NCBI RefSeq assembly: GCF_014303735.1
Contig: NZ_CP060296.1
Location: 2,553,501 to 2,617,500, forward strand
Direction: 5' to 3'
Source of the DNA: Variovorax sp. PAMC28562
GTDB lineage: Bacteria; Pseudomonadota; Gammaproteobacteria; Burkholderiales; Burkholderiaceae_C
DNA length: 64,000 nt
This document shows, one piece after another, positions 1-64,000 of this stretch. The notes under the pieces are model-generated. The model saw only the letters and a list, made by a program, of their open reading frames with translations. It had not been told where the DNA came from and did not search any database. The first letter of the stretch is position 1. Each line of letters starts with the position of its first letter. A program made the translations under genes and the position numbers.

Positions 1-564
1 CGCCGTCCGCTGCTGCAGGCACTGCAAACGCCCGCGCCCGGCGCGGTGCTGCTGATCGACGAGGTCGACCGCGCGGACGAACCGTTCGAAGCCTTCCTGC
101 TCGAGTACCTCGGCGAATACCAGGTCAGCATTCCGGAGCTGGGCACCATCCGGGCCGTAGTGCCGCCCATCACCCTGCTCACCAGCAATCGGACGCGCGA
201 ACTCAACGACGCGGTCAAGCGCCGCTGCCTCTACCACTGGCTCGACTACCCCGATCGCGACCGTGAACTGGCGATCGTGCGCAGTCAGGTCCCCGAGGCG
301 GGCCAGGCTCTGTCGGCGCAGGTCGCAGCCTTCATGGGAAAACTGCGCAGCGCACCATTCGTCAATGCTTTCCAGCGGGCGCCCGGCATCGCCGAAAGCG
401 TGGAGTGGGCACGGGCGCTGATCGCCCTCGACACGATCGAACTCGACCCGGAAGTGGTGATCGACACCGCCGGGATTTTGTTCAAGCAACGCGACGACGT
501 GGCGGCCCTCACGCACACCCTGGCAACCGAACTGCTGCTCCCCGAAAAAGAGCCGACGTCATGA
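1..564 (+). CDS. coxD: CoxD-type MoxR-family AAA+ ATPase, 5' partial
   Basis: The last 187 residues of a MoxR-class AAA+ ATPase; the start and Walker A lie left of the window. A Walker B strand is visible at once (VLLIDEVDRAD, residues 16-26 of the fragment), followed by a sensor-1-like TSN motif (LLTSNRTRELND) and an arginine-rich lid (AVKRRCLYHWLDYPD). In carboxidotrophs CoxD is a membrane-associated chaperone needed to mature the CuSMo cluster of CO dehydrogenase. Its stop overlaps the start of the VWA-domain gene by four bases (ATGA), the usual coxD-coxE pairing. Other MoxR/VWA chaperone pairs are possible, but the coxG and XdhC genes that follow favour the cox assignment. Confidence 0.85.
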   Translation, partial: RRPLLQALQTPAPGAVLLIDEVDRADEPFEAFLLEYLGEYQVSIPELGTIRAVVPPITLLTSNRTRELNDAVKRRCLYHWLDYPDRDRELAIVRSQVPEAGQALSAQVAAFMGKLRSAPFVNAFQRAPGIAESVEWARALIALDTIELDPEVVIDTAGILFKQRDDVAALTHTLATELLLPEKEPTS

Positions 565-1817
565 TTCCGGGCGGTCGTGCGGCTACGGCGGGCACTGCGG
601 GCACGGAGAGCGCGAGCCGCCGGATTCCGCAACTCGGCGATGCGCGCAGCGGCAAGCTCGCTGGCAACATCGTCGCGTTCGGGCGAGCCTTGCGCCGCGC
701 CGGCGTGCGAACCGACGCCATGCGCATCGGCCTGGCGACCGAAGCGGTCGGGCTGGTCGGCGTCGACGAGCGCACCGATGTGTGTGCGGCCATGGAAGCT
801 GTCATGGTCAGTCGCGAGCAAGACCGCATGGTGTTTCGCGAGCTGTTCGATGCCTGGTTTCGCGATCCTGAGCTGGCCAACAAGCTGCTGGCGCAGATGT
901 TGCCGAGCGCCGAGGGCAAAGCCGAACCTTCGAAGCGGCGTCCTCGCGTTCGCGAGGCGCTGACGGCGCCGCGCGAACCCAGCAAGGCCGCGCAAACCGA
1001 ACGCGAAGTCGACTTCGACGCGGCCATGACCGCCAGCGACCGCGACCTGCTCAAGCACGCCGACTTCAATGCGCTAGGCGCTTCCGAATACCGACTGGTC
1101 GAGCGGCTTGCGCGCGACATCTCTCTTCCTGTGCCTACGGTACGTTCGCGGCGGCTGCGCGTGGCGAGCGGTGCCGCCCAGCACGCACGCATGCACTGGC
1201 CCGGCGTGCTTCAGGAGGCTGCGCGCACAGGCGGCGAAATGCTGCGGCTTCCGCGCATGGCACGCCGCGAACAGCCGCTGCCGTTGCTCGTGCTGGTCGA
1301 CGTGTCGGGCTCGATGGAGCGTTATGCCCGCCTGTTGCTTGCCTTCTTGCATGCGTCGACGCGACGTGCCGGTCGGCGCGACGTGTTCGCCTTCGGCACG
1401 CACCTGACCGATCTCACGCCGGCCTTTCGACTGGCCGATACCGACGAGATGCTGGGCGCTGCGAGCCTGGCGATCGACGACTTCGCGGGCGGCACGCGGC
1501 TCGGCGATTCCCTCGCCACCCTGCGCCGGCTGCATGCGCGCCGGCTGACGGGACGCCGCACGCTGGTGCTGGTGATCAGCGACGGTCTCGACACTGGCGA
1601 ACCTCATGTGCTCGAAGATGAATTCCTCTGGCTCAAGCGACACTCACGGCGCCTCCTGTGGCTCAACCCGCTGCTGCGCTTCGACGGTTACGCTCCGCTG
1701 GCGCGCGGGGCTACTGTGCTGCACCGCCATGCGGACGCGATGCTGGCAGTCCACAATCTCGGCGCACTGGAGGAACTGGCCGCCAGTCTCGCCACACTGA
1801 TGCGTTCGGGCCGTTAG
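561..1817 (+). CDS. coxE: CoxE-type VWA domain protein
   Basis: A 418-residue protein of the CoxE family. The C-terminal half is a von Willebrand A domain with a MIDAS motif DVSGSM near residue 245 and a later ISDGLDTG segment. The N-terminal half is helical and charged. In the family it works with the CoxD ATPase to insert or sulfurate the metal centre of molybdenum hydroxylases. The ATG at 561 was chosen because it overlaps the coxD stop (ATGA); the longer reading starting at 405 runs inside coxD. The 31-base gap to coxG suggests one operon. Confidence 0.85.
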   Translation: MIPGGRAATAGTAGTESASRRIPQLGDARSGKLAGNIVAFGRALRRAGVRTDAMRIGLATEAVGLVGVDERTDVCAAMEAVMVSREQDRMVFRELFDAWFRDPELANKLLAQMLPSAEGKAEPSKRRPRVREALTAPREPSKAAQTEREVDFDAAMTASDRDLLKHADFNALGASEYRLVERLARDISLPVPTVRSRRLRVASGAAQHARMHWPGVLQEAARTGGEMLRLPRMARREQPLPLLVLVDVSGSMERYARLLLAFLHASTRRAGRRDVFAFGTHLTDLTPAFRLADTDEMLGAASLAIDDFAGGTRLGDSLATLRRLHARRLTGRRTLVLVISDGLDTGEPHVLEDEFLWLKRHSRRLLWLNPLLRFDGYAPLARGATVLHRHADAMLAVHNLGALEELAASLATLMRSGR

Positions 1818-1848
1818 CGCCCGACTGCGAACAACGAAAGGGAATCAC

Positions 1849-2523
1849 ATGGAAATGCTCGGCAACCGACACCTCGGCATCACGCAGCAACAGGCGTGGG
1901 AAGCGCTCAACGACCCGGAAACATTGAAGAAATGCATTCCGGGCTGCGACAAGTTCGAGCTGACCGGCGACAACACCTACAGCGTGGCACTGGCCCTCAA
2001 GATCGGCCCGGTTTCGGCCAAGTTTCAGGGCAAGGTCATGCTGTCGGACATCGTTGCACCGGACGGCTACAAACTGACCTTTGAGGGGCAGGGCGGCGTG
2101 GCCGGCTTTGCCAAGGGCGCGTCCAGCGTCACGCTTCGGCCGTTGTCGAGCACCGAGGCGGCTGACGCCGAGGGTGCCGCGGTCGTCGAAGCGCAACCCG
2201 GCTGCGAACTCGGCTACACCGTGCAGGCCACGGTCGGCGGCAAGATCGCGCAGCTGGGGCAACGGCTGATCGATGGCGCCGCCAAGTCGACCGCCGACGA
2301 TTTCTTCAAGCGTTTCGAAGCGGAAATGCAGAGCCGCTACGGCCCGCCACCGGCCGCACAAACCGAAGACGGCGCCGCCGCCGCGCCCGCCGAAAAGACG
2401 GGCGCAATGGCCGGCTTCATGAAGAAGATCGGGCTCGGAAAGAAGGCCGACAAGGACGCCGCGGCTGCTGTCGACGATGCTTCTAAGGTCGCACAGGAAG
2501 GCGCGCCCGACAGCGCGCCCTGA
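1849..2523 (+). CDS. coxG: CoxG-type SRPBCC carbon monoxide dehydrogenase accessory protein
   Basis: A 224-residue protein opening with a SRPBCC/START-like fold typical of CoxG (MEMLGNRHLGITQQQAWEAL, then LKKCIPGCDKFE). The fold covers about residues 1-150. The rest is an Ala/Pro linker and a short basic, amphipathic segment near residues 183-203 (FMKKIGLGKKADKD), which fits a peripheral membrane tether. CoxG homologues have been proposed to move quinone between the membrane and CO dehydrogenase. A purine-rich GAAAGGG stands 6 bases before the ATG. It lies between coxE and the XdhC gene in one transcription unit. Whether the partner enzyme is a true CO dehydrogenase cannot be told from this window. 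Confidence 0.85.
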   Translation: MEMLGNRHLGITQQQAWEALNDPETLKKCIPGCDKFELTGDNTYSVALALKIGPVSAKFQGKVMLSDIVAPDGYKLTFEGQGGVAGFAKGASSVTLRPLSSTEAADAEGAAVVEAQPGCELGYTVQATVGGKIAQLGQRLIDGAAKSTADDFFKRFEAEMQSRYGPPPAAQTEDGAAAAPAEKTGAMAGFMKKIGLGKKADKDAAAAVDDASKVAQEGAPDSAP

Positions 2524-2546
2524 TCACGAGTCCACACGGGTCCAGC

Positions 2547-3557
2547 ATGGAAAACCTCGACGTCATGGTGCTGCGCACGCTGCTCGACTGGCGCCGCGCC
2601 GGCAAACGCGCGCTGCTCACGACCGTCGTGCGAACCTGGGGCTCGTCGCCCCGGCCGGTCGGCTCCATCATGGCGCTGGCCGACGACGGTGCGGTGGTCG
2701 GATCGGTCTCGGGCGGCTGCATCGAAGACGACCTGATCGCGCGCTACAGCCGGTCGCACGGCGCGGCTGAAGACATCCCGAGCGGCGCGCCCTCGCTCGT
2801 CAAATACGGCATCACGGCCGATGAGGCGCATCGCTTCGGCTTGCCGTGCGGCGGCACGCTCGAGTTGCTGCTCGAGTACGACCCCGATGTCGCATCGCTG
2901 GAAACGCTCGTCGCTGCGCTCGAATCGGGCAAGCTGATGCAGCGCACCGTTTCGCTGGCAGACGGCGCGGTGCGCCTGGCCGAAGCCACGTCGCCAGATG
3001 CACTCACCGTCGACGACAAGGTACTGGTCAATACGTTCGGCCCCGAGTACCGGATGCTGCTGATCGGCGCTGGCCAGCTCGCCGAATACCTAGCGACCAT
3101 GGCCAAGTTCAGCGGCTTCGCGGTCACGCTGTGCGACCCGCGGATCGAGTACCGGTCGTCGTGGTCGGTGCCAGGCGTCGCCATCACGACCGAGATGCCC
3201 GACGACGCGGTGACCGCCTTCAAGCCCGATCGCCGCAGCTGTGTGGTCGCGCTCACGCACGACCCCAAGCTCGATGATCTGGCGTTGCTCGAAGCACTGG
3301 AAAGCGATGCTTTCTACGTCGGTGCCATCGGCTCGCGCCGCAACGCCGAGGCGCGGCGCAGCCGCATGATCGAGCACTTCGAGCAGACGGCAGAGTCGCT
3401 GGCGCGCCTGCGCGGTCCTATCGGCATTTACATCGGCAGCAAGACGCCGCCGGAGATCGCGGTGAGCGTCATGGGCGAGATCCTCGCGGTCAAGAATGCG
3501 GTCACGCTGCCGCGTGAGACCGACGTGGCGCTGGCGAAGGCGCTGCACGGCGATTGA
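2547..3557 (+). CDS. XdhC/CoxF family molybdenum cofactor maturation protein
   Basis: A 336-residue XdhC/CoxI/CoxF family protein. The N-terminal XdhC-CoxI domain holds the signature GSVSGGCIEDDL (around residues 52-63), and a second conserved part reads RFGLPCGGTLELLLE. The C-terminal Rossmann domain begins at LLIGAGQLAEYLA (about residue 171) and includes VGAIGSRRNAEARRSRM. Members bind and sulfurate the molybdenum cofactor before insertion into xanthine dehydrogenase-like enzymes. It follows coxG by 23 bases, so it completes a coxD-E-G-F accessory block. CoxF and CoxI cannot be separated by sequence reading alone. Confidence 0.85.
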   Translation: MENLDVMVLRTLLDWRRAGKRALLTTVVRTWGSSPRPVGSIMALADDGAVVGSVSGGCIEDDLIARYSRSHGAAEDIPSGAPSLVKYGITADEAHRFGLPCGGTLELLLEYDPDVASLETLVAALESGKLMQRTVSLADGAVRLAEATSPDALTVDDKVLVNTFGPEYRMLLIGAGQLAEYLATMAKFSGFAVTLCDPRIEYRSSWSVPGVAITTEMPDDAVTAFKPDRRSCVVALTHDPKLDDLALLEALESDAFYVGAIGSRRNAEARRSRMIEHFEQTAESLARLRGPIGIYIGSKTPPEIAVSVMGEILAVKNAVTLPRETDVALAKALHGD

Positions 3558-3648
3558 GCGCGGCCACTGAACGCTGCCGGTGTGGAAAGCGCGCAGTGCG
3601 TGAGCCGGCAGCAGGTTCATGCCGCCGGGCGATACGCCGCCCATGGCC

Positions 3649-3921
3649 ATGGACGACACCGATCGCAAACTGATTTCGCTGTTGCGCAAGGATGCGCGCA
3701 TGACTGCCGCGGCGCTGGCTGCGAAGCTCGGCGTCTCGCGCGGCACCATTGCTAACCGCTTGCGCAAGCTCGAAGACGAGCAGGTAATCGTCGGCTATTC
3801 AGTGCGGCTCAGGCCCGCCGCCGAGCCCGCCACCATCAAGGCCTGGATGAGTGTGGTGGTCGAAGGTAACCAGACCCGCGCCGTCATCGCCGCGCTGCTC
3901 GGCGAGCCCGCCGTCGCATCT
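3649..3921 (+). pseudogene. Truncated Lrp/AsnC-family regulator (DNA-binding part only)
   Basis: An intact AsnC-type winged helix-turn-helix (MDDTDRKLISLLRKDARMTA, then LAAKLGVSRGTIANRLRKLE) plus the first strand and helix of the RAM effector domain. Homology ends abruptly near residue 91. Family members are about 150 residues, with the rest of RAM forming the dimer and ligand site; that part is absent. The frame stays open for another 396 bases and runs into the small gene at 4072, giving one 223-codon ORF from this ATG (233 from the upstream ATG at 3619). The joined stretch at about 3922-4071 looks like former intergenic DNA. Probably a deletion product; whether a chimera is made is unknown. 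Confidence 0.6.
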
Positions 3922-4071
3922 TCATATGCAACGCTCTTCGTTGTAGGGCCAGGCGTACCCGGCCGTAGGACCGAGGCGGCTTTGCACCGCACTTCCCGCA
4001 GATGTGAACTTTGCACTCCCGCGAATGTCGTCCGCCGTGCCCAATGGCTTCGAACCAACTGGAGCTTGAAC

Positions 4072-4317
4072 ATGAGCAAGACGCTCGATCTGATTGTTGA
4101 AGAGACGATTCCCGGACATTTTTTCTGGACGCTGGTGCGGCGCGCCCCTGCCAAAGAGACTCCCTTTGTCGTCGACTTTGCCATGGGCCCGTTGCCTAGC
4201 AAGAAGGCCGCCATCGCTGCCGGCAATGCCGCGATGCAAAGAGCCAGCGCGGCCAGCGGAGCCGGTCAGTCCGCATGGAACGGAAACCACGCGGAGACTG
4301 TTTCTGCGAATCTTTAG
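4072..4317 (+). CDS. Small hypothetical protein
   Basis: An 81-residue ORF starting MSKTLDLIVEETIPGHFFWT. It is mostly soluble, with a Gly/Ala/Ser-rich second half, no signal peptide and no domain I recognise. The ATG is preceded by TGGAGCTTGAAC, a plausible ribosome binding site, which supports independent translation even though the frame is open upstream into the broken Lrp gene. Its stop overlaps the stop of the convergent DUF2894 gene by three to four bases. The function is unknown. Confidence 0.5.
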   Translation: MSKTLDLIVEETIPGHFFWTLVRRAPAKETPFVVDFAMGPLPSKKAAIAAGNAAMQRASAASGAGQSAWNGNHAETVSANL

Positions 4318-5039
4318 ATGCCGCCTTTGGACTCGCGAGAGCTTTTGCGCGCAGGCTTCTTCTGAACCGCGTCGCGCTGCGCACTCGCACTCGACACCGC
4401 AGCAACGGCATTCGCATCGTCGAGCCACAACAATGCGTCGACATGCGACATGAAGTGGCTGAGGTAGCCCGGCGAAAGATCGCGCATCGACTTGAGCGCC
4501 TGGTGCACCAAATGGTGCGAATTAAGGGGACCTGGATTGTCTGGCACCGTCGCGTGAGACTGGGACAAATGGCGTTCGGCGCTGAGCTTCGACCATGTGC
4601 TTCTGAAGTACTTGAGCGTGCGCGGCATCGAGCCCTCGATGGCGCCGTCGTCACCGGTCACCTTCGGTGCGAGTCGACCGGCCAGTTCTGCAAGCGCGCT
4701 GCGAACCGCGGAACCTGAACCCGGGGCACCCGGCAGGCCGGGCAGTTCGCCTGCAACATCGCTTGTTGCCTGCGCCGCCTCTCTGGCAAATCTCGCTCTT
4801 TCGACGTCCTCGCCATAAGCAGACAACAGTTGCGCCAGCCTGTCGTCGAGGATGCGGCGCGCTGCCCCTTGCTGCAGCAAAGCTCGCCGCGCAAGAACCT
4901 CGATGAAGCCGAAGCGCACGGGGTCAATACGGTGATCGCCACGCGCGCGCAACGCGTCGAGCGTGGCGCCGTGGTCCACGCCAGCATCGCTCGTGACGAC
5001 GCCCTTACTCACGGACCTTTGCGGTGCCAGTGGCTGCAT
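4314..5039 (-). CDS. DUF2894 family protein
   Basis: A 241-residue protein matching my recollection of the DUF2894 family, found in Burkholderiales beside DUF3348, DUF802 and OmpA genes. It has a conserved core (LAQLLSAYGEDVERAR), a motif LKYFRSTWSKLSAERHLSQS around residues 165-185, and a conserved PGYLSHFMSHVDALLWLDDA near the end, closing in a basic tail (KKPARKSSRESKGG). The ATG at 5039 lies inside the preceding OmpA-like gene, an overlap of 35 bases that implies coupled translation. No signal peptide or membrane segment is seen. The role is unknown; by position it is the cytoplasmic fourth member of the motor-like operon. Confidence 0.75.
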   Translation of the reverse strand: MQPLAPQRSVSKGVVTSDAGVDHGATLDALRARGDHRIDPVRFGFIEVLARRALLQQGAARRILDDRLAQLLSAYGEDVERARFAREAAQATSDVAGELPGLPGAPGSGSAVRSALAELAGRLAPKVTGDDGAIEGSMPRTLKYFRSTWSKLSAERHLSQSHATVPDNPGPLNSHHLVHQALKSMRDLSPGYLSHFMSHVDALLWLDDANAVAAVSSASAQRDAVQKKPARKSSRESKGGI

Positions 5040-5679
5040 TGTTGACACCAGCAGGCCGCGGTGTCGGCGCCATCTCGACGCGCCGATTTTTCGAGCGTCC
5101 ATCCGCATCCGCGTTCGATGCCACGGCCTGCTCTGCACCGAACGCCGCGGCAAAGACCGACGCCGCCGGAAGGCCTTCTTCAATCAGCGTCCGCGTCACC
5201 GTCAAGGCGCGTTGCGCCGACAGCTCCCAGTTGTCGGCGAATTGCCGATTGCCCCCGCGCACCTGCCGATCGTCGGTGAAGCCGCTCACCATCAGGATCT
5301 CGTCGCGTGACTGCAGGTAGGCGGCGAGCGGCGTGGTCAGGCTCTTCAACAGTTGCCGGCCCTCGGGTTGCAGCTCGGCCGAGTTGAGCGCGAACAGCAC
5401 ACTGCCGCTGATGCCGATACGCCCGTTGTTGAGCGTCACGCGGCCCGCAGCCAAGGGCCCGGCCAGCGCCTTTTCCAAGGTCTCGCGGCGCTGCGACTCC
5501 GCTTGCCGTTGCTTGACCTCGGCTTCGAGCTTGGTCGCGAGTTCCAGTTGCATGCCGAGCACGCACACCAGGATGAGCACGAAGGCGCCGAGCAGTCCCG
5601 ACATCAGGTCGCCGAAGACAGCCCAGATCGGGACGCTCGATTCGAGCCCGCCGTCGCTGCCTTCGGAAAGTTCGTTCAT
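5005..5679 (-). CDS. MotB/ZorB-like OmpA-domain membrane protein
   Basis: A 224-residue protein with the architecture of MotB/ZorB stators: a short cytoplasmic N-terminus, one membrane helix (about residues 18-40, reading PIWAVFGDLMSGLLGAFVLI), a coiled-coil linker, then an OmpA-like peptidoglycan-binding domain (ALNSAELQPEG ... SGFTDDRQ ... NWELSAQRA ... RSKNRRVEM). An aspartate (D24) sits at the start of the helix where MotB has its proton-carrying Asp. The ATG at 5679 overlaps the DUF802 stop (TGATG); a GTG at 5682 is also possible. It is expected to pair with the DUF802 protein as an ion-driven inner-membrane complex. That function is inferred from architecture, not shown. Confidence 0.8.
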   Translation of the reverse strand: MNELSEGSDGGLESSVPIWAVFGDLMSGLLGAFVLILVCVLGMQLELATKLEAEVKQRQAESQRRETLEKALAGPLAAGRVTLNNGRIGISGSVLFALNSAELQPEGRQLLKSLTTPLAAYLQSRDEILMVSGFTDDRQVRGGNRQFADNWELSAQRALTVTRTLIEEGLPAASVFAAAFGAEQAVASNADADGRSKNRRVEMAPTPRPAGVNNAATGTAKVRE

Positions 5680-7604
5680 CACGCTTCGCTGCCCGCGAGC
5701 GAGCGCTGATCTGCGAGCCGCTGCAGGTCTTCGACGATCTGCCTTTGCGACAGCATGCTGAGGTCGATGACCTCCCTGGCCTGCGCCACGTAATAGGCAA
5801 GTTGCTCATCGCTGCGCACCATCGATTTTCCGAGCGCGCCTTCGATGCGTTGCAGTTGGGCACCCAGCTTGTCGTTCGACTGGCTGAAGAGCTGCACGGC
5901 GTGACCGAAGGCTTCGCCCAGGCTCGCCACTTCGACCGCGCTGCCGGTGAGCCGCGCACTCACGTCGGCCATCTTTTCTGCTTCGGCGTCGACCTTGTCG
6001 GTGAACTGAGTGCCGGCGCGTGCCAGCAAATCCGCCGATGTCGCAACCAGCGCATCGATGGCCGCGCGTTGTTCGGTGGAGGCGTGGTTGACGCTGTCGA
6101 GCACGGTCGAGAGCGTGCCGAGGATGCGGCTGCGCTCTTCGAGCAGTGCGTTGTCGCCGACCATGCTGGCCGACAGCTTCTGCCGCAGTTCGGCGATGAC
6201 CTCGGCCGCTGCACGTGGCGCTTCGGAGGCTGTCTGCACGAGTTGCGCGACCTCCGCGATGGTGTTCTTCGCATGTGCTTCCGTCTGGGCAGACAGGTCG
6301 CGAGCGGTCTGCTCCAGCCTCTCGACGATCTCTCGCTGCAGGCCGGCGGCTTGCGCGCCCGCCTGCTGCCATTCATGCTTCAGCGAGGCCGCGATCGCTG
6401 CGAGCGCCTCGGTCCAGGAAGCGAGGCGCTGTTGATCTTGCGAGGCAACCTTGTGCTGCAAATCGCCGTGCGCTTCGCCCAGCGAATGCACCAATGATGT
6501 CGCGCGTTGCTCGAATGTTTCTGCGAAGCGATCGAGCGACGTGCCCAGGTCTTCGGCCAACGATTCGCTCGTACGCCGGTGTTCGGCCAGCGCGGTGTTC
6601 CAGAGATTGCCCATGTTCGCCGTGCTGGCCTCGAAGCGGGTCGACAGCCCATCGAGTTGCTGCTGCGCTGCCTGCGCGACATGGGTGTGCAGAGCGGCCG
6701 TCTCTTTGGCGATGCTGGCCATCGTGGCCTCGACCACAGGTTGAATCGTCGCACCAGCGATGCGGGCGCTTTCGGTCAGGCTTTCTTTCAGCGATTCGCC
6801 GACGGCCGACGCCAAGCTCGCGTAAGCGGACTCGGCCTGCCCATGAAAACTGTCTTGCCCAGCGACGAGCTTCTCGTTCAGCGCCTGACTCTGCTTTTCC
6901 ATCGCGGCCATCATGGATTGCAGACGGTCGGCCAGTTCGGGCATGACCTCGGCCTGGCGTTGAAGCAGCTTGAACGATTCTTCGCGCCGGTGCGCACTTG
7001 AAAAGACACGCAAGGTCGTCGCGATCTTGGTGTCGAGCAACTGCGCAACCTGCAGCCGGTCGCGTCGGCACAGAGCGGAAACCAGGCCCAGCATCGCCGA
7101 TGCCGCGACACCCGCGAGCGATGTTCCGAAAGCCAGGCCCAGTCCCTTGACCGGCGCAGCCAGCGACGAGCGGATCGACAGCAGGTCCGATGCGCTTTCC
7201 AGCGCGGTGCCGGTGCCGTTCAGCGTGACGACCATGCCGAGGAAAGTGCCGAGCATGCCGAGCAGCACCAACAGGCCCGCGAGGTAGGGCGTCAGCGTCG
7301 GGCCAGGCAGGCCAACGCGTTCGCCTTCGATGCGCAGACGCACCGAGTTCTGCAGCGAAGCGGGAAGCTGACCGAGCCAGGCGGCAAGGCCAGCCGGTGC
7401 TTCGGAGGTGCCCGTCACCGCGTGTGCCAGCGTGGACGTCGCCTGATCGAAGCGGTACAGCTCCAGCCCGCCCATCACATAGAACCCGCCGATGATCAGC
7501 GTCATCACCAGCGCCAGCGGGCTCACGCCGATGTAGCCGATGCCGACCCAGCAGATGGCTGCCAAGCCGAGGAAAAACGCTGTGAAGTGAAGTGATCTGC
7601 TCAT
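5679..7604 (-). CDS. DUF802 protein: MotA/ExbB-like membrane subunit with long coiled-coil tail
   Basis: A 641-residue protein. Two helices lie near residues 5-50 (LHFTAFFLGLAAICWVGIGY and PLALVMTLIIGGFYVMGGLE). Two more at about 105-185 carry a MotA/ExbB-type GTFLG motif (LGMLGTFLGMVVTLNGTG) and a small-residue-rich helix (GLAFGTSLAGVAASAMLGL). The remaining 450 residues are Ala/Glu/Gln-rich coiled coil containing the DUF802 repeats. Four helices followed by a long intracellular tail is the plan of ZorA. It starts 9 bases after the DUF3348 gene and overlaps the MotB-like gene. The reading as a proton- or sodium-driven stator is inference. Confidence 0.8.
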   Translation of the reverse strand: MSRSLHFTAFFLGLAAICWVGIGYIGVSPLALVMTLIIGGFYVMGGLELYRFDQATSTLAHAVTGTSEAPAGLAAWLGQLPASLQNSVRLRIEGERVGLPGPTLTPYLAGLLVLLGMLGTFLGMVVTLNGTGTALESASDLLSIRSSLAAPVKGLGLAFGTSLAGVAASAMLGLVSALCRRDRLQVAQLLDTKIATTLRVFSSAHRREESFKLLQRQAEVMPELADRLQSMMAAMEKQSQALNEKLVAGQDSFHGQAESAYASLASAVGESLKESLTESARIAGATIQPVVEATMASIAKETAALHTHVAQAAQQQLDGLSTRFEASTANMGNLWNTALAEHRRTSESLAEDLGTSLDRFAETFEQRATSLVHSLGEAHGDLQHKVASQDQQRLASWTEALAAIAASLKHEWQQAGAQAAGLQREIVERLEQTARDLSAQTEAHAKNTIAEVAQLVQTASEAPRAAAEVIAELRQKLSASMVGDNALLEERSRILGTLSTVLDSVNHASTEQRAAIDALVATSADLLARAGTQFTDKVDAEAEKMADVSARLTGSAVEVASLGEAFGHAVQLFSQSNDKLGAQLQRIEGALGKSMVRSDEQLAYYVAQAREVIDLSMLSQRQIVEDLQRLADQRSLAGSEA

Positions 7605-7613
7605 GGCATCCCG

Positions 7614-8279
7614 TTATGTCTCTCGAAGGGCTTCGAGCAGCCCTTCGACTGGTTGCAATCGAATCTCCAGCTCGGCGAGCAACACGCTTTGCATGTCCTT
7701 GACGAATGCGTCTCGCCATGCTTCAGGCTCGCCATGCGCCAGGCGCTTGAAATACTTCTCGAGCAAGCCCGGCACCGTCGCCAGCAAACGTTGCTCATGC
7801 ACGGCCAGCGCCCGCTCCATCACCGCATCCAGCGCGGCGAGCTGCACCATGGACGGTGATTTGCTCGCCAATGCCACGCGCACACGCCTGCGCATGCCGG
7901 CGATATTCGTCTCCATGGCCTGTTGTCGGGCAATGTAGCGCCTGCGATAAGGGGCGAAGTCGGTGGTCGTGCCCGTTGCCGCGTTGCGGGAGGGCGCGAG
8001 GTCTCCGTTGATCGCGGTGACCAGCACGGCCCGCACGCGTACGCATTCGGCTTCTTCGGTGCTCGATGCCGCGAGGGCATTGCGCAGGCGCAACGGTGCA
8101 TTCGGCACCTCGCCGTTCAAAACCGAAGAGAGCGTGATCGCGTCGGTCCAGCCGAGCCACTGACTCAATCGGTCTGTGAAAGACCGTTTGGAGTCGGCGA
8201 CGTCGATGTCCGTCAGTCGGGCGAGGAGGCGAACGAGTATCGACCCGTTGAAGCCTGTGCGCCGGGGCACTTGCACCAT
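7614..8279 (-). CDS. DUF3348 family protein
   Basis: A 221-residue soluble protein matching the DUF3348 family as I recall it. It opens with a conserved region on a WLGWTDAITLS motif, has a long basic helix (YRRRYIARQQAMETNIAGMR), and ends in a helical segment (VPGLLEKYFKRL, then KDMQSVLLAELEIRLQPVEG). No signal peptide or membrane helix is apparent. It is the first gene of the four-gene unit with DUF802, a MotB/OmpA-like protein and DUF2894. The function is unknown; the constant neighbourhood suggests it regulates or caps the membrane complex. Confidence 0.75.
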   Translation of the reverse strand: MVQVPRRTGFNGSILVRLLARLTDIDVADSKRSFTDRLSQWLGWTDAITLSSVLNGEVPNAPLRLRNALAASSTEEAECVRVRAVLVTAINGDLAPSRNAATGTTTDFAPYRRRYIARQQAMETNIAGMRRRVRVALASKSPSMVQLAALDAVMERALAVHEQRLLATVPGLLEKYFKRLAHGEPEAWRDAFVKDMQSVLLAELEIRLQPVEGLLEALRET

Positions 8280-8391
8280 ACCGTCCAGAGCGAAAAACCA
8301 CGCAGTCTACACGCGGCAAACACGGGGAAAGGCGACGGAAAAGGTGTAGGGAAACCGAGACCTCAGGCCGTCGGCACCGTGCCTTGGCCCA

Positions 8392-10245
8392 TCAATGGTT
8401 GTCGCGCGGCACTCCGAAGGTCGCATGGATCTTCTGGTACTTCACGGCCGGCTTCAGCACCATGCCTTCGGACAGCTCGCCGACGATGTTGCGCTGGATT
8501 TCCTGCCACGGCGTCTGGCTCGCCGGGTACTTGTAGCCACCGGCCGCTTCGAGCGCGGCGCGGCGCTTGGCGATTTCTTCGTCGCTCACCAGCATGTTCG
8601 CGGTGCGCTTTTTCAGGTCGATGCGCACGCGGTCGCCGGTTTTCAGCAACGCGAGGTTGCCACCGGTCGCAGCCTCGGGCGAGGCGTTGAGGATCGACGG
8701 TGAACCGGACGTGCCCGACTGCCGGCCATCGCCGATACAGGCCAGCGCGGTCACGCCCTTCTTCAGCAGGTAGTCGGGTGCGCGCATGTTGACGACCTCG
8801 GCCGCACCGGGGTAGCCGACCGGACCGACACCGCGCATGAACAACACGGTGTGCTCGTTCAGCTTCATCTTCGGATCGTCGATGCGGTGGTGGTAGTCCT
8901 CCGGGCCATCGAACACCGCAGCCAGCCCTTCGAACGCCATCGGGTCGGCAGCGTTTTCAAGATAGCGGGTGCGGAACTCCGGTGTGATCACGCTGGTCTT
9001 CATGATGGCCGAGTCGAACAGGTTGCCCCTGAAATGAAGGAAACCCGCGTCCTTTTTCATGGGCTTGGCATACGGGAAGATCACGTCGCGGTCGTCGGTG
9101 AAACGGCCTTCGCAGTTCTCGACGATGGTCTTGCCATTCGCCGTCAGCGCGGGCTTGATCTTGCCCTTCGCAATGAGCTCGGCCACCACGGCAGGCACGC
9201 CGCCGGCGCGGTAATAGTCTTCGCCCAGGTATTCGCCGGCTGGCTGCAGGTTGACCAGCAGCGGCACCTTGTAGCCGATCTTTTCCCAGTCGTCGTTGTC
9301 CAGCTTCACGCCGATGTGCTTGGCGATGGCGTTGAGGTGAATCGGCGCGTTGGTCGATCCGCCGATGGCCGAGTTGACGACGATGGCGTTTTCGAAGGCT
9401 TCGCGCGTCATGATGTCCGATGGCTTCAGGTCCTCGCGCACCATTTCGACGATGCGCTTGCCGGTCAGGTAGGCCATCTCCTGCCGGTCGCGGTAGGGCG
9501 CCGGAATCGCCGCGCTGCCGGGCAAGGTCATGCCCAGTGCCTCGGCCAGCGAGTTCATCGTCGATGCCGTGCCCATCGTGTTGCAGTGGCCAGTCGATGG
9601 AGCCGACGACGCGACCAGCTTCAGGAACTCCTGGTAGCCGATCTCACCGGCGGCCATCAGCTCGCGCGCTTTCCAGACGATGGTGCCGGAGCCGGTGCGC
9701 TCGCCCTTGTACCAGCCGTTCAGCATCGGGCCGGAGTTGAGTGCGATGGCCGGAATGTCGACGGTGGCTGCGGCCATCAACTGCGCCGGCGTGGTCTTGT
9801 CGCAGCCGGTGGTAAGTACGCAACCATCGATCGGGTAGCCGTAGAGCACCTCGATGAGCGAGAGGTATTGCAGGTTGCGGTCGAGCGATGCGGTGGGGCG
9901 CTTGCAGGTTTCCTGGATCGGATGGATCGGAAACTCGAACGCGATGCCGCCCGCGTCGCGGATGCCTTCGCGCACGCGCTCGGCCAGCACGATGTGGTGG
10001 CGGTTGCACGGCGCGATGTCAGAGCCGGTCTGGGCGATGCCGATGATCGGCCGGCCCGACTGCAGCTCGTCGAAGCTCAGGCCGAAGTTCATCGTTCGCT
10101 CGATGTAGAGCGCCGTCATGTCGGCGTTGTCGGGGTTGTCGAACCACGACTGCGAGCGCAGGCGCTGCGGGCTGGTGCGCGGCTTCTTGGGCGTGCTCTT
10201 CGGGTTGCTCTTTGGGTCGCTTTTGGGCGTGGAGGCTTTCGTCAT
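8392..10245 (-). CDS. IlvD/Edd-family pentonate (L-arabinonate/D-xylonate type) dehydratase
   Basis: A 617-residue dehydratase of the IlvD/Edd superfamily, which removes water from sugar acids or dihydroxy acids using an Fe-S cluster and Mg2+. Cluster and metal motifs are visible: PCNRHH near residue 80, [11 protein letters not shown] near 147 and [15 protein letters not shown] near 215. The C-terminal part carries [20 protein letters not shown]. Length and motifs fit the pentonate dehydratase branch rather than DHAD or Edd. A Lys/Pro/Ser-rich N-terminal extension of about 25 residues is unusual. Its start overlaps the denD-like stop by four bases (ATGA). The exact sugar acid cannot be read from sequence. 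Confidence 0.85.
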
Positions 10246-11261
10246 CGTTTCATCCCCTTGAGGGTTTCTTGTGCGGTCGGCAAGGCGGAGCAGTCGTCGA
10301 TGTACTGCTGAATCATTTCGGCAAAATTTTCGTGTGGCAGCAGGCCGAGGCCGGCAGCGCGCGCAGCGGTTGCGCCGCTCGGCCAGTTGGCCACGATGCC
10401 GGCAACGCGCTCGTCGCGCTCGAAGCGCACCAGCGCGCGCACCGACTTGCCGGCCACCTGTTCGAGCGCTTCGAGCATGTCGCTCACGCGCACGTTCAGC
10501 GCGGGCAAATTGAGTGCGAGCCGGCCGCAGAAAGCTTCGCGCGAGGCTTCGTACACGGCGATCAGCCCGTCGACCGTGCGCGACGGCGACGACATCGGAT
10601 GCGACGCGTCGGGCGACACCGGACAGATCGACTCGACGCCCGCCAACGGCTCGCGAATGATGCCGCTGAAGAACGACGATGCCGCCCCGTTCGGTTTGCC
10701 TGGGCGTACCGTAACCGTCATCAGACGCGCCGCGCGGCCGTCGATGTAGCCCTTGCGCGTGTAGTCGGCGATGAGGTGTTCGCAGATCAGCTTTTGCACG
10801 CCGTAGGACGTTTGCGGCGCTGGCAGCGTGTCGTCGGCGACCACCTTGGGAAAGGTGATCGCCGGGTCGGGCCCGAACACCGCGACCGAACTGGAGAACA
10901 CCACGCGCGCCACCTTGCCGCCGTCGTCAACATTGGCGCGCAAGGCGTCGAGCAAGGCACGCGTGCTGTCGAGGTTGGAGCGCAGGCCGAGGTCGAAGTC
11001 GGCTTCGCATTCGCCCGACACGGCCGAGGCCAGATGAAACACGCCGTCGAAGGGCTCGGTACGCAGCGCATCGGTTTGCGTCAGCAGCGGGCCGGTGCGC
11101 GCCTCGACCCGAGGATCGGCCAGCAGGTCGGCTGGCGGCGGTGCGATGTCGGTCAGCACGAGCTTGTCGATACTCTGTCCGGCCAAGGTGCCGCGTCGCA
11201 GCAGGGTGCGCGCCAGTCGCGCGCCGAGGAAGCCACCGCCTCCGGTGATCAGCAATTTCAT
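10242..11261 (-). CDS. denD: NAD-dependent epimerase/dehydrogenase, D-erythronate dehydrogenase-like
   Basis: A 339-residue extended short-chain dehydrogenase. It has an N-terminal NAD-binding motif [11 protein letters not shown] (residues 7-17) and the catalytic pair Y-x3-K in TSYGVQK near residue 150, preceded by the serine strand FSSSVAVFG. The pattern, including [17 protein letters not shown], fits DenD-type dehydrogenases that oxidise C4 sugar acids. Neighbouring genes are a pentonate dehydratase (ATGA overlap) and a GntR regulator (ATGA overlap). The usual OtnK kinase and OtnC/OtnI partners are not in the window, so the true substrate may be a different aldonic acid. Confidence 0.7.
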
Positions 11262-12121
11262 GGGGTCTCCTTTTGGATGGTTCGTCTCGTCTTGATTTGA
11301 CGTGCTGGGGTCTGACGTGTCGAGACACGCGCCGCGGCACGGCGGCGCTGTCCGGTGATGACGCCGCCTTCGACCAGCCGCTCTTCGCCACGGATGATGT
11401 GTTGCGTCGCGTAGTGCCGCGCGGCGGTGGCGTCGCGATTGGCGATGGCCTCGACCAGTGCCCGATGCTCGTGTTGCACCGCCTGCATGAAGTCGATGCG
11501 CCGTGCCTCGTTGCCGCGCGTAATGCGCATGCCTTCGCGCAGGTACTGCTCCAAAAAGCCGAGCAGCAGACGGAACTGCGGATTGCCGGTCGATTCTCCG
11601 ATGACCCGATGGAACGCGAGGTCTTCGGCAACGCCGTCGTGGCCGGCCGCGACCGCCGTGTCGATCGCCTTGAGTGCACGACGCAAGGCTGCGATCTGGG
11701 CGCGCGTGGCGCGTTCGGCGGCCAGTGCAGCGATCTCGCCTTCGAGCACGCGACGGACCTCGACCACATGCACGACAGCTTGAACCGACTCGAGCACCGC
11801 CGGGTCGAACACCAGCGGCCGATTGACCGGCGTTTGCGCCACGTACACGCCCGAGCCCTGCCGCGAAATGACCAGCGCCTTCGACTTGAGCTGGTGCACT
11901 GCCTCTCGCACGACGGTGCGCGAAACGCCGTGCGACTCGGCCAGTTGCTGCTCGGTCGGCAGGCGGTCACCGGGCTGCCACGCGCCCGACTCGATCTGCG
12001 AAATCAGGCGCAGCGCGAGCCTGTCCGACAGCCGGTCGGCCACCAGATGGAAGGGCTTTGAAGAGGGAGATGCCTGTGCGGCAGCAGCGGAATGAAGCAC
12101 GGTTATCAGGTCATCATACAA
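11258..12121 (-). CDS. GntR-family (FadR/FCD subfamily) transcriptional regulator
   Basis: A 287-residue regulator. The winged helix at about residues 25-95 shows the GntR signature (GDRLPTEQQLAESHGVSRTV, then VREAVHQLKSKALVISRQGSGVYV). An FCD ligand domain follows (LVFDPAVLESVQ ... EDLAFHRVIGESTGNPQF ... EHRALVEAIANRDATAARHY), with the metal-binding Asp/His pattern of that group. An Arg-rich tail of about 30 residues extends past FCD. The start is uncertain: a TTG at 12121 with GGAGA upstream, or a GTG at 12100. It is the first gene of the catabolic operon and divergent from the ABC importer, so it probably represses both until a sugar acid binds. Confidence 0.85.
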   Translation of the reverse strand: MYDDLITVLHSAAAAQASPSSKPFHLVADRLSDRLALRLISQIESGAWQPGDRLPTEQQLAESHGVSRTVVREAVHQLKSKALVISRQGSGVYVAQTPVNRPLVFDPAVLESVQAVVHVVEVRRVLEGEIAALAAERATRAQIAALRRALKAIDTAVAAGHDGVAEDLAFHRVIGESTGNPQFRLLLGFLEQYLREGMRITRGNEARRIDFMQAVQHEHRALVEAIANRDATAARHYATQHIIRGEERLVEGGVITGQRRRAAARVSTRQTPARQIKTRRTIQKETP

Positions 12122-12166
12122 ATTTTCGGGGGTTTTCTCCTACCGGTTTGCCCTGATAGCGATAGA

Positions 12167-12200
12167 TGGCTGCAATGTCGATACTCCGCTGGCTGCAATG
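12167..12200. repeat. Direct repeat TGGCTGCAATG, two copies
   Basis: The 11-base sequence TGGCTGCAATG occurs at 12167-12177 and again at 12190-12200, a spacing of 23 bases. The second copy runs into the left arm of the palindrome at 12197-12215. Two helical turns between copies suggests repeated protein binding on one DNA face. No function is proven. Confidence 0.45.
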
Positions 12201-12215
12201 CGGAGTCTCCGCATT
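12197..12215. promoter_or_regulatory. Perfect 19-base palindrome, candidate operator
   Basis: AATGCGGAGTCTCCGCATT is a perfect inverted repeat of 9 + 1 + 9 bases in the 133-base divergent region between the GntR regulator and the ABC importer operon. A further half-site, ACTCCGC, at 12183-12189 can pair with GCGGAGT at 12200-12206. The position and dyad symmetry fit an operator for the adjacent GntR protein. FadR-type operators usually have a TGGT-ACCA-like core, which this lacks, so another regulator or an RNA hairpin is possible. Confidence 0.55.
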
Positions 12216-12254
12216 CTTTAAGTCTGTTCGAGAATTTTTGAGGATTCCATCTGC

Positions 12255-13328
12255 ATGGCCAGCGTCACGATCCAGGGTGTCAAGAAGAACTTCGGTGATG
12301 TCCCGATCCTGCACGGCGTCGACATCGACATCAAGGACGGTTCCTTTACCGTGCTGGTCGGCCCTTCGGGCTGCGGCAAGTCGACGTTGCTGCGCATGAT
12401 CGCGGGGTTGGAGCAAATCAACGGCGGCGAAATTCGCATCGGCGAAAAGCGCGTCAACGACTTGCCACCAAAGGAGCGCGACATCGCGATGGTGTTCCAG
12501 AACTACGCGCTGTATCCGCACATGACGGTGCGCGACAACATGGCGTTCTCGCTCGCGCTGGCAAAGGCCGACAAGTCGATCATCGAGTCGAAGGTCAAGC
12601 GCGCGGCCGAAATTCTGGCGCTGATCCCGCTCCTCGACCGCTATCCGCGCCAGCTGTCGGGTGGGCAACGGCAGCGCGTCGCGATGGGTCGTGCCATCGT
12701 GCGCGACCCGCAGGTTTTCCTGTTCGACGAACCTCTGTCCAACCTCGACGCCAAGCTGCGCGTCGCGATGCGCAGCGAGATCAAGGAATTGCATCAGCGC
12801 CTGAAGACGACGTCGATCTATGTCACGCACGACCAGATCGAAGCGATGACGATGGGCGACAAGATCGTGGTGATGCGCGATGGCCGGATCGAGCAGACCG
12901 GCAGCCCGCTCGAGCTTTATGACCGGCCGGCGAATCAGTTCGTCGCCGGCTTCATCGGCTCGCCGTCGATGAACTTCTTGCCAGGCACGCTGCATCGAAA
13001 ATCCGGTGTGGCGCATGTCGAACTGCAAGACGGCACGCGGCTCGATGCACCCTTGCAGGCCGGCGGTGCCGATGGTCAGCCTGTCGTGTACGGCACGCGG
13101 CCGGAGCATCTTTTGCTGTCCGACGCGGGCGGCATTCCGTCGAAGGTCGTTGTCATGGAACCGACCGGCATGGACACTTTCGTGTCGTGCCGGCATGAAG
13201 GCGTGGAGCTGTCGGCCGTGTTCCGCGAGCGCCACGACTTTGCGCCGGGCACCATGATCCATCTGCAACCCGACCTGCAGCGCGCACACCTTTTCGATGC
13301 AGCCACCGGCGAACGGCTGGTGGCTTGA
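12255..13328 (+). CDS. Sugar ABC transporter ATP-binding protein, UgpC/MalK type
   Basis: A 357-residue ATPase of the carbohydrate uptake CUT1 family. Walker A is GPSGCGKST (residues 36-44), the Q-loop [13 protein letters not shown], the signature [14 protein letters not shown], Walker [15 protein letters not shown] and the switch histidine in YVTHDQ. The C-terminal 110 residues form the MalK-type TOBE/OB regulatory domain ([10 protein letters not shown] ... [10 protein letters not shown]). It is the first gene of a four-gene importer operon running opposite to the GntR regulator. The substrate is probably a sugar, sugar acid or polyol feeding the dehydratase and dehydrogenase next door. Confidence 0.92.
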
Positions 13329-13365
13329 TTTATCAGTTGGTCCCGTTCACATTTAGGAGACATGA

Positions 13366-14694
13366 ATGAATGACTTCAACCGCCGCAAGTTTCTGGAGAG
13401 CTCTGCCGGCGTTGCCGCAGTAGCGACGCTTGGCACCGGCACCGCGCTTTTCTCGTCGTCGGCGCAAGCCCAGACGATGACTTTCAAGCCCGAAAAAGGC
13501 GCCAAGCTGCGCGTGTTGCGCTGGAGCCGTTTCGTGCAGGGCGACATCGACGCCTACATGGCCAATGTCAAGAAATTTACCGAGGCCACGGGTGTCGAGG
13601 TGCGCGTCGACAACGAGGGCTGGGAAGACGTGCGACCCAAGGCTGCTGTCGCTGCCAACACCGGCGCCGGCCCTGACATCATTTTGTCGACCAACGACGA
13701 CGCCAACCTCTATCCCGACAAACTGCTCGACGTGACCGACCTGGCCGAATACCTCGGCAAGAAGTACGGCGGCTGGTACCCGGCGGGCGAGGCCTTCATG
13801 CGCCCCGATGGCAAGAAGTGGCTCGGCCTGCCGCTCGGCGCTTCAGGCTCACTCATCGTGTACCGCGAGAGCATGGTCAAGGCGGCCGGCTTCGACACCT
13901 TCCCCAAGAACACCGACGACTTCCTGAAGCTTTACAAGGCGCTGAAAGAAAAGGGTACGCCCGGTGGCATGGCGCTCGGCAATGCGACCGGCGACAGCGT
14001 GTGGACGAACTGGCTGGTCTGGGCATTCGGCGGCAAGCTGGTCGACAAGACCAACAAGGTCGTGATCGACAGCCCGGAGACCATCAAGGCACTGGAATAC
14101 AGCAAGGAGCTGTACGCCAATTTCATTCCCGGCACGCTGTCATGGCTCGACCCGAACAACAACAAGGCCTTCCTCGACGGCCAGATCAGCGTCACCAACA
14201 ACGGCATCTCGATCTACTACGCCGCCAAGAACTCACCGGACCCCAAGGTCAAGGAGATGGCTGCCGACATCAACCACGCGGTGTTCCCGATCGGCCCGGC
14301 CGGCGTGCCGACCGAGTCGCACTTGTTCTTCAACCAGATGGTCATGAAGTACACGAAGTTTCCGCAGGCATCGAAAGAGTTCCTGCGTTTCATGATGGAA
14401 AAAGAGCAGTTCGATCCGTGGCTGCAGGGTGGCGGTGGCTATGTCGCGCAGCCCTTGCGTGCTTACGAAGCGAACACGATCTGGAGCTCGGATCCGAAGA
14501 ACACGCCGTACCGCGATTCGGTGAAGAACCTGCGTCCAGCGGGCTACGACGGCAAGCTGGGTTACGCCTCGGCCGGTGCGGCAGCGGACTTCATCATTCC
14601 GAACATGGTGGCCGAAGCCGCCAGCGGCGCCAAGACGCCGAAGGAAGCCGCCGAGCGCGCACAGAAGCGCGCCGAGCGCTACTACAAGCTTTAA
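13366..14694 (+). CDS. Extracellular solute-binding protein, family 1, Tat-type signal
   Basis: A 442-residue periplasmic binding protein of the CUT1 sugar importers. The N-terminus has a twin-arginine type signal (NRRKFLESSAGVAAVATLG) with a likely cleavage after SAQA near residue 36. The mature part has family-1 features such as EGWEDVRPKAAVAANTGAGPD and ILSTNDDANLYPDKLLDVTD. A GGAGACATGA region precedes the ATG. It sits between the ATPase and permease genes. Tat export implies folding before secretion, which is common for this family in Burkholderiales. Confidence 0.88.
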   Translation: MNDFNRRKFLESSAGVAAVATLGTGTALFSSSAQAQTMTFKPEKGAKLRVLRWSRFVQGDIDAYMANVKKFTEATGVEVRVDNEGWEDVRPKAAVAANTGAGPDIILSTNDDANLYPDKLLDVTDLAEYLGKKYGGWYPAGEAFMRPDGKKWLGLPLGASGSLIVYRESMVKAAGFDTFPKNTDDFLKLYKALKEKGTPGGMALGNATGDSVWTNWLVWAFGGKLVDKTNKVVIDSPETIKALEYSKELYANFIPGTLSWLDPNNNKAFLDGQISVTNNGISIYYAAKNSPDPKVKEMAADINHAVFPIGPAGVPTESHLFFNQMVMKYTKFPQASKEFLRFMMEKEQFDPWLQGGGGYVAQPLRAYEANTIWSSDPKNTPYRDSVKNLRPAGYDGKLGYASAGAAADFIIPNMVAEAASGAKTPKEAAERAQKRAERYYKL

Positions 14695-14731
14695 CCACAA
14701 GCTTTACCAGCTCAGAGAAGTCGCCAGATAA

Positions 14732-15718
14732 ATGTCCACACCACGGGTCGTCACTCCACCGGCAGGCGCCGACAGCGGCCGGCTACAGCCGGCCGGCGCA
14801 GCGCGGCCGATGCCGCTGCTCGCACGCATGCAGAACAGTCGCAACGCGCTCGGCCTCATGTTCATGCTGCCGGCCGCAGTGTTGCTGCTGCTGTTCTTGA
14901 CGTACCCGCTGGGGCTGGGCACTTACCTGGGCTTTACCGATGCCAAGGTCGGCCGGCCCGGTCAATGGGTCGGGCTTGAAAACTACGAATATCTTTGGGG
15001 CGACGCCGTGGTGCGGCTCGCGCTTTTCAACACGCTCTTCTACACAGCCGTGGCGAGCGTGTTCAAGTTTGTTCTGGGCTTGTGGCTTGCGATTCTTCTG
15101 AACAAGAACATCCGCTTCAAGACCTTTTTCCGCGCGGTGATCCTTCTGCCGTACATCGTGCCGACCGCGCTGTCGGCGATTGCGTTCTGGTGGATCTACG
15201 ACTCGCAGTTTTCCATCATCAGTTGGGCGCTGGTGAAGATGGGGCTGATCGATACGTACATCGACTTTCTCGGTAGCCCGTGGAACGCGCGCATCGCGGT
15301 CATCATCGCCAACGTTTGGCGCGGCGTGCCTTTCGTAGCCATCACCTTGCTCGCCGGACTGCAGACGATTTCGCCTTCCTACTATGAAGCGTCGGCCATC
15401 GACGGCGCGACCCCGTGGCAGCAGTTCCGGCATGTGACGATGCCCCTGCTGACGCCCATCATCGCGGTGGTGATGACCTTCTCGGTGCTCTTCACTTTCA
15501 CCGACTTCCAGTTGATCTATGTCATTACTCGCGGCGGCCCGCTGAACGCCACCCATTTGATGGCGACCCTGTCGTTCCAGCGCGCCATTTCAGGCGGCGC
15601 GCTCGGTGAGGGCGCCGCCATCGCCATCGCGATGGTGCCTTTCCTGCTGGCTTGTGTGATGTTCAGTTTCTTCGGCCTCCAACGCCGTGCATGGCAACAA
15701 GGCGGAAGCGACAAATGA
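14732..15718 (+). CDS. Sugar ABC transporter permease (MalF/UgpA type)
   Basis: A 328-residue inner-membrane permease with about six helices after a Pro/Ala-rich cytoplasmic N-terminus of 45 residues. The BPD_transp_1 EAA loop is seen near residues 220-240 (YYEASAIDGATPWQQFRHVT), which docks on the ATPase. Helices include ALGLMFMLPAAVLLLLFLTY at the start. Its stop overlaps the start of the second permease gene (ATGA at 15715). It forms the heterodimeric channel with the next protein. Confidence 0.92.
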   Translation: MSTPRVVTPPAGADSGRLQPAGAARPMPLLARMQNSRNALGLMFMLPAAVLLLLFLTYPLGLGTYLGFTDAKVGRPGQWVGLENYEYLWGDAVVRLALFNTLFYTAVASVFKFVLGLWLAILLNKNIRFKTFFRAVILLPYIVPTALSAIAFWWIYDSQFSIISWALVKMGLIDTYIDFLGSPWNARIAVIIANVWRGVPFVAITLLAGLQTISPSYYEASAIDGATPWQQFRHVTMPLLTPIIAVVMTFSVLFTFTDFQLIYVITRGGPLNATHLMATLSFQRAISGGALGEGAAIAIAMVPFLLACVMFSFFGLQRRAWQQGGSDK

Positions 15719-16593
15719 GCAATCCCAACAGCCAGGTCGACACGGTCGGCATGAGTTTTCTGGATTCGTTGCCACGCAAGATGGTGACGGTGTATTTGCC
15801 GCTGCTGGTCTTTTTGATCGTGCTGCTGTTTCCGTTCTACTGGATGGCGATCACCTCGGTGAAGCCTGAAACCGAGTTGCTGTCGCGCGACGGCAATCCT
15901 TTCTGGGTGATCAAGCCAACGCTGGCGCATTTCTACAAGCTGCTGTTTGAAACCTCGTATCCGCAATGGCTGTGGAACACGGTGCTGGTGTCGGTGGTGT
16001 CGACCTTCGTTTCGCTCGCGGCCTCGGTGTTCGCGGCCTACGCCATCGAGCGGCTGCGATTCACTGGCTCCAAGCAGGTCGGCCTGTCAATCTTTCTGGC
16101 GTACATGGTGCCGCCGTCGATCCTGTTCATTCCACTCGCCAACGTGGTGTTCAACCTCGGGCTGTTCGATACGCGCTGGGCGCTCATCCTCACGTACCCG
16201 ACCTTTCTCATCCCGTTCTGTACCTGGCTGCTGATGGGTTACTTCAGGTCGATCCCGGCCGAGCTCGAAGAGTGCGCGCTGATCGATGGCGCCAATCGCT
16301 GGCAGATCCTGATCAAGATCGTATTGCCGCTGGCTGTGCCGGGCTTGATCTCGGCCGGCATCTTTGCCTTCACGCTGTCGTGGAACGAGTTCATCTATGC
16401 GCTGACATTCATCTCGTCGTCCGAGATGAAAACCTTGCCGGTCGGCGTGGTCACAGAGCTGGTGCAGGGCGACGTGTACCAGTGGGGCCCGCTCATGGCC
16501 GGTGCGCTGCTCGGCTCGCTTCCGGTGGCTTTTATCTACTCGTTCTTCGTCGAGTACTACGTGTCCGGGATGACGGGGTCGGTGAAGGAATAA
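15715..16593 (+). CDS. Sugar ABC transporter permease (MalG/UgpE type)
   Basis: A 292-residue inner-membrane permease with six predicted helices and the EAA loop LEECALIDGANRWQILIKI near residues 183-201. The ATG at 15715 is preferred because it overlaps the first permease's stop by four bases; an upstream in-frame ATG at 15652 lies inside that gene. It completes the importer (ATPase, binding protein, two permeases). A hairpin at 16621-16638 follows. Confidence 0.92.
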   Translation: MSNPNSQVDTVGMSFLDSLPRKMVTVYLPLLVFLIVLLFPFYWMAITSVKPETELLSRDGNPFWVIKPTLAHFYKLLFETSYPQWLWNTVLVSVVSTFVSLAASVFAAYAIERLRFTGSKQVGLSIFLAYMVPPSILFIPLANVVFNLGLFDTRWALILTYPTFLIPFCTWLLMGYFRSIPAELEECALIDGANRWQILIKIVLPLAVPGLISAGIFAFTLSWNEFIYALTFISSSEMKTLPVGVVTELVQGDVYQWGPLMAGALLGSLPVAFIYSFFVEYYVSGMTGSVKE

Positions 16594-16620
16594 GCAAGGA
16601 ATAAGCGGTTCGGAAGCGCT

Positions 16621-16638
16621 GCGGGCCTATGGGCCTGC
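16621..16638. terminator. Hairpin between convergent genes
   Basis: GCGGGCC and GGCCTGC pair around a TATG loop (seven pairs, one G-T) in the short gap between the importer operon and the convergent small secreted protein gene. There is no T-run, so if it is a terminator it is a weak or Rho-assisted one. Confidence 0.35.
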
Positions 16639-16640
16639 GA

Positions 16641-17006
16641 TCAGTACTTGATGGTGATACCGGCCTTCATGCCCTTGTTCTCTTTTCCGTCGGAGTTGAC
16701 GCCCGCCGAGAAAGACGTGTTGCCACCGGTGCTGCCGCCTACCGAATAGGTTGGACGCGGAGTCGATGTGTCCATGCCGGTGTAGACACCGCTGCCGTCC
16801 TTCTGCAGAACGCCGACGGTGGCGCCTTTCGCGTCCATCGAGGTCTCTGTCGACGAAACATTGGGTGCGACGTAGACGCTGCCCTTGTCATCGGTCTGGA
16901 TCGGGACTTTCGGTGCGTCTTGCGCGAGCGCGGCGGCGCAGCAGGCCACGCCAAGTAACGCCAACAGGCCAGACAGCCCGAGCCGGGCAATGATCGATTT
17001 GCTCAT
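16641..17006 (-). CDS. Small secreted hypothetical protein
   Basis: A 121-residue protein with a clear signal peptide (MSKSIIARLGLSGLLALLGV) ending near ALAQ at residue 29. The mature 90 residues are rich in Gly, Ser, Thr and Asp (PTYSVGGSTGGNTSFSAG) and end in KAGITIKY, which resembles an outer-membrane or surface beta-strand tail. There are no cysteines in the mature part. The ATG at 17006 was chosen over an upstream in-frame start because the signal peptide begins there. It lies 10 bases from the end of mrpG and may be read with the Mrp operon. The function is unknown. Confidence 0.6.
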   Translation of the reverse strand: MSKSIIARLGLSGLLALLGVACCAAALAQDAPKVPIQTDDKGSVYVAPNVSSTETSMDAKGATVGVLQKDGSGVYTGMDTSTPRPTYSVGGSTGGNTSFSAGVNSDGKENKGMKAGITIKY

Positions 17007-17016
17007 GAGCGCCACC

Positions 17017-17376
17017 TTAATCGCGTTTCGACGCCGGCGGAACATCGCCCCCTTTTTGCCGCTCTCTGAACAGGGCCGCCCGCATCAAAAATATCGTCGT
17101 CACCGGTGCTGTCAGCGCGACGAAAACTGCGATGAGAAGAGCGTGCAAGAACAATTTGCCGCCCTGCACCGAGAAGTAGACGATCGTCGCGATCGTCATG
17201 CACCACACGCCCAGCGTGGCGCCGATGGTTGGCGCATGGATGCGCCTGAAGAAAGTCGGCAGGCGCACCAGCCCGAATGAACCGATGGCGGCAAAGGCGG
17301 CGCCGACCACCACGAACACCGCGGTGACGATCTCTGCCCAAAGCGGCAACGGGCCGCCGAGAAAAGCGTCGTTCAT
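17017..17376 (-). CDS. mrpG: Mrp Na+(K+)/H+ antiporter subunit G
   Basis: A 119-residue membrane protein with three helices and the MrpG/PhaG core FAAIGSFGLVRLPTFFRRIHA, then PTIGATLGVWCM. It has a charged C-terminal tail. The start overlaps the mrpF stop by four bases. It is the last antiporter subunit of the operon. Confidence 0.9.
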   Translation of the reverse strand: MNDAFLGGPLPLWAEIVTAVFVVVGAAFAAIGSFGLVRLPTFFRRIHAPTIGATLGVWCMTIATIVYFSVQGGKLFLHALLIAVFVALTAPVTTIFLMRAALFRERQKGGDVPPASKRD

Positions 17377-17651
17377 TCGATCACCTCGCCACGCAACAAA
17401 AACTTGGCCAACGCCGTCGAGCCGACGAAGCCGAACAGCGCGATCAGCAGCGCCGCCTCGAAGTACACATTGCTGGCGTACACGATGCCGAGCACCAGCA
17501 TCATCAGCATGCCGTTGATGTAGAGACAGTCGAGCGCGGTGATGCGGTCCTGAGCGGTGGGACCGATCGTCAGGCGGGCGAGCGCGCACAGCATCGCGAC
17601 CGCCAGCAGCAGCAGTGCCAGCTTGAGCGCCCAGAGCAGCACCGGCGTCAT
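17373..17651 (-). CDS. mrpF: Mrp antiporter subunit F
   Basis: A 92-residue, three-helix protein with the MrpF hallmark LTIGPTAQDRITALDCLYIN around residues 27-46, including the conserved Asp in the membrane. Both ends overlap neighbours by ATGA, as expected for a stoichiometric subunit. Confidence 0.9.
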   Translation of the reverse strand: MTPVLLWALKLALLLLAVAMLCALARLTIGPTAQDRITALDCLYINGMLMMLVLGIVYASNVYFEAALLIALFGFVGSTALAKFLLRGEVIE

Positions 17652-18139
17652 GATTCGAAAATCTCCATGAGGGGGCGCTCGTACCTTTGCTGCACTTGCG
17701 CGACGAATGCGGCCTCGTCGTCGACATTGAAAACGTGGATCAGCAGCACGGAGCTGTCGAACGACAACTCGGCCCACGCAGTACCGGGCGTCAGGCACAG
17801 GATCATCGCCAGCACTGCCAGGCCGTTGGGGTCGCGCATCTGCAGCGGCACCTTGACGAATGCAGAGTGGATGTCTGCGGTGCGGCGGGTGAGCAGCATG
17901 CGAGCGACCGTCCATGCCGACACCGACAGGTCGTCCATGACGCGCCCGACGAGCATCAGCGCGATGCCGGGCCGTCGCATGCGCACAGTGGCGGGGCGCA
18001 GGCTGCGCGTGAGCAGCGGCACCGCGATCGACAGGATGGCGGCAAGCAACAGCGTCGAGGAATCCATCGACTGGTTGAGCAGCAGCCACACGATGAAGAG
18101 CGCGAGCGACAGCGGCGGGGAGGGCAGCCAGCGCTTCAT
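17648..18139 (-). CDS. mrpE: Mrp antiporter subunit E
   Basis: A 163-residue MrpE protein. Two N-terminal helices (SLALFIVWLLLNQSMDSSTL and LLAAILSIAVPLLTRSL) precede a cytoplasmic domain with the conserved LVLCLTPGT-like segment (MILCLTPGTAWAE) and LLIHVFNVDDEAAFV. It overlaps mrpF and mrpD by four bases each. Confidence 0.9.
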   Translation of the reverse strand: MKRWLPSPPLSLALFIVWLLLNQSMDSSTLLLAAILSIAVPLLTRSLRPATVRMRRPGIALMLVGRVMDDLSVSAWTVARMLLTRRTADIHSAFVKVPLQMRDPNGLAVLAMILCLTPGTAWAELSFDSSVLLIHVFNVDDEAAFVAQVQQRYERPLMEIFES

Positions 18140-19866
18140 CGCACGACCTCACCAGAAACTGGGCCCAGCGCGGCGGCTGCACGTTTGGGTGCTGGATTGG
18201 CAACCTGCCGCGCGTTCATCACCGCGTGCCGGTAGGCCTTGGCCGTGCGCAACCCATTGGCGGTTTCAATCGCGTGGTGCATGACCGGGTTGGCGGCGAT
18301 CGTCCAGGCCGCGGCAGCGACGAGCAGCGCCGCGACGGGCAACACTTCGAGCGCGGGCAACGCGGGCATGGTCGCGTGCACCTGTGTCCAGAAATGTCGT
18401 ATGCCGGCACGGCTCAACGCGAGCAACGTCAGGAAGCCTGAGGCGATCAGCAGCACCATGAAGGCGATGCCGGAGGCTGTCACCACCGGTGCATCGAGCA
18501 GGCCCGACAGCATCGCGAACTTGCCGACGAATCCGGACAACGGTGGCAACCCGGCCAGCAGCAGCGTGCAGGCCATGAAGCTCAGCCCCAGGAACGCGAT
18601 GCCGGCAGGAATGGCGCGGCCGTAGAGCGCCTGCTGCTCGTCGTCGAGGTTAACGTCGGCGAGTGGTTTCAAGTCCTCGGCAAGGAAAGGTGCATGGCCC
18701 GACTGCTCGTGGGGCGCGATGCTGGCACCGGCATTGCGCCAGCGCTCGATCATGTCGATCAGCAGGAAGAATGCGCTGACCGCGAGCGTCGAACTCACCA
18801 GGTAGTACAGCGCGCCTGCCCACACGGCAGGGTCGCCCAGTCCGACCGCAGCGAGCAGCGTGCCGGCGGAGATCAACACGCTGTAGCCGGCGAGGTTCGA
18901 CAGGCGCTGCGTGCCGACAATGCCGAGCGCGCCGACGAACAGCGTCATGAGGCCGACGGTGATGAGAACGTCCTGGCCGAACTGCGCGGACAGGCCGGTG
19001 TCGGGCGCGAAGAGCGTCGTCCACAAGCGCAGCACGGTGTAGATGCAGAGCTTGGTGAGCAATGCAAACACGGCGCCGACCGGCGACACGGCGGCGCTGT
19101 ATGCCGGCACCAGCCAGAAGTTGAGTGGCCACGCGCCGGCCTTGGCGAAGAAGGCCGTCGCCAGAATGGCCGCTGCCGCATGGACCAGGCCGCGATCAGC
19201 CGGAGCGATCTGCGCGATGCGCATGCCGAGGTCGGCCATGTTCAGGGTGCCGGTCGCGCCGTAGAGCATCGCTGCGCCGACGAGGAACAGCGACGACGCC
19301 GCGAGGTTGATCGCGATGTAATGCAGGCCTGCCTGCACCCGCAATCTGCCCGAGCCGTGCAGCAGCAAGCCGTACGACGCCGCCAGCATCACCTCGAAGA
19401 AGACGAAGAGGTTGAACAGGTCGCCGGTGAGGAACGCGCCATTCAGGCCCATTAACTGCAGTTGCAGCAAGGGATGAAAGTGCACGCCGGCACGGTCCCA
19501 TCGCGAGGTCGAATAGATCGATGCCGCGAAAGCGATCACACCGGTGAGTGCCACCATCATGGTGGAGAGCCGGTCAGCCACCAGCACGATGCCGAAGGGC
19601 GCCTTCCAGTTACCGGGCAGGTAGACGCCGATGGAGCCCGGCCCGGTGCCGGTGTCGGGCGCGTTGACCCAGCGCAACAACGCCAGCGCCGCCAGCAGGC
19701 CGACCAAGCCGGAGATCACGCTCAACGCGGACTTGAGCCGTCGCCGCTGTTCGCCCAGCAGCAGCATGAGCGCGGCGGTGAACATCGGCACCAGGATCGG
19801 CACAGCGACCAGGTGCGGCATGCTGAACTCGAGCAGCCGGTCGAGCATGTGGGTCAGCTCATTCAC
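18136..19866 (-). CDS. mrpD: Mrp antiporter subunit D (NuoM/N-like)
   Basis: A 576-residue polytopic protein of the complex I antiporter-like family. It has the broken-helix and lysine segment region (AFFAKAGAWPLNFWLVPAYS, then AAVSPVGAVFALLTKLCIYT) and the glutamate helix (DLFNLFVFFEVMLAASYGLL). An insertion near residues 400-430 (MIERWRNAGASIAPHEQSGH) is hydrophilic. The GTG at 19866 has a strong AGGAGG eight bases upstream inside mrpC. In the Mrp complex it forms one of the proton or cation channels. Confidence 0.93.
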   Translation of the reverse strand: MNELTHMLDRLLEFSMPHLVAVPILVPMFTAALMLLLGEQRRRLKSALSVISGLVGLLAALALLRWVNAPDTGTGPGSIGVYLPGNWKAPFGIVLVADRLSTMMVALTGVIAFAASIYSTSRWDRAGVHFHPLLQLQLMGLNGAFLTGDLFNLFVFFEVMLAASYGLLLHGSGRLRVQAGLHYIAINLAASSLFLVGAAMLYGATGTLNMADLGMRIAQIAPADRGLVHAAAAILATAFFAKAGAWPLNFWLVPAYSAAVSPVGAVFALLTKLCIYTVLRLWTTLFAPDTGLSAQFGQDVLITVGLMTLFVGALGIVGTQRLSNLAGYSVLISAGTLLAAVGLGDPAVWAGALYYLVSSTLAVSAFFLLIDMIERWRNAGASIAPHEQSGHAPFLAEDLKPLADVNLDDEQQALYGRAIPAGIAFLGLSFMACTLLLAGLPPLSGFVGKFAMLSGLLDAPVVTASGIAFMVLLIASGFLTLLALSRAGIRHFWTQVHATMPALPALEVLPVAALLVAAAAWTIAANPVMHHAIETANGLRTAKAYRHAVMNARQVANPAPKRAAAALGPVSGEVVR

Positions 19867-20206
19867 GCCGGACCTCCTCGCCGTCGACGTGGTCGGTGCC
19901 GGTCAGTCCGCGTGAGGCCAGCAGCACGACGAGGAACAACGCGGTCATCGCGAAGCCGATGACGATGGCGGTGAGCACCAGCGCCTGTGGCATCGGGTCG
20001 GCGGTGTTGACGAGCGTGGCCTTGAGCCCCTTCATCAGCACCGGTTCGCTGTCGACCGTCAGCCGGCCGGTGCTGAACATGAAAAGGTTGACGGCATACG
20101 ACATCAGCGTGAGACCGACGATGACCTGGAATGTGCGCGGGCGCAGCAGCAGGTAGATGCCGGAGCCGGTGAGTACGCCGATCGCGATGGCGAGAACGAG
20201 TTCCAT
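19859..20206 (-). CDS. mrpC: Mrp antiporter subunit C (NuoK-like)
   Basis: A 115-residue three-helix protein. It has the NuoK/MrpC patterns GIYLLLRPRTFQVIVGLTLM and SYAVNLFMFSTGRL, followed by the conserved DPMPQALVLTAIVIGFAMTA. The ATG overlaps the stop of the fused mrpA/B gene by one base (TGATG), and its own end overlaps mrpD by eight. Confidence 0.92.
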   Translation of the reverse strand: MELVLAIAIGVLTGSGIYLLLRPRTFQVIVGLTLMSYAVNLFMFSTGRLTVDSEPVLMKGLKATLVNTADPMPQALVLTAIVIGFAMTALFLVVLLASRGLTGTDHVDGEEVRRE

Positions 20207-23187
20207 CAGGCAGCGGCCTCCGCGGGTGGCGCGGGTGGCGCGGGTAGCGCGGAGAAGGCCGACGCTGCGGCCGCTTTGGCCTCGGCCTCGCGCTCGTCCT
20301 GCTCCTCGGCCCAGCGGTGGCTGCGCACCGATTGGTGCGCGAGCGCCGTCAGGATCAGCATGGTGGCTCCAAGCACCAGTGCGAACACGCCGATGTCGAA
20401 GAAGAGCGCGCTCGGCACGTGCACTTCGCCCAGCAGGGGCAGATGCAGGTGCGCGGTGTGCGTTGTCATGAACGGATAGCCAAGCACCACCGACCCACCG
20501 CCGGTCACCAGCGCCAGCAACAGGCCGATGGCGATCCAGCGCCGCGGATAGATGCGCAAGTGCTCCTCGACCCATTCGGTGCCCGACACGATGAACTGCA
20601 AAAGCAGCGCGACCGACATCACTAGCCCGGCGACAAAGCCGCCGCCTGGCGCGTTATGACCACGCATGAAGAAGTAAATGGACACCAGCACTGCCAGCGG
20701 CAGCAGCAGGCGCACCAGCACGGCGGGCACCATCAGGTAGCCGACGGCCGTGTCTTTGGCGAGCCGCGGGTTGAGCAGGTCGCTGCTGCCGTCGTCCTGC
20801 GCGCGCTGTTGCGCCGGCAAGGCCATCGATTCGGGCGCCGGCCGAAAGCGGCGCAGTAGTGCGTAGATCGTGAGTGCGACCACGCCGAGCACGGTGATCT
20901 CCCCGAAGGTATCGAAGCCGCGGAAGTCGACCAGCATCACGTTGACGACATTGGTGCCGCCGCCTTCGGTCAGTGCATGTTCAAGAAAGAAGGGCGAGAT
21001 GCTCAGCGGAAACGGCCGCGTCATAAAGAGCCACGCGAGTGACGCCATACCCGCGCCCGCCGTTGTCGCAAGCAGCAGGTCGCGACCGCGGCGGCTCCAT
21101 TGCCGCAGCTGTGTGCGGGCCGGCTGCGTTGCCTCTTTGCGCATCGGCAGCCAGCGCAGGCCGAGCAGCATCAGCACGGTGGTGACGGCCTCGACAACCA
21201 GCTGCGTCAGCGCCAGGTCGGGCGCGGAGAACCAGATGAAAGTGATGCAGCAGACCAGCCCGGCGCCCGACGCCAGCATGAGCGCGGCGAGGCGGTGGAA
21301 CTTGGCCTGCCACGCTGCGCCCAGCGCGCACACGATGCCGATGAGCCACATCATCGCGAACATCGGCGAGAACGGCAGCAACTCGCGCGCGCCGCGAGAC
21401 ACCGGCGTTTGCCACAGCGCAGCGCCGGCGGCGATCACGGCAAAGGCGATGAGCAGCAGCAATTGCGTTTGCAGCCGGCGTGTGCCGAGCAGGCGCCGGC
21501 TGCGGCGGCCTGCCTCGCTCAGTTGCGCGAGCGCATGCTCGAACATGCGCTGCCCATCGAAGCGATGCGTGAGCGGCGTATGTTGCAGGTTGCCGGCCGC
21601 ACGGCGCCGGCGCTGCAACAGGTACAGCGCGGCGCCGCCTGCCAGCGCGACGAAGCTCATCATCAGCGGCAGGTTGAAGCCGTGCCAGACGGCCAGGCTG
21701 TACTCCGGCAATTCGCCACCCACCACCGGTGTTGCGGCAGTCGCCAGCAACGCACCGATCGACCAGGCGGGCGCGACGCCCACGACCAGGCAAATCAACA
21801 CCAGCAACTCGACTGGCACGCGCATCCAGTGCGGCGGCTCGTGCGGCGTGCGCGGTACTTCAGGCGGTGCGCAGGTCGGGCCTAAGAACACGTCGAACAC
21901 GAAGCGCGCCGAATAGGCCACGCTGAAGATACCCGCGAGCGTTGCGAGTATCGGCAGGCCCCAGTTGATCAACGGGGTGGATTGAATGAACACGGTTTCT
22001 GCGAAAAACATTTCCTTCGACAAAAAGCCGTTGAGCAGCGGCACGCCGGCCATCGACGCGCTCGCGATGATCGCCAACGTGCCGGTTATCGGCATGAGTT
22101 TCAGCAGCCCGCTGAGCTTGCGGATGTCGCGCGTGCCGCTCTCGTGGTCGATGATGCCGGCCGCCATGAAGAGCGACGCCTTGAAGGTCGCGTGATTCAT
22201 GATGTGGAAGACCGCCGCTACCGCAGCCAACGGGCTGTTGAGCCCGAGCAGCAAAGTAATAAGGCCGAGGTGCGAGATGGTCGAATAAGCGAGCAGCGCC
22301 TTCAGGTCGCGCTGGAACATCGCGATGAAACCGCCGAGCAACAGCGTGATCGCGCCCGCACCACCGACGAGCCAAAACCACTCTTCGGTGCCCGAGAGCA
22401 CGGGCCACAGCCGCGCCATCAGGAACACGCCGAGCTTCACCATCGTTGCCGAATGCAGGTAAGCCGACACGGGGGTCGGCGCCGCCATGGCGCGCGGCAG
22501 CCAGAAGTGAAACGGAAACTGCGCGCTCTTGGTGAAGGCGCCGAGCAGCACCAGCACGAGCACGACCGGGTAGAGCGTGTCGCTGCGGATCAACTCGCCC
22601 GATGCCAGCACCACGTCGAGGTCGTAGCTGCCGACGATCCGGCCCAGCACCAGCACACCAGCCAGCAGGCACAGGCCGCCGGCACCCGTGACGGTCAGCG
22701 CCATGCGAGCGCCGCGTCGGGCGTCGCGCCGGTGGTGCCAGTAGCCGATCAGCAGGAACGAGAAGAGGCTGGTGAGCTCCCAGAAAAACACCATCTGCAT
22801 CAGGTTGCCCGAGAGCACCACGCCCATCATCGCGCCCATGAATGCGAGGAAGAAGGAGAAGAAGCGTGGCACAGGGTCCGACGCCGACATGTAGTAGCGC
22901 GCATAGAGCACCACCAGCGCGCCGATGCCCAGCACCAGCATGCAGAACAGCCATGCGAAGCCATCCATGCGAAACACGAGATTGAGGCCTAGTTCGGGCA
23001 ACCATTCGATCTCTTGCCGCAGCACGTTGCCGTTGGCCAGTCGCGGGAAAAACCAGGCCGTTTGAATCGCACAGCCCAGTGCGACAAGCCCTGCCAGAGT
23101 CGACTCCCGATTGCGCGCATTGGACGGCAACAGCGCCGCCAGCAGACTGGCAACGAAGGGGAGGGCGACGAGGAAAACCAATGGCAT
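20206..23187 (-). CDS. mrpA: Mrp antiporter fused subunit A/B (MrpA-MrpB, PhaAB type)
   Basis: A 993-residue polytopic protein. The first two thirds are NuoL-like (FFWELTSLFSFLLIGYWHHR, then LPRAMAAPTPVSAYLHSATM and ISHLGLITLLLGLNSPLAAV), followed by the MrpA-specific C-terminal helices (FSAPDLALTQLVVEAVTTVL). The last 150 residues are a MrpB domain (FFMRGHNAPGGGFVAGLVMS), so A and B are one polypeptide as in PhaAB-type systems. The ATG at 23187 starts the first helix directly; an upstream in-frame reading covers crcB. The complex exchanges cytoplasmic Na+ or K+ for protons and supports pH and salt tolerance. Confidence 0.93.
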   Translation of the reverse strand: MPLVFLVALPFVASLLAALLPSNARNRESTLAGLVALGCAIQTAWFFPRLANGNVLRQEIEWLPELGLNLVFRMDGFAWLFCMLVLGIGALVVLYARYYMSASDPVPRFFSFFLAFMGAMMGVVLSGNLMQMVFFWELTSLFSFLLIGYWHHRRDARRGARMALTVTGAGGLCLLAGVLVLGRIVGSYDLDVVLASGELIRSDTLYPVVLVLVLLGAFTKSAQFPFHFWLPRAMAAPTPVSAYLHSATMVKLGVFLMARLWPVLSGTEEWFWLVGGAGAITLLLGGFIAMFQRDLKALLAYSTISHLGLITLLLGLNSPLAAVAAVFHIMNHATFKASLFMAAGIIDHESGTRDIRKLSGLLKLMPITGTLAIIASASMAGVPLLNGFLSKEMFFAETVFIQSTPLINWGLPILATLAGIFSVAYSARFVFDVFLGPTCAPPEVPRTPHEPPHWMRVPVELLVLICLVVGVAPAWSIGALLATAATPVVGGELPEYSLAVWHGFNLPLMMSFVALAGGAALYLLQRRRRAAGNLQHTPLTHRFDGQRMFEHALAQLSEAGRRSRRLLGTRRLQTQLLLLIAFAVIAAGAALWQTPVSRGARELLPFSPMFAMMWLIGIVCALGAAWQAKFHRLAALMLASGAGLVCCITFIWFSAPDLALTQLVVEAVTTVLMLLGLRWLPMRKEATQPARTQLRQWSRRGRDLLLATTAGAGMASLAWLFMTRPFPLSISPFFLEHALTEGGGTNVVNVMLVDFRGFDTFGEITVLGVVALTIYALLRRFRPAPESMALPAQQRAQDDGSSDLLNPRLAKDTAVGYLMVPAVLVRLLLPLAVLVSIYFFMRGHNAPGGGFVAGLVMSVALLLQFIVSGTEWVEEHLRIYPRRWIAIGLLLALVTGGGSVVLGYPFMTTHTAHLHLPLLGEVHVPSALFFDIGVFALVLGATMLILTALAHQSVRSHRWAEEQDEREAEAKAAAASAFSALPAPPAPPAEAAA

Positions 23188-23270
23188 CGAAGGTAATTCT
23201 ATCGAGCGTGTTTGCTGCTTTGCCGCTGGCGCGTGGGGTGCGGGTGGGGTGCCCGAACCACCTCCCGGAA

Positions 23271-23648
23271 CTACCCGAGCACGGATTGGGCCGCGCGAAA
23301 GCCGAGCCAAGTCAGGCAGAGCGAGCCTCCGAGATGCAGCGCGACGGTTCCGAGCGCCAGGCCAGCGCGACCCTGCAGCAGCATGCCGACCACCTCGGCG
23401 GAGAAGCTGGAAAACGTGGTCAGCGTGCCGAGAAAACCGGTGATCGCCATTAGGCGCCAGGCTGGGTCGGTATCGGGAAAGGCGTCGAAGGCCGCGATGC
23501 AGATTCCGATCAGGAAGCCGCCGACCAGATTGACTGCCAGCGTGCCCCACGGCAAGGTGCCGCCAGGGTTGAGCCAGAGCTGAACGCCCCACCGCAACAG
23601 AGCGCCGACGCACGCGGCGATGCAGATGACAAGGCCTTGCAGGAACAT
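23271..23648 (-). CDS. crcB: Fluoride channel CrcB/Fluc
   Basis: A 125-residue four-helix protein of the CrcB family. Conserved elements are ACVGALLRWGVQL, the NLVGGFLIG segment and the pore motif GFLGTLTTFSSFS, where the Phe residues and Asn line the fluoride path. It acts as a dual-topology dimer in the inner membrane. It is upstream of the Mrp operon with an 83-base gap. A 7-base-pair hairpin precedes the gene, but a canonical fluoride riboswitch was not recognised. Confidence 0.93.
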   Translation of the reverse strand: MFLQGLVICIAACVGALLRWGVQLWLNPGGTLPWGTLAVNLVGGFLIGICIAAFDAFPDTDPAWRLMAITGFLGTLTTFSSFSAEVVGMLLQGRAGLALGTVALHLGGSLCLTWLGFRAAQSVLG

Positions 23649-23667
23649 GGTTAGGCTACTTTTCTAA

Positions 23668-23695
23668 GCCCATCATCAGGTCGGGAAGGATGGGC
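23668..23695 (-). promoter_or_regulatory. Leader hairpin upstream of crcB
   Basis: GCCCATC and GATGGGC form a perfect 7-base-pair inverted repeat with a 14-base loop, 20 bases before the crcB start. The 3' arm includes CTGATGATGGGC, reminiscent of the 3' part of fluoride riboswitches. The 5' GG-x-GATG hairpin needed for that class is not visible, so the role is open. Confidence 0.3.
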
Positions 23696-23797
23696 ACGTT
23701 ACTAGGGAAAATCGTGATGAGCGCGATGCAGGCTACCAAATGCCAACAAACTCGCGTTTCTGCGTCCACTTCTTTCTCGAACGGTGCAATGCGGACG

Positions 23798-23822
23798 AAA
23801 AAAACCGCCCGAAGGCGGCTTT
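23798..23822 (-). terminator. Rho-independent terminator after the HhH protein gene
   Basis: On the minus strand AAAGCCGCC-TTCG-GGCGG is followed by seven T residues: a tight TTCG tetraloop hairpin with a U-run, about 30 bases past the stop of the helix-hairpin-helix gene. Confidence 0.85.
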
Positions 23823-23851
23823 GCGTTTCGCACTTATTGCGCCCGACTCAA

Positions 23852-24220
23852 TTACTGCTTGGCAGCAGCCTTCGGCTTTGCGTCGTCCTTGACGTCTGCT
23901 TTGGCAACCTTCGCGCCCGTGGCTGCCTTTGCCGGTGCTGCATCGACTGCGCCCTTGAAAGCTTCACCGTTGATGGTCAAACCTTGGTTGGAAAGCTTTG
24001 TTGCCATCTTGGATTTGACGCCCTTGACGCGGCTCATGAGGTCGGGCCAGTCTTTGAACTGGCTGGTGGTGCGCGCATCGATGATGCGCTTCGACATCGC
24101 GGGGCCGACACCTTTGAGGCCGTCGAGTTCTGCGGCCGTACCCTTATTGGCATCGACTGCGGCGAACGAAGCGACTGCGAACACCATGGCGGCCAGAGCC
24201 GCTGCAAATTTCTTGAACAT
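23852..24220 (-). CDS. Secreted helix-hairpin-helix (ComEA-like) protein
   Basis: A 122-residue protein. A signal peptide (MFKKFAAALAAMVFAVASFA) is cut near AAVDANKG. A ComEA-type helix-hairpin-helix follows (NKGTAAELDGLKGVGPAMSK, then the second hairpin SRVKGVKSKMATKLSNQGL). The last 35 residues are Ala/Lys-rich low complexity. ComEA proteins bind incoming DNA in the periplasm. The domain here is followed by a basic tail that could add DNA affinity, but a role in uptake is only inferred. The gene stands alone with a good ribosome binding site (AGGGAG) and its own terminator. Confidence 0.75.
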   Translation of the reverse strand: MFKKFAAALAAMVFAVASFAAVDANKGTAAELDGLKGVGPAMSKRIIDARTTSQFKDWPDLMSRVKGVKSKMATKLSNQGLTINGEAFKGAVDAAPAKAATGAKVAKADVKDDAKPKAAAKQ

Positions 24221-24396
24221 GATTACTACTCCCTGATTTGTTGATGTGAAAGCACGGCGCAAGACGCGCCGGCTTCGTTTCAACGGAGTCGCGACAACGG
24301 GCGTTGACCGGGATTTCCCAATCAAATGTCTCAATACCCACGCCGCAAAAACTCATCAAATCTTGGGATGAGGCTCAGCGTTCTGTTGGCGCTTGT

Positions 24397-25575
24397 TCAC
24401 AGTTCTTCGACACGCCGCGGCGGGTAGCTGTCCCATGCCTGGCAGCCTGGGCAGTGCCAGAAATACTGGTGCGCCTCGAAGCCGCAAGCGGCACAGCGGT
24501 AGCGCATCAGTGGCCGTGTGGCCTGATCGAGCGCACGTTGAACCTGCGGATGAAACTGTTCGTGGGTCAGCGTTTCTCCCGCGAGCCAGCGCGATGCGGC
24601 CACAAGCGAGGGCTGATGGGTCAAGTGCGCGATGTAGCCGTCTCGTGGCGTCGGTGCTTCGGCTGAGGTGAGATCGTCCGGCAGGATCGGCGTGCCACCC
24701 AGCGCGATAACGGCCTCGAGCACGTCGATCGATGGCGACGCGGCATAACGACGCTGCAGCAACGCGAGCGCTTCGCCGGCACGTTGTGACGCTACAGCAG
24801 CCTGCTGCAACGACGCGGCGAAGAGCGGCAACGCCAGCGGCGCAGCTTCCGACAGGGCCATCAATGTTTCGAAGGCCGCTGCCGACTCGCCATTGCGCAG
24901 TTGAAGGTTGGCTGTGTCGATGGCCGGGCGTGGGGCTTGCGGCGCCAGAGCGGTCGCTTGAGCGAGCAACTGCGCTGCAGCAGAAAGGTCGCCCGCTGCG
25001 GTCTGCTCGGCGGCTTGCTCGCACAGATGATGGGCGCGGCGCGTGCCGTAGCTGGCTTGGTCCGAGTCATCGAGTTTTTGCGCGACCTCGGCCGCTTGCG
25101 CCCATTCGCGCGAGCGCTCGTAGATCGCCAGCAACGACAGACGGGCCTCGTTCTCATAGCGTGTGCCTTCGAGCTTTTGCAGTGCCGCTTCTGCGCGATC
25201 GAGCAGGCCGGCGCGCAGGAAGTCTTGCGCCAATGCATGCTGCGCGCGGTCGCGGTCAGCGCGGCTCAGGTCGCCGCGTCCGAGCAGATGTTCATGTACC
25301 CGCACAGCGCGCTGGTACTCGCCGCGCCGTCGAAAAAGGTTGCCGAGCGCGAAGTGCAGTTCCTGCGTATCGGGGTCGTTCTGCACGGCTTCGATGAAGG
25401 CGTCGATGGCCTGGTCCTGCTGTTCGTTCAACAGAAAGTTAAGGCCGCGAAAGTAGGCCTTGGGTGCTTGACGGTTCTCGAGCTTCAACTGTCGCAGGTC
25501 GAAGCGCGATGCCAGCCAGCCGAGAACGAAAGCGATCGGCAAGCCGAGCAATAGCCAGCTGAAGTCAAAGTCCAT
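24397..25575 (-). CDS. lapB: LPS assembly regulator LapB (YciM)
   Basis: A 392-residue protein. One N-terminal membrane anchor (FSWLLLGLPIAFVLGWLASR) precedes about nine TPR helices facing the cytoplasm (AIDAFIEAVQNDPDTQELHF and so on). A C-terminal rubredoxin-like zinc or iron site has two CxxC pairs (YRCAACGF and HCPGCQAWDSY). LapB recruits FtsH to degrade LpxC and so tunes lipid A synthesis. It overlaps lapA by 11 bases, as in most proteobacteria. Confidence 0.92.
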   Translation of the reverse strand: MDFDFSWLLLGLPIAFVLGWLASRFDLRQLKLENRQAPKAYFRGLNFLLNEQQDQAIDAFIEAVQNDPDTQELHFALGNLFRRRGEYQRAVRVHEHLLGRGDLSRADRDRAQHALAQDFLRAGLLDRAEAALQKLEGTRYENEARLSLLAIYERSREWAQAAEVAQKLDDSDQASYGTRRAHHLCEQAAEQTAAGDLSAAAQLLAQATALAPQAPRPAIDTANLQLRNGESAAAFETLMALSEAAPLALPLFAASLQQAAVASQRAGEALALLQRRYAASPSIDVLEAVIALGGTPILPDDLTSAEAPTPRDGYIAHLTHQPSLVAASRWLAGETLTHEQFHPQVQRALDQATRPLMRYRCAACGFEAHQYFWHCPGCQAWDSYPPRRVEEL

Positions 25576-25864
25576 GTTGTCGTGCCACAGGCAGTTCCAC
25601 GTTAGCCGCCGGGGCTGCCGTTGCGACGGGGAGCGTCTCCGGGATTCGGGTCGCGGCGACGCGGTGCTTCCACCAGCCAGGCAGCATGCCGAGGGCGCCG
25701 ACCACCAGGCCACCGGTGAACGCGGCCAGCACGACCAGCACGAGCGGTGCGCGCCAGAAGGTACCGAAGAAAAAATAGACCGTCGCGTCTTGCTGGTTGT
25801 TCAGCGCAAATGCGAAGAGGGTAAAAAAAATGGCTGCCTTGAGCAGCCATAGGAGGTATTTCAT
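25565..25864 (-). CDS. lapA: LapA family (DUF1049) inner-membrane protein
   Basis: A 99-residue protein with two helices (MKYLLWLLKAAIFFTLFAFA and APLVLVVLAAFTGGLVVGAL) joined by the conserved NNQQDATVYFFFG turn, then a short cytoplasmic tail. It fits LapA/YciS, which assists LapB. The ATG at 25864 was preferred over an in-frame start seven codons upstream because the first helix begins there. It lies 31 bases after ihfB. Confidence 0.88.
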   Translation of the reverse strand: MKYLLWLLKAAIFFTLFAFALNNQQDATVYFFFGTFWRAPLVLVVLAAFTGGLVVGALGMLPGWWKHRVAATRIPETLPVATAAPAANVELPVARQHGL

Positions 25865-25895
25865 GCGCGTCCCCGTTGGCGCCACGATTTTGCCA

Positions 25896-26210
25896 TCAGG
25901 CCTTGCGGCTCGCGGCGTCGAGCTCGGCGGTGCGAGCGTCTACCGCTTCGCGCAGTGCCTTGCCCGGCTTGAAATGCGGCACCCGCTTTTCGGGGATCTG
26001 CACGCTCTCGCCCGAGCGCGGATTGCGTCCGATGCGCGGCGGTCGCCGATTGACCGAGAAGCTGCCGAAGCCGCGAATCTCGATGCGATGCCCGCGCACG
26101 AGCGCTTCGCTCATGGCGTCGAGAATCGTCTTGACCGCGTATTCGGCATCGCGATGTGTCAGTTGCGCGAATCGGGCTGCAAGTTCTTCGACGAGGTCAG
26201 AGCGTGTCAT
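25896..26210 (-). CDS. ihfB: Integration host factor beta subunit
   Basis: A 104-residue DNABII protein. The N-terminus [20 protein letters not shown], the conserved [20 protein letters not shown] arm with its minor-groove Arg/Pro, and [12 protein letters not shown] identify IHF-beta rather than HU. With IhfA it bends DNA and supports sigma-54 promoters, replication and recombination. It follows rpsA directly, as in E. coli. Confidence 0.93.
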
Positions 26211-26233
26211 AGGCCGCAAGAAAAACGAAGGCG

Positions 26234-26270
26234 AAAAAAAAGACAGAGCGGCCACCTGGCCGGCTCTGTC
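26234..26270 (-). terminator. Rho-independent terminator after rpsA
   Basis: On the minus strand GACAGAGC-CGGCCA-GG-TGGCCG-CTCTGTC forms a 13-pair stem with one bulge, followed by eight T residues. It lies between rpsA and ihfB and would attenuate read-through from the abundant rpsA message. Confidence 0.9.
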
Positions 26271-26283
26271 TTGCGGACGCAGC

Positions 26284-27972
26284 TTACTTGCTGTCGTTGT
26301 TGTCCAGCTTGGCGCGCAGCAGGGCGCCCAGGCTGGTGGTGCCCGCGTTTTCGCGTGCCGACTGCTGGCTCAGGTTGGCCATGGCGCCTTGTTCGTCGAC
26401 CATGTCCTTCTGCTTGATCGACAGCTGGATGTTGCGGGTCTTGCGGTCCACGTTCAACACGACAGCAGTGACTTCGTCGCCTTCCTTCAGCACGTTGCGA
26501 GCATCTTCCACGCGGTCGCGGGAGATTTCGCTGGCGCGAAGGTAGCCGAGGATGTCTTCGCCGAGGTCGATCTCAGCGCCTTTGGCGTCGACGGTCTTGA
26601 CCTTGCCGGTGACGATCTGGCCCTTGTCGTTCACGGTCGTGAAGGTGGTGAACGGATCGCTGTCGAGTTGCTTGATGCCGAGGCTGATGCGTTCGCGGTC
26701 GACATCGACTGCCAACACGAGCGCTTCGACTTCCTGGCCCTTTTTGTAGTTGCGAACGGCAGCTTCGCCGGTTTCGTTCCACGAGAGGTCCGAGAGGTGA
26801 ACCAGGCCGTCGATGCCTGCTGCCAGGCCAACGAACACGCCGAAGTCGGTGATCGACTTGATCGGGCCCTTGACGCGGTCGCCACGCTTGGTGTTTTGTG
26901 CGAACTCTTGCCACGGATTGGCCTTGCACTGCTTCATGCCCAGGCTGATGCGGCGCTTGTCTTCGTCGATTTCCAGGACCATGACTTCGACTTCGTCGCC
27001 CAGGGAGACGATCTTGTTCGGAGCGATGTTCTTGTTGGTCCAGTCCATTTCGGAGACGTGCACCAGGCCTTCGATGCCGGGTTCGAGTTCGACGAACGCG
27101 CCGTAGTCGGCAATGTTCGTGACCTTGCCGAACAGGCGGGTCGATTGGGGGTAGCGGCGCGAAACGCCCATCCATGGGTCGTCGCCCATTTGCTTCAGAC
27201 CCAGTGAGACACGGTTCTTTTCGGTGTCGAACTTGAGGATCTTGGCGGTGATTTCCTGGCCGGCCTGAACGACTTCGCTCGGGTGGCGAACACGACGCCA
27301 TGCCATGTCGGTGATGTGCAGCAGGCCGTCGATACCGCCGAGGTCGACGAACGCACCGTATTCGGTGATGTTCTTGACCACACCGCGCACGACTGCGCCT
27401 TCCTTCAACGTCTCCATCAGCTTGGCGCGTTCTTCGCCCATGCTGGCTTCGACCACAGCGCGACGCGACAAGACCACGTTGTTGCGCTTGCGATCGAGCT
27501 TGATGACCTTGAATTCGAGGGTCTTGTTTTCGTACGGGGTCAGGTCCTTGATAGGACGCGTGTCGATCAGCGAGCCCGGCAGGAATGCGCGGATGCCGTT
27601 GACCAGAACGGTCAGGCCACCCTTGACTTTGCCGCTGGTGGTGCCGGTGACGAAGTCGCCCGATTCCAGGGCTTTCTCAAGCGCCAGCCACGAAGCGAGA
27701 CGCTTTGCGGTGTCACGCGACAGGATGGTGTCGCCGTAGCCGTTTTCGACGCTGCCGATGGCAACGGAAACGAAGTCGCCGGCCTGCACTTCGAGCTCGC
27801 CCTTGTCGTTCTTGAACTCCTCGATCGGCACGTACGCTTCGGACTTGAGCCCGGCGTTAACGACGACGTGGTTATGTTCGACGCGGATGACTTCGGCCGT
27901 GATGACCTCGCCAGTACGCATCTCGGAACGCTTCAGCGATTCTTCGAACAGTTCAGCAAAAGATTCAGACAT
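26284..27972 (-). CDS. rpsA: 30S ribosomal protein S1
   Basis: A 562-residue protein with six S1 OB-fold repeats. Recognisable repeats include [40 protein letters not shown] and [21 protein letters not shown]1 brings mRNA to the small ribosomal subunit. The start [18 protein letters not shown] is typical. The 170 bases upstream, before aroA-cmk, probably hold its promoter. The length matches the family (about 557 in E. coli). Confidence 0.97.
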
Positions 27973-28142
27973 TTATGGTTCCTTCCGTCAGGCAGGGTGA
28001 GCAGGCGCCAGTGCGAAGTTGCGTGCGGCTGCGTAAGTTCTGTAGACGGCGGTTGTGGGCAAGTAGCCCGGGTTGAGTTGAAAAAACCAGCAGGCCGGTG
28101 CGCTTGTCGCGCGGCAGGGACCGGCTGGAACCACGCATCCGG

Positions 28143-30173
28143 TCAAGCTTCCTTGAAGGGCTGCGTTTGCTGCCACCAAGCCAACACCTCGTTGACCGAC
28201 TGTTCGATCGAAAGGCTGGAGTTGTCCAAGCGGCGGGCATCTTGCGCGGGTTTGAGAGGCGCAACGCTGCGGGATGAGTCCCTTGCGTCGCGTGCCTCCA
28301 AGTCAGCGCGAAGACTATCGAGTGTAGTCGAAATACCCTTTGAAATCAACTGCTTATACCTGCGCTCGGCGCGGTGGGCGGCGCTGGCCGTGAGGTAAAC
28401 CTTGAGCGGCGCATCGGGGAAGATGACGGTGCCCATGTCGCGCCCGTCGGCCACCAGTCCGGGCAACCGCTGAAAGCTCTTTTGCAGGGCGGACAAGGCC
28501 TCGCGCACGGCCGGCAATGCAGACACGCGCGACGCGTCCATACCGGCGGCTTCGCTGCGAATCGCGTCGGTCACGTCTTCGTCAGCGAGCATGACCTTGC
28601 CTTCGACGAAACGCAGCGGCAGCGAGCGCGCCATGTCTGCGATCTGCGCTTCGTGCTGTGGCTCGGGCATGAAGCCTTGGCGTCGCATCGCGAGGCCGGT
28701 CACGCGATAGAGCGAGCCGGAATCAAGGTAGTGGTAGCCGAGCCGATACGCAACTTCGACCGCCAGCGTGCCTTTGCCCGAAGCGGTCGGGCCATCGATG
28801 CAGATGACCGGCACTGATGCAGGCTCGACCACCGAAAACATCGTTTCGAAGTAGTCGGGAAAGGTCTTTGCTACGCAATGTGGATCGAGGATGCGAACCC
28901 CGATTCGATCCGGATTGAACGCGGCAAGCGAAAAGCACATGGCGACGCGGTGATCGTCATAGGTGTGGATGCTGGCAGCGTGCCAGCCGCCCGTTGGCAA
29001 GGGATATACGCGAATGAAGTCCGGTCCGGCCTCTACGGTGGCGCCCAACTTCTGCAGTTCGTTCGCCATCGCGTCGATACGATCGGTTTCCTTCACGCGC
29101 CAACTGGCGATGTTGCGCAGCGTGCTCGGGCCGTCGGCGTAGAGCGCCATCACGGCCAGCGTCATGGCGGCATCGGGGATGTGATTGGCATCGAGGTCGA
29201 TTGCCTTCAGCGGCCAGGCGCCGCGCCGCACTTCGAGCCAGTTGGCGCCGCTCGTGATGTCCGCGCCCATTTGCCGCGCGGCTTCGACGAAGCGGATATC
29301 GCCCTGGATAGAGTCGGCACCGACCCCTTCGATGCGGAGCGGGGCCACTGCGCTGCTCGGGCCATCCGCGGCTTTCGCGCGACCGGTCGCGATCGCACCC
29401 AGAGCGATGAAGTAACTGGCGGAAGAAGCATCGGCCTCGACATGAATGTCGCCCGGCGAGCGATAGCAGCTGCCCGCAGGAATCGTGAAACGTTCCCAGC
29501 CATCGCGGCGCACATAGATGGCGAAGCGCGCAAGCAAATTGAGCGTGATTTCGATGTAAGGCTTGGAAATCAGTTCGCCCATGACCTCGATCACGATGTC
29601 GCGCGTCGCGGCCAGCGGCAGCGCCAGAAGCAGGGCCGTCAGAAACTGACTCGACACATCACCGCGCACGCGGATCGGCGTGTCGAGTGCGAGCGCGACG
29701 TGGTCGACTGGATGAATCCGCAGCGGCGGGTAGCCCGGGTTGCCGAGGTAATCGATGCGACAACCGAACTGCGTGAGCGCGTCGACCAGATCGCCGATCG
29801 GTCGCTCGTGCATTCGCGGCACGCCGCTCAGTTCGAACTCGCCGCCGAGCAGCGCCAACGCGGCGGTCAACGGCCGCATGGCGGTGCCGGCATTGCCGAG
29901 AAAGAGGGTCGCCGAAGCGACGCCGAGTTGGCCGCCCAACCCTTCGATGCGCGTGGTGCCGCCGTCGCGCCGCACACCGCACCCGAGTTGGACCAGGGCG
30001 TCCAGCATCACGCGCGTGTCGTCGGAATCGAGCAGGTCGTGCACCGTCGTCGTGCCGCTCGCGAGCGCGGCCAGCAGCAGCACGCGGTTCGAGATGCTCT
30101 TGGAGCCGGGCAGTTGCACCGTGCCTGCCGCGGCGACCAGCGGGGGCAGGTCGAGAAATGGCGTCGAAAACAT
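28143..30173 (-). CDS. aroA: Fused EPSP synthase and cytidylate kinase
   Basis: A 676-residue bifunctional enzyme. Residues 1-440 are 3-phosphoshikimate 1-carboxyvinyltransferase ([19 protein letters not shown], then [11 protein letters not shown] and [12 protein letters not shown]). From about residue 447 a cytidylate kinase follows, with P-loop [18 protein letters not shown] and [13 protein letters not shown]. The first part makes chorismate precursor; the second phosphorylates CMP. Elsewhere these are separate adjacent genes (aroA, cmk, rpsA), so this is a fusion of neighbours. No internal stop or frameshift is seen at the junction. Confidence 0.95.
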
Positions 30174-30179
30174 CGGGCG

Positions 30180-31058
30180 TCAGTTGCCGGAAGAGGAGCC
30201 GGACGGCTGCCACTGCGCCCGCGTGCGGCTTGCCTCGGCGATCGCGTTTTCCAGCGCCTGAGAATCGCCCGAAGCAATCAGCGCCTCGAATTGCGTCAGC
30301 TGCTTTCGGAAGGCCTGCGACTGCAGCAGCACCTGCTCGCGGTTGGCCAGCAAGATGTCGCGCCACACGGCAGGGTCGCTGGCGGCGATGCGCGAAAAGT
30401 CGCGAAAACCCGGCCCTGCCAGCGCCATGAAGCGCGCGCCGTGCGGGTGCGCCGCAATTGCGTTGGTAAAAGCGAAAGCGACCAGATGCGGCAAGTGGCT
30501 GACCGCGGCGAGAGCCAAATCATGATCCTGGTGGGTCATCGTGACGACGTGCGCGCCGATGTCGGTCCAGACCTGAGACGCGCGCTGAACCTTCGAGCGA
30601 AGCGTTGACTTGACTGGCGTGAGCACCACCTGGCGGCCAGCATAGAGGGCTGCATCGGCGTGCTCGATGCCGGCCACTTCCTTGCCGGCAATCGGATGCG
30701 ATGGAACGAAGCTGGAAAACTGGTCTTGCAATCCGCGCCGCGCAGCATCGATCACGTCGCCCTTGGTCGAGCCGACATCCATGATCAGCGTGTCGGGCGC
30801 AAGGCCGTGCCGGATCGCCTTGAACGTGGCCTCGGATGCCGCCACGGGTACCGCGATCAGCACCAGGTCGGCACCCGATACGGCAAGCAGCGCGGAGGGC
30901 GCTGCAACGTCGATGACGCCGAGTTGTCTTGCACGCTCCGTGGTTGACGGCGACTTGCTGTAGCCGACCACGCGCTTTACCAGCTTGGCGCGTTTCAACG
31001 CCAGCGCGAACGAACCGCCCATGAGTCCGCAGCCGATCAAACCGAGTTGCTCGAACAT
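30180..31058 (-). CDS. tyrA: Prephenate dehydrogenase
   Basis: A 292-residue enzyme of tyrosine synthesis. The N-terminal NAD-binding motif is GLIGCGLMGGSFALAL (residues 6-21), and the prephenate part holds SHPIAGKEVAGIEHAD with its catalytic His. It is a monofunctional TyrA with no chorismate mutase or ACT domain. It lies 7 bases after pheA and 7 bases before aroA-cmk, a compact aromatic amino acid operon. Confidence 0.93.
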   Translation of the reverse strand: MFEQLGLIGCGLMGGSFALALKRAKLVKRVVGYSKSPSTTERARQLGVIDVAAPSALLAVSGADLVLIAVPVAASEATFKAIRHGLAPDTLIMDVGSTKGDVIDAARRGLQDQFSSFVPSHPIAGKEVAGIEHADAALYAGRQVVLTPVKSTLRSKVQRASQVWTDIGAHVVTMTHQDHDLALAAVSHLPHLVAFAFTNAIAAHPHGARFMALAGPGFRDFSRIAASDPAVWRDILLANREQVLLQSQAFRKQLTQFEALIASGDSQALENAIAEASRTRAQWQPSGSSSGN

Positions 31059-31065
31059 TGCGGCG

Positions 31066-32187
31066 TCAGGCGTTCACGGGGTAGGCGCCCAGCATTTTGT
31101 AGAACGCGCACGTGGTGCGCAGTTCGGCAAGTGCGGCGGCGACATTGGGTTGCAGCGGATGACCGTCCAGGTCGATGTAGAAGTAGTACTCCCACTGGCC
31201 CGTGCGCGCGGGCCGCGACTCGAATCGCGTCATCGAAACACCGTGCGTCTTGAGCGGCACGAGCAGGTCGTGCAGTGCGCCAGGACGGTTAGTGACGGAC
31301 ACCACGAGGCTCGTGCAGTCGCGCCCCGAGACGGGCGGTGTCGCCAGCGTTTCGGGCAGGCAGATGATAGCGAAGCGCGTGCGGTTGTAGGCGTCGTCCT
31401 GAATAGCATGGGCAATGATGTGCAAGCCGAATCGCGTCGCAGCGCGCTCACTCGCGAGAGCAGCCCAGGCCGAGTTAGTGGAGGCCAGTCGCGCACCCTC
31501 AGCGTTGCTGGACACTGCGCGACGTTCTGCGTTCGGCAAATGCTTGGAAAGCCAGGTCTGGCACTGTGCCAGCGCTTGCGGGTGCGCCAGCACGACCTCT
31601 ATGTCGTCCAGCACATTGGTCTTGCGCAACAGGTTGTGGCGGATCAGCAGGCTTACTTCGCCCACGACATGAGCGGGCGAATGCAAGAATAGATCGAGCG
31701 ACCGCGTAACGACGCCCTCGGTCGAATTTTCAACCCCGACAACGCCGTATTGCGCGCTGCCTGCAGCAGTCGCATGGAATACCTCATCGAAGCTCGCGCA
31801 GTAGACTAGGTCGGCTGCGCCGCCGAAGTATTCGATGGCAGCCTGTTCGCAGAACGTGCCTTCCGGCCCCAGCACGGCAACGCGTTGGGGCGATTCGAGC
31901 GCCAGGCACGCCGACATGATTTCGCGCCAGATCGCCGCCACATGCAGATCCTTCAGCGGACCCGCATTGGTGTGCTGCATCTTTTCGATGACTTGCGCGA
32001 CGCGATCAGGCCTGAAGAATGGCGTGCCCTCGCGCTTCTTGATCTCACCCACCTGTTCGGCGACGTGTGCACGCTGGTTCAGCAGTCCGAGCAGTTGCTG
32101 ATCGAGCGAATCGATCTGCACGCGCAGCCCCAAAAGGCTTTCGGAATTACGAACGGAAGGGTCGGACGGTGGAGCAGAGGCGGTCAT
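31066..32187 (-). CDS. pheA: Chorismate mutase/prephenate dehydratase (P-protein)
   Basis: A 373-residue bifunctional enzyme of phenylalanine synthesis. Residues 15-100 are an AroQ chorismate mutase (GLRVQIDSLDQQLLGLLNQR). About 105-285 are prephenate dehydratase (VAVLGPEGTFCEQAAIEYFG, then VVGVENSTEGVVTRSLDLF). The end is an ACT domain carrying the Phe-sensing ESRPARTGQWEYYFYID motif. The ATG at 32187 was chosen over a TTG one codon upstream. Feedback control by phenylalanine is expected from the ACT domain. Confidence 0.95.
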   Translation of the reverse strand: MTASAPPSDPSVRNSESLLGLRVQIDSLDQQLLGLLNQRAHVAEQVGEIKKREGTPFFRPDRVAQVIEKMQHTNAGPLKDLHVAAIWREIMSACLALESPQRVAVLGPEGTFCEQAAIEYFGGAADLVYCASFDEVFHATAAGSAQYGVVGVENSTEGVVTRSLDLFLHSPAHVVGEVSLLIRHNLLRKTNVLDDIEVVLAHPQALAQCQTWLSKHLPNAERRAVSSNAEGARLASTNSAWAALASERAATRFGLHIIAHAIQDDAYNRTRFAIICLPETLATPPVSGRDCTSLVVSVTNRPGALHDLLVPLKTHGVSMTRFESRPARTGQWEYYFYIDLDGHPLQPNVAAALAELRTTCAFYKMLGAYPVNA

Positions 32188-32208
32188 CAAATCGAATTCG
32201 CAGCTGAA

Positions 32209-33315
32209 TCAGGCGTGCGTTCGCTCGAATTCTCGCATGTAGCCCACCAGCGCCTGCACGCCCGCGAGCGGCATGGCGTTGTAAATACTGGCGCGCATTC
32301 CGCCGACCGATTTGTGGCCCTTCAACTGCAGCAATCCGGCGTCGCGGGCGCCTGCCAGGAACGCTTCGTTGCGGGTTTCGTCGCGCAGGAAGAACGGCAC
32401 ATTCATGCGTGAACGGCAGCTCGCGTCGACCTTGTTTTCATAGAACGCCGAACCGTCGACAAAGTCATAGAGCAAGCGGGCTTTGGTAGCGTTGCGTTGC
32501 TCCATCGCTGCAACGCCCGACAACTCGCCCTCGGTTTGATGCAGCAGCCATTGAAACGTGAGCCCCGCCACATAGATGCCCCAGGTCGGTGGCGTGTTGT
32601 ACATCGAATGGTTGTCGGCAACCGTCTTGTAGTTGAATGCGCTCGGGCAGATATTCAGCGCGCGATCGAGCAAGTCATCGCGCACCACGACGATCGTCAG
32701 GCCGGCCGGACCGAGATTCTTTTGCGCGCCGCCAAACGCGAGGCCGACGCGACTCCAGTCGACGCTGCGCGACGCGACGTGCGATGAAAAGTCGATGATG
32801 AGCGGCGCCTTGCAACCGAGTGCCGCCAAGTCGGGCAATTCCTGGAACTCGACGCCATTGATGGTTTCGTTGGTGCACACGTGCACGTACGAAGTGTCAC
32901 TTGTGAGCTTCCAGGTCGATGGCTCGGGAAGTCGCGTGTGGCCGTCCGCGGCGTTACTGGCAGCGATGTTCCCAGTGCAGTAGCGCTGCGCCTCTTTGTG
33001 CGACTTCACGCTCCAACTGCCGGTGACGACGAAGTCGGCGGTCGTGCCACGCGAAAGGTTCAGAGGAACGATCGCGTTTTCACCCAAACCGCCACCTTGC
33101 ATGAACAGGACGCGGAAGTTGGAGGGCACCGCGAGCAGCGTGCGGAAGTCCGCCTCCGCCTGTGTCGCGATCACACCAAACTCCTTGCCGCGATGGCTCA
33201 TCTCCATCACGCCCATGCCACTGCCGTGCCAATTGAGCATTTCTTCGGCGGCGCGCTGGAGCACCGTCTCCGGCATCGCGGCCGGACCGGCGGAGAAGTT
33301 ATAGGGGCGCGTCAT
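32209..33315 (-). CDS. serC: Phosphoserine aminotransferase
   Basis: A 368-residue class V aminotransferase. It starts [19 protein letters not shown]. The PLP lysine lies in [12 protein letters not shown] near residue 200, with the phosphate-binding region MSHRGKEF upstream. It makes phosphoserine and takes part in pyridoxal phosphate synthesis. It lies between gyrA/DUF2059 and pheA as in related Burkholderiales. Confidence 0.96.
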
Positions 33316-33335
33316 CGCTATCGAGCGGGTCCTGA

Positions 33336-33923
33336 TTACTTCTTGGCAGGCGCTTTGGCCGGTGGCGCAGGGCGGCTGGCAGCCGGTGCAGCGCCTCCGA
33401 CCGGAGCGCCCAGAGCCTTGGCGACGTTCTCGTCGAGCGTCTTCATCTTCGGCTCGATGGTCGAACGCGTTTCTGCAACCAGCTTTTCGGTCAGCGCGGT
33501 CTGCATCTTCGGATTCAGTTCCTGGTACTTCTTGCTCAGCGGCGAGCTGATCCAGGCGACCAGTTGCTTCAGCTCGTCGGCGGTAAAACTCTGGTCCATG
33601 AGGGGGCCGAGCGCGTCAGGGGCGAGTGCGACGGCCTTGTCGCGCACGATGGGGTACGACTCGTCGAAATACTTCTTGAGCTCGGCATCGGCAGCCTTTG
33701 CGGCAGCCTCACGCTTGTCGGCGGGCACCTGCGTTTGAAGGTAAGCGGAACCGGCCTGAGCGATTGGGGCACTCGACTGTTCGACCAAACCGCGCGCAAG
33801 CGATTCGATTCCGGGGCGTTGCAGATCGATGAACTGCTTGATGAGCGGCGCCTTGTCCTGGGCCATGGCCATGGAACTTGCGGCCAACGCCGTGGTCAGC
33901 AGAGCGAGTTTGAATTTATTCAC
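33336..33923 (-). CDS. DUF2059 family periplasmic protein
   Basis: A 195-residue secreted protein. The start is a GTG at 33923 ([20 protein letters not shown]) with GGAGAA seven bases upstream; it overlaps the gyrA stop by eight bases. The signal peptide is cut after MAMAQ. The mature part has the DUF2059 pattern ([20 protein letters not shown], then a helical tail) and ends in an Ala/Pro/Lys-rich stretch. The function is unknown; the position between gyrA and serC is conserved in relatives as I recall. Confidence 0.8.
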
Positions 33924-36564
33924 TGGGATTCTCCGTTGAAGATGAGGAAGTGTCGTCGGTGCCTGGCTCAAGCTCGGCCACGGCATCGTTTTCGACGATG
34001 CGTTGTAGACCGCTGAGTTTGGCGCCTTCATCGAGGCCGATCAGCGTGACGCCTTGCGTCGCGCGACCGAGTTCGCGAATTTCGGCGACACGGGTGCGAA
34101 CGAGCACGCCCTTGTCGGTAATGAGCATGATTTCGTCGTCCGCGTGCACCAGAGTGGCGGCAACCACCTTGCCGTTGCGCTCGCTCTGTTGAATCGCGAT
34201 CATGCCTTTGGTTCCGCGACCATGACGCGTGTATTCGGTAATGCTTGTGCGCTTTCCGTAACCATTCGCTGTTGCCGTCAGCACGCTTTGTTGCTCGTCT
34301 TCCGCCACCAACATGGCGATAACGCCCTGGCCGTCTTCGAGCATCATGCCGCGCACACCGCGTGCATTGCGGCCCATCGGGCGTACGTCGTTTTCGTCGA
34401 AGCGAACCGCTTTGCCGCCGTCTGAGAAAAGCATGACGTCGTGTTTGCCGTCCGTCAGTGCGGCACCGACCAGATAGTCGCCCGGATCGAGGTCGACGGC
34501 AATGATGCCGGCCTTGCGCGGGTTGTTGAACTCGTCGAGCGTTGTCTTCTTGACCGTTCCCATCGAGGTCGACATAAACACGTATTGATCGGCAGGGAAG
34601 GTGCGCTTTTCGCCGGTCAGCGCCAGCACGACGTTGATTTTTTCGCCTTCTTGCAGCGGGAACATGTTGACGATCGGTCGTCCGCGCGACCCGCGTGAAC
34701 CCGCCGGGACTTCCCAGACCTTGAGCCAGTACAGTCGGCCGCGGTTCGAGAAGCACAGGATGTAGTCGTGCGTGTTGGCGATGAAGAGCTGGTCGATCCA
34801 GTCGTCCTCTTTCGTCGCCGTGGCCTGCTTGCCGCGGCCGCCACGCTTCTGGGCCCGGTACTCACCGAGAGGCTGGCTCTTTATATAGCCGCTGTGCGAA
34901 AGCGTCACCACCATGTCGGTCGGCGTGATCAGGTCTTCGGTCGACAGGTCGAAAGCGCTGTGCTCGATCTGGCTGCGGCGCGCGCCGAGCTTGGTCTGTC
35001 CGAATTCCTGTTTGATGGTCGCAAGTTCGTCGCCGATGATGGTCGAAACGCGTTCCGGCTTGGCCAGAATGTCGAGCAGGTCGTCAATCTCGGACATCAC
35101 CTCTTTGTACTCGGAGACGATCTTGTCCTGCTCGAGGCCGGTCAGGCGCTGCAGGCGCATTTGCAGGATTTCCTGGGCCTGCGTTTCAGACAAACGGTAC
35201 AGACCGTCGCCGCCCATGCCGAACTCGGCTTCCAGCCCGTCAGGCCGATAGTCGTCGGCGTTGATCACACCGCCGTCGGCGCGTGTGCGGGTGAGCATTT
35301 CGCGCACGAGCTTGCTGTCCCACGGGCGCGCCATCAGCTCGGACTTGGCCACCGGCGGCGTTGGCGCATTGCGGATGATCGCAATAAATTCGTCGATGTT
35401 CGCGAGTGCGACGGCAAGGCCTTCCAGCACATGGCCGCGTTCGCGGGCTTTGCGCAAGGTGTAGACGGTGCGGCGCGTCACCACTTCGCGGCGGTGCGTC
35501 AGGAAGACCTCGATCAGATCTTTCAAGCTGCACAGCTTGGGCTGACCGTCGATCAGCGCGACCATGTTGATCCCGAAAGTGTCCTGTAGCTGGGTCTGCT
35601 TGTAGAGGTTGTTCAGCACGACCTCCGGCACTTCACCGCGCTTGAGCTCGATCACCAGCCGCATGCCCGACTTGTCGGACTCGTCCTGGATGTGGCTGAT
35701 GCCTTCGATCTTCTTTTCGTGGACCAGCTCGGCCATACGCTCCTGAAGCGTCTTCTTGTTCACTTGATAAGGCAGCTCGTCGACGATGATCGACTGCCGC
35801 TGACCGCGGTCGATGTCCTCGAAGTGGCAGCGGGCGCGCATCACGACCTTGCCGCGTCCGGTGCGGTACCCGTCCTTGATGCCGTTGATGCCGTAGATGA
35901 TCCCGGCGGTAGGGAAGTCGGGTCCCGGAATGATCTCCATGAGCTCGTCGATCGAGGCGGTCGGGTTACGCAGCAAATGCAGGCAAGCGTCGACCACTTC
36001 GTTCAGGTTATGCGGAGGGATGTTGGTGGCCATACCCACCGCAATTCCGCCGGCGCCATTGACCAGCAAATTGGGTAGCTTGCTCGGCAGAACAGCAGGC
36101 TCCCTTTCGGAACCGTCGTAATTGTCCTGAAAATCGATCGTTTCCTTGTCGATATCGGCCAGCATTTCGTGCGCAATTTTTGCGAGCCGAATTTCGGTAT
36201 ATCGCATTGCCGCGGCCATATCGCCGTCGACCGATCCGAAATTACCTTGGCCGTCGACCAGCATGTGGCGCATCGAAAAGTTCTGCGCCATGCGAACGAT
36301 GGTGTCGTAGACCGACTGGTCGCCGTGCGGGTGGTACTTGCCGATGACGTCGCCGACGATACGGGCCGACTTCTTGTACGGCCGGTTCCAGTCGTTGTTG
36401 AGTTCGTGCATCGCGAAAAGCACGCGCCGATGCACTGGTTTTAGGCCGTCGCGCGCATCGGGCAGTGCGCGACCGACGATCACGCTCATCGCGTAATCCA
36501 GGTAGCTGCGGCGCATCTCCTCTTCGAGACTAATAGGTAAGGTTTCTTTGGCGAACGAGGTCAT
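33916..36564 (-). CDS. gyrA: DNA gyrase subunit A
   Basis: An 882-residue type II topoisomerase subunit. The breakage-reunion domain has the active tyrosine Y122 in [11 protein letters not shown]. The C-terminal pinwheel begins after about residue 520 and carries the GyrA box QKRGGRGK. The tail is acidic and Ser-rich. The quinolone-determining segment reads [17 protein letters not shown], so position 83 (Ser in E. coli) is Gln while Asp87 is kept. The ATG at 36564 was chosen over a GTG three codons upstream. Confidence 0.97.
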
Positions 36565-36788
36565 GGGTGGCACGCAGACAGCAAGGAGGCGAAATTTTAC
36601 GCTTCACGGGGTGTCGCACCGCCGCAACACAAGGCGGCTATTCGGCCTCTGTCCTACGATTCCAAGGGCGCCAGCGAGCTGTTTGCCAAAGACCCTATGG
36701 CACAATCGCCTCAACGTTTTGGGTGGTGGTCACTTAAAACGTCCTTGATTCGCAGCGCGGCTGCGGCTTTTTCCCCAAGAGGAGAACC
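36565..36788. other. Divergent intergenic region between gyrA and ompA
   Basis: This 224-base stretch must hold the promoters of gyrA (leftward) and ompA (rightward). A CCGCC/GGCGG hairpin lies at 36619-36637. A GCAGC-GCG-GCTGC hairpin with a T-run sits just before the ompA ribosome binding site (AGAGGAG), in the ompA leader. No sigma-70 boxes of good match were found, and no gene is visible. Confidence 0.5.
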
Positions 36789-37442
36789 ATGAAGAAACTG
36801 AATAAAGTAGCGATGACGTTTGCAGTCGCTGCGCTCGCCACGGCCGCCGGCGCGCAGACGCGTGTTACCGCTGCTGATGGTGGTGCCGTGATCGACAACT
36901 GGCAAAACAGCACGAACGAACTGGTGTGGAAGAACGGCACCAACGAACTCTGCTGGCGCGATGCCAACTGGACGCCCGCAACGGCTGCCAAGGGTTGCGA
37001 TGGTGCGCTCGTCCCCGCTGCCCCTCCTGTTGCTGGTGTCGTGCCCGCAGCGCCCGGTGCAGCTCCAGCGCCGCCGGCAGTTGCCGCATCGAAGGTTACC
37101 TTCGCTGCCGATGCATTCTTCGACTTCGACAAGTCGGTCCTGAAGCCTGAAGGTCGCGCCAAGCTGACCGACTTGGTCTCCAAGATCCGTGGCGTCAACC
37201 TCGAAGTGATCATTGCTGTCGGTCATACCGATTCGATCGGCACCGTGCCTTACAACCAGCGTCTGTCGGTCCGCCGCGCCGAAGCTGTCAAGGCATTCCT
37301 GGTCTCCCAAGGTATCGAACGCAACCGCGTTTACACCGAAGGCAAGGGCGAGTCGCAACCTGTTGCCGACAACAAGACCAAAGAAGGTCGCGCCAAGAAC
37401 CGCCGCGTGGAAATCGAAGTGGTCGGTACCCGCGCCAACTGA
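36789..37442 (+). CDS. ompA: OmpA family outer-membrane/peptidoglycan-binding protein
   Basis: A 217-residue protein. The signal peptide [20 protein letters not shown] is cut before QTRV. A short N-terminal region contains two Cys residues ([10 protein letters not shown] and [10 protein letters not shown]) that may pair. A Pro/Ala-rich hinge (about 75-100) leads to an OmpA-like peptidoglycan domain ([17 protein letters not shown], then [20 protein letters not shown] and [12 protein letters not shown]). It lacks the full eight-stranded barrel of E. coli OmpA, so it is the short OmpA type common in Burkholderiales. It has its own terminator. Confidence 0.9.
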
Positions 37443-37465
37443 TTCGAAAGAATCGGCTGAAAACG

Positions 37466-37491
37466 AACCCCGCCTTGGCGGGGTTTTTTTT
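37466..37491 (+). terminator. Rho-independent terminator after ompA
   Basis: AACCCCGCC-TT-GGCGGGG followed by eight T residues, 24 bases past the ompA stop. It ends immediately before an in-frame ATG of the ubiG reading frame, which argues for the later ATG as the ubiG start. Confidence 0.92.
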
Positions 37492-37533
37492 ATGCCTGAC
37501 AGCCACACGTTTGTCCCGCTTCATAATCCGGTT

Positions 37534-38256
37534 ATGACCGAAACAGTGAATGCCGACCCCGCCGAACTCGCCAAATTCTCGGAGCTCGCGCACCGTTGGT
37601 GGGATTTGGAGAGCGAATTCAAACCGCTTCACGAAATCAATCCATTGCGACTCGAATGGATCGATGCAATCGTGCCCGTACGCGGCAAGCGAGTCCTGGA
37701 TGTCGGCTGTGGAGGTGGAATTCTTGCCGACTCGATGGCCCGCAAAGGGGCGGATGTGCTTGGCGTCGATCTTGCCGAAAAGGCACTCAAAGTCGCCCAA
37801 TTGCACGCGCTGGAAGCCGGTACCCGAAGCGTCCAGTACCGGGAAGTCAGCGCCGAGGCGCTCGCGGCAGAACAGCCGGGCGCCTTCGATGTCGTGACGT
37901 GCATGGAAATGCTGGAGCATGTGCCTGAACCCGGCTCGGTCGTGCAAGCCTGCGCCAACTTGGTGAAGCCGGGCGGCTGGGTCTTTTTCTCTACGATCAA
38001 CCGCAGTCCGAAGTCTTTCCTGTTCGCCATCGTCGGAGCCGAATACCTGCTGGGTTTGCTTCCCCGCGGCACGCACGAGTACCAGAAGATGATCCGCCCC
38101 AGCGAGTTGGCGGCACATTGCAGGGCGGCCGGGTTGGATCTCCGGCAGACGCGCGGCATGGAACACAACCCGCTGACCCGTCGCTATTGGCTCAGCGCCG
38201 ACACAAGCGTGAACTACATGTTCGCTACGCAAAAGCCGTTGGCGGTTGAAGCCTGA
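37534..38256 (+). CDS. ubiG: Ubiquinone biosynthesis O-methyltransferase
   Basis: A 240-residue SAM methyltransferase. Motif I is [16 protein letters not shown] (about residues 56-71), motif [16 protein letters not shown] and the conserved [20 protein letters not shown] follows. UbiG carries out both O-methylations of ubiquinone synthesis. The ATG at 37534 is preferred because the in-frame ATG at 37492 abuts the ompA terminator. Its stop overlaps the gph start by one base. Confidence 0.93.
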
Positions 38257-38933
38257 TGTTGACCAGCGATATCAAGGCCGTTTTGTTCGACCTGGACGGC
38301 ACGTTGATCGACAGCGCGCCTGATCTCGGTGCTGCCGCCGATGAGATGCGCACCGACCGCGGCATGGCTTCGATCCCATTGGATCGATACCGCCCAATGG
38401 CGGGCGCCGGTGCCCGCGGCATGCTCGGTGTGGCCTTCGACATCACACCGGACGCGATGGAGTTTCTTACCTTGAGGGAAGAGTTTTTCGTCAAGTACGA
38501 AAACCGGATGCTGAGGAATACGCTGGCTTTCGACGGGGTGCCCGAGCTCATCGCAGCGCTGACATTCAGAGGCATTCCCTGGGGCGTCGTGACCAACAAA
38601 TCGGCGCGCTTTACCGGTCCGCTCACCGGCGCGATGCCATTGTTCGCAACTGCGGGTGCTGTCGTCAGCGGTGACACCACGCCGTTCTCCAAGCCGCATC
38701 CGGAGCCCTTGTTTGAAGCGGCCCGTCGATTGGGGGTAGACCCGGCTGCATGCGTGTATGTGGGCGACGACGAGCGCGACATCGTTGCAGGCCGCGCTGC
38801 GGGAATGTGGACGGTAGCGGCGACTTACGGCTATATGGGCGCGCAAGCTGACGTGACGCTCTGGCAGGCCGATGCCACCATCTCTTTTCCAATGGCGCTC
38901 CTGGCGCTCTTGAAGCGGGCGAATAAGGCCTAA
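38256..38933 (+). CDS. gph: Phosphoglycolate phosphatase (HAD family)
   Basis: A 225-residue HAD phosphatase. Motif I is FDLDGTLIDSAPDL (nucleophile Asp near residue 11), motif II GVVTNKSARF and motif III with the metal Asp pair YVGDDERDIVAGRAAGM. It removes 2-phosphoglycolate, made during DNA repair. The start overlaps the ubiG stop (TGATG), an arrangement found across Comamonadaceae. Its stop region overlaps the likely ssrA promoter. Confidence 0.9.
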   Translation: MLTSDIKAVLFDLDGTLIDSAPDLGAAADEMRTDRGMASIPLDRYRPMAGAGARGMLGVAFDITPDAMEFLTLREEFFVKYENRMLRNTLAFDGVPELIAALTFRGIPWGVVTNKSARFTGPLTGAMPLFATAGAVVSGDTTPFSKPHPEPLFEAARRLGVDPAACVYVGDDERDIVAGRAAGMWTVAATYGYMGAQADVTLWQADATISFPMALLALLKRANKA

Positions 38934-38936
38934 AAT
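38910..38936 (+). promoter_or_regulatory. Likely ssrA promoter
   Basis: TTGAAG and TAAAAT with a 15-base spacer lie ten bases before the mature 5' end of tmRNA. The -10 box overlaps the gph stop codon. The spacing is short of the ideal 17, so this is a position-supported guess. Confidence 0.5.
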
Positions 38937-38945
38937 AGGTCGCTT

Positions 38946-39332
38946 GGGGCTGCACTGGTTTCGACGTGGGTTCGGAATCGCAGTGGTGCATGTCGAGCTG
39001 AATGCGCTCGTAAAACAGATTCAAACAAACTAACTGCAAACGACGAACGTTTCGCACTCGCCGCTTAATTGCCGGTGAGCTTTGCAACAGCAGGCCGATG
39101 GGCTGGGCAAGGGGGCTTTAGAGCAATCTAGAACCTCCCGGCTGCAAAGATAATTACATGGGCTGGCTCCGATCCGGGTACCTTGGGTCGGGGCAAGAAA
39201 ATAGGGTGCTGGCGGCCGGTGTAGCGTGCGACTGCGCGACATCGGTGGCGAGACTTAAATCAGATCGCTAAACATGTAGATCTGCGCGATGAAGGCTTGC
39301 GGACGGGGGTTCAAATCCCCCCAGCTCCACCA
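38946..39332 (+). ncRNA. ssrA: Transfer-messenger RNA (tmRNA)
   Basis: A one-piece tmRNA of 387 bases. The 5' end GGGGCTGCACTGGTTTCGAC and the 3' end with TTCAAATC T-loop and AGCTCCACCA make the tRNA-like domain (GGGGCT pairs with AGCTCC). The internal tag frame at 39036-39068 reads ANDERFALAA then TAA, the betaproteobacterial tag. It frees stalled ribosomes with SmpB. The order gph-ssrA is typical of the group. No integrase lies next to it. Confidence 0.97.
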
Positions 39333-39343
39333 CTTTCCCTGAT

Positions 39344-39370
39344 GGGCCAACCTTTACCGGTTGGCCCTTT
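39344..39370 (+). terminator. Rho-independent terminator after ssrA
   Basis: GGGCCAACC-TTTACC-GGTTGGCCC is a perfect nine-pair stem followed by TTT, 11 bases past the CCA end of tmRNA. Confidence 0.9.
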
Positions 39371-39496
39371 CTCGTGGCGCGGCCGGGGCTCCCTTGATAC
39401 CGCGTCCTCCATAGCCTCGATGAGCCGCGGTTGGCGCGGCTATAGTCAGTCGGGTTTCGGCGGGGTTCCTCGCCAACTTCGATGACCAGGATCGCC

Positions 39497-41092
39497 ATGT
39501 CGGAAACACTGACCTCCGCACTCACCCGGTACTACGACTCGGTGCCGTACGACTCCCACCCGTTTCCCCAAACGGCGGTGGAACACCTCGAAGCGCTGGC
39601 GTACATGTTCGGACTCGATGCACCGCGGCCGGAGCACGCGCGCGTGCTCGAACTCGGTTGTGCCTCGGGCGGCAACCTCATCCCTTTCGCTTCCAGGCAT
39701 TCGGAAGCCACTGCGCTGGGCATCGACCTCTCGACGGTGCAGATCTCGCAGGGTGTCGACGCGATCCGGCTGTCGGGCCTTGCCAATGTCACGCTGCGCG
39801 CCTTCGACATCGCTGCAATCGATGCTTCGTTCGGGCAGTTCGATTACATCGTCTGCCACGGCGTCTACAGCTGGGTGCCGCCCGAAGTGCAGAACGCCAT
39901 TCTTCGCGTCTGCTCAGAGAATCTCGCGCCGAATGGCGTCGCATACATCAGCTACAACGTTTATCCGGGCTGGAAGGCCCGTGAGATCGTGCGCGACGCG
40001 ATGATTCTGCGCGGCGCGCCGCGTGACGAGCCCGACGAGAAGCTCTCTTATGCGCGCGGCATGCTGGAGTTTCTGGAGCAATCGGCTCGGCCCGACAGCG
40101 TGCTCAAGAAGACGCTCGAAGAGACGATGCCGATCGTTCGCAGCGCGAACAGCTCGTATCTGCTGCACGAGTTTCTCGAGCCCTGCAATGCGCCGTGCTA
40201 TTTCAAGCAGTTCGTCGAGCGTGCCGGTGTCCACGGTCTGGCTTACCTGGCCGATGCCGAGCCCTCGTCGATGTTCGTCCAGAACTACGGCGAGAAGGTT
40301 CGCGATCCGCTGTTGCGCGAGTGCGGCGGCAGCCAAGTTTTGATGGAGCAGTACCTCGACTTTCTGGTCAACCGGACGTTCAGGCAGACGCTGCTGGTTA
40401 AGCAGGAACGAGCCGGCGATATTCGCTACCGCCTCGATCCCGAACGCAACGGCAAGCTCGAATATGCGGGGACCTTCAGCGCGCAAGACGGCACGCCGCT
40501 GACCCTCGACAACCGCGAGCAGCCCTGCAATGCGATGCGCAACCTGAAGGTGACGTTGCGCCTGCCAGTGCACAAGGCGGTCGCGCAAGTGCTCGATGAA
40601 AGCTATCCCGCCACGGTGTCGACCGACGCGCTCATCGCTGCGGTAGCCGAGCGCACAGGTGATCTGCGAACCTCTGTCGAGCCCTTTGTTGCGGGCATGC
40701 TCGAAGAGTTGCTGATTCTCGGTGCGGTGCGGATACGGCGAGGCTCCAAGACGGCGGCCAAGGCTGTTTCGGATCGTCCTGTCGCGTTGGCGGCAATTCG
40801 TCGTGCACCCGGCTTGGCGCTGACCGCCGGACCTGCTGCCAGCGTCTGCAACCAATGGCATGAACCCGTGGCGCTGTCGTTGCTCGAGCGCTGCCTGTTG
40901 CCGCTGCTCGATGGCTCGAATTCCCACGAAGCATTGGCAGAGCATCTCGCCAGCGAAGCGCGCGCCGAGAGGCTTCGCTTCATCAAGGATGACAAGCCGA
41001 TCACCGATGGCCATGCTCTCAAGGAGTTCACGCTGAAGCAGGTCGAGCTGGCGCTGGCGGATTTGCGGCGCAAGGCGTTGCTCGTTGCATGA
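39497..41092 (+). CDS. SAM-dependent methyltransferase with regulatory domain
   Basis: A 531-residue protein. The N-terminal half is a class I methyltransferase (motif I RVLELGCASGGNLIPFASR near residue 45, then FDYIVCHGVYSWVPPEVQ). The centre matches the methyltransferase regulatory region family (EPSSMFVQNYGEKV, YLDFLVNRTFRQTLL), and the C-terminal quarter is helical. Targets of this family are unknown; relatives occur near surface polysaccharide or secretion genes. The ATG at 39497 has AGGA upstream and is preferred over 39482. It overlaps the next gene by ATGA. Confidence 0.8.
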   Translation: MSETLTSALTRYYDSVPYDSHPFPQTAVEHLEALAYMFGLDAPRPEHARVLELGCASGGNLIPFASRHSEATALGIDLSTVQISQGVDAIRLSGLANVTLRAFDIAAIDASFGQFDYIVCHGVYSWVPPEVQNAILRVCSENLAPNGVAYISYNVYPGWKAREIVRDAMILRGAPRDEPDEKLSYARGMLEFLEQSARPDSVLKKTLEETMPIVRSANSSYLLHEFLEPCNAPCYFKQFVERAGVHGLAYLADAEPSSMFVQNYGEKVRDPLLRECGGSQVLMEQYLDFLVNRTFRQTLLVKQERAGDIRYRLDPERNGKLEYAGTFSAQDGTPLTLDNREQPCNAMRNLKVTLRLPVHKAVAQVLDESYPATVSTDALIAAVAERTGDLRTSVEPFVAGMLEELLILGAVRIRRGSKTAAKAVSDRPVALAAIRRAPGLALTAGPAASVCNQWHEPVALSLLERCLLPLLDGSNSHEALAEHLASEARAERLRFIKDDKPITDGHALKEFTLKQVELALADLRRKALLVA

Positions 41093-42864
41093 GCGTTTGC
41101 GGTATCGTGTCTCTAAAGGCGACGACAGGCGACTTGAGACGAGCGAGATGGCGATGTGCAGTTGCCGCCGTCCTTGTCTTTTGGAGCGCAACATCGCAGC
41201 AGGCCGATGCGGCGTCGCACGCGCCGGTAGCCGCCCAAAACGGCATGATCGTTTCGGCGCAGCACCTGGCGACGAAGGTCGGTGTCGAAGTGCTGAAGCG
41301 CGGCGGCAATGCTGTCGATGCTTCGGTCGCGGTCGGCTATGCACTGGCGGTGGTCTATCCGGCGGCCGGCAACCTGGGGGGTGGCGGCTTCATGACATTG
41401 GAGCTGGCGGACGGTCGCAAGACCTTTCTGGACTTTCGCGAAAAAGCACCCTTGGCCGCAACCGCAGACATGTACCTGGACCGCGCCGGTAACGTTGTCG
41501 ATGGGCTGAGCACGCGCGGCCATTTGGCGGTCGCCATTCCCGGTACCGTGTCGGGGCTCGAGTTCGCGCGCTCGAAGTACGGCACCATGCCGCGCGGCGC
41601 CCTGATCGCGCCGGCGATCGCGCTGGCAGAGCGTGGTTTCGCACTGGGGCAGGGCGACATCGACATGCTTCGGACGGCTACCGATGCCTTCAGAAAAGAC
41701 GCCGCGTCGGCCGCAATATTTCTCAACAACGACGAACCCTTTGTGGTCGGCCAGAAGATCGTGCAGAAAGATCTGGCGACGACGCTCAAAGCCATCAGTC
41801 GCAACGGCACAAACGGGTTTTACAAGGGTCCTGTCGCGGCCGCCATCGTTGCGTCGAGCCGCGCAGGCAAGGGGCTCATCACACAGGCCGATCTCGACCA
41901 ATACCAGACGCGCGAGCTGGCGCCCATTGAGTGCGACTACCGCGGCTACCACGTGATATCGGCGCCGCCACCGAGTTCCGGCGGCGTCATCATCTGCGAG
42001 ATGCTGAACGTGCTCGAAGGCTATCCGCTGAAAGAGTTGGGCTACCGCTCTGCGCAGGCCGTGCACTACCAGATCGAGGCGATGCGGCATGCCTACGTCG
42101 ACCGCAATAGTTACCTCGGCGACCCGGACTTCGTGAAGAACCCGCTCGACCGGTTGCTCGACAAGGCTTATGCCGGGAAGATCCGCGCTGCGATCGACCC
42201 GAAGAAGGCCGGCATTTCGCAAGACATCAAGCATGGCGTGGCGCCGCACGAAGGCAGCAACACCACCCACTACTCCATCATGGATCGGTGGGGCAACGCG
42301 GTGTCGGTGACCTACACGCTGAACGACTGGTTCGGTGCCAAGGTCACGGCCGCAAAGACCGGCGTCTTGCTGAACAACGAAATGGACGACTTCACCTCGA
42401 AAGTTGGCGTGCCCAACATGTACGGGCTGATACAAGGCGAAGCCAATGCGATCGCGCCTGGCAAGCGTCCGCTGAGTTCGATGAGCCCGACCATCGTCAG
42501 CAAAGACGGCAAGCCGGTGCTGGTGCTCGGCACGCCGGGCGGCAGCCGGATCATCACGGCGGTACTGCTGACGATCGTGAACATCATCGACTATGGCATG
42601 AACGTGCAGGAGGCCGTCGATGCCCCGCGCTTTCATCAGCAGTGGATGCCCGACGAGACCAGTGCCGAACCTTACGTCTTCAGTCCGGACACCCTGAAAT
42701 TGCTGACCGAGATGGGTCACCGTTTCACCACCCCGCAACCTGCCAATCACATGGCTGCCATCCTCGTCGGGGCACCGTCGCTTGGCGGCAAACCGGTTGG
42801 CAACAACCGCTTTTATGGCGCCAACGACCCGCGACGAAACACGGGTCTGGCCCTCGGATACTGA
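41089..42864 (+). CDS. ggt: Gamma-glutamyltranspeptidase
   Basis: A 591-residue periplasmic enzyme. An N-terminal hydrophobic segment (CAVAAVLVFWSATSQQADA) is the signal peptide. Processing would occur before T392 in SNTTHYS, the catalytic nucleophile of the small subunit, which reads on through MDRWGNAVSVTYTLNDWFG. The PLSSMSP motif of the oxyanion region is present. It cleaves glutathione and other gamma-glutamyl compounds. It overlaps the methyltransferase gene by four bases. Confidence 0.93.
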   Translation: MSVCGIVSLKATTGDLRRARWRCAVAAVLVFWSATSQQADAASHAPVAAQNGMIVSAQHLATKVGVEVLKRGGNAVDASVAVGYALAVVYPAAGNLGGGGFMTLELADGRKTFLDFREKAPLAATADMYLDRAGNVVDGLSTRGHLAVAIPGTVSGLEFARSKYGTMPRGALIAPAIALAERGFALGQGDIDMLRTATDAFRKDAASAAIFLNNDEPFVVGQKIVQKDLATTLKAISRNGTNGFYKGPVAAAIVASSRAGKGLITQADLDQYQTRELAPIECDYRGYHVISAPPPSSGGVIICEMLNVLEGYPLKELGYRSAQAVHYQIEAMRHAYVDRNSYLGDPDFVKNPLDRLLDKAYAGKIRAAIDPKKAGISQDIKHGVAPHEGSNTTHYSIMDRWGNAVSVTYTLNDWFGAKVTAAKTGVLLNNEMDDFTSKVGVPNMYGLIQGEANAIAPGKRPLSSMSPTIVSKDGKPVLVLGTPGGSRIITAVLLTIVNIIDYGMNVQEAVDAPRFHQQWMPDETSAEPYVFSPDTLKLLTEMGHRFTTPQPANHMAAILVGAPSLGGKPVGNNRFYGANDPRRNTGLALGY

Positions 42865-42867
42865 CAA

Positions 42868-43596
42868 GTGCAACTGCAAGAAATTCTCTACACCCAAGGC
42901 TTCGGCACGCGGCGCGTTTGCGCAGGGCTGGTCCAGCAGGGCTACGTCATCATCGGCGGCGCCGTGATCGTCGATCCTTCAGCCGACATCGACGTCGCCG
43001 GCCTTCAATTCACGGTGCAGGGCAAGGCGTGGGAGTACCACGACAAGGCTTACCTCATGCTTCACAAGCCGAGCGGCACCGAGTGTTCGCAAAAGCCTTC
43101 GACCTACCCGAGCATCTACACATTGCTGCCTTCGCCCTTGAGGCTTAGGCCCAATAAAGGTGCAGTGCAGGGCGTACAGGCTGTCGGGCGGCTCGACCAG
43201 GACACGACCGGGCTGCTGCTGATGACCGACGACGGCCATTTCATCCATCGCATGGGTTCACCAAAGCACCATGTTCCCAAGGTCTACGAGGTGACGACCA
43301 AGCATCCCGTCGATGCCGCCCAGGTCGATAAGTTGCTGGCTGGCGTTGTACTCGACGACGATCCGAAGCCCGTGCGCGCGGCCGCCTGTGAAGCCACCGG
43401 CGAGCTGCAATTGCGCCTGACATTGACCGAAGGCAAGTACCACCAGGTCAAGCGAATGGTCGCTGCGGTGGGCAACCGCGTCGAGGCATTGCATCGTTCG
43501 CGAATCGGCTCGCTCGTGTTGACAGACGCCTTGCCGGCGGGCCAGTGGCGCTGGCTCGCCGCCGACGAGGTCGAGGCACTTCGAAGCTCACGCTGA
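42868..43596 (+). CDS. rsuA: 16S rRNA pseudouridine synthase, RsuA family
   Basis: A 242-residue enzyme with an N-terminal S4-like RNA-binding part (LQEILYTQGFGTRRVCAGLV) and the catalytic motif GRLDQDTTGLLLMTDDG, where the Asp attacks uridine. EGKYHQVKRMVAAVGNRV is the conserved end motif. The start is a GTG three bases after the ggt stop. RsuA modifies U516 of 16S rRNA; a different small-subunit family member cannot be excluded. Confidence 0.88.
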   Translation: MQLQEILYTQGFGTRRVCAGLVQQGYVIIGGAVIVDPSADIDVAGLQFTVQGKAWEYHDKAYLMLHKPSGTECSQKPSTYPSIYTLLPSPLRLRPNKGAVQGVQAVGRLDQDTTGLLLMTDDGHFIHRMGSPKHHVPKVYEVTTKHPVDAAQVDKLLAGVVLDDDPKPVRAAACEATGELQLRLTLTEGKYHQVKRMVAAVGNRVEALHRSRIGSLVLTDALPAGQWRWLAADEVEALRSSR

Positions 43597-43656
43597 CGTC
43601 AGCCAATGGGCAGGGTCGACCGTTAAAATGGAAGACTTTCTTTCGGACTCATTCTT

Positions 43657-44664
43657 TTGCGCTCTCTTGTCCTGCCGACCGGCCGCTTCGCGGGCTTTTT
43701 GTTGCTGTGTGCCGTTGTCGTGGCACCCCTCTTTCAGCCGGTCGTCGCCACCGAGCTTCCGCCGATCTTTGTTCTGAATTCGCTCGACGCCAGCGTCAGC
43801 GTCATCAGTCCCGACGACTGGACCGAAAAGCAGCGCATCACGACCGGCAAGGAGCCGCATCACATCTACATGACGCCAGACGAAAAGTCGGTCATCGTGG
43901 CGAATTCGGCGGGTGATTCCCTGACGTTTTTGAACCCGCGCACGGCCGAAGTGCAACGTGTGGTCTACGGCATCATCGATCCGTACCAGCTGCAGTTCTC
44001 GCGCGACATGAAGTGGTTCGTCACAGCCGGTAACCGCCTCAATCACGTCGATATCTACCGCTGGGACGGCAAGGACCTGAAGCTGGCCAAGCGCATCCCG
44101 ACCGGCAAGACGCCGAGCCACATCTGGATCGACGGCACCAGCACGATCGCCTATGTGACGATGCAGGACAGCGACGAGTTGATCTCGATCGACCTCGCCA
44201 CGCAGGCCATCCGCTGGCGTACACCCACGGGCGCGATGCCGGCCGATATTTTCGGCATCCATGGCGGTAAGACGCTGCTGGTCGGGCTTACCGGAGGCGA
44301 TAGCGTTCAGGTGTTCGACGTGGCGGGTGCGGAACCCAAGCTGGTTGGCAAGATCCCGACCGGCAAGGGCGCGCATGCCTTCCGCGCGGCTGGCGACGGA
44401 CGAAGTGTTTTCATCAGCAACCGCGTGGCCAACACGATCAGCCGTATCGACATTCAAACGCTCAAGGTGACCGACGAATATCCCGTGCCTGGCGGCCCGG
44501 ATTGCATGGACGTGTCCGCCGACGGCAAGACTTTGTATGTGACTTCGCGCTGGGCCAAGAAACTCAGCATCGTCGATTTGGCGAGCCACAAGGTGATTCG
44601 GCAAATCAACGTGGGGCGTTCGCCTCACGGTGTCTGGACGCTGGACCATGCCAAGCTCTATTAA
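43657..44664 (+). CDS. Secreted YncE-like beta-propeller protein
   Basis: A 335-residue protein. A signal peptide (GFLLLCAVVVAPLFQPVVAT) precedes repeated YncE/YVTN-type blades, each of about 40 residues: PPIFVLNSLDASVSVISPDD, KEPHHIYMTPDEKSVIVANS, TPSHIWIDGTSTIAYVTMQD and SPHGVWTLDHAKLY. The start appears to be TTG at 43657, as no ATG or GTG fits the frame upstream. Such propellers are periplasmic binding or scaffold proteins; the ligand is unknown. The 3' end overlaps the deacetylase gene by 17 bases. Confidence 0.75.
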   Translation: MRSLVLPTGRFAGFLLLCAVVVAPLFQPVVATELPPIFVLNSLDASVSVISPDDWTEKQRITTGKEPHHIYMTPDEKSVIVANSAGDSLTFLNPRTAEVQRVVYGIIDPYQLQFSRDMKWFVTAGNRLNHVDIYRWDGKDLKLAKRIPTGKTPSHIWIDGTSTIAYVTMQDSDELISIDLATQAIRWRTPTGAMPADIFGIHGGKTLLVGLTGGDSVQVFDVAGAEPKLVGKIPTGKGAHAFRAAGDGRSVFISNRVANTISRIDIQTLKVTDEYPVPGGPDCMDVSADGKTLYVTSRWAKKLSIVDLASHKVIRQINVGRSPHGVWTLDHAKLY

Positions 44665-45469
44665 GTTCGCGAGTGTTTTTGTCGCACTCATCGCTGCCTG
44701 CGCGATGCCGGTGAGTGCAGTAGCGCAAGGCACTCCAGGCACCCAGAACACCTGCGAAAAACCCGTCTACCTGACCCTCGACACCGGCCACATGGGCATC
44801 GCCCCACTGGTAGCCGACGTGCTTAAGCGCCAAAACGTGCGGGTCACGTTCTTCGCCGCGGCCGAACGCACGCAGACCGATGGCGACAGCCTCGACAACC
44901 ATTGGGCCGCATGGTGGAAGGCGAGGGCGGCCGAAGGCAACGAGTTCGGCTCGCACACCTATGACCATGTCTATTGGCGCAGCGACGAGAAAAGCGTCGA
45001 ACCGCGTTTCCGCGTGCGGCCCTCGGCCGGCGCATTCGCCGGTCGTGAGTTCACCTGGAGCGCGGCGGAGTACTGCGAGAACATCGCGAAGTCGTCGGAG
45101 CGATTGGCGTTGATCACGGGAAAGAAGCCGCTGCCGTTGTTTCGCGCACCGGGTGGCAAGACCTCTCCGAAGTTGCTCGCCGCAGCCCGCGCTTGCGGCT
45201 TCGCTCATGTCGGCTGGGCGCCAGAAGGCTTCCTCGGTGACGAACTGCCGAGCGAAACGTTCAGCAACGAGAAACTGCTCGCGCAGTCGCTCGCCACGAT
45301 CAAGCCGGGCGATATCCTGCTCGCGCACCTGGGCATCTGGTCGCGCAAGGACCCGTGGGCGCCGGCCGATCTGGAGCCGCTCATCGTCGGTCTCAAGGCC
45401 AAGGGCTTCTGCTTCGAAACGCTGCGCCAGCATCCGGATTACCGCGCCTGGATCGCGGCCCATCCTTGA
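44648..45469 (+). CDS. Secreted polysaccharide deacetylase (CE4-like), variant motif 1
   Basis: A 273-residue protein with a signal peptide (SSIKFASVFVALIAACAMPV). NodB-fold motifs: LTLDTGHMG (motif 1), GSHTYDHVYW (motif 2, the metal His pair), RAPGGKTS (motif 3) and DILLAHLG (motif 5). In classic CE4 enzymes motif 1 is TFDDG; here the second Asp, a metal ligand, is Thr while the first is kept. It may be a divergent active form or have lost standard chemistry. The pairing with the beta-propeller by overlap suggests joint function on a periplasmic glycan. Confidence 0.8.
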   Translation: MPSSIKFASVFVALIAACAMPVSAVAQGTPGTQNTCEKPVYLTLDTGHMGIAPLVADVLKRQNVRVTFFAAAERTQTDGDSLDNHWAAWWKARAAEGNEFGSHTYDHVYWRSDEKSVEPRFRVRPSAGAFAGREFTWSAAEYCENIAKSSERLALITGKKPLPLFRAPGGKTSPKLLAAARACGFAHVGWAPEGFLGDELPSETFSNEKLLAQSLATIKPGDILLAHLGIWSRKDPWAPADLEPLIVGLKAKGFCFETLRQHPDYRAWIAAHP

Positions 45470-45481
45470 CCAGCTGACATC

Positions 45482-46456
45482 ATGGTCGAGTGGCTTACAG
45501 ATCACTTTTCGGCGCTGCAGGGCTGGTTCTTCGAGTCGGCCGTGCAGCCACTCGTTTATGCCGTCGGTCTCGGTGGCTGGACCGAAGACGCTTTCGACGC
45601 AACGGGTTGGCTGCTGGTCGGGCTGATCCAGATTCTGGTGCTGCTGGCAGTCATCGGGCCACTGCAACGCTGGCGGCCGGCCGAGCTGGTGGTCGACAAG
45701 CGCGCCATTCGCACCGACATTCTGTACACGTTGATCCACCGGCTCGGGTTTTTCAGGCTCGCGATCTTTTTCCTGCTGCAGCCGGTGTTCGACGATGCAC
45801 TCGGCAGCCTGCGTGGGTCCGGCTGGGGCACGCTGCATCTCGATGAACTGTGGCCGGGCGTTACCGACGTGCCGTGGATCGCTTTTGCGATGTACCTCGT
45901 GGTGCTGGACTTCGTCGAATACCTGATCCATCGCGGTCAACATGGCTTCACCTGGTGGTGGGGCCTGCATTCGTTGCACCACTCGCAGCAGCAGATGACG
46001 ATGTGGAGCGACAACCGCAACCACCTGCTCGACGACGTGATCCACGACATCATCATCGTGGTCGTGGCGCAGCTGATCGGTGTGGCGCCGGGCCAGTTCA
46101 TTGCCGTGGTCGCTTTCACACAGCTGAGCGAGAGCCTCCAACATGCCAACTTGAGATTGAGCTTCGGCGCCATCGGCGAGCGGCTGTGGATCAGCCCACG
46201 CTTTCACCGGCTGCATCACAGCATCGGTCTCGGGCACGAGTCTGGCGGTGCAAAGACTTTGGGCGGGCACAACTTCGGCGTGCTGCTGCCCTGGTGGGAC
46301 ATGCTATTTCGCACCGTCAACTTCGAGCCGCGCTACGACGCGACAGGCATTCGCGATCAGATCGAGCCTGACGCATCCGGGCAGCTGCGCGACTACGGCC
46401 GCGGCTTTTGGGCGCAGCAATTGTTCGCGCTGAAGCGCATGGTGGGCCGCGGCTGA
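45482..46456 (+). CDS. Sterol desaturase/fatty acid hydroxylase family membrane protein
   Basis: A 324-residue polytopic protein. The histidine clusters that bind two irons are present: HRGQH near residue 153, HSLHH near 167 and HRLHH near 242, plus further His residues (NRNHLLDDVIHD, GHNFG). Helices at residues 40-58 and elsewhere anchor it. The family hydroxylates or desaturates lipids; in bacteria candidates include ornithine lipids, carotenoids and hopanoids. The substrate is not deducible. Confidence 0.85.
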   Translation: MVEWLTDHFSALQGWFFESAVQPLVYAVGLGGWTEDAFDATGWLLVGLIQILVLLAVIGPLQRWRPAELVVDKRAIRTDILYTLIHRLGFFRLAIFFLLQPVFDDALGSLRGSGWGTLHLDELWPGVTDVPWIAFAMYLVVLDFVEYLIHRGQHGFTWWWGLHSLHHSQQQMTMWSDNRNHLLDDVIHDIIIVVVAQLIGVAPGQFIAVVAFTQLSESLQHANLRLSFGAIGERLWISPRFHRLHHSIGLGHESGGAKTLGGHNFGVLLPWWDMLFRTVNFEPRYDATGIRDQIEPDASGQLRDYGRGFWAQQLFALKRMVGRG

Positions 46457-46503
46457 CGACGACTGAAGCAGTTGTTTATTCGCCAGCGTTATCCTCTCGG
46501 CCG

Positions 46504-47379
46504 ATGCGTTTACTCCTCGATTCCTTTTGGCGCGCCGTCGCCTACTGCCTGCGGCCTCGCGTGATGCTGCTGTCCTTTCTGCCGCTTGTCGTAATGGTGG
46601 TGCTGGCGGGCGGCATCGGCTATTTCTACTGGGCGCCTGCCGTTGCGTGGACGCGTGAAGCGCTTGACGCCTGGCCACTGTTGTCCAGCGTATGGGGCTG
46701 GATCGGCGGGCTCTTTTCGGCCGACCCGCGTACGTTCCTCGCGCCGCTTGCCGTGGTGCTCGCCAGCACGCCGTTGCTGGTCCTCGTGTCGCTCATCGTC
46801 GTTGCCGCCTTCATGGCGCCGGCTTTGACACGCCTCGTGGCGGAGCGTCGTTTTCCGGCGCTGGAGCAGAAGAAGGGCGCCTCGATGCTCGGCAGCATTG
46901 CGCGCTCCATCGGCGTCACTTTGTTGGCGCTGGTCGCGCTTATCGTGTCGATGCCGCTTTGGCTGATTCCGCCGCTCGTATTGATCCTGCCTCCGTTGAT
47001 CTGGGGCTGGCTCACCTACCGCGTCATGAGTTTCGACGCGCTGGCCGAACACGCCAGTGCCGAAGAACGGGCCACCTTGCTGCGCACCCATCGGCTTCCG
47101 TTGCTCGGCATCGGCGTGCTGTGCGGTTACCTCGGCGCGGCGCCGAGCATCGTGTGGGCGTCCGGCATTCTTTTTGCGGCCGCTTTTTTCGTGCTGGTGC
47201 CGATCGCGATCTGGATCTATACCCTCGTGTTTGCGTTTTCTGCGCTCTGGTTCGCACATTACTGTCTCGATGCGCTCCACCAGTTGCGGGCACAGCGAGG
47301 GGCGCTGGCTGCCAACACTGCGGCTGTTCCGCTTCCTTCGATTTCCGATGCATCGGCTTCCCAATGGAGTTCCCCATGA
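46504..47379 (+). CDS. EI24 domain-containing membrane protein
   Basis: A 291-residue integral membrane protein with about six helices (LLSFLPLVVMVVLAGGIGYF, TPLLVLVSLIVVAAFMAPAL and others). It matches the EI24/CysZ-like family pattern (FWRAVAYCLRPRVMLLSFLP, then AALTRLVAERRFP-like segment). CysZ relatives move sulfate, but similarity to CysZ is too weak to assign transport. The ATG at 46504 starts at the first conserved block. It overlaps the CinA-like gene by four bases. Confidence 0.75.
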   Translation: MRLLLDSFWRAVAYCLRPRVMLLSFLPLVVMVVLAGGIGYFYWAPAVAWTREALDAWPLLSSVWGWIGGLFSADPRTFLAPLAVVLASTPLLVLVSLIVVAAFMAPALTRLVAERRFPALEQKKGASMLGSIARSIGVTLLALVALIVSMPLWLIPPLVLILPPLIWGWLTYRVMSFDALAEHASAEERATLLRTHRLPLLGIGVLCGYLGAAPSIVWASGILFAAAFFVLVPIAIWIYTLVFAFSALWFAHYCLDALHQLRAQRGALAANTAAVPLPSISDASASQWSSP

Positions 47380-48200
47380 CCCGTCAATCCAGCCCCGGGG
47401 CCAAGCGCGCCTTCGGCCTCATCATCGTCGGCGACGAGATCCTGTCGGGCAAACGTGCCGACAAGCACATGCCCAAGGTCATCGAACTGCTTGCCGCACG
47501 CGGCCTGCCGCTGGCTTGGGCCGAATACGTCGGCGACGAGCCACTGCGCATCACGGCTGCTCTGGCACGGGCTTTCGCTTCCGGCGATATCGTCTTTTCG
47601 ACCGGGGGCATCGGCGCCACGCCCGACGACCACACGCGCCAATGCGCTGCTGCGGCGCTCGGCGTGCCGCTCGTGCTGCACCCGGAGGCCGAGGTGCTGA
47701 TCCGCGAGCGGATGCAAGACACGGCCCGAGAGTCGGGCGTGCCTTACGAGCCCGATCGCCCGGACAACGTGCACCGTTTGAACATGGGTGTGTTCCCGCT
47801 CGGCTCGAACATCATCGTCAACCCGTACAACAAGATTCCGGGCTTCAGCGTGGCCGACGTGCACTTCGTTCCTGGCTTTCCGGTGATGGCTTGGCCAATG
47901 ATCGAATCGGTGCTCGACAGTCGCTACGTCGAGCTTTTTGCGCACGGCTCGGCGGCTGAAAAATCAGTCATCGTCTTCGGTGCGATGGAAGCCACCCTCA
48001 CCCCGCTGATGGAAGCGATCGAGCGCACACACGCGGGCATCAAGGTTTTCAGCCTGCCCAGCGTCGACCATCCGACCTATGGGCGGCACATCGAATTGGG
48101 CGTTAAGGGCGATCCCGGCGAGATCGAGGCTGCGTATGCACAGCTTCTAGAAGGATTGCGCACCTTTGATGCGCGTCTTGGCCCTGAATTGGTGCGTTAA
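47376..48200 (+). CDS. CinA N-domain (MoaB/Mog-like) protein
   Basis: A 274-residue protein of the CinA/YfaY group with only the molybdopterin-binding-like COG1058 domain: [38 protein letters not shown] and [20 protein letters not shown]. The C-terminal NMN deamidase domain of full CinA is absent. The family includes nucleotide and ADP-ribose pyrophosphatases. Its 3' end contains the first NtrC-like site of the glnA promoter. The ATG at 47376 overlaps the EI24 gene; a start at 47364 is also in frame. Confidence 0.85.
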
Positions 48201-48223
48201 TTGCGATTGCACCAAGAAGGCGA
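48181..48223 (+). promoter_or_regulatory. Two NtrC-like enhancer sites upstream of glnA
   Basis: GCCCT-GAATT-GGTGC at 48181-48195 matches the NtrC site GCACY-N5-GGTGC at nine of ten fixed positions. GCACC-AAGAA-GGCGA at 48209-48223 matches with a strong left half. Centres are 28 bases apart, at about -119 and -91 from the predicted start. The first site lies within the CinA-like coding end. Confidence 0.6.
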
Positions 48224-48280
48224 ACGACTGCCTTCTTTTGGACTCATGGGCCGCAGAACCCAGCCAGGCTCAGGGGACAA

Positions 48281-48296
48281 TGGCACAAAACCTGCA
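48281..48296 (+). promoter_or_regulatory. Sigma-54 promoter of glnA
   Basis: TGGCAC-AAAAC-CTGCA carries GG at 48282-48283 and GC at 48294-48295 with the exact ten-base spacing of -24/-12 promoters; only one base departs from TTGCA. It is 47 bases before the glnA ATG and downstream of NtrC-like sites. Confidence 0.8.
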
Positions 48297-48342
48297 TTCA
48301 TTTCTTCCGCGTTTCCAACCACTATCCCAACAGGAGAACCTG

Positions 48343-49758
48343 ATGTCAAAGACCGTCGCCGATGTACTCAAACTCGTCAAGGAAAGCGAGGTCAAGTTCA
48401 TCGACTTCCGATTCACCGACACGCGAGGCAAAGAGCAGCACGTGACCGTGCCGGTATCCGCTTTCGATGAAGACAAGTTCACCTCGGGCCACGCGTTCGA
48501 CGGCTCGTCGATTGCCGGCTGGAAAGGCATCGAAGCGTCGGACATGCAGCTCATGCCCGACCCGAACACCGCCAATATCGATCCGTTCTTCGAAGAGACC
48601 ACGCTGATCCTGACCTGCGACGTGATCGACCCGGTCGACGGCAAGCCTTATGAGCGCGATCCACGTTCGCTGGCAAAGCGCGCCGAGGCTTACATGAAGG
48701 CTTCGGGCCTTGGCGACACGGCCTATTTCGGGCCGGAGCCGGAATTCTTCGTTTTCGACAGCGTGCGCTGGAGGAACGACATGTCGGGCTGCTTCGTGAA
48801 GATCGATTCCGAAGAGGCTTCGTGGAACACCGACAAGGAATACGAGCACGGCAATACCGGCCATCGCCCAACCACCAAGGGCGGTTACTTCCCTGTGCCC
48901 CCGGTCGACAGCTTCCAAGACATGCGCTCTGAAATGTGCTTGGTGCTGGAAGCACTCGGCATTCCGGTCGAAGTGCATCATCATGAAGTCGCGAATGCGG
49001 GCCAGATGGAACTCGGCACCAAGTTCAGCACGCTGACGCAACGCGCCGATTGGGTCCAGTTGCAGAAGTACGTGATCCAGAACGTGGCCCATGCCTACGG
49101 CAAGACCGCGACCTTCATGCCCAAGCCGATCGTCGGTGACAACGGCTCCGGCATGCACGTTCACCAGTCGGTCTGGAAAGACGGCAAGAACCTGTTCGCA
49201 GGCGACGGTTATGCCGGGCTGTCGGAATTCGCACTGTTCTACATCGGCGGCATCATCAAGCACGCCCGCGCGCTGAACGCCATCACCAACCCCGGCACCA
49301 ACAGCTACAAGCGCCTGGTTCCTGGTTTCGAGGCACCGGTCAAGCTGGCGTACTCGGCCAAGAACCGCTCGGCTTCGATCCGTATTCCGTTCGTGGCCAA
49401 CCCCAAGGGTCGCCGCGTCGAAGCGCGCTTCCCCGATCCGCTGATGAACCCGTACCTGGGTTTCGCTGCATTGCTGATGGCCGGCCTCGACGGCGTGGAA
49501 AACAAGATCCATCCGGGCGAAGCCGCCACCAAGGATCTGTACCATCTGCCGCCGGAAGAAGATGCGCTGATCCCGACCGTGTGCCACAGCCTCGACCAGG
49601 CGCTGGAGCATCTCGACAAGGACCGCGCCTTCCTCACCAAGGGCGGCGTGTTCACCGATTCGTACATCGATGCGTACATCGATTTGAAGATGACCGAAGT
49701 CACGCGCTTCCGCATGGCGACGCACCCGGTCGAATTCGACATGTACTACTCGCTGTAA
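48343..49758 (+). CDS. glnA: Glutamine synthetase, type I
   Basis: A 471-residue GlnA. Motifs include [17 protein letters not shown], the ATP and metal regions [20 protein letters not shown] and [15 protein letters not shown], and the adenylylation tyrosine in [10 protein letters not shown]. It joins ammonia to glutamate and forms a dodecamer regulated by GlnE. The ATG at 48343 follows CAGGAGAA. The upstream sigma-54 promoter and NtrC-like sites indicate nitrogen control by the ntrBC genes downstream. Confidence 0.98.
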
Positions 49759-49782
49759 ACCGGCTTACCCGGTTCACGCGTT

Positions 49783-49816
49783 AAAAAAGGACGGCCCAGG
49801 CCGTCCTTTTCTTTTT
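49783..49816 (+). terminator. Rho-independent terminator after glnA
   Basis: GGACGGCC-CA-GGCCGTCC is a perfect eight-pair stem flanked by A6 and TTTTCTTTTT. It separates glnA from the ntrBC part and lowers read-through. Confidence 0.92.
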
Positions 49817-49890
49817 GTGGGGAACAAGCCGAAGGTCGTATTGTCGAATTGCACGAAAATATCAGCTTGATGCGCACTACCTCCACCCCC

Positions 49891-50406
49891 ATGAAGACTG
49901 CTTCTTTTCTATTGATGGCTGCCTCGCTCGTCGCATCTCTGGCCGGCGTATCTGCCTTCGCGCAGGAGAAAGTTTTTCGCTGCGGCAACGAATACACCAA
50001 CAACGCAGCCGACGCGGCCAAGCGCGGCTGCAAGGTGATGGAAGGCGGCAACTTGACGATTGTGCAAGGCACCACGCCGCGTGGCGCTTCGGTTGGCGGC
50101 AGCGCTAGTGGCTCATCGGCCGCAAAGGCACCGGCCGGCAGCCCGCGCGTCGAGGGCTCCGACCAGCGCGCACGCGATGGCGAGGCCCGCTCGGTGCTCG
50201 AGTCCGAACTCAAGAAGGCCGAGTCCCGGCAAGCCGAATTGCTGAAGGACTTCAACAATGGCGAGCCCGAGAAGCAGGGCGCCGAGAGTCGCAACTACCA
50301 GAAATATCTCGATCGGGTCGCCGAAATGAAGGCCGAGATTGCCCGCAACGAGAGCGACATCGCCGGCATCAGGCGCGAAATAGGCCGCTTGCCGGCCAGA
50401 AACTGA
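49891..50406 (+). CDS. Secreted DUF4124-like protein with coiled coil
   Basis: A 171-residue exported protein. The signal peptide MKTASFLLMAASLVASLAGV is cut after AFAQ. A short Cys-containing head follows (KVFRCGNEYTNNAADAAKRG, then CKVMEGGN), resembling DUF4124 heads, then a Ser/Gly/Ala linker and a charged coiled coil (residues 100-165). The start could be 49870 or 49891. It lies between glnA and ntrB in Burkholderiales genomes as I recall. The role is unknown. Confidence 0.65.
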   Translation: MKTASFLLMAASLVASLAGVSAFAQEKVFRCGNEYTNNAADAAKRGCKVMEGGNLTIVQGTTPRGASVGGSASGSSAAKAPAGSPRVEGSDQRARDGEARSVLESELKKAESRQAELLKDFNNGEPEKQGAESRNYQKYLDRVAEMKAEIARNESDIAGIRREIGRLPARN

Positions 50407-50408
50407 GG

Positions 50409-51485
50409 ATGGTTTTCGGCAAGCCCGCCGGCACCGGCAAGCGCTTTCAAACCTTCGATCTTCTCTCTACATTGATCGCCGTCGTCCGCATGGACGGCGC
50501 GGTTTCGTTCGCCAACGCCGCGCTTGAAGACGCGCTGGGTACGTCGCGTCGAACGCTTGAAGGTTCACCGTTCGGCAACTGTTTCAATGAGCCGAACGTC
50601 TTCCGCACTGCTATCGATGGTGCGCGCAGCAACGACTTTGCGACCCTGCGCTACGAAGCGCTGCTGCGTCGCGGCAGCCACGAAATGATGCCGGTGCAGG
50701 TGACCCTGGCGCAAGGCGACAAGCCGGGCGAACTCATCATTGAACTGATCCCGATCGAGCAGCAAGTGCGGCAGGACCGCGAAGAGCGTTTGCTCGATCA
50801 GGCGCAGGCAAACAAGGAACTGATCCGCAATCTGGCGCACGAGATCAAGAACCCGCTCGGCGGCATCCGTGGCGCTGCGCAGCTGCTGCAGATGGAGGTG
50901 GAGTCGCGTGATCTTGTCGAGTACACGCAGGTCATCATTCATGAGGCCGACCGCTTGCAGACGCTGGTAGACCGGCTGCTGGCGCCCCATCGGCGGCCGC
51001 ATGTGGTGGGTGACGTCAACATCCATGAAGTGTGCGAGCGGGTGCGCTCGGTGATCTTGGCGGAGTTCCCGCGCGACCTCGACATTCAGCGCGATTTCGA
51101 TCCGTCACTGCCGGAGTTTCGCGGCGATCGTGAGCAGCTGATTCAGGCCACGCTCAACATCGTTCACAACGCGGCGCAGGCGTTGGCCGAGCGACGCGCG
51201 GCCGGCGACGCGCGCATCACGCTCAAGACGCGCGTTGCCCGACAAGTGATCTTCAATAAGCAGTGGTATCGATTGGCACTGGAATTGCATGTGATCGACA
51301 ACGGACCGGGTGTGCCGGATGCGATCAAGGACCGCATCTTTTACCCGCTCGTCTCCGGAAGGGAAGGTGGAACCGGGCTGGGGCTGACGCTAGCGCAGAC
51401 ATTTGTGCAGCAGCACCACGGCCTGATCGAGTGCGACAGCGTACCGGGCCGGACCGATTTCAAAATACTGATACCGCTGCCGTAG
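50409..51485 (+). CDS. ntrB: Nitrogen sensor kinase NtrB (GlnL)
   Basis: A 358-residue histidine kinase without membrane helices. An N-terminal PAS-like domain (LLSTLIAVVRMDGAVSFANA) precedes the HisKA H-box NLAHEIKNPLGGIRGAAQLL (phospho-His near residue 141) and the ATPase domain (NIVHNAAQAL, DNGPGVPD and GGTGLGLTLA). It phosphorylates NtrC under nitrogen limitation under PII control. It starts two bases after the secreted protein gene and precedes ntrC by 25. Confidence 0.95.
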   Translation: MVFGKPAGTGKRFQTFDLLSTLIAVVRMDGAVSFANAALEDALGTSRRTLEGSPFGNCFNEPNVFRTAIDGARSNDFATLRYEALLRRGSHEMMPVQVTLAQGDKPGELIIELIPIEQQVRQDREERLLDQAQANKELIRNLAHEIKNPLGGIRGAAQLLQMEVESRDLVEYTQVIIHEADRLQTLVDRLLAPHRRPHVVGDVNIHEVCERVRSVILAEFPRDLDIQRDFDPSLPEFRGDREQLIQATLNIVHNAAQALAERRAAGDARITLKTRVARQVIFNKQWYRLALELHVIDNGPGVPDAIKDRIFYPLVSGREGGTGLGLTLAQTFVQQHHGLIECDSVPGRTDFKILIPLP

Positions 51486-51510
51486 CGCAGCGATGGCAAC
51501 AAGGAGCTGC

Positions 51511-53031
51511 ATGAAGCCGATTTGGATAGTGGACGACGACCAGTCGATCCGCTTCGTGCTGGAGAAAGCGCTGCTGCGCGAAGACCTGCCGACACGCAGC
51601 TTCACCAACACCCGCGAAGTGCTCGCCGCGCTCGAGCTGGCAGCCGACGATGAAACGCAGGGCCCTCAAGTCCTGGTGAGCGACATCCGCATGCCTGGCG
51701 GCTCGGGGCTCGACCTGCTCGACAAGATCAAGGCCAAGCACCCCGGCCTGCCCGTCATCATCATGACGGCGTTCTCCGACCTCGATAGCGCCGTTTCCGC
51801 GTTCCAGGGAGGAGCTTTCGAATACCTGCCCAAGCCTTTCGACTTGCCACGCGCAGTCGAGTTGATCCGGCGCGCTGTCGACGAGAGCCAACGCGAAGAA
51901 GTGGCCGAAGAGCGCATGGCCGCGGCGCCCGAAATGCTGGGCCAGGCGCCTGCCATGCAGGACGTGTTCCGTGCCATCGGACGGCTGTCGCAGAGCAACG
52001 TGACGGTGCTGATCACCGGTGAATCGGGTTCGGGCAAAGAGCTCGTGGCGCGCGCGTTGCACAAGCATTCGCCGCGCACCAATGGCCCGTTTGTCGCTAT
52101 CAACACCGCCGCCATTCCCAAGGATTTGCTCGAGAGCGAATTGTTCGGCCACGAGCGCGGCGCCTTTACCGGAGCGCAGACCATGCGACGCGGCCGCTTC
52201 GAACAGGCCGAAGGCGGGACGCTGTTTCTCGATGAAATCGGCGACATGCCGTTCGACTTGCAGACGCGTTTGCTGCGCGTGCTGAGCGACGGTCATTTCT
52301 ATCGCGTCGGTGGCCATAACTCGGTCAAAGCCAATGTGCGCGTGATCGCTGCCACACACCAAGACCTGGAACAGCGCGTCAAGATCGGTGGATTTCGTGA
52401 AGACTTGTTTCACCGGCTCAACGTGATTCGTCTGCGTCTGCCGGCTTTGCGCGAGCGCGGTGAAGACGTGCCCGCACTCACTCGGCACTTCCTGCAGCAG
52501 AGCGCCAAGCAACTCGGAGCCGAACCCAAGCGCATCTCGGATGCCGCGCTGACGCAGCTTGCGACCTTCGCGTTTCCGGGCAACGTGCGTCAGCTCGAAA
52601 ATATTTGCCACTGGCTGACCGTCATGGCGCCCGCGCAGCTGGTCGAAACCAAAGACCTGCCGCCTGAGGTGCTGGCGGTGGTGCCGGTCGAGGCGCCCAT
52701 CGTTGCGCATGCCCAGCCCCAGATGGCGACCGCAGCGCCCGCGCATTCGTCCGAGCAGCTGGCGATGCCAGCCCCCGTGTTGACTGCCATGACGGAGGCT
52801 TCGACATTCGCGGGTTCTGCGGGCTGGGAAAGCGGGCTCGAAGAGGAGGCGCAAGCCTTGCTCGAAGCCGGTCGCAACGATGTCTGGGATGTCTTGTCGA
52901 AACGCTTCGAGTCTCGACTCATCCTTACCGCGTTGGCCAACACGCGCGGCCGGCGCATCGAGGCTGCACAAAAGCTCGGCATCGGGCGCAATACGATCAC
53001 GCGCAAGATCCAGGAGCTCGGCATCGAGTGA
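51511..53031 (+). CDS. ntrC: Nitrogen response regulator NtrC (GlnG), sigma-54 activator
   Basis: A 506-residue activator. The receiver domain has the phospho-acceptor D58 (VLVSDIRMP). The AAA+ domain carries Walker A GESGSGKE, the sigma-54 contact loop GAFTGA and Walker B GGTLFLDEIGDM. The C-terminal Fis-type helix-turn-helix is RIEAAQKLGIGRNTITRKIQ. A 90-residue Pro/Ala-rich linker before the DNA-binding domain is long for the family. The ATG at 51511 has AAGGAG upstream. Confidence 0.97.
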   Translation: MKPIWIVDDDQSIRFVLEKALLREDLPTRSFTNTREVLAALELAADDETQGPQVLVSDIRMPGGSGLDLLDKIKAKHPGLPVIIMTAFSDLDSAVSAFQGGAFEYLPKPFDLPRAVELIRRAVDESQREEVAEERMAAAPEMLGQAPAMQDVFRAIGRLSQSNVTVLITGESGSGKELVARALHKHSPRTNGPFVAINTAAIPKDLLESELFGHERGAFTGAQTMRRGRFEQAEGGTLFLDEIGDMPFDLQTRLLRVLSDGHFYRVGGHNSVKANVRVIAATHQDLEQRVKIGGFREDLFHRLNVIRLRLPALRERGEDVPALTRHFLQQSAKQLGAEPKRISDAALTQLATFAFPGNVRQLENICHWLTVMAPAQLVETKDLPPEVLAVVPVEAPIVAHAQPQMATAAPAHSSEQLAMPAPVLTAMTEASTFAGSAGWESGLEEEAQALLEAGRNDVWDVLSKRFESRLILTALANTRGRRIEAAQKLGIGRNTITRKIQELGIE

Positions 53032-53070
53032 TGCCGGCCTGCTGCATGCCAGTGTGTGCGGCGGGGTGCC

Positions 53071-54261
53071 TTACTTCAGCAGTTCGCTCAAGCTCACCGG
53101 CTTGATCTTGCCGCCTTCGACGGTCACCACCACCGGATCGACAATGGTGCCGCCCACCGCATCGACGCCCTTGAATTCGCCGGCGTTTTGATCCTTTGGC
53201 AGCTTCATCAGCGCATCGTTCATCTGGGCGCGAATGGCGGCCGCATCGGTGCTCGTACCCGCCGCTTTCATGGCCGCGGCCAGCGCGTGCGTCATGGCGT
53301 AGTTGTACGAAGATTCTGTGGTCGGGTCTTTGTCGGCGCCGTACGCCTTGCGGTATGCGGCGGCAAAGGCTTTGGGGCCTGGGCGTTCGTCGTACGAAAC
53401 CGGCATCACGCCAATGGAGCCTTCGAGCATGGCCAGTCCACCGGTGACCTTGGACATCTCATCGAGCTTGGCCTGGTCCATGATTAAAAAACCGCCCTTG
53501 AACCCGAGCTCGCGCGCCTGTTTGGCGACCAGCGCGGTCGGCTCCGAAGGGCCGCCGACAAACAGCACGTCGGGCTTCTCGGCCAGCACCCGGCTCACGC
53601 CGCTGTAGAAGTCGGCCGAGCGGTTGTACGACATGGGGTTGTTGGAAACCACCGTGCCGCCGGCCTTGACCCACGCTGGCTCGAACAGTGCGCTCCAGTT
53701 CTTGGCGTAGTCGTGGTCACCCGGCAGCATGCCGACCTTCTTGCCGTACTTCTTCATCTCGTATTTGGTGAAGGGCTCGATGTACGAGTTGAACGTCGGA
53801 GGGATCCGGATGGTCAGCTTGTTGCCGGTTTCTGTGATCTTGGGCGTGCTCGAGTACGCCATCACGATGAACTTCTCTTGCTCGTTGAAGGCCTGCATGG
53901 CGTAGATGCCGCCGGAATGCGGCACGAACACTGCCGCCGTCTGGTATTGCTGCACCAGCCGACGCGCGTTGATGGCTGCTTCAGCCGGGGAGTACTTGTC
54001 GTCCAGCGACACGAGTTCGAGCTTGACCTTCTTGCCGGCTACCTCGAGCCCGGTGGCGTTGATCTCCTTGATCGCCATCTCTATGCCGTTGACCACGTTC
54101 TTGCCATACAGCGCGGCACCGCCGCTCAACGGGCCGGTGTAGCCGATCTTGACGAGGTCTTGCGCCAAGGCAGAGCCGGCACCCATGGCGCCTATCGCCC
54201 CGAGCAGGGTCGCAGCGATGGGCAGCAGGGCCAGGCGGCGGCGGGGGGTCGTGTTCTTCAT
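53071..54261 (-). CDS. Branched-chain amino acid type ABC substrate-binding protein
   Basis: A 396-residue periplasmic binding protein of the LivJ/LivK type. The signal peptide spans about 34 residues (RRRLALLPIAATLLGAIGAM, cut after ALAQ). The mature start VKIGYTGPLSGGAALYGKNV is typical. The family also binds amides, urea and aromatic acids, so the ligand is uncertain. It is the last gene of the liv-type operon, 84 bases after livF. Confidence 0.9.
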   Translation of the reverse strand: MKNTTPRRRLALLPIAATLLGAIGAMGAGSALAQDLVKIGYTGPLSGGAALYGKNVVNGIEMAIKEINATGLEVAGKKVKLELVSLDDKYSPAEAAINARRLVQQYQTAAVFVPHSGGIYAMQAFNEQEKFIVMAYSSTPKITETGNKLTIRIPPTFNSYIEPFTKYEMKKYGKKVGMLPGDHDYAKNWSALFEPAWVKAGGTVVSNNPMSYNRSADFYSGVSRVLAEKPDVLFVGGPSEPTALVAKQARELGFKGGFLIMDQAKLDEMSKVTGGLAMLEGSIGVMPVSYDERPGPKAFAAAYRKAYGADKDPTTESSYNYAMTHALAAAMKAAGTSTDAAAIRAQMNDALMKLPKDQNAGEFKGVDAVGGTIVDPVVVTVEGGKIKPVSLSELLK

Positions 54262-55039
54262 GATCAGAGTCTCCTGAGGGTTGCAACGAATGGAAGGAAA
54301 GTAGCAGGGAGGCGGTGCGGCTCGTTGTACCGTGCGGTCATGCGATCAGGCGCCGATGTAGGCAGCGCGCACCGCCTCGTTGTTGAGCAACGAATCACGA
54401 TCGCCTTCGAGCGTGATGCGGCCACGTTCGATGACGTAGGCGCGATGCGCGATCGCCAGCGCCGAGTACGCGTTCTGTTCTGCCAGCAGCACCGTAGTGC
54501 CCGCACGGTTGATCCGCTGGATGACCTCGAACACCTGCTTCACGACCAGCGGCGCCAGGCCGAGCGACGGCTCGTCGAGCAGCAACACCTTGGGTCGTCC
54601 GAGGATTGCGCGGCCGATCGCCACCATTTGCTGCTGCCCGCCGGACAGCGAGCCGGCCGGGTCGTTCTGCTTTTTTTCGAGAATTGGAAACAGGCCGAAC
54701 ACCTCGTCGAGCGAACGCTTGATGCCGGCTTTGTCGCTGCGGTGGACATAGGCGCCGAGCACCAGATTCTTTTTGACCGACATCATCGGAAAAAGCTTCC
54801 GTCCTTCGGGACAGTGAACCACGCCGGCTCCGACGATCTGCGCCGGTCGCTTGCCGACCAACTCGCTGTCGGCGAATCGAATGCTGCCGGCACTCGCTTT
54901 TTGAATGCCGCTGGCCGCCATGAAGATCGATGTCTTACCCGCACCGTTGGCGCCCAGCAGAACCACCAGTTCGCCGGCAGACGCATGCATCGTGACGCCG
55001 CTCAGTGCGCGAAAGCTGCCGTAGTGAAGGTCGACGTTT

Positions 55040-55820
<781 letters not shown>

Positions 55821-55828
<8 letters not shown>

Positions 55829-56852
55829 GGTGCTTCGCCTTCGCCTTCGCCTTCGCCGTCGTTTCGACGAACTGCGTGGTCGTGGTTGCGGCCGCAGCAG
55901 ACTCCGCTGCATCGGCGCGCCGCGCACGCCGCTTCAGGTAGGTGCCGACGATGCCATTGGGCAAGAAGATGATGAGCGCGATCAGCACGGGACCGAAGAC
56001 GACCATGCGGTAGTCCTGCAGGAACTGCAAGCTCTGTGTGAGCCATGTGACCAGGAAGGTGCCGACCAGTGGTCCGAGCAGCGTGCCGATGCCGCCGACC
56101 AGTATGAACATCACGAGGTCGAAGGTCACGGTTTCGCTTGCGAGATCGGGACCGAGAAAGCGCACCTGCCCGGCGTAGAGAGCGCCGGCAAAACCGGCGT
56201 ACGTTACCGACAGCACGAACGACAGCGTCTTGGTGCGCATCAGGTTGATGCCCAGCGCCTCGGCCAGTTCGTCGCTGTTGCGCACCGCCATGAAGCTGCG
56301 CCCGAGCAGCGAGCGCACGATGCGCGCCATGATCCAGATGGCCAGTGCCAGGAAGGCAAGCACCAGGTAGTACTGCGACAGCGGCGTGCCGAACTGCAGC
56401 GGGCCGATGCCGCTCGGCGCCGGAATGCCCATGATGCCGACCGGCCCGTGCGTCAGGCTCTCCCACTTTTCGATCAGCAAAAACATGATGTAGCTGATGC
56501 ACAGCGTGAAGATCGAAAAGTAGTGGCCCTTGAGTCGCAGCGACAGCAGCCCGACGAAGAAGCCGATGCTGGCCGTCACCAAGCCTGCGAGCACAAATGC
56601 GACCCAGAATGGCACGTGGTGATCGACCGTCAGGATGCCTACCGTGTAAGCGCCGACCGCCATGAAAGCGCCGTGCGCCAGGTTGAACTGGCCGGTGTAG
56701 CCGGTGATGAGGTTGAGCCCCAGTGCCGCGATTGCCATGATGAAGGCTTGCGTTGCGACAGAGAGCAGGTAGTTGTTCTGCGCGAAGAGCGGAAAGATCA
56801 GCGCCACCACCGCCAGCAGGGCCCAGCCGGCTTTGCCTTCGAGCAGTTTCAT
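55821..56852 (-). CDS. livM: Branched-chain amino acid type ABC transporter permease LivM
   Basis: A 343-residue permease with about ten helices. The LivM pattern LGLNLITGYTGQFNLAHGAF and the cytoplasmic loop SLLGRSFMAVRNSDELAEAL are clear. The C-terminus is a basic Ala-Lys repeat (ETTAKAKAKAKHHA) coded by a tandem hexamer. The ATG overlaps the livH stop by one base (TGATG). Confidence 0.92.
55833..55856. repeat. Hexanucleotide repeat CTTCGC x4
   Basis: Four exact tandem copies of CTTCGC (GCGAAG on the coding strand). They encode the AKAKAKAK tail of LivM and end five bases before the livG start, so they also form its ribosome binding region. Confidence 0.85.
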
Positions 56853-57718
56853 CAGCGCGCTCCCTTGGCGGTGAAGAGGCCCTGCGGTCTGAACGACAGG
56901 ATCACCACCAACAGAACGAAGGCGATGATGTCCTTGTAGTCGGTCGAGAAATAGAAGCCGCCAAAGCTCTCTGCCATGCCGATGATCAGGCCGCCCACGA
57001 TGGCACCCGGAAAGCTGCCCATGCCGCCCAGGATGATGATGACGAAGGCCTTGGTGATCACCAGGTTTCCCATCGCCGGATACACCAGGTTGATGGGCGC
57101 ATAGAGCACCGCAGCGATAGCGGCGAGCGCCCCTGAAATTGCAAACACCAGCAGCGTTACGCGCGTGGCGTCGATGCCGACCAGCGCGGCGCCATCGCGG
57201 TTTTGCGCCATCGCGATGATGGTCGAGCCGATCACGGTGTAGTTCAGGAACAGGTGCAGCAAGATCATCAGGCTGAACGCACCCGCGATGATCAGCAGAC
57301 GCTGCAGCGGCGCGGTCAACCCGAAGATTTCAACGACCTGTCCATAAGGCGTTGGCATGCGATGAAACTCGGCGCCGAACACGGCCTGCGCGCCGGCTTC
57401 GAGGAACAGCAGGATGCCGATGGCCGCGATCATGTCGTGCAGTTCTGGCGCGTTGCGCAGCGGGTGAAACACGAGCCGGTCGGCCAGCATTGCCAGCACC
57501 GCCACGGCCGCGGCGGCACCGAGCATGGCGATCCAGTAGTTGAGCCCGAGCGCCGTCATCAGGTAGTAGCCGACAAAGGCGCCGGCCATGTAGAACGTCC
57601 CGTGTGCAAAGTTCGGAACATGAAGAATGCCGTACACCAGCGTGAGGCCGAGCGCCACCAGGCTGTACACGCCGCCCACGGTCAAACCGTTTAGCAATTG
57701 CTGAAAAAAAAGTTCCAA
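56852..57718 (-). CDS. livH: Branched-chain amino acid type ABC transporter permease LivH
   Basis: A 288-residue permease of about eight helices with the family start ELFFQQLLNGLTVGGVYSLV and the motifs NFAHGTFYMAGAF and AMAQNRDGAALVGID. There is no ATG at the expected position: TTG at 57718 with AGGGG six bases upstream is the best start, and GTG at 57733 is an alternative. It is the first gene of the operon livH-livM-livG-livF-binding protein. Confidence 0.88.
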   Translation of the reverse strand: MELFFQQLLNGLTVGGVYSLVALGLTLVYGILHVPNFAHGTFYMAGAFVGYYLMTALGLNYWIAMLGAAAAVAVLAMLADRLVFHPLRNAPELHDMIAAIGILLFLEAGAQAVFGAEFHRMPTPYGQVVEIFGLTAPLQRLLIIAGAFSLMILLHLFLNYTVIGSTIIAMAQNRDGAALVGIDATRVTLLVFAISGALAAIAAVLYAPINLVYPAMGNLVITKAFVIIILGGMGSFPGAIVGGLIIGMAESFGGFYFSTDYKDIIAFVLLVVILSFRPQGLFTAKGAR

Positions 57719-57898
57719 TTCGATCCCCTGCACAACTCCTGCGCGACGCCCGAAAGCACGTCTGCAACGCAAGCCCGCGATTGTGGAAGCTGGGGTCGCT
57801 CTCGTCGACTGAGGTTTGCCCGCAGACTCGCTGTCGCCTCAGTGACTGATCGGCGCGACGTTGGTCGCGAGGTCCACGGAAACAAGGTCCGTGAAAAG

Positions 57899-58420
57899 TT
57901 AGCGAGAGCGCTGGCCGAGGGTTAGCGAATCCAGTTGAAAGTTGCCGCCCTTGTCCCAAAGCCAGGTCTCGACATAGGTGTGCGCGCCGAGCTTGCCGGG
58001 GTTCGGTAACGGGGACGCTTCCTTGATGAGTTCGGCGATCTTCGGGGGCACTTCAGGTGCGTGACTCGGCACGCGGCTATAAAAAACGTTGATCACATTG
58101 CCGTTCGCATCGACATCGGTTTCGACTACGACCACCGCATACACCAGCGGCGGAATCTTGCCCTTGTAGATGCGCTTCGGATACATCTTGTAAATGTGCG
58201 CGGCAGCGGTCTTCCGATAGGTTTTGATCACTGGCGTCTGCTGCGTGATGAGCCGCACCGTCGGCACCTCCGACTTGGCTTCAGCCGCCTTTTCCGATGC
58301 AGTTACTGCAGATTCTTTGGCCGCTGCTTTCTCGTCCGACTTGAAGAGACCGCAACCTGCCAGCAGCAACGACAGAGTGAGAGTCGGGGCGAGGCCCGAA
58401 AGCAATCGATAGCGACGCAT
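57899..58420 (-). CDS. Lipoprotein with TonB-like C-terminal domain
   Basis: A 173-residue protein. The lipobox LLAGC with Cys23 marks it as a lipoprotein. A short Ala/Glu/Lys-rich spacer (about 30-55) leads to a region resembling the TonB C-terminal fold (VPTVRLITQQTPVIKTYRKT, then LVYAVVVVETDVDANGNVIN). The function is unknown. It lies four bases downstream of xthA, so the two may be co-transcribed. Confidence 0.7.
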   Translation of the reverse strand: MRRYRLLSGLAPTLTLSLLLAGCGLFKSDEKAAAKESAVTASEKAAEAKSEVPTVRLITQQTPVIKTYRKTAAAHIYKMYPKRIYKGKIPPLVYAVVVVETDVDANGNVINVFYSRVPSHAPEVPPKIAELIKEASPLPNPGKLGAHTYVETWLWDKGGNFQLDSLTLGQRSR

Positions 58421-58424
58421 CGGG

Positions 58425-59204
58425 TCAGCTACCGAGCTCGAGCGTCACCGGCGCATGGTCGCTCGGCTTCTCCCATTTGCGGGGCACGCGATCGATCGTG
58501 CAGCTCTTGGCAAGCGACACTAGCGGCTCGCTGATCAGGACGTGATCGATGCGCAAGCCGCGATTCTTCTGGTAGCCCAGCATGCGGTAGTCCCACCATG
58601 AGTAGCTCTTCTCGGGTTGATCGAAAAGCCGGAAGCTGTCGGTCAAGCCGAGCGCCAGCAAGGCCTTGAAGTGGTCGCGCTCTTCGGTCGTGTGATGAAT
58701 GGTCTCGGCCAGCCCTATGGGGTCGAAGCTGTCGCGGTCTTCCAGCACGATGTTGAAGTCGCCCAGCAGCACCAGCTTCGGATGTGCGGCCATTTCCGCG
58801 CGAAGCCACTCGCGCAAGCCATCGAGCCAGCGCATCTTGTAGGCGAACTTGTCACTGCCCGGCGCCTGACCGTTGACGAAGTAGCCGTTGACGACGCGCA
58901 CGTCGCCAATCGGCGTGTCGAGCGTCGCGCTGACTACGCGCGAATGTTCGTCGACGAATCCACCGATGTTTTTCGCGACGTCGCGCATCGGCAGGCGGCT
59001 CAGGATCGCGACGCCGTTGTACGTCTTCTGGCCGAACACCGCAGCGTCGTAGCCGGCCGCCTTGAGTACATCGAGCGGAAACTTTTCGTCGCTCATCTTG
59101 AGCTCTTGCAGGCACAGCACATCGATGGGATTGGCGGCAAGCCAGTCGAGTACATGCTGGAGGCGGGCGGTCAGGGAATTTACATTCCAGGTGGCGATCT
59201 TCAT
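58425..59204 (-). CDS. xthA: Exodeoxyribonuclease III
   Basis: A 259-residue enzyme of the EEP nuclease family. Catalytic motifs are WNVNSLTAR, LQELKM (metal Glu), GDFNIVLEDRD and the end SDHAPVTLEL with the active His. It cuts AP sites and degrades DNA from the 3' end in base-excision repair. The length matches E. coli XthA (268). Confidence 0.93.
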   Translation of the reverse strand: MKIATWNVNSLTARLQHVLDWLAANPIDVLCLQELKMSDEKFPLDVLKAAGYDAAVFGQKTYNGVAILSRLPMRDVAKNIGGFVDEHSRVVSATLDTPIGDVRVVNGYFVNGQAPGSDKFAYKMRWLDGLREWLRAEMAAHPKLVLLGDFNIVLEDRDSFDPIGLAETIHHTTEERDHFKALLALGLTDSFRLFDQPEKSYSWWDYRMLGYQKNRGLRIDHVLISEPLVSLAKSCTIDRVPRKWEKPSDHAPVTLELGS

Positions 59205-59316
59205 GGTTGAACTGGTATCTTATTCATGACGGCAAAAGGCAGTCTGCTTTTGCTCTGGCTAATTTACATCTTCGCTGATGGACGCAGGCTGCCGACCGTG
59301 ATGCGTCGACGCCCCT

Positions 59317-60375
59317 CTATTTCTTGAGGTGCTTGTTCAAGAAGTAAGCGATCTCGGTGAAGGCCTCGCGCACTTCCGGAATGCGGTCGTCGCGGCCGTA
59401 CTGCGCGTGCGATTGGCCTTCATAGACCTGGAGGAAGGAGTCGATACCGAGGTTGCGCAGCTTGCGATGGACACGCACGGTGTTGCTGAGCAACAGGTCG
59501 CGTGTTCCGGAGGTCAGAATTGTCGGTGGAAAGCCGCTCATGTCCCCGTACACCGGCGAGATCAGCGGGTCTTTTAGGTCATGGCCGTTGGCATAGAACG
59601 CCGCCGCGGCGTCGCAGAAGCCTTCAGTGGATACCAGCACGTTGTCGAGCATGGCATTCGTATAAAACGTGTCGCCGCTCTTCGTGCTGTCGGACATGGG
59701 CGTACCGGAGGCGATGCCACCGGGCATGGGCAAGCCCAACTGTTTGGCGCGCAGTCCCATCTCCAGCACCAATGCTCCGCCAGCGGAAGTGCCGATCAAG
59801 CCCACGCGCTTAGGGTCTGTCTTTGCGATCACTTCCTTGTACACCGCCATCGAGTCATCGAGAGCAGCCGGAAAGTAAGCCTCGGGTGGCATGCGGTAGT
59901 CGACCGCGATGACCCGGTAGCCCCCGATGGCCGCGATCAGCATCGCCTCGGGCAACGCGGCCTCCGCGGGGTTGAGGACGTAGCAGCCTCCATGAATCTG
60001 AACCAACATGCGATTGCGGTTTTCCGGAAGGATCTTTTCGGGCGTCACCGTGTAGATCCTTACGCCGGCCATCATTCCGGGCTCAACGCGCACTTTGAGC
60101 CGCTCGCGCATGGCCTCCACGTTCGGGGCAGCGCCAGCGCGAATGGCTTCCGCAAGTTGCTTCCAGCCTTCGGCCGTGGTGGGCGGTGTGTTCCAGCCGG
60201 AGCGCAGCGGCTGCGCGATGATCTGTTGCAGTTCAGGGCTGACCGTCGTTGGGACGGGAATGGTTTTCGCTGGCACTTCCCGTGGCGCGAGCGGAGTTGT
60301 CTGGGCAAGGACGCCAGCGGTGGAGAGGAAAAGGGCAGCGGCGGTCGCCGCAAGGCAGGAAAGTTTGGGCAGCAC
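59317..60375 (-). CDS. Secreted alpha/beta hydrolase (HSL-type esterase)
   Basis: A 352-residue exported hydrolase. The signal peptide (LSCLAATAAALFLSTAGVLA) is cut near AQTT. The HGG oxyanion motif (VQIHGGCYVLN) and nucleophile GTSAGGALVLEMG near residue 190 place it in the hormone-sensitive lipase group. The likely Asp and His lie in the SGTRDLLLS and GQSHAQYGR segments. The natural substrate is unknown. There is no operon partner; a 112-base gap precedes xthA. Confidence 0.85.
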   Translation of the reverse strand: MLPKLSCLAATAAALFLSTAGVLAQTTPLAPREVPAKTIPVPTTVSPELQQIIAQPLRSGWNTPPTTAEGWKQLAEAIRAGAAPNVEAMRERLKVRVEPGMMAGVRIYTVTPEKILPENRNRMLVQIHGGCYVLNPAEAALPEAMLIAAIGGYRVIAVDYRMPPEAYFPAALDDSMAVYKEVIAKTDPKRVGLIGTSAGGALVLEMGLRAKQLGLPMPGGIASGTPMSDSTKSGDTFYTNAMLDNVLVSTEGFCDAAAAFYANGHDLKDPLISPVYGDMSGFPPTILTSGTRDLLLSNTVRVHRKLRNLGIDSFLQVYEGQSHAQYGRDDRIPEVREAFTEIAYFLNKHLKK

Positions 60376-60435
60376 GAATTACTCCGGATTTTTTCAACAG
60401 GGGCAACGCCCGAAACATCGTGCGGGGAGTATGGT

Positions 60436-61425
60436 TCACATTCCCCAACGCAACGCAGCCGCATGCACCGGCGCATCCCACAGGGTCAGCGCCTCCGCAT
60501 CGAGCGCGCTCACCGTCACTGAGCAACCCGCCATTTCGAGCGACGTCACGTAAGAGCCCGTGAGGTAGCGCGCCACTTTCACGTTGGCACCCGCCAGCAC
60601 CTTGCGCACGGCGTTCACCATCAAATAGAGTTCGAGTAGCGGCGTGCCGCCGAAGCCGTTGACGAGCAGCAGCACTTCTTGCCCGCGCTTCAGCGACAGG
60701 TCTTTCAGGATGGCGTCGGTCAGCTCGGCAGCGATGTCGTCGGCCGATGCCAGCTTGACGCGGCGGCGGCCAGGTTCGCCATGGATGCCGACACCCATTT
60801 CCATTTCGTCCGCGCCGATCTGAAAAGTCGGCTTGCCGGCCGCCGGCACGGTGCACGAGGTCAACGCGACACCCATCGAGGCGGTGGCCTTGTTGACCGA
60901 ATCGCCGAGTGCTTTGAGCGCATTGAGCGTGTCGCCGCGCTCTGCTGCGGCACCCAGTATTTTTTCGACGATGAGTGTGCCGGCAACGCCGCGGCGGCCG
61001 GTGGTGTACGTCGAGTTTTCGACGGCCACGTCGTCGTTGACGATCACCGTTTCGTTGTCGCATCCCACCATCTCGGCCGCCATCTGGAAGTTCATCATGT
61101 CGCCCGAATAGTTCTTCACGATGAAGAGCACACCGGCGCCGGTGTCGACTGCTTGCGCCGCGGCCAGCATCTGGTCGGGCGTGGGCGAGGTGAACACCTG
61201 ACCGGGACAAGCGGCATCGAGCATGCCGTATCCGACAAAGCCCGTATGCAGTGGTTCATGGCCTGAGCCGCCGCCTGAAATGAGGCCGACCTTGCCGGGC
61301 TTGAGCGTGCGTCGCTGCACGAACTGGCCGGCCTCCCCGAGCGTGACGATATCGGCGTGCGCCGCAGCAAAGCCGTCCAGTGACTCGACCAGCATGAAAT
61401 CGACGTCGTTGATTAGCTTCTTCAT
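60436..61425 (-). CDS. dhaK: Dihydroxyacetone kinase DhaK-like subunit
   Basis: A 329-residue DhaK. GLISGGGSGHEPLHTGFVG near residue 50 is the substrate loop, and the covalent-binding His is in GVGIHGEPG. It binds dihydroxyacetone or a related short ketose (erythrulose-type) for phosphorylation by DhaL. The phosphoryl donor DhaM is not in the window. It is nine bases after dhaL. Confidence 0.9.
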   Translation of the reverse strand: MKKLINDVDFMLVESLDGFAAAHADIVTLGEAGQFVQRRTLKPGKVGLISGGGSGHEPLHTGFVGYGMLDAACPGQVFTSPTPDQMLAAAQAVDTGAGVLFIVKNYSGDMMNFQMAAEMVGCDNETVIVNDDVAVENSTYTTGRRGVAGTLIVEKILGAAAERGDTLNALKALGDSVNKATASMGVALTSCTVPAAGKPTFQIGADEMEMGVGIHGEPGRRRVKLASADDIAAELTDAILKDLSLKRGQEVLLLVNGFGGTPLLELYLMVNAVRKVLAGANVKVARYLTGSYVTSLEMAGCSVTVSALDAEALTLWDAPVHAAALRWGM

Positions 61426-61434
61426 AGGGTGCTT

Positions 61435-62055
61435 TCAGGCGGAAGGGAGGGAGGTTCGGTTGGTCTGGTGCAGGCTGTCGCAGATCGCCGCGATGACCAG
61501 CGCAACCGACCGCGAGCCGGGGTCGACATGGCCCAGCGCTCGATCGCCGAGAAACGATGCGCGCCCCTTGATGGCGTCCATTTGCGCGGTAGCGTCGGAA
61601 CTGTCGAAGGCGCACTGCCTGACGCGAGCTAGGAGGTCGTCGCCGCCTCGCGCGAGCGTTTTCTCTACCGGATCGAGCACGTCGAGCAGCGTCTTCTGTC
61701 CGACCTCCGCCTTGCCCAGGCGCGTGAGCGCCTTGATGCCCGCATTGACTGCACTGGCCAGCGCGGCGGCGGTGGGCGGGTCGGGCAGTTCCGTGGCCAG
61801 CGTGAGCAGCAGCGTGCCGAACACCGGGCCCGCCGAGCCGCCGATCTTCGACATGCAGGTAAGGCCCATGGTGCGCAGCGCGTCGTTGAGCGACATCGCT
61901 GCCAACTCGTCTTGCCGCGCCTGGATCGCCAGTGCGCCGCGCCGCATATTGATGCCGTGGTCGCCGTCACCGATAGCCTGGTCGAGTGCTGTCAGTTCAT
62001 CGGCATGGTCGATCAGCGTCTGGGTTGCGTTCCGGATCAGTTCCGAGTGGTTCAT
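61435..62055 (-). CDS. dhaL: Dihydroxyacetone kinase DhaL-like subunit
   Basis: A 206-residue nucleotide-binding subunit. The metal and ADP motif is AIGDGDHGINMRRGA (residues 28-42), followed by MSKIGGSAGPVFGTLLL and the end DPGSRSVALVI. It transfers phosphate to substrate held by DhaK. The ATG at 62055 was chosen over upstream in-frame starts that overlap the ABC ATPase gene. Confidence 0.9.
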   Translation of the reverse strand: MNHSELIRNATQTLIDHADELTALDQAIGDGDHGINMRRGALAIQARQDELAAMSLNDALRTMGLTCMSKIGGSAGPVFGTLLLTLATELPDPPTAAALASAVNAGIKALTRLGKAEVGQKTLLDVLDPVEKTLARGGDDLLARVRQCAFDSSDATAQMDAIKGRASFLGDRALGHVDPGSRSVALVIAAICDSLHQTNRTSLPSA

Positions 62056-62098
62056 CGTGGTCTCCCAAGAAAATATTGACGCCGAAAAAGTTGATGTT

Positions 62099-63127
62099 TC
62101 AGGCGGCGATGCGCCGGCCGCCGGCGTCGAACCACAGCGGCCGCAGCAGTTCGACACGCACCGCGTCGCCGGTTTCAAAGCTGGCGCCGGTGGGCATCGC
62201 GGTCACCATATCCTGTTCACTGTCGTCCAGCCGGACGTGCACGAGGTGCTGGTCGCTGAGTCGTTCGATGCGGTTGACGTGGGCGCCCCGGTGATAGGGG
62301 TCGATCGCATTCCGGTGCAGTCGCAAATGCTCCGCGCGCACGCCGATGGTCGCGGTGTGCACCGGCGCCGCGACATCGGGGAGCAACGCACGCGGCAACA
62401 GGTTGATGCGGGGCGAGCCGAGCCGCGCCGCAACCTGGCTGCTCGCCGGGTCTTCGTAGATTTGCCGCGGTGTGCCTACCTGCGCCAGCCGGCCGCCGTC
62501 GAGCACGCCGATGCGCGTTGCCATCGTCAGTGCCTCGATCTGGTCGTGCGTGACGTAGAGCATCGTCGCGCCGAGGTCTTGCTGGATGCGCTTGAGTTCG
62601 AGCCGCAAATCGTTGCGCAGCTTGGCATCGAGCGACGACAGCGGCTCGTCCATGAGATAGACCGACGGGCTGCGCACCAGCGCGCGACCGATGGCCACGC
62701 GTTGCATCTGGCCGCCCGAGAGCTTGGTGGCAGGGCTCTGCAATTTGTCGTCGATGCGCAGCATGTGCGCCACCTCTTCGACCTTGCGGCGCAACTCCGG
62801 TTCAGGCGTTGGCCGCAACGGTGAACGCAGCGGAAACGCAAGGTTGTCGTACACGCTCAGGTGCGGGTAGAGCGAATACTGCTGGAACACGAAAGCGACA
62901 TCGCGCAGCGCCGGCGCCAGCGCCGTGACGTCGCGTCCGCCGATCGACACGCGACCGGCGTCCGGTGTTTCGAGTCCAGCCACCAGCCGCAGCGTGGTCG
63001 TTTTGCCCGCACCGCTCGGTCCCAGCAACACGAAGAACTCGCCGCTGGCGATGTCGAGCGTGAGACCGTTCACCGCCTGCACCGCGCCAAAGCGCTTGCC
63101 GACACCAGCCATGCGCAGTTCAGCCAT
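62099..63127 (-). CDS. ABC transporter ATP-binding protein, UgpC/MalK type (first of tandem pair)
   Basis: A 342-residue ATPase with a full set of motifs: GPSGAGKTT, VFQQYSLYPHLSV, LSGGQMQRVAIGRA, VYLMDEPLSSLDAK and YVTHDQIEA. It has a MalK-type C-terminal domain. The ATG at 63127 overlaps the preceding ATPase gene by eight bases. With dhaKL behind it, the tandem ATPases resemble the GlpS/GlpT pair of rhizobial glycerol importers. Confidence 0.9.
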   Translation of the reverse strand: MAELRMAGVGKRFGAVQAVNGLTLDIASGEFFVLLGPSGAGKTTTLRLVAGLETPDAGRVSIGGRDVTALAPALRDVAFVFQQYSLYPHLSVYDNLAFPLRSPLRPTPEPELRRKVEEVAHMLRIDDKLQSPATKLSGGQMQRVAIGRALVRSPSVYLMDEPLSSLDAKLRNDLRLELKRIQQDLGATMLYVTHDQIEALTMATRIGVLDGGRLAQVGTPRQIYEDPASSQVAARLGSPRINLLPRALLPDVAAPVHTATIGVRAEHLRLHRNAIDPYHRGAHVNRIERLSDQHLVHVRLDDSEQDMVTAMPTGASFETGDAVRVELLRPLWFDAGGRRIAA

Positions 63128-64000
63128 GTCGTGCCCCATTTCGAAGGGTGTGCGGTTGGTCATCGCGCGCCGTGCGCAGCGCGCGCCCCGAGGCGTCGTC
63201 GAATAGCGAGACCGCGGCCGCATCGAACGCAAGACCGACGTGGTCGCCGCGTTTCGCGGCGCTGTTCACGTCGACCTTGGCGCGCAGCATTGCGCCTTGT
63301 GCCGTGTTCAAAGTCACGATGGTGCTGGTGCCGAGGTATTCGGTGCCGAGCACCTCGGCGCGCAACGCCGAGCGGTCGTCGAAGCGCACATGCTCCGGGC
63401 GCACGCCGCACAACAGCGCGCGGCCTGAAACGTCTTCGCGAAGTGCCGGCACGCCGACCGGCGCATCGCCGATGCGGATGGCGTCGGCACCCTGCGCCAG
63501 TGCTGCTTCGAAGGGCAAGAAGTTCATCGACGGTGCGCCGATGAAGTCGGCCACGAACACGCTTGCGGGCCGCTCGTACACCTCGAGCGGCGCACCCAGT
63601 TGCTCGATGACCCCCTGGTTCATGATGGCGATGACATCGGCCATGGCCATGGCTTCCATCTGGTCGTGCGTCACGTACACGGTGGTGGCGTGCAGCCGGT
63701 CGTGCAGTGCGCGCAGCTCGCGGCACATGACTTCGCGAAACTCGGAGTCCAGTGCGCCCAGCGGTTCGTCCATCAAAAAGGCGAGCGGCTCCCGCACGAT
63801 GGCGCGGCCCAGCGCCACGCGTTGCCGATCGCCGCTCGACAGTTGCGACACCGGCTTGTCGAGCAAATCGACGATGCGCAGCACGCGCGCGGCTTGCTCG
63901 ACCTGCCGGTCGATCTCGGCACGCGGCATGCCTTGCGACACCAGCGGAAATGCGATGTTGCGCCGAACGTTCATGTGCGGGTAGAGCGCGAACATCTGGA
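63120..64000 (-). CDS. ABC transporter ATP-binding protein (second of tandem pair), N-terminus outside window
   Basis: The C-terminal 293 residues of a second CUT1-type ATPase; the window edge cuts it at the Q-loop (FQMFALYPHMNV-like). The signature is degenerate (QLSSGDRQRVALGRA instead of LSGGQ), while Walker B (LAFLMDEPLGALDS) and H-switch (YVTHDQ) are intact. Two ATPases in one operon is the GlpS/GlpT arrangement. The permeases and binding protein probably lie to the right. Confidence 0.85.
   Translation of the reverse strand, partial: QMFALYPHMNVRRNIAFPLVSQGMPRAEIDRQVEQAARVLRIVDLLDKPVSQLSSGDRQRVALGRAIVREPLAFLMDEPLGALDSEFREVMCRELRALHDRLHATTVYVTHDQMEAMAMADVIAIMNQGVIEQLGAPLEVYERPASVFVADFIGAPSMNFLPFEAALAQGADAIRIGDAPVGVPALREDVSGRALLCGVRPEHVRFDDRSALRAEVLGTEYLGTSTIVTLNTAQGAMLRAKVDVNSAAKRGDHVGLAFDAAAVSLFDDASGRALRTARDDQPHTLRNGARHG

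Follow-up and report, generated by a model that had tools for sequence, protein, structure and literature searches.

Organization of the locus

The window (the whole 64,000-nucleotide stretch of the Variovorax sp. PAMC28562 genome analyzed here) carries on its minus strand, between positions 8279 and 4314, four co-directional open reading frames in series, as identified by ORF calling. The first encodes a 221-residue DUF3348 protein (7614..8279, minus strand; Pfam PF11828, E 3.1e-75; PADLOC model PDLC00658, 7.4e-84). It is followed by zorA3 (5679..7604, minus strand; 641 aa), whose product matches DUF802 (PF05650, 5.9e-18), the PADLOC ZorA3 model and PDB chain 8vvn_C, and by zorB3 (5005..5679, minus strand), which reads from ATG 5679, with GTG 5682 as a possible alternative, to a stop at 5005 and matches PF00691 (1.4e-17) and the ZorB3 model. 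The last gene encodes a DUF2894 protein (4314..5012, minus strand; 232 aa from GTG 5012; PF11445, 2e-52; PDLC00652, 4.3e-68). All four families named in a first-pass annotation of this DNA (DUF3348, DUF802, OmpA and DUF2894) are thus confirmed by Pfam. Its description of a four-gene overlapping operon holds for the number and position of the genes, but not for every junction, since the DUF3348 and ZorA genes are separated by a 9 nt gap.

The ZorA and ZorB genes have 1 nt in common if ZorB starts at ATG 5679, giving a protein of 224 residues (225 from GTG 5682). Started at GTG 5012, the DUF2894 gene overlaps that of ZorB by 8 nt; an overlap of exactly this length recurs in 27 of 48 regions from the same genus, making GTG 5012 the most likely start, while the protein-database record uses a later one (221 aa). 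One relative, locus L148 of genome G037, has a 164 bp gap between the ZorA and ZorB genes, against 1 bp in its close relatives G031 and G047.

ZorA consists of a MotA/ExbB-like membrane part (residues ~1-210) and a coiled-coil tail (~210-641) that contains the DUF802 match (residues 320-372). The tail had been described as a 450-residue coiled coil; its nature stands, and its size is closer to 430 residues. A simple hydropathy scan shows one peak at the N terminus, a double one at 97-126 and a further one at 157-175, so that four membrane helices are plausible. The protein also carries a GTFLG-type channel motif, which we take to resemble that of ExbBD/TolQR. ZorB combines a MotB-like helix bearing D24 with an OmpA peptidoglycan-binding domain (PF00691).

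The two partner proteins are less readily placed. DUF3348 is modeled by AlphaFold2 as an all-helical bundle (pLDDT 84.8, pTM 0.81), and the DUF2894 prediction is of poor quality. Neither protein has a Pfam match to a nuclease or other catalytic family, and no significant structure match to a fold relative was found for either.

Six neighboring genes between 1849 and 12121 encode a CoxG protein, an XdhC protein, an AsnC-type regulator, a member of the dihydroxy-acid dehydratase family, an epimerase and a GntR regulator. None of the neighbors tested is ZorC, ZorD or ZorE, as a type I or II Zorya system would have it, and none is a flagellar gene, as would be expected beside a MotAB flagellar stator; the ZorC family PF15611 has no match anywhere in this genome. 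The AsnC-type regulator (3619-4317, plus strand), whose last four bases overlap the DUF2894 stop, matches only helix-turn-helix families and looks truncated and fused to an unrelated C-terminus.

Assignment to Zorya type III

A profile scan against PADLOC-DB 2.0.0 assigns all four proteins to Zorya type III. The type III models score far above those of type I (1071 bits for ZorA3 against 38 for ZorA1, and 377 bits for ZorB3 against 67 for ZorB1) and above types I and II generally, and zorA and zorB are flanked by DUF3348 and DUF2894 genes, the arrangement that marks type III. Moreover, a profile of ZorA residues 1-230 matches a single PDB chain, 8vvn_C (E 4e-6), from the Shewanella ANA-3 type I ZorAB entry 8VVN, whereas the ZorB profile retrieves MotB and OmpA-type proteins for the most part (44 chains in all, with 8vvn_B at 5.4e-7). 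These PDB profile searches with ZorA and ZorB found no solved type III structure.

The first-pass annotation knew of no assigned function for the unit. Zorya type III was in fact named in 2021 by Payne et al., the accessible text of which reports that the Stenotrophomonas nitritireducens type III operon, cloned into E. coli, lowered phage plaquing (PMC8565338). According to the same text, DUF3348 is ZorF and DUF2894 is ZorG. The PADLOC-DB 2.0.0 models (PDLC00652-PDLC00658) label DUF3348 as ZorG and DUF2894 as ZorF, the reverse of PMC8565338, exposing a clash of names between the founding paper and the database. The accessible part of PMC11953036 records Zorya Type III in a Variovorax strain, and the literature matches listed, some available as excerpts, do not include a phage test either of this locus or of any Variovorax type III system.

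The residues expected of an ion motor are in place. The channel aspartate of ZorB is invariant in an alignment of 122 sequences (122/122, some genomes being present twice, under a genome handle and as a named locus), so that the D24 proposed earlier, numbered correctly from ATG 5679 (D25 from GTG 5682), passes the conservation test set for it beforehand. In ZorA, conservation is 0.99 or above at T120, T127, T161, S162 and S169 in the same set; aligned to 8vvn_C, these positions would line the channel. The membrane aspartate of ZorB and the Ser/Thr ring of ZorA common to all Zorya types are thus both represented, and conservation is high over the OmpA part of ZorB (29 aligned sequences). Together with the ZorA3 and ZorB3 model matches and the 8vvn_C match, these residues bear out, at the level of sequence, the suggested kinship with ion-driven motors.

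Distribution across genomes

DUF3348 occurs in 59 of 61 genomes of the same genus, the window's own included, and in 51 of the 52 of good quality. Among the same 61 genomes, rpoB was found in 55 (52/52 good), PglZ/BREX in five (3/52) and type I ZorC in one (1/52), PglZ and ZorC, both less common than such families as restriction systems, being the two defence controls. In the genus sample DUF3348 is missing from a single good genome (G046; 99% complete, 330 contigs), through either real loss or an assembly gap. In a second genus the gene is present in 77 of 81 genomes (74/77 good), and in a third genus in 7 of 18 (6/11 good). Across the family it is found in 87 of 299 genomes, and across the class in 8 of 369. 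DUF3348 was matched in 27 of 72,556 plasmid records; 25 of these were listed, all of them replicons of at least 588,872 bases. A search of 50,697 phage records gave no match, and no relative was found in viral contigs.

The order of the four genes is identical in all 48 same-genus regions (the window's included) and in all 40 second-genus regions. Of 80 named loci, 74 gave matches to all four in this order, although DUF3348 is cut in one of them, and contig ends break the remaining six; the grouping is therefore not due to chance. The 48 regions were drawn from the 59 positive genomes (11 were fragmented, split or near contig ends and were omitted), and the 40 from the 77 positives of the second genus.

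A cassette with changing location

By a simple gene caller, the 48 same-genus regions fall into about 19 flank contexts, eight of them in 2-13 genomes and 11 in single genomes. The location is steadier in the second genus, with 40 regions in five contexts, the largest of 22. Also in the second genus, DUF2894 is short (149-175 aa as called) in loci L240-L251, whose flank context also holds operons of a different kind, which suggests replacement at one site.

An empty site is visible in relatives. For one context, whose site was compared in 13 genomes, the operon lies between two convergent genes in six (4.82-5.10 kb between the stops), while the same two genes are only 2-21 bp apart in four genomes and separated by 579-1075 bp of other DNA in three. 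All seven genomes with the operon-free site carry DUF3348 elsewhere. Insertion at tRNA genes was considered and rejected, a tRNA being present in one of the 48 regions.

Contexts 1 to 6 each lie within one rpoB clade, and the largest context is split. Trees were built for 46 genomes, two of the 48 having no full rpoB. The operon and rpoB trees have 15 of 43 splits in common, and of 26 operon splits with good support, 12 are at odds with rpoB splits that are likewise well supported; this conflict may be partly rpoB's own error, as a single gene. Operon and rpoB distances are nevertheless correlated (Spearman 0.39, a value reached in none of 999 permutations). Two genomes seemed to have an rpoB-rpoC fusion, which was dismissed as a product of masked stretches.

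To characterize the surroundings, 149 of 152 flank ORFs were scanned, from one genome for each of the 19 contexts and with the three longest excluded. Ten PADLOC matches were obtained at 1e-10 (six to mad3, and one each to SspA, DndA, mad2 and mad8), and a defence-island setting was rejected. The 25 commonest of 163 Pfam families in the flanks are mostly transport, LysR and metabolic families, while AAA_21 ('putative AbiEii toxin') matched three members. Near-universality in two genera, mostly metabolic and transport neighbors and few defence-model matches make the unit unusual for a defence system. A system classified as accessory immunity comes close to being core in two genera, yet changes place as a bare four-gene cassette.

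A conserved leader

A conserved leader travels with the operon. In the window it is the element TGTAGACTGCGTGGTTTTTCG (8291..8311, minus strand), 11 nt upstream of the first start codon, which has one match in the window and none in 100 shuffles. Its consensus upstream of DUF3348 is TGTA(G/A)A(C/A)T with a run of T after it, and it is kept across contexts whose surroundings differ. A 19-base core pattern, allowing up to two mismatches, matches the 4.69 Mb genome once, at this site. Furthermore, a less strict pattern, GTARAMT-N3..8-TTTT, precedes the operon in 44 of the 48 same-genus regions, all 40 second-genus regions and 55 of 73 named loci, which partly overlap the 48, against a shuffle expectation of 0.00. 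The four same-genus regions without the pattern have near variants; of the 18 named loci without it, the eight listed include near variants and some clearly different leaders.

The leader may be the core of the unit's own promoter, and a scan for a sigma-70 promoter at this position found nothing. A terminator-like stem is also predicted over the leader in the window. Inspected by eye across contexts, the left arm of the stem varies with no matching changes while the right arm is constant, so a sequence element is preferred over an RNA hairpin.

Tail modules of type III ZorA

ZorA3 proteins range from 601 to 1098 residues among 122 sequences (some genomes occurring under two handles). In the accessible text of PMC11890865, component size is described as well conserved within each Zorya family, a statement made of the solved types; for type III ZorA such constancy does not hold. 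The tail has a hydrophobic period of 3.64 residues by spectral analysis (at least 3.63 in 113 of 122 sequences, and below 3.57 in none), a value that fits a coiled coil.

Many of the long tails contain tandem modules, with unit lengths of 51, 62, 73, 87, 98, 109, 116 and 131 residues at a repeat identity of at least 0.60. All eight lengths lie near whole multiples of 3.64, deviating by 0.059 turn on average (p 1e-5 when the period is set to 3.64; p 0.0006 when it is fitted). A multiple-of filter dropped units of 102 and 204 residues (identity 0.61-0.77), both of which also fit, at 28.02 and 56.04 turns. A wider set of repeats (127 of 162 proteins, 16 unit lengths) holds weak repeats whose phase is favored by the search itself, and we rely on the stricter set.

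The 87-residue unit is the commonest (24 proteins), and ZorA3 lengths form a ladder in steps of 87: 698, 785, 872, 959 and 1046. Units of this length are 76% identical within proteins and 59% between proteins (best pairs), so module expansion or homogenization is probably recurrent. We infer that the tail would work as one continuous coiled coil in which in-phase changes of length survive. The steps thus suggest a single working rod, of which natural length variants are available for probing reach. No module of the ZorA tail in the window exceeds the null, whose maximum is 64 against 56 observed.

The operon itself is of a known kind, and nothing distinguishing was found in the window's copy. 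What seems to be new concerns the family: the phased tail modules, near-universality with changing location, and the conserved leader. Neither tail modules nor genus-level fixation is reported among the literature matches listed, which does not establish their absence from print.

Proposed mode of action and alternative readings

Across 46 genomes, mean pairwise identity is 0.62 for DUF3348 and 0.58 for DUF2894, whereas ZorB reaches 0.81 and the membrane part of ZorA 0.78; faster divergence of the two partners than of the motor would fit parts that meet variable targets. The divergences of the four genes remain correlated once rpoB distance is taken into account (partial rank correlation 0.29-0.75; for each pair, none of 199 permutations reached the observed value), and DUF3348 and DUF2894 have the highest correlation of all pairs (0.80, and 0.75 after rpoB correction).

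The locus is best read as an ordinary type III Zorya system, probably a peptidoglycan-anchored ion motor acting through ZorF and ZorG. By analogy with the solved types, five ZorA3 and two ZorB3 subunits would form an ion motor in the inner membrane, with the OmpA domains of ZorB gripping peptidoglycan and the five ZorA tails bundling into a rigid cytoplasmic rod. A phage injecting its genome might disturb the wall and so open the motor, whereupon a flow of ions, of whichever kind, past D24 of ZorB and the Ser/Thr ring of ZorA would turn or rearrange the rod. The rod could then recruit or activate DUF3348 and DUF2894, and the phage would be stopped; the tail would in this way hand work on to the two partners, as was first suggested from the sequence. 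The conserved gene order, the channel residues, the coiled-coil periodicity and the correlated divergence count for this reading; the near-universality in two genera, the mostly metabolic and transport neighbors, the few defence-model matches nearby and the lack of a catalytic-family or fold match in DUF3348 and DUF2894 count against it.

The distribution raises the alternative that the unit is a core envelope motor with a standing job, such as wall surveillance, division or upkeep in the manner of TolQR/ExbBD, the phage protection seen with a plasmid-borne copy in E. coli being a by-product. Frequencies of 59/61 and 77/81, against 5/61 for PglZ/BREX and 1/61 for type I ZorC, would suit such a role, as would the lack of phage-record matches and the rarity in plasmid records, those listed being very large replicons. 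However, the unit is patchy beyond the two genera (87/299 in the family, 8/369 in the class, 7/18 in the third genus), changes place, and has a history that differs between subclades and conflicts with rpoB at 12 of 26 strong splits; moreover, a homologue does protect from phage (PMC8565338, accessible text). We regard the core-motor explanation as unlikely. A bolder synthesis, to which we give somewhat more room while still doubting it, is that type III Zorya is a genus-fixed wall-surveillance motor, as opposed to an accessory set of defence genes, with a phase-locked ZorA shaft whose reach is tuned by whole-turn modules. The output of DUF3348 and DUF2894, which are helical and do not look like nucleases, would then be mechanical or regulatory and, in contrast to types I and II, would not involve cutting DNA.

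Two further readings touch the assignment and the state of this copy. That an ordinary MotAB, ExbBD or TolQR paralogue has been misfiled as Zorya is scarcely credible: ZorB does score against many MotB/OmpA models and structures, but the type III models score far higher, the only PDB match of the ZorA profile is a Zorya ZorA, and the long tail comes with two constant partner genes. Loss of function in this particular genome is only slightly less improbable; the 4.69 Mb genome is among the smaller ones of the genus sample and its ZorA tail among the shorter (641 in a range of 601-1098 aa), yet the four frames are open, the key residues intact and the leader present. The type III Zorya motor remains the reading that we prefer.

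Comparison with known systems

The closest known system is Zorya type III as described in the accessible text of PMC8565338, with the same four families and zorAB flanked by DUF3348 and DUF2894. For types I and II, the accessible text of Mariano et al. 2025 (PMC11890865) describes a ZorA5B2 (5:2) ion motor with a rod, in which peptidoglycan binding, the rod and ion flow are required. The present unit is alike in its ZorA-ZorB motor, aspartate, Ser/Thr ring, peptidoglycan-binding domain and rod-like tail, but has no ZorC, ZorD or ZorE among the neighbors tested and no identified nuclease, and type III ZorA varies in size. With MotAB/PomAB it has in common a MotB-like helix joined to an OmpA domain and a MotA-like channel, and it differs from these stators in its long cytoplasmic tail, its type III partners and the absence of flagellar genes among the neighbors tested. 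It also falls outside the ExbBD/TolQR class, in that its B subunit bears an OmpA domain (PF00691) and its A subunit a tail of ~430 residues.
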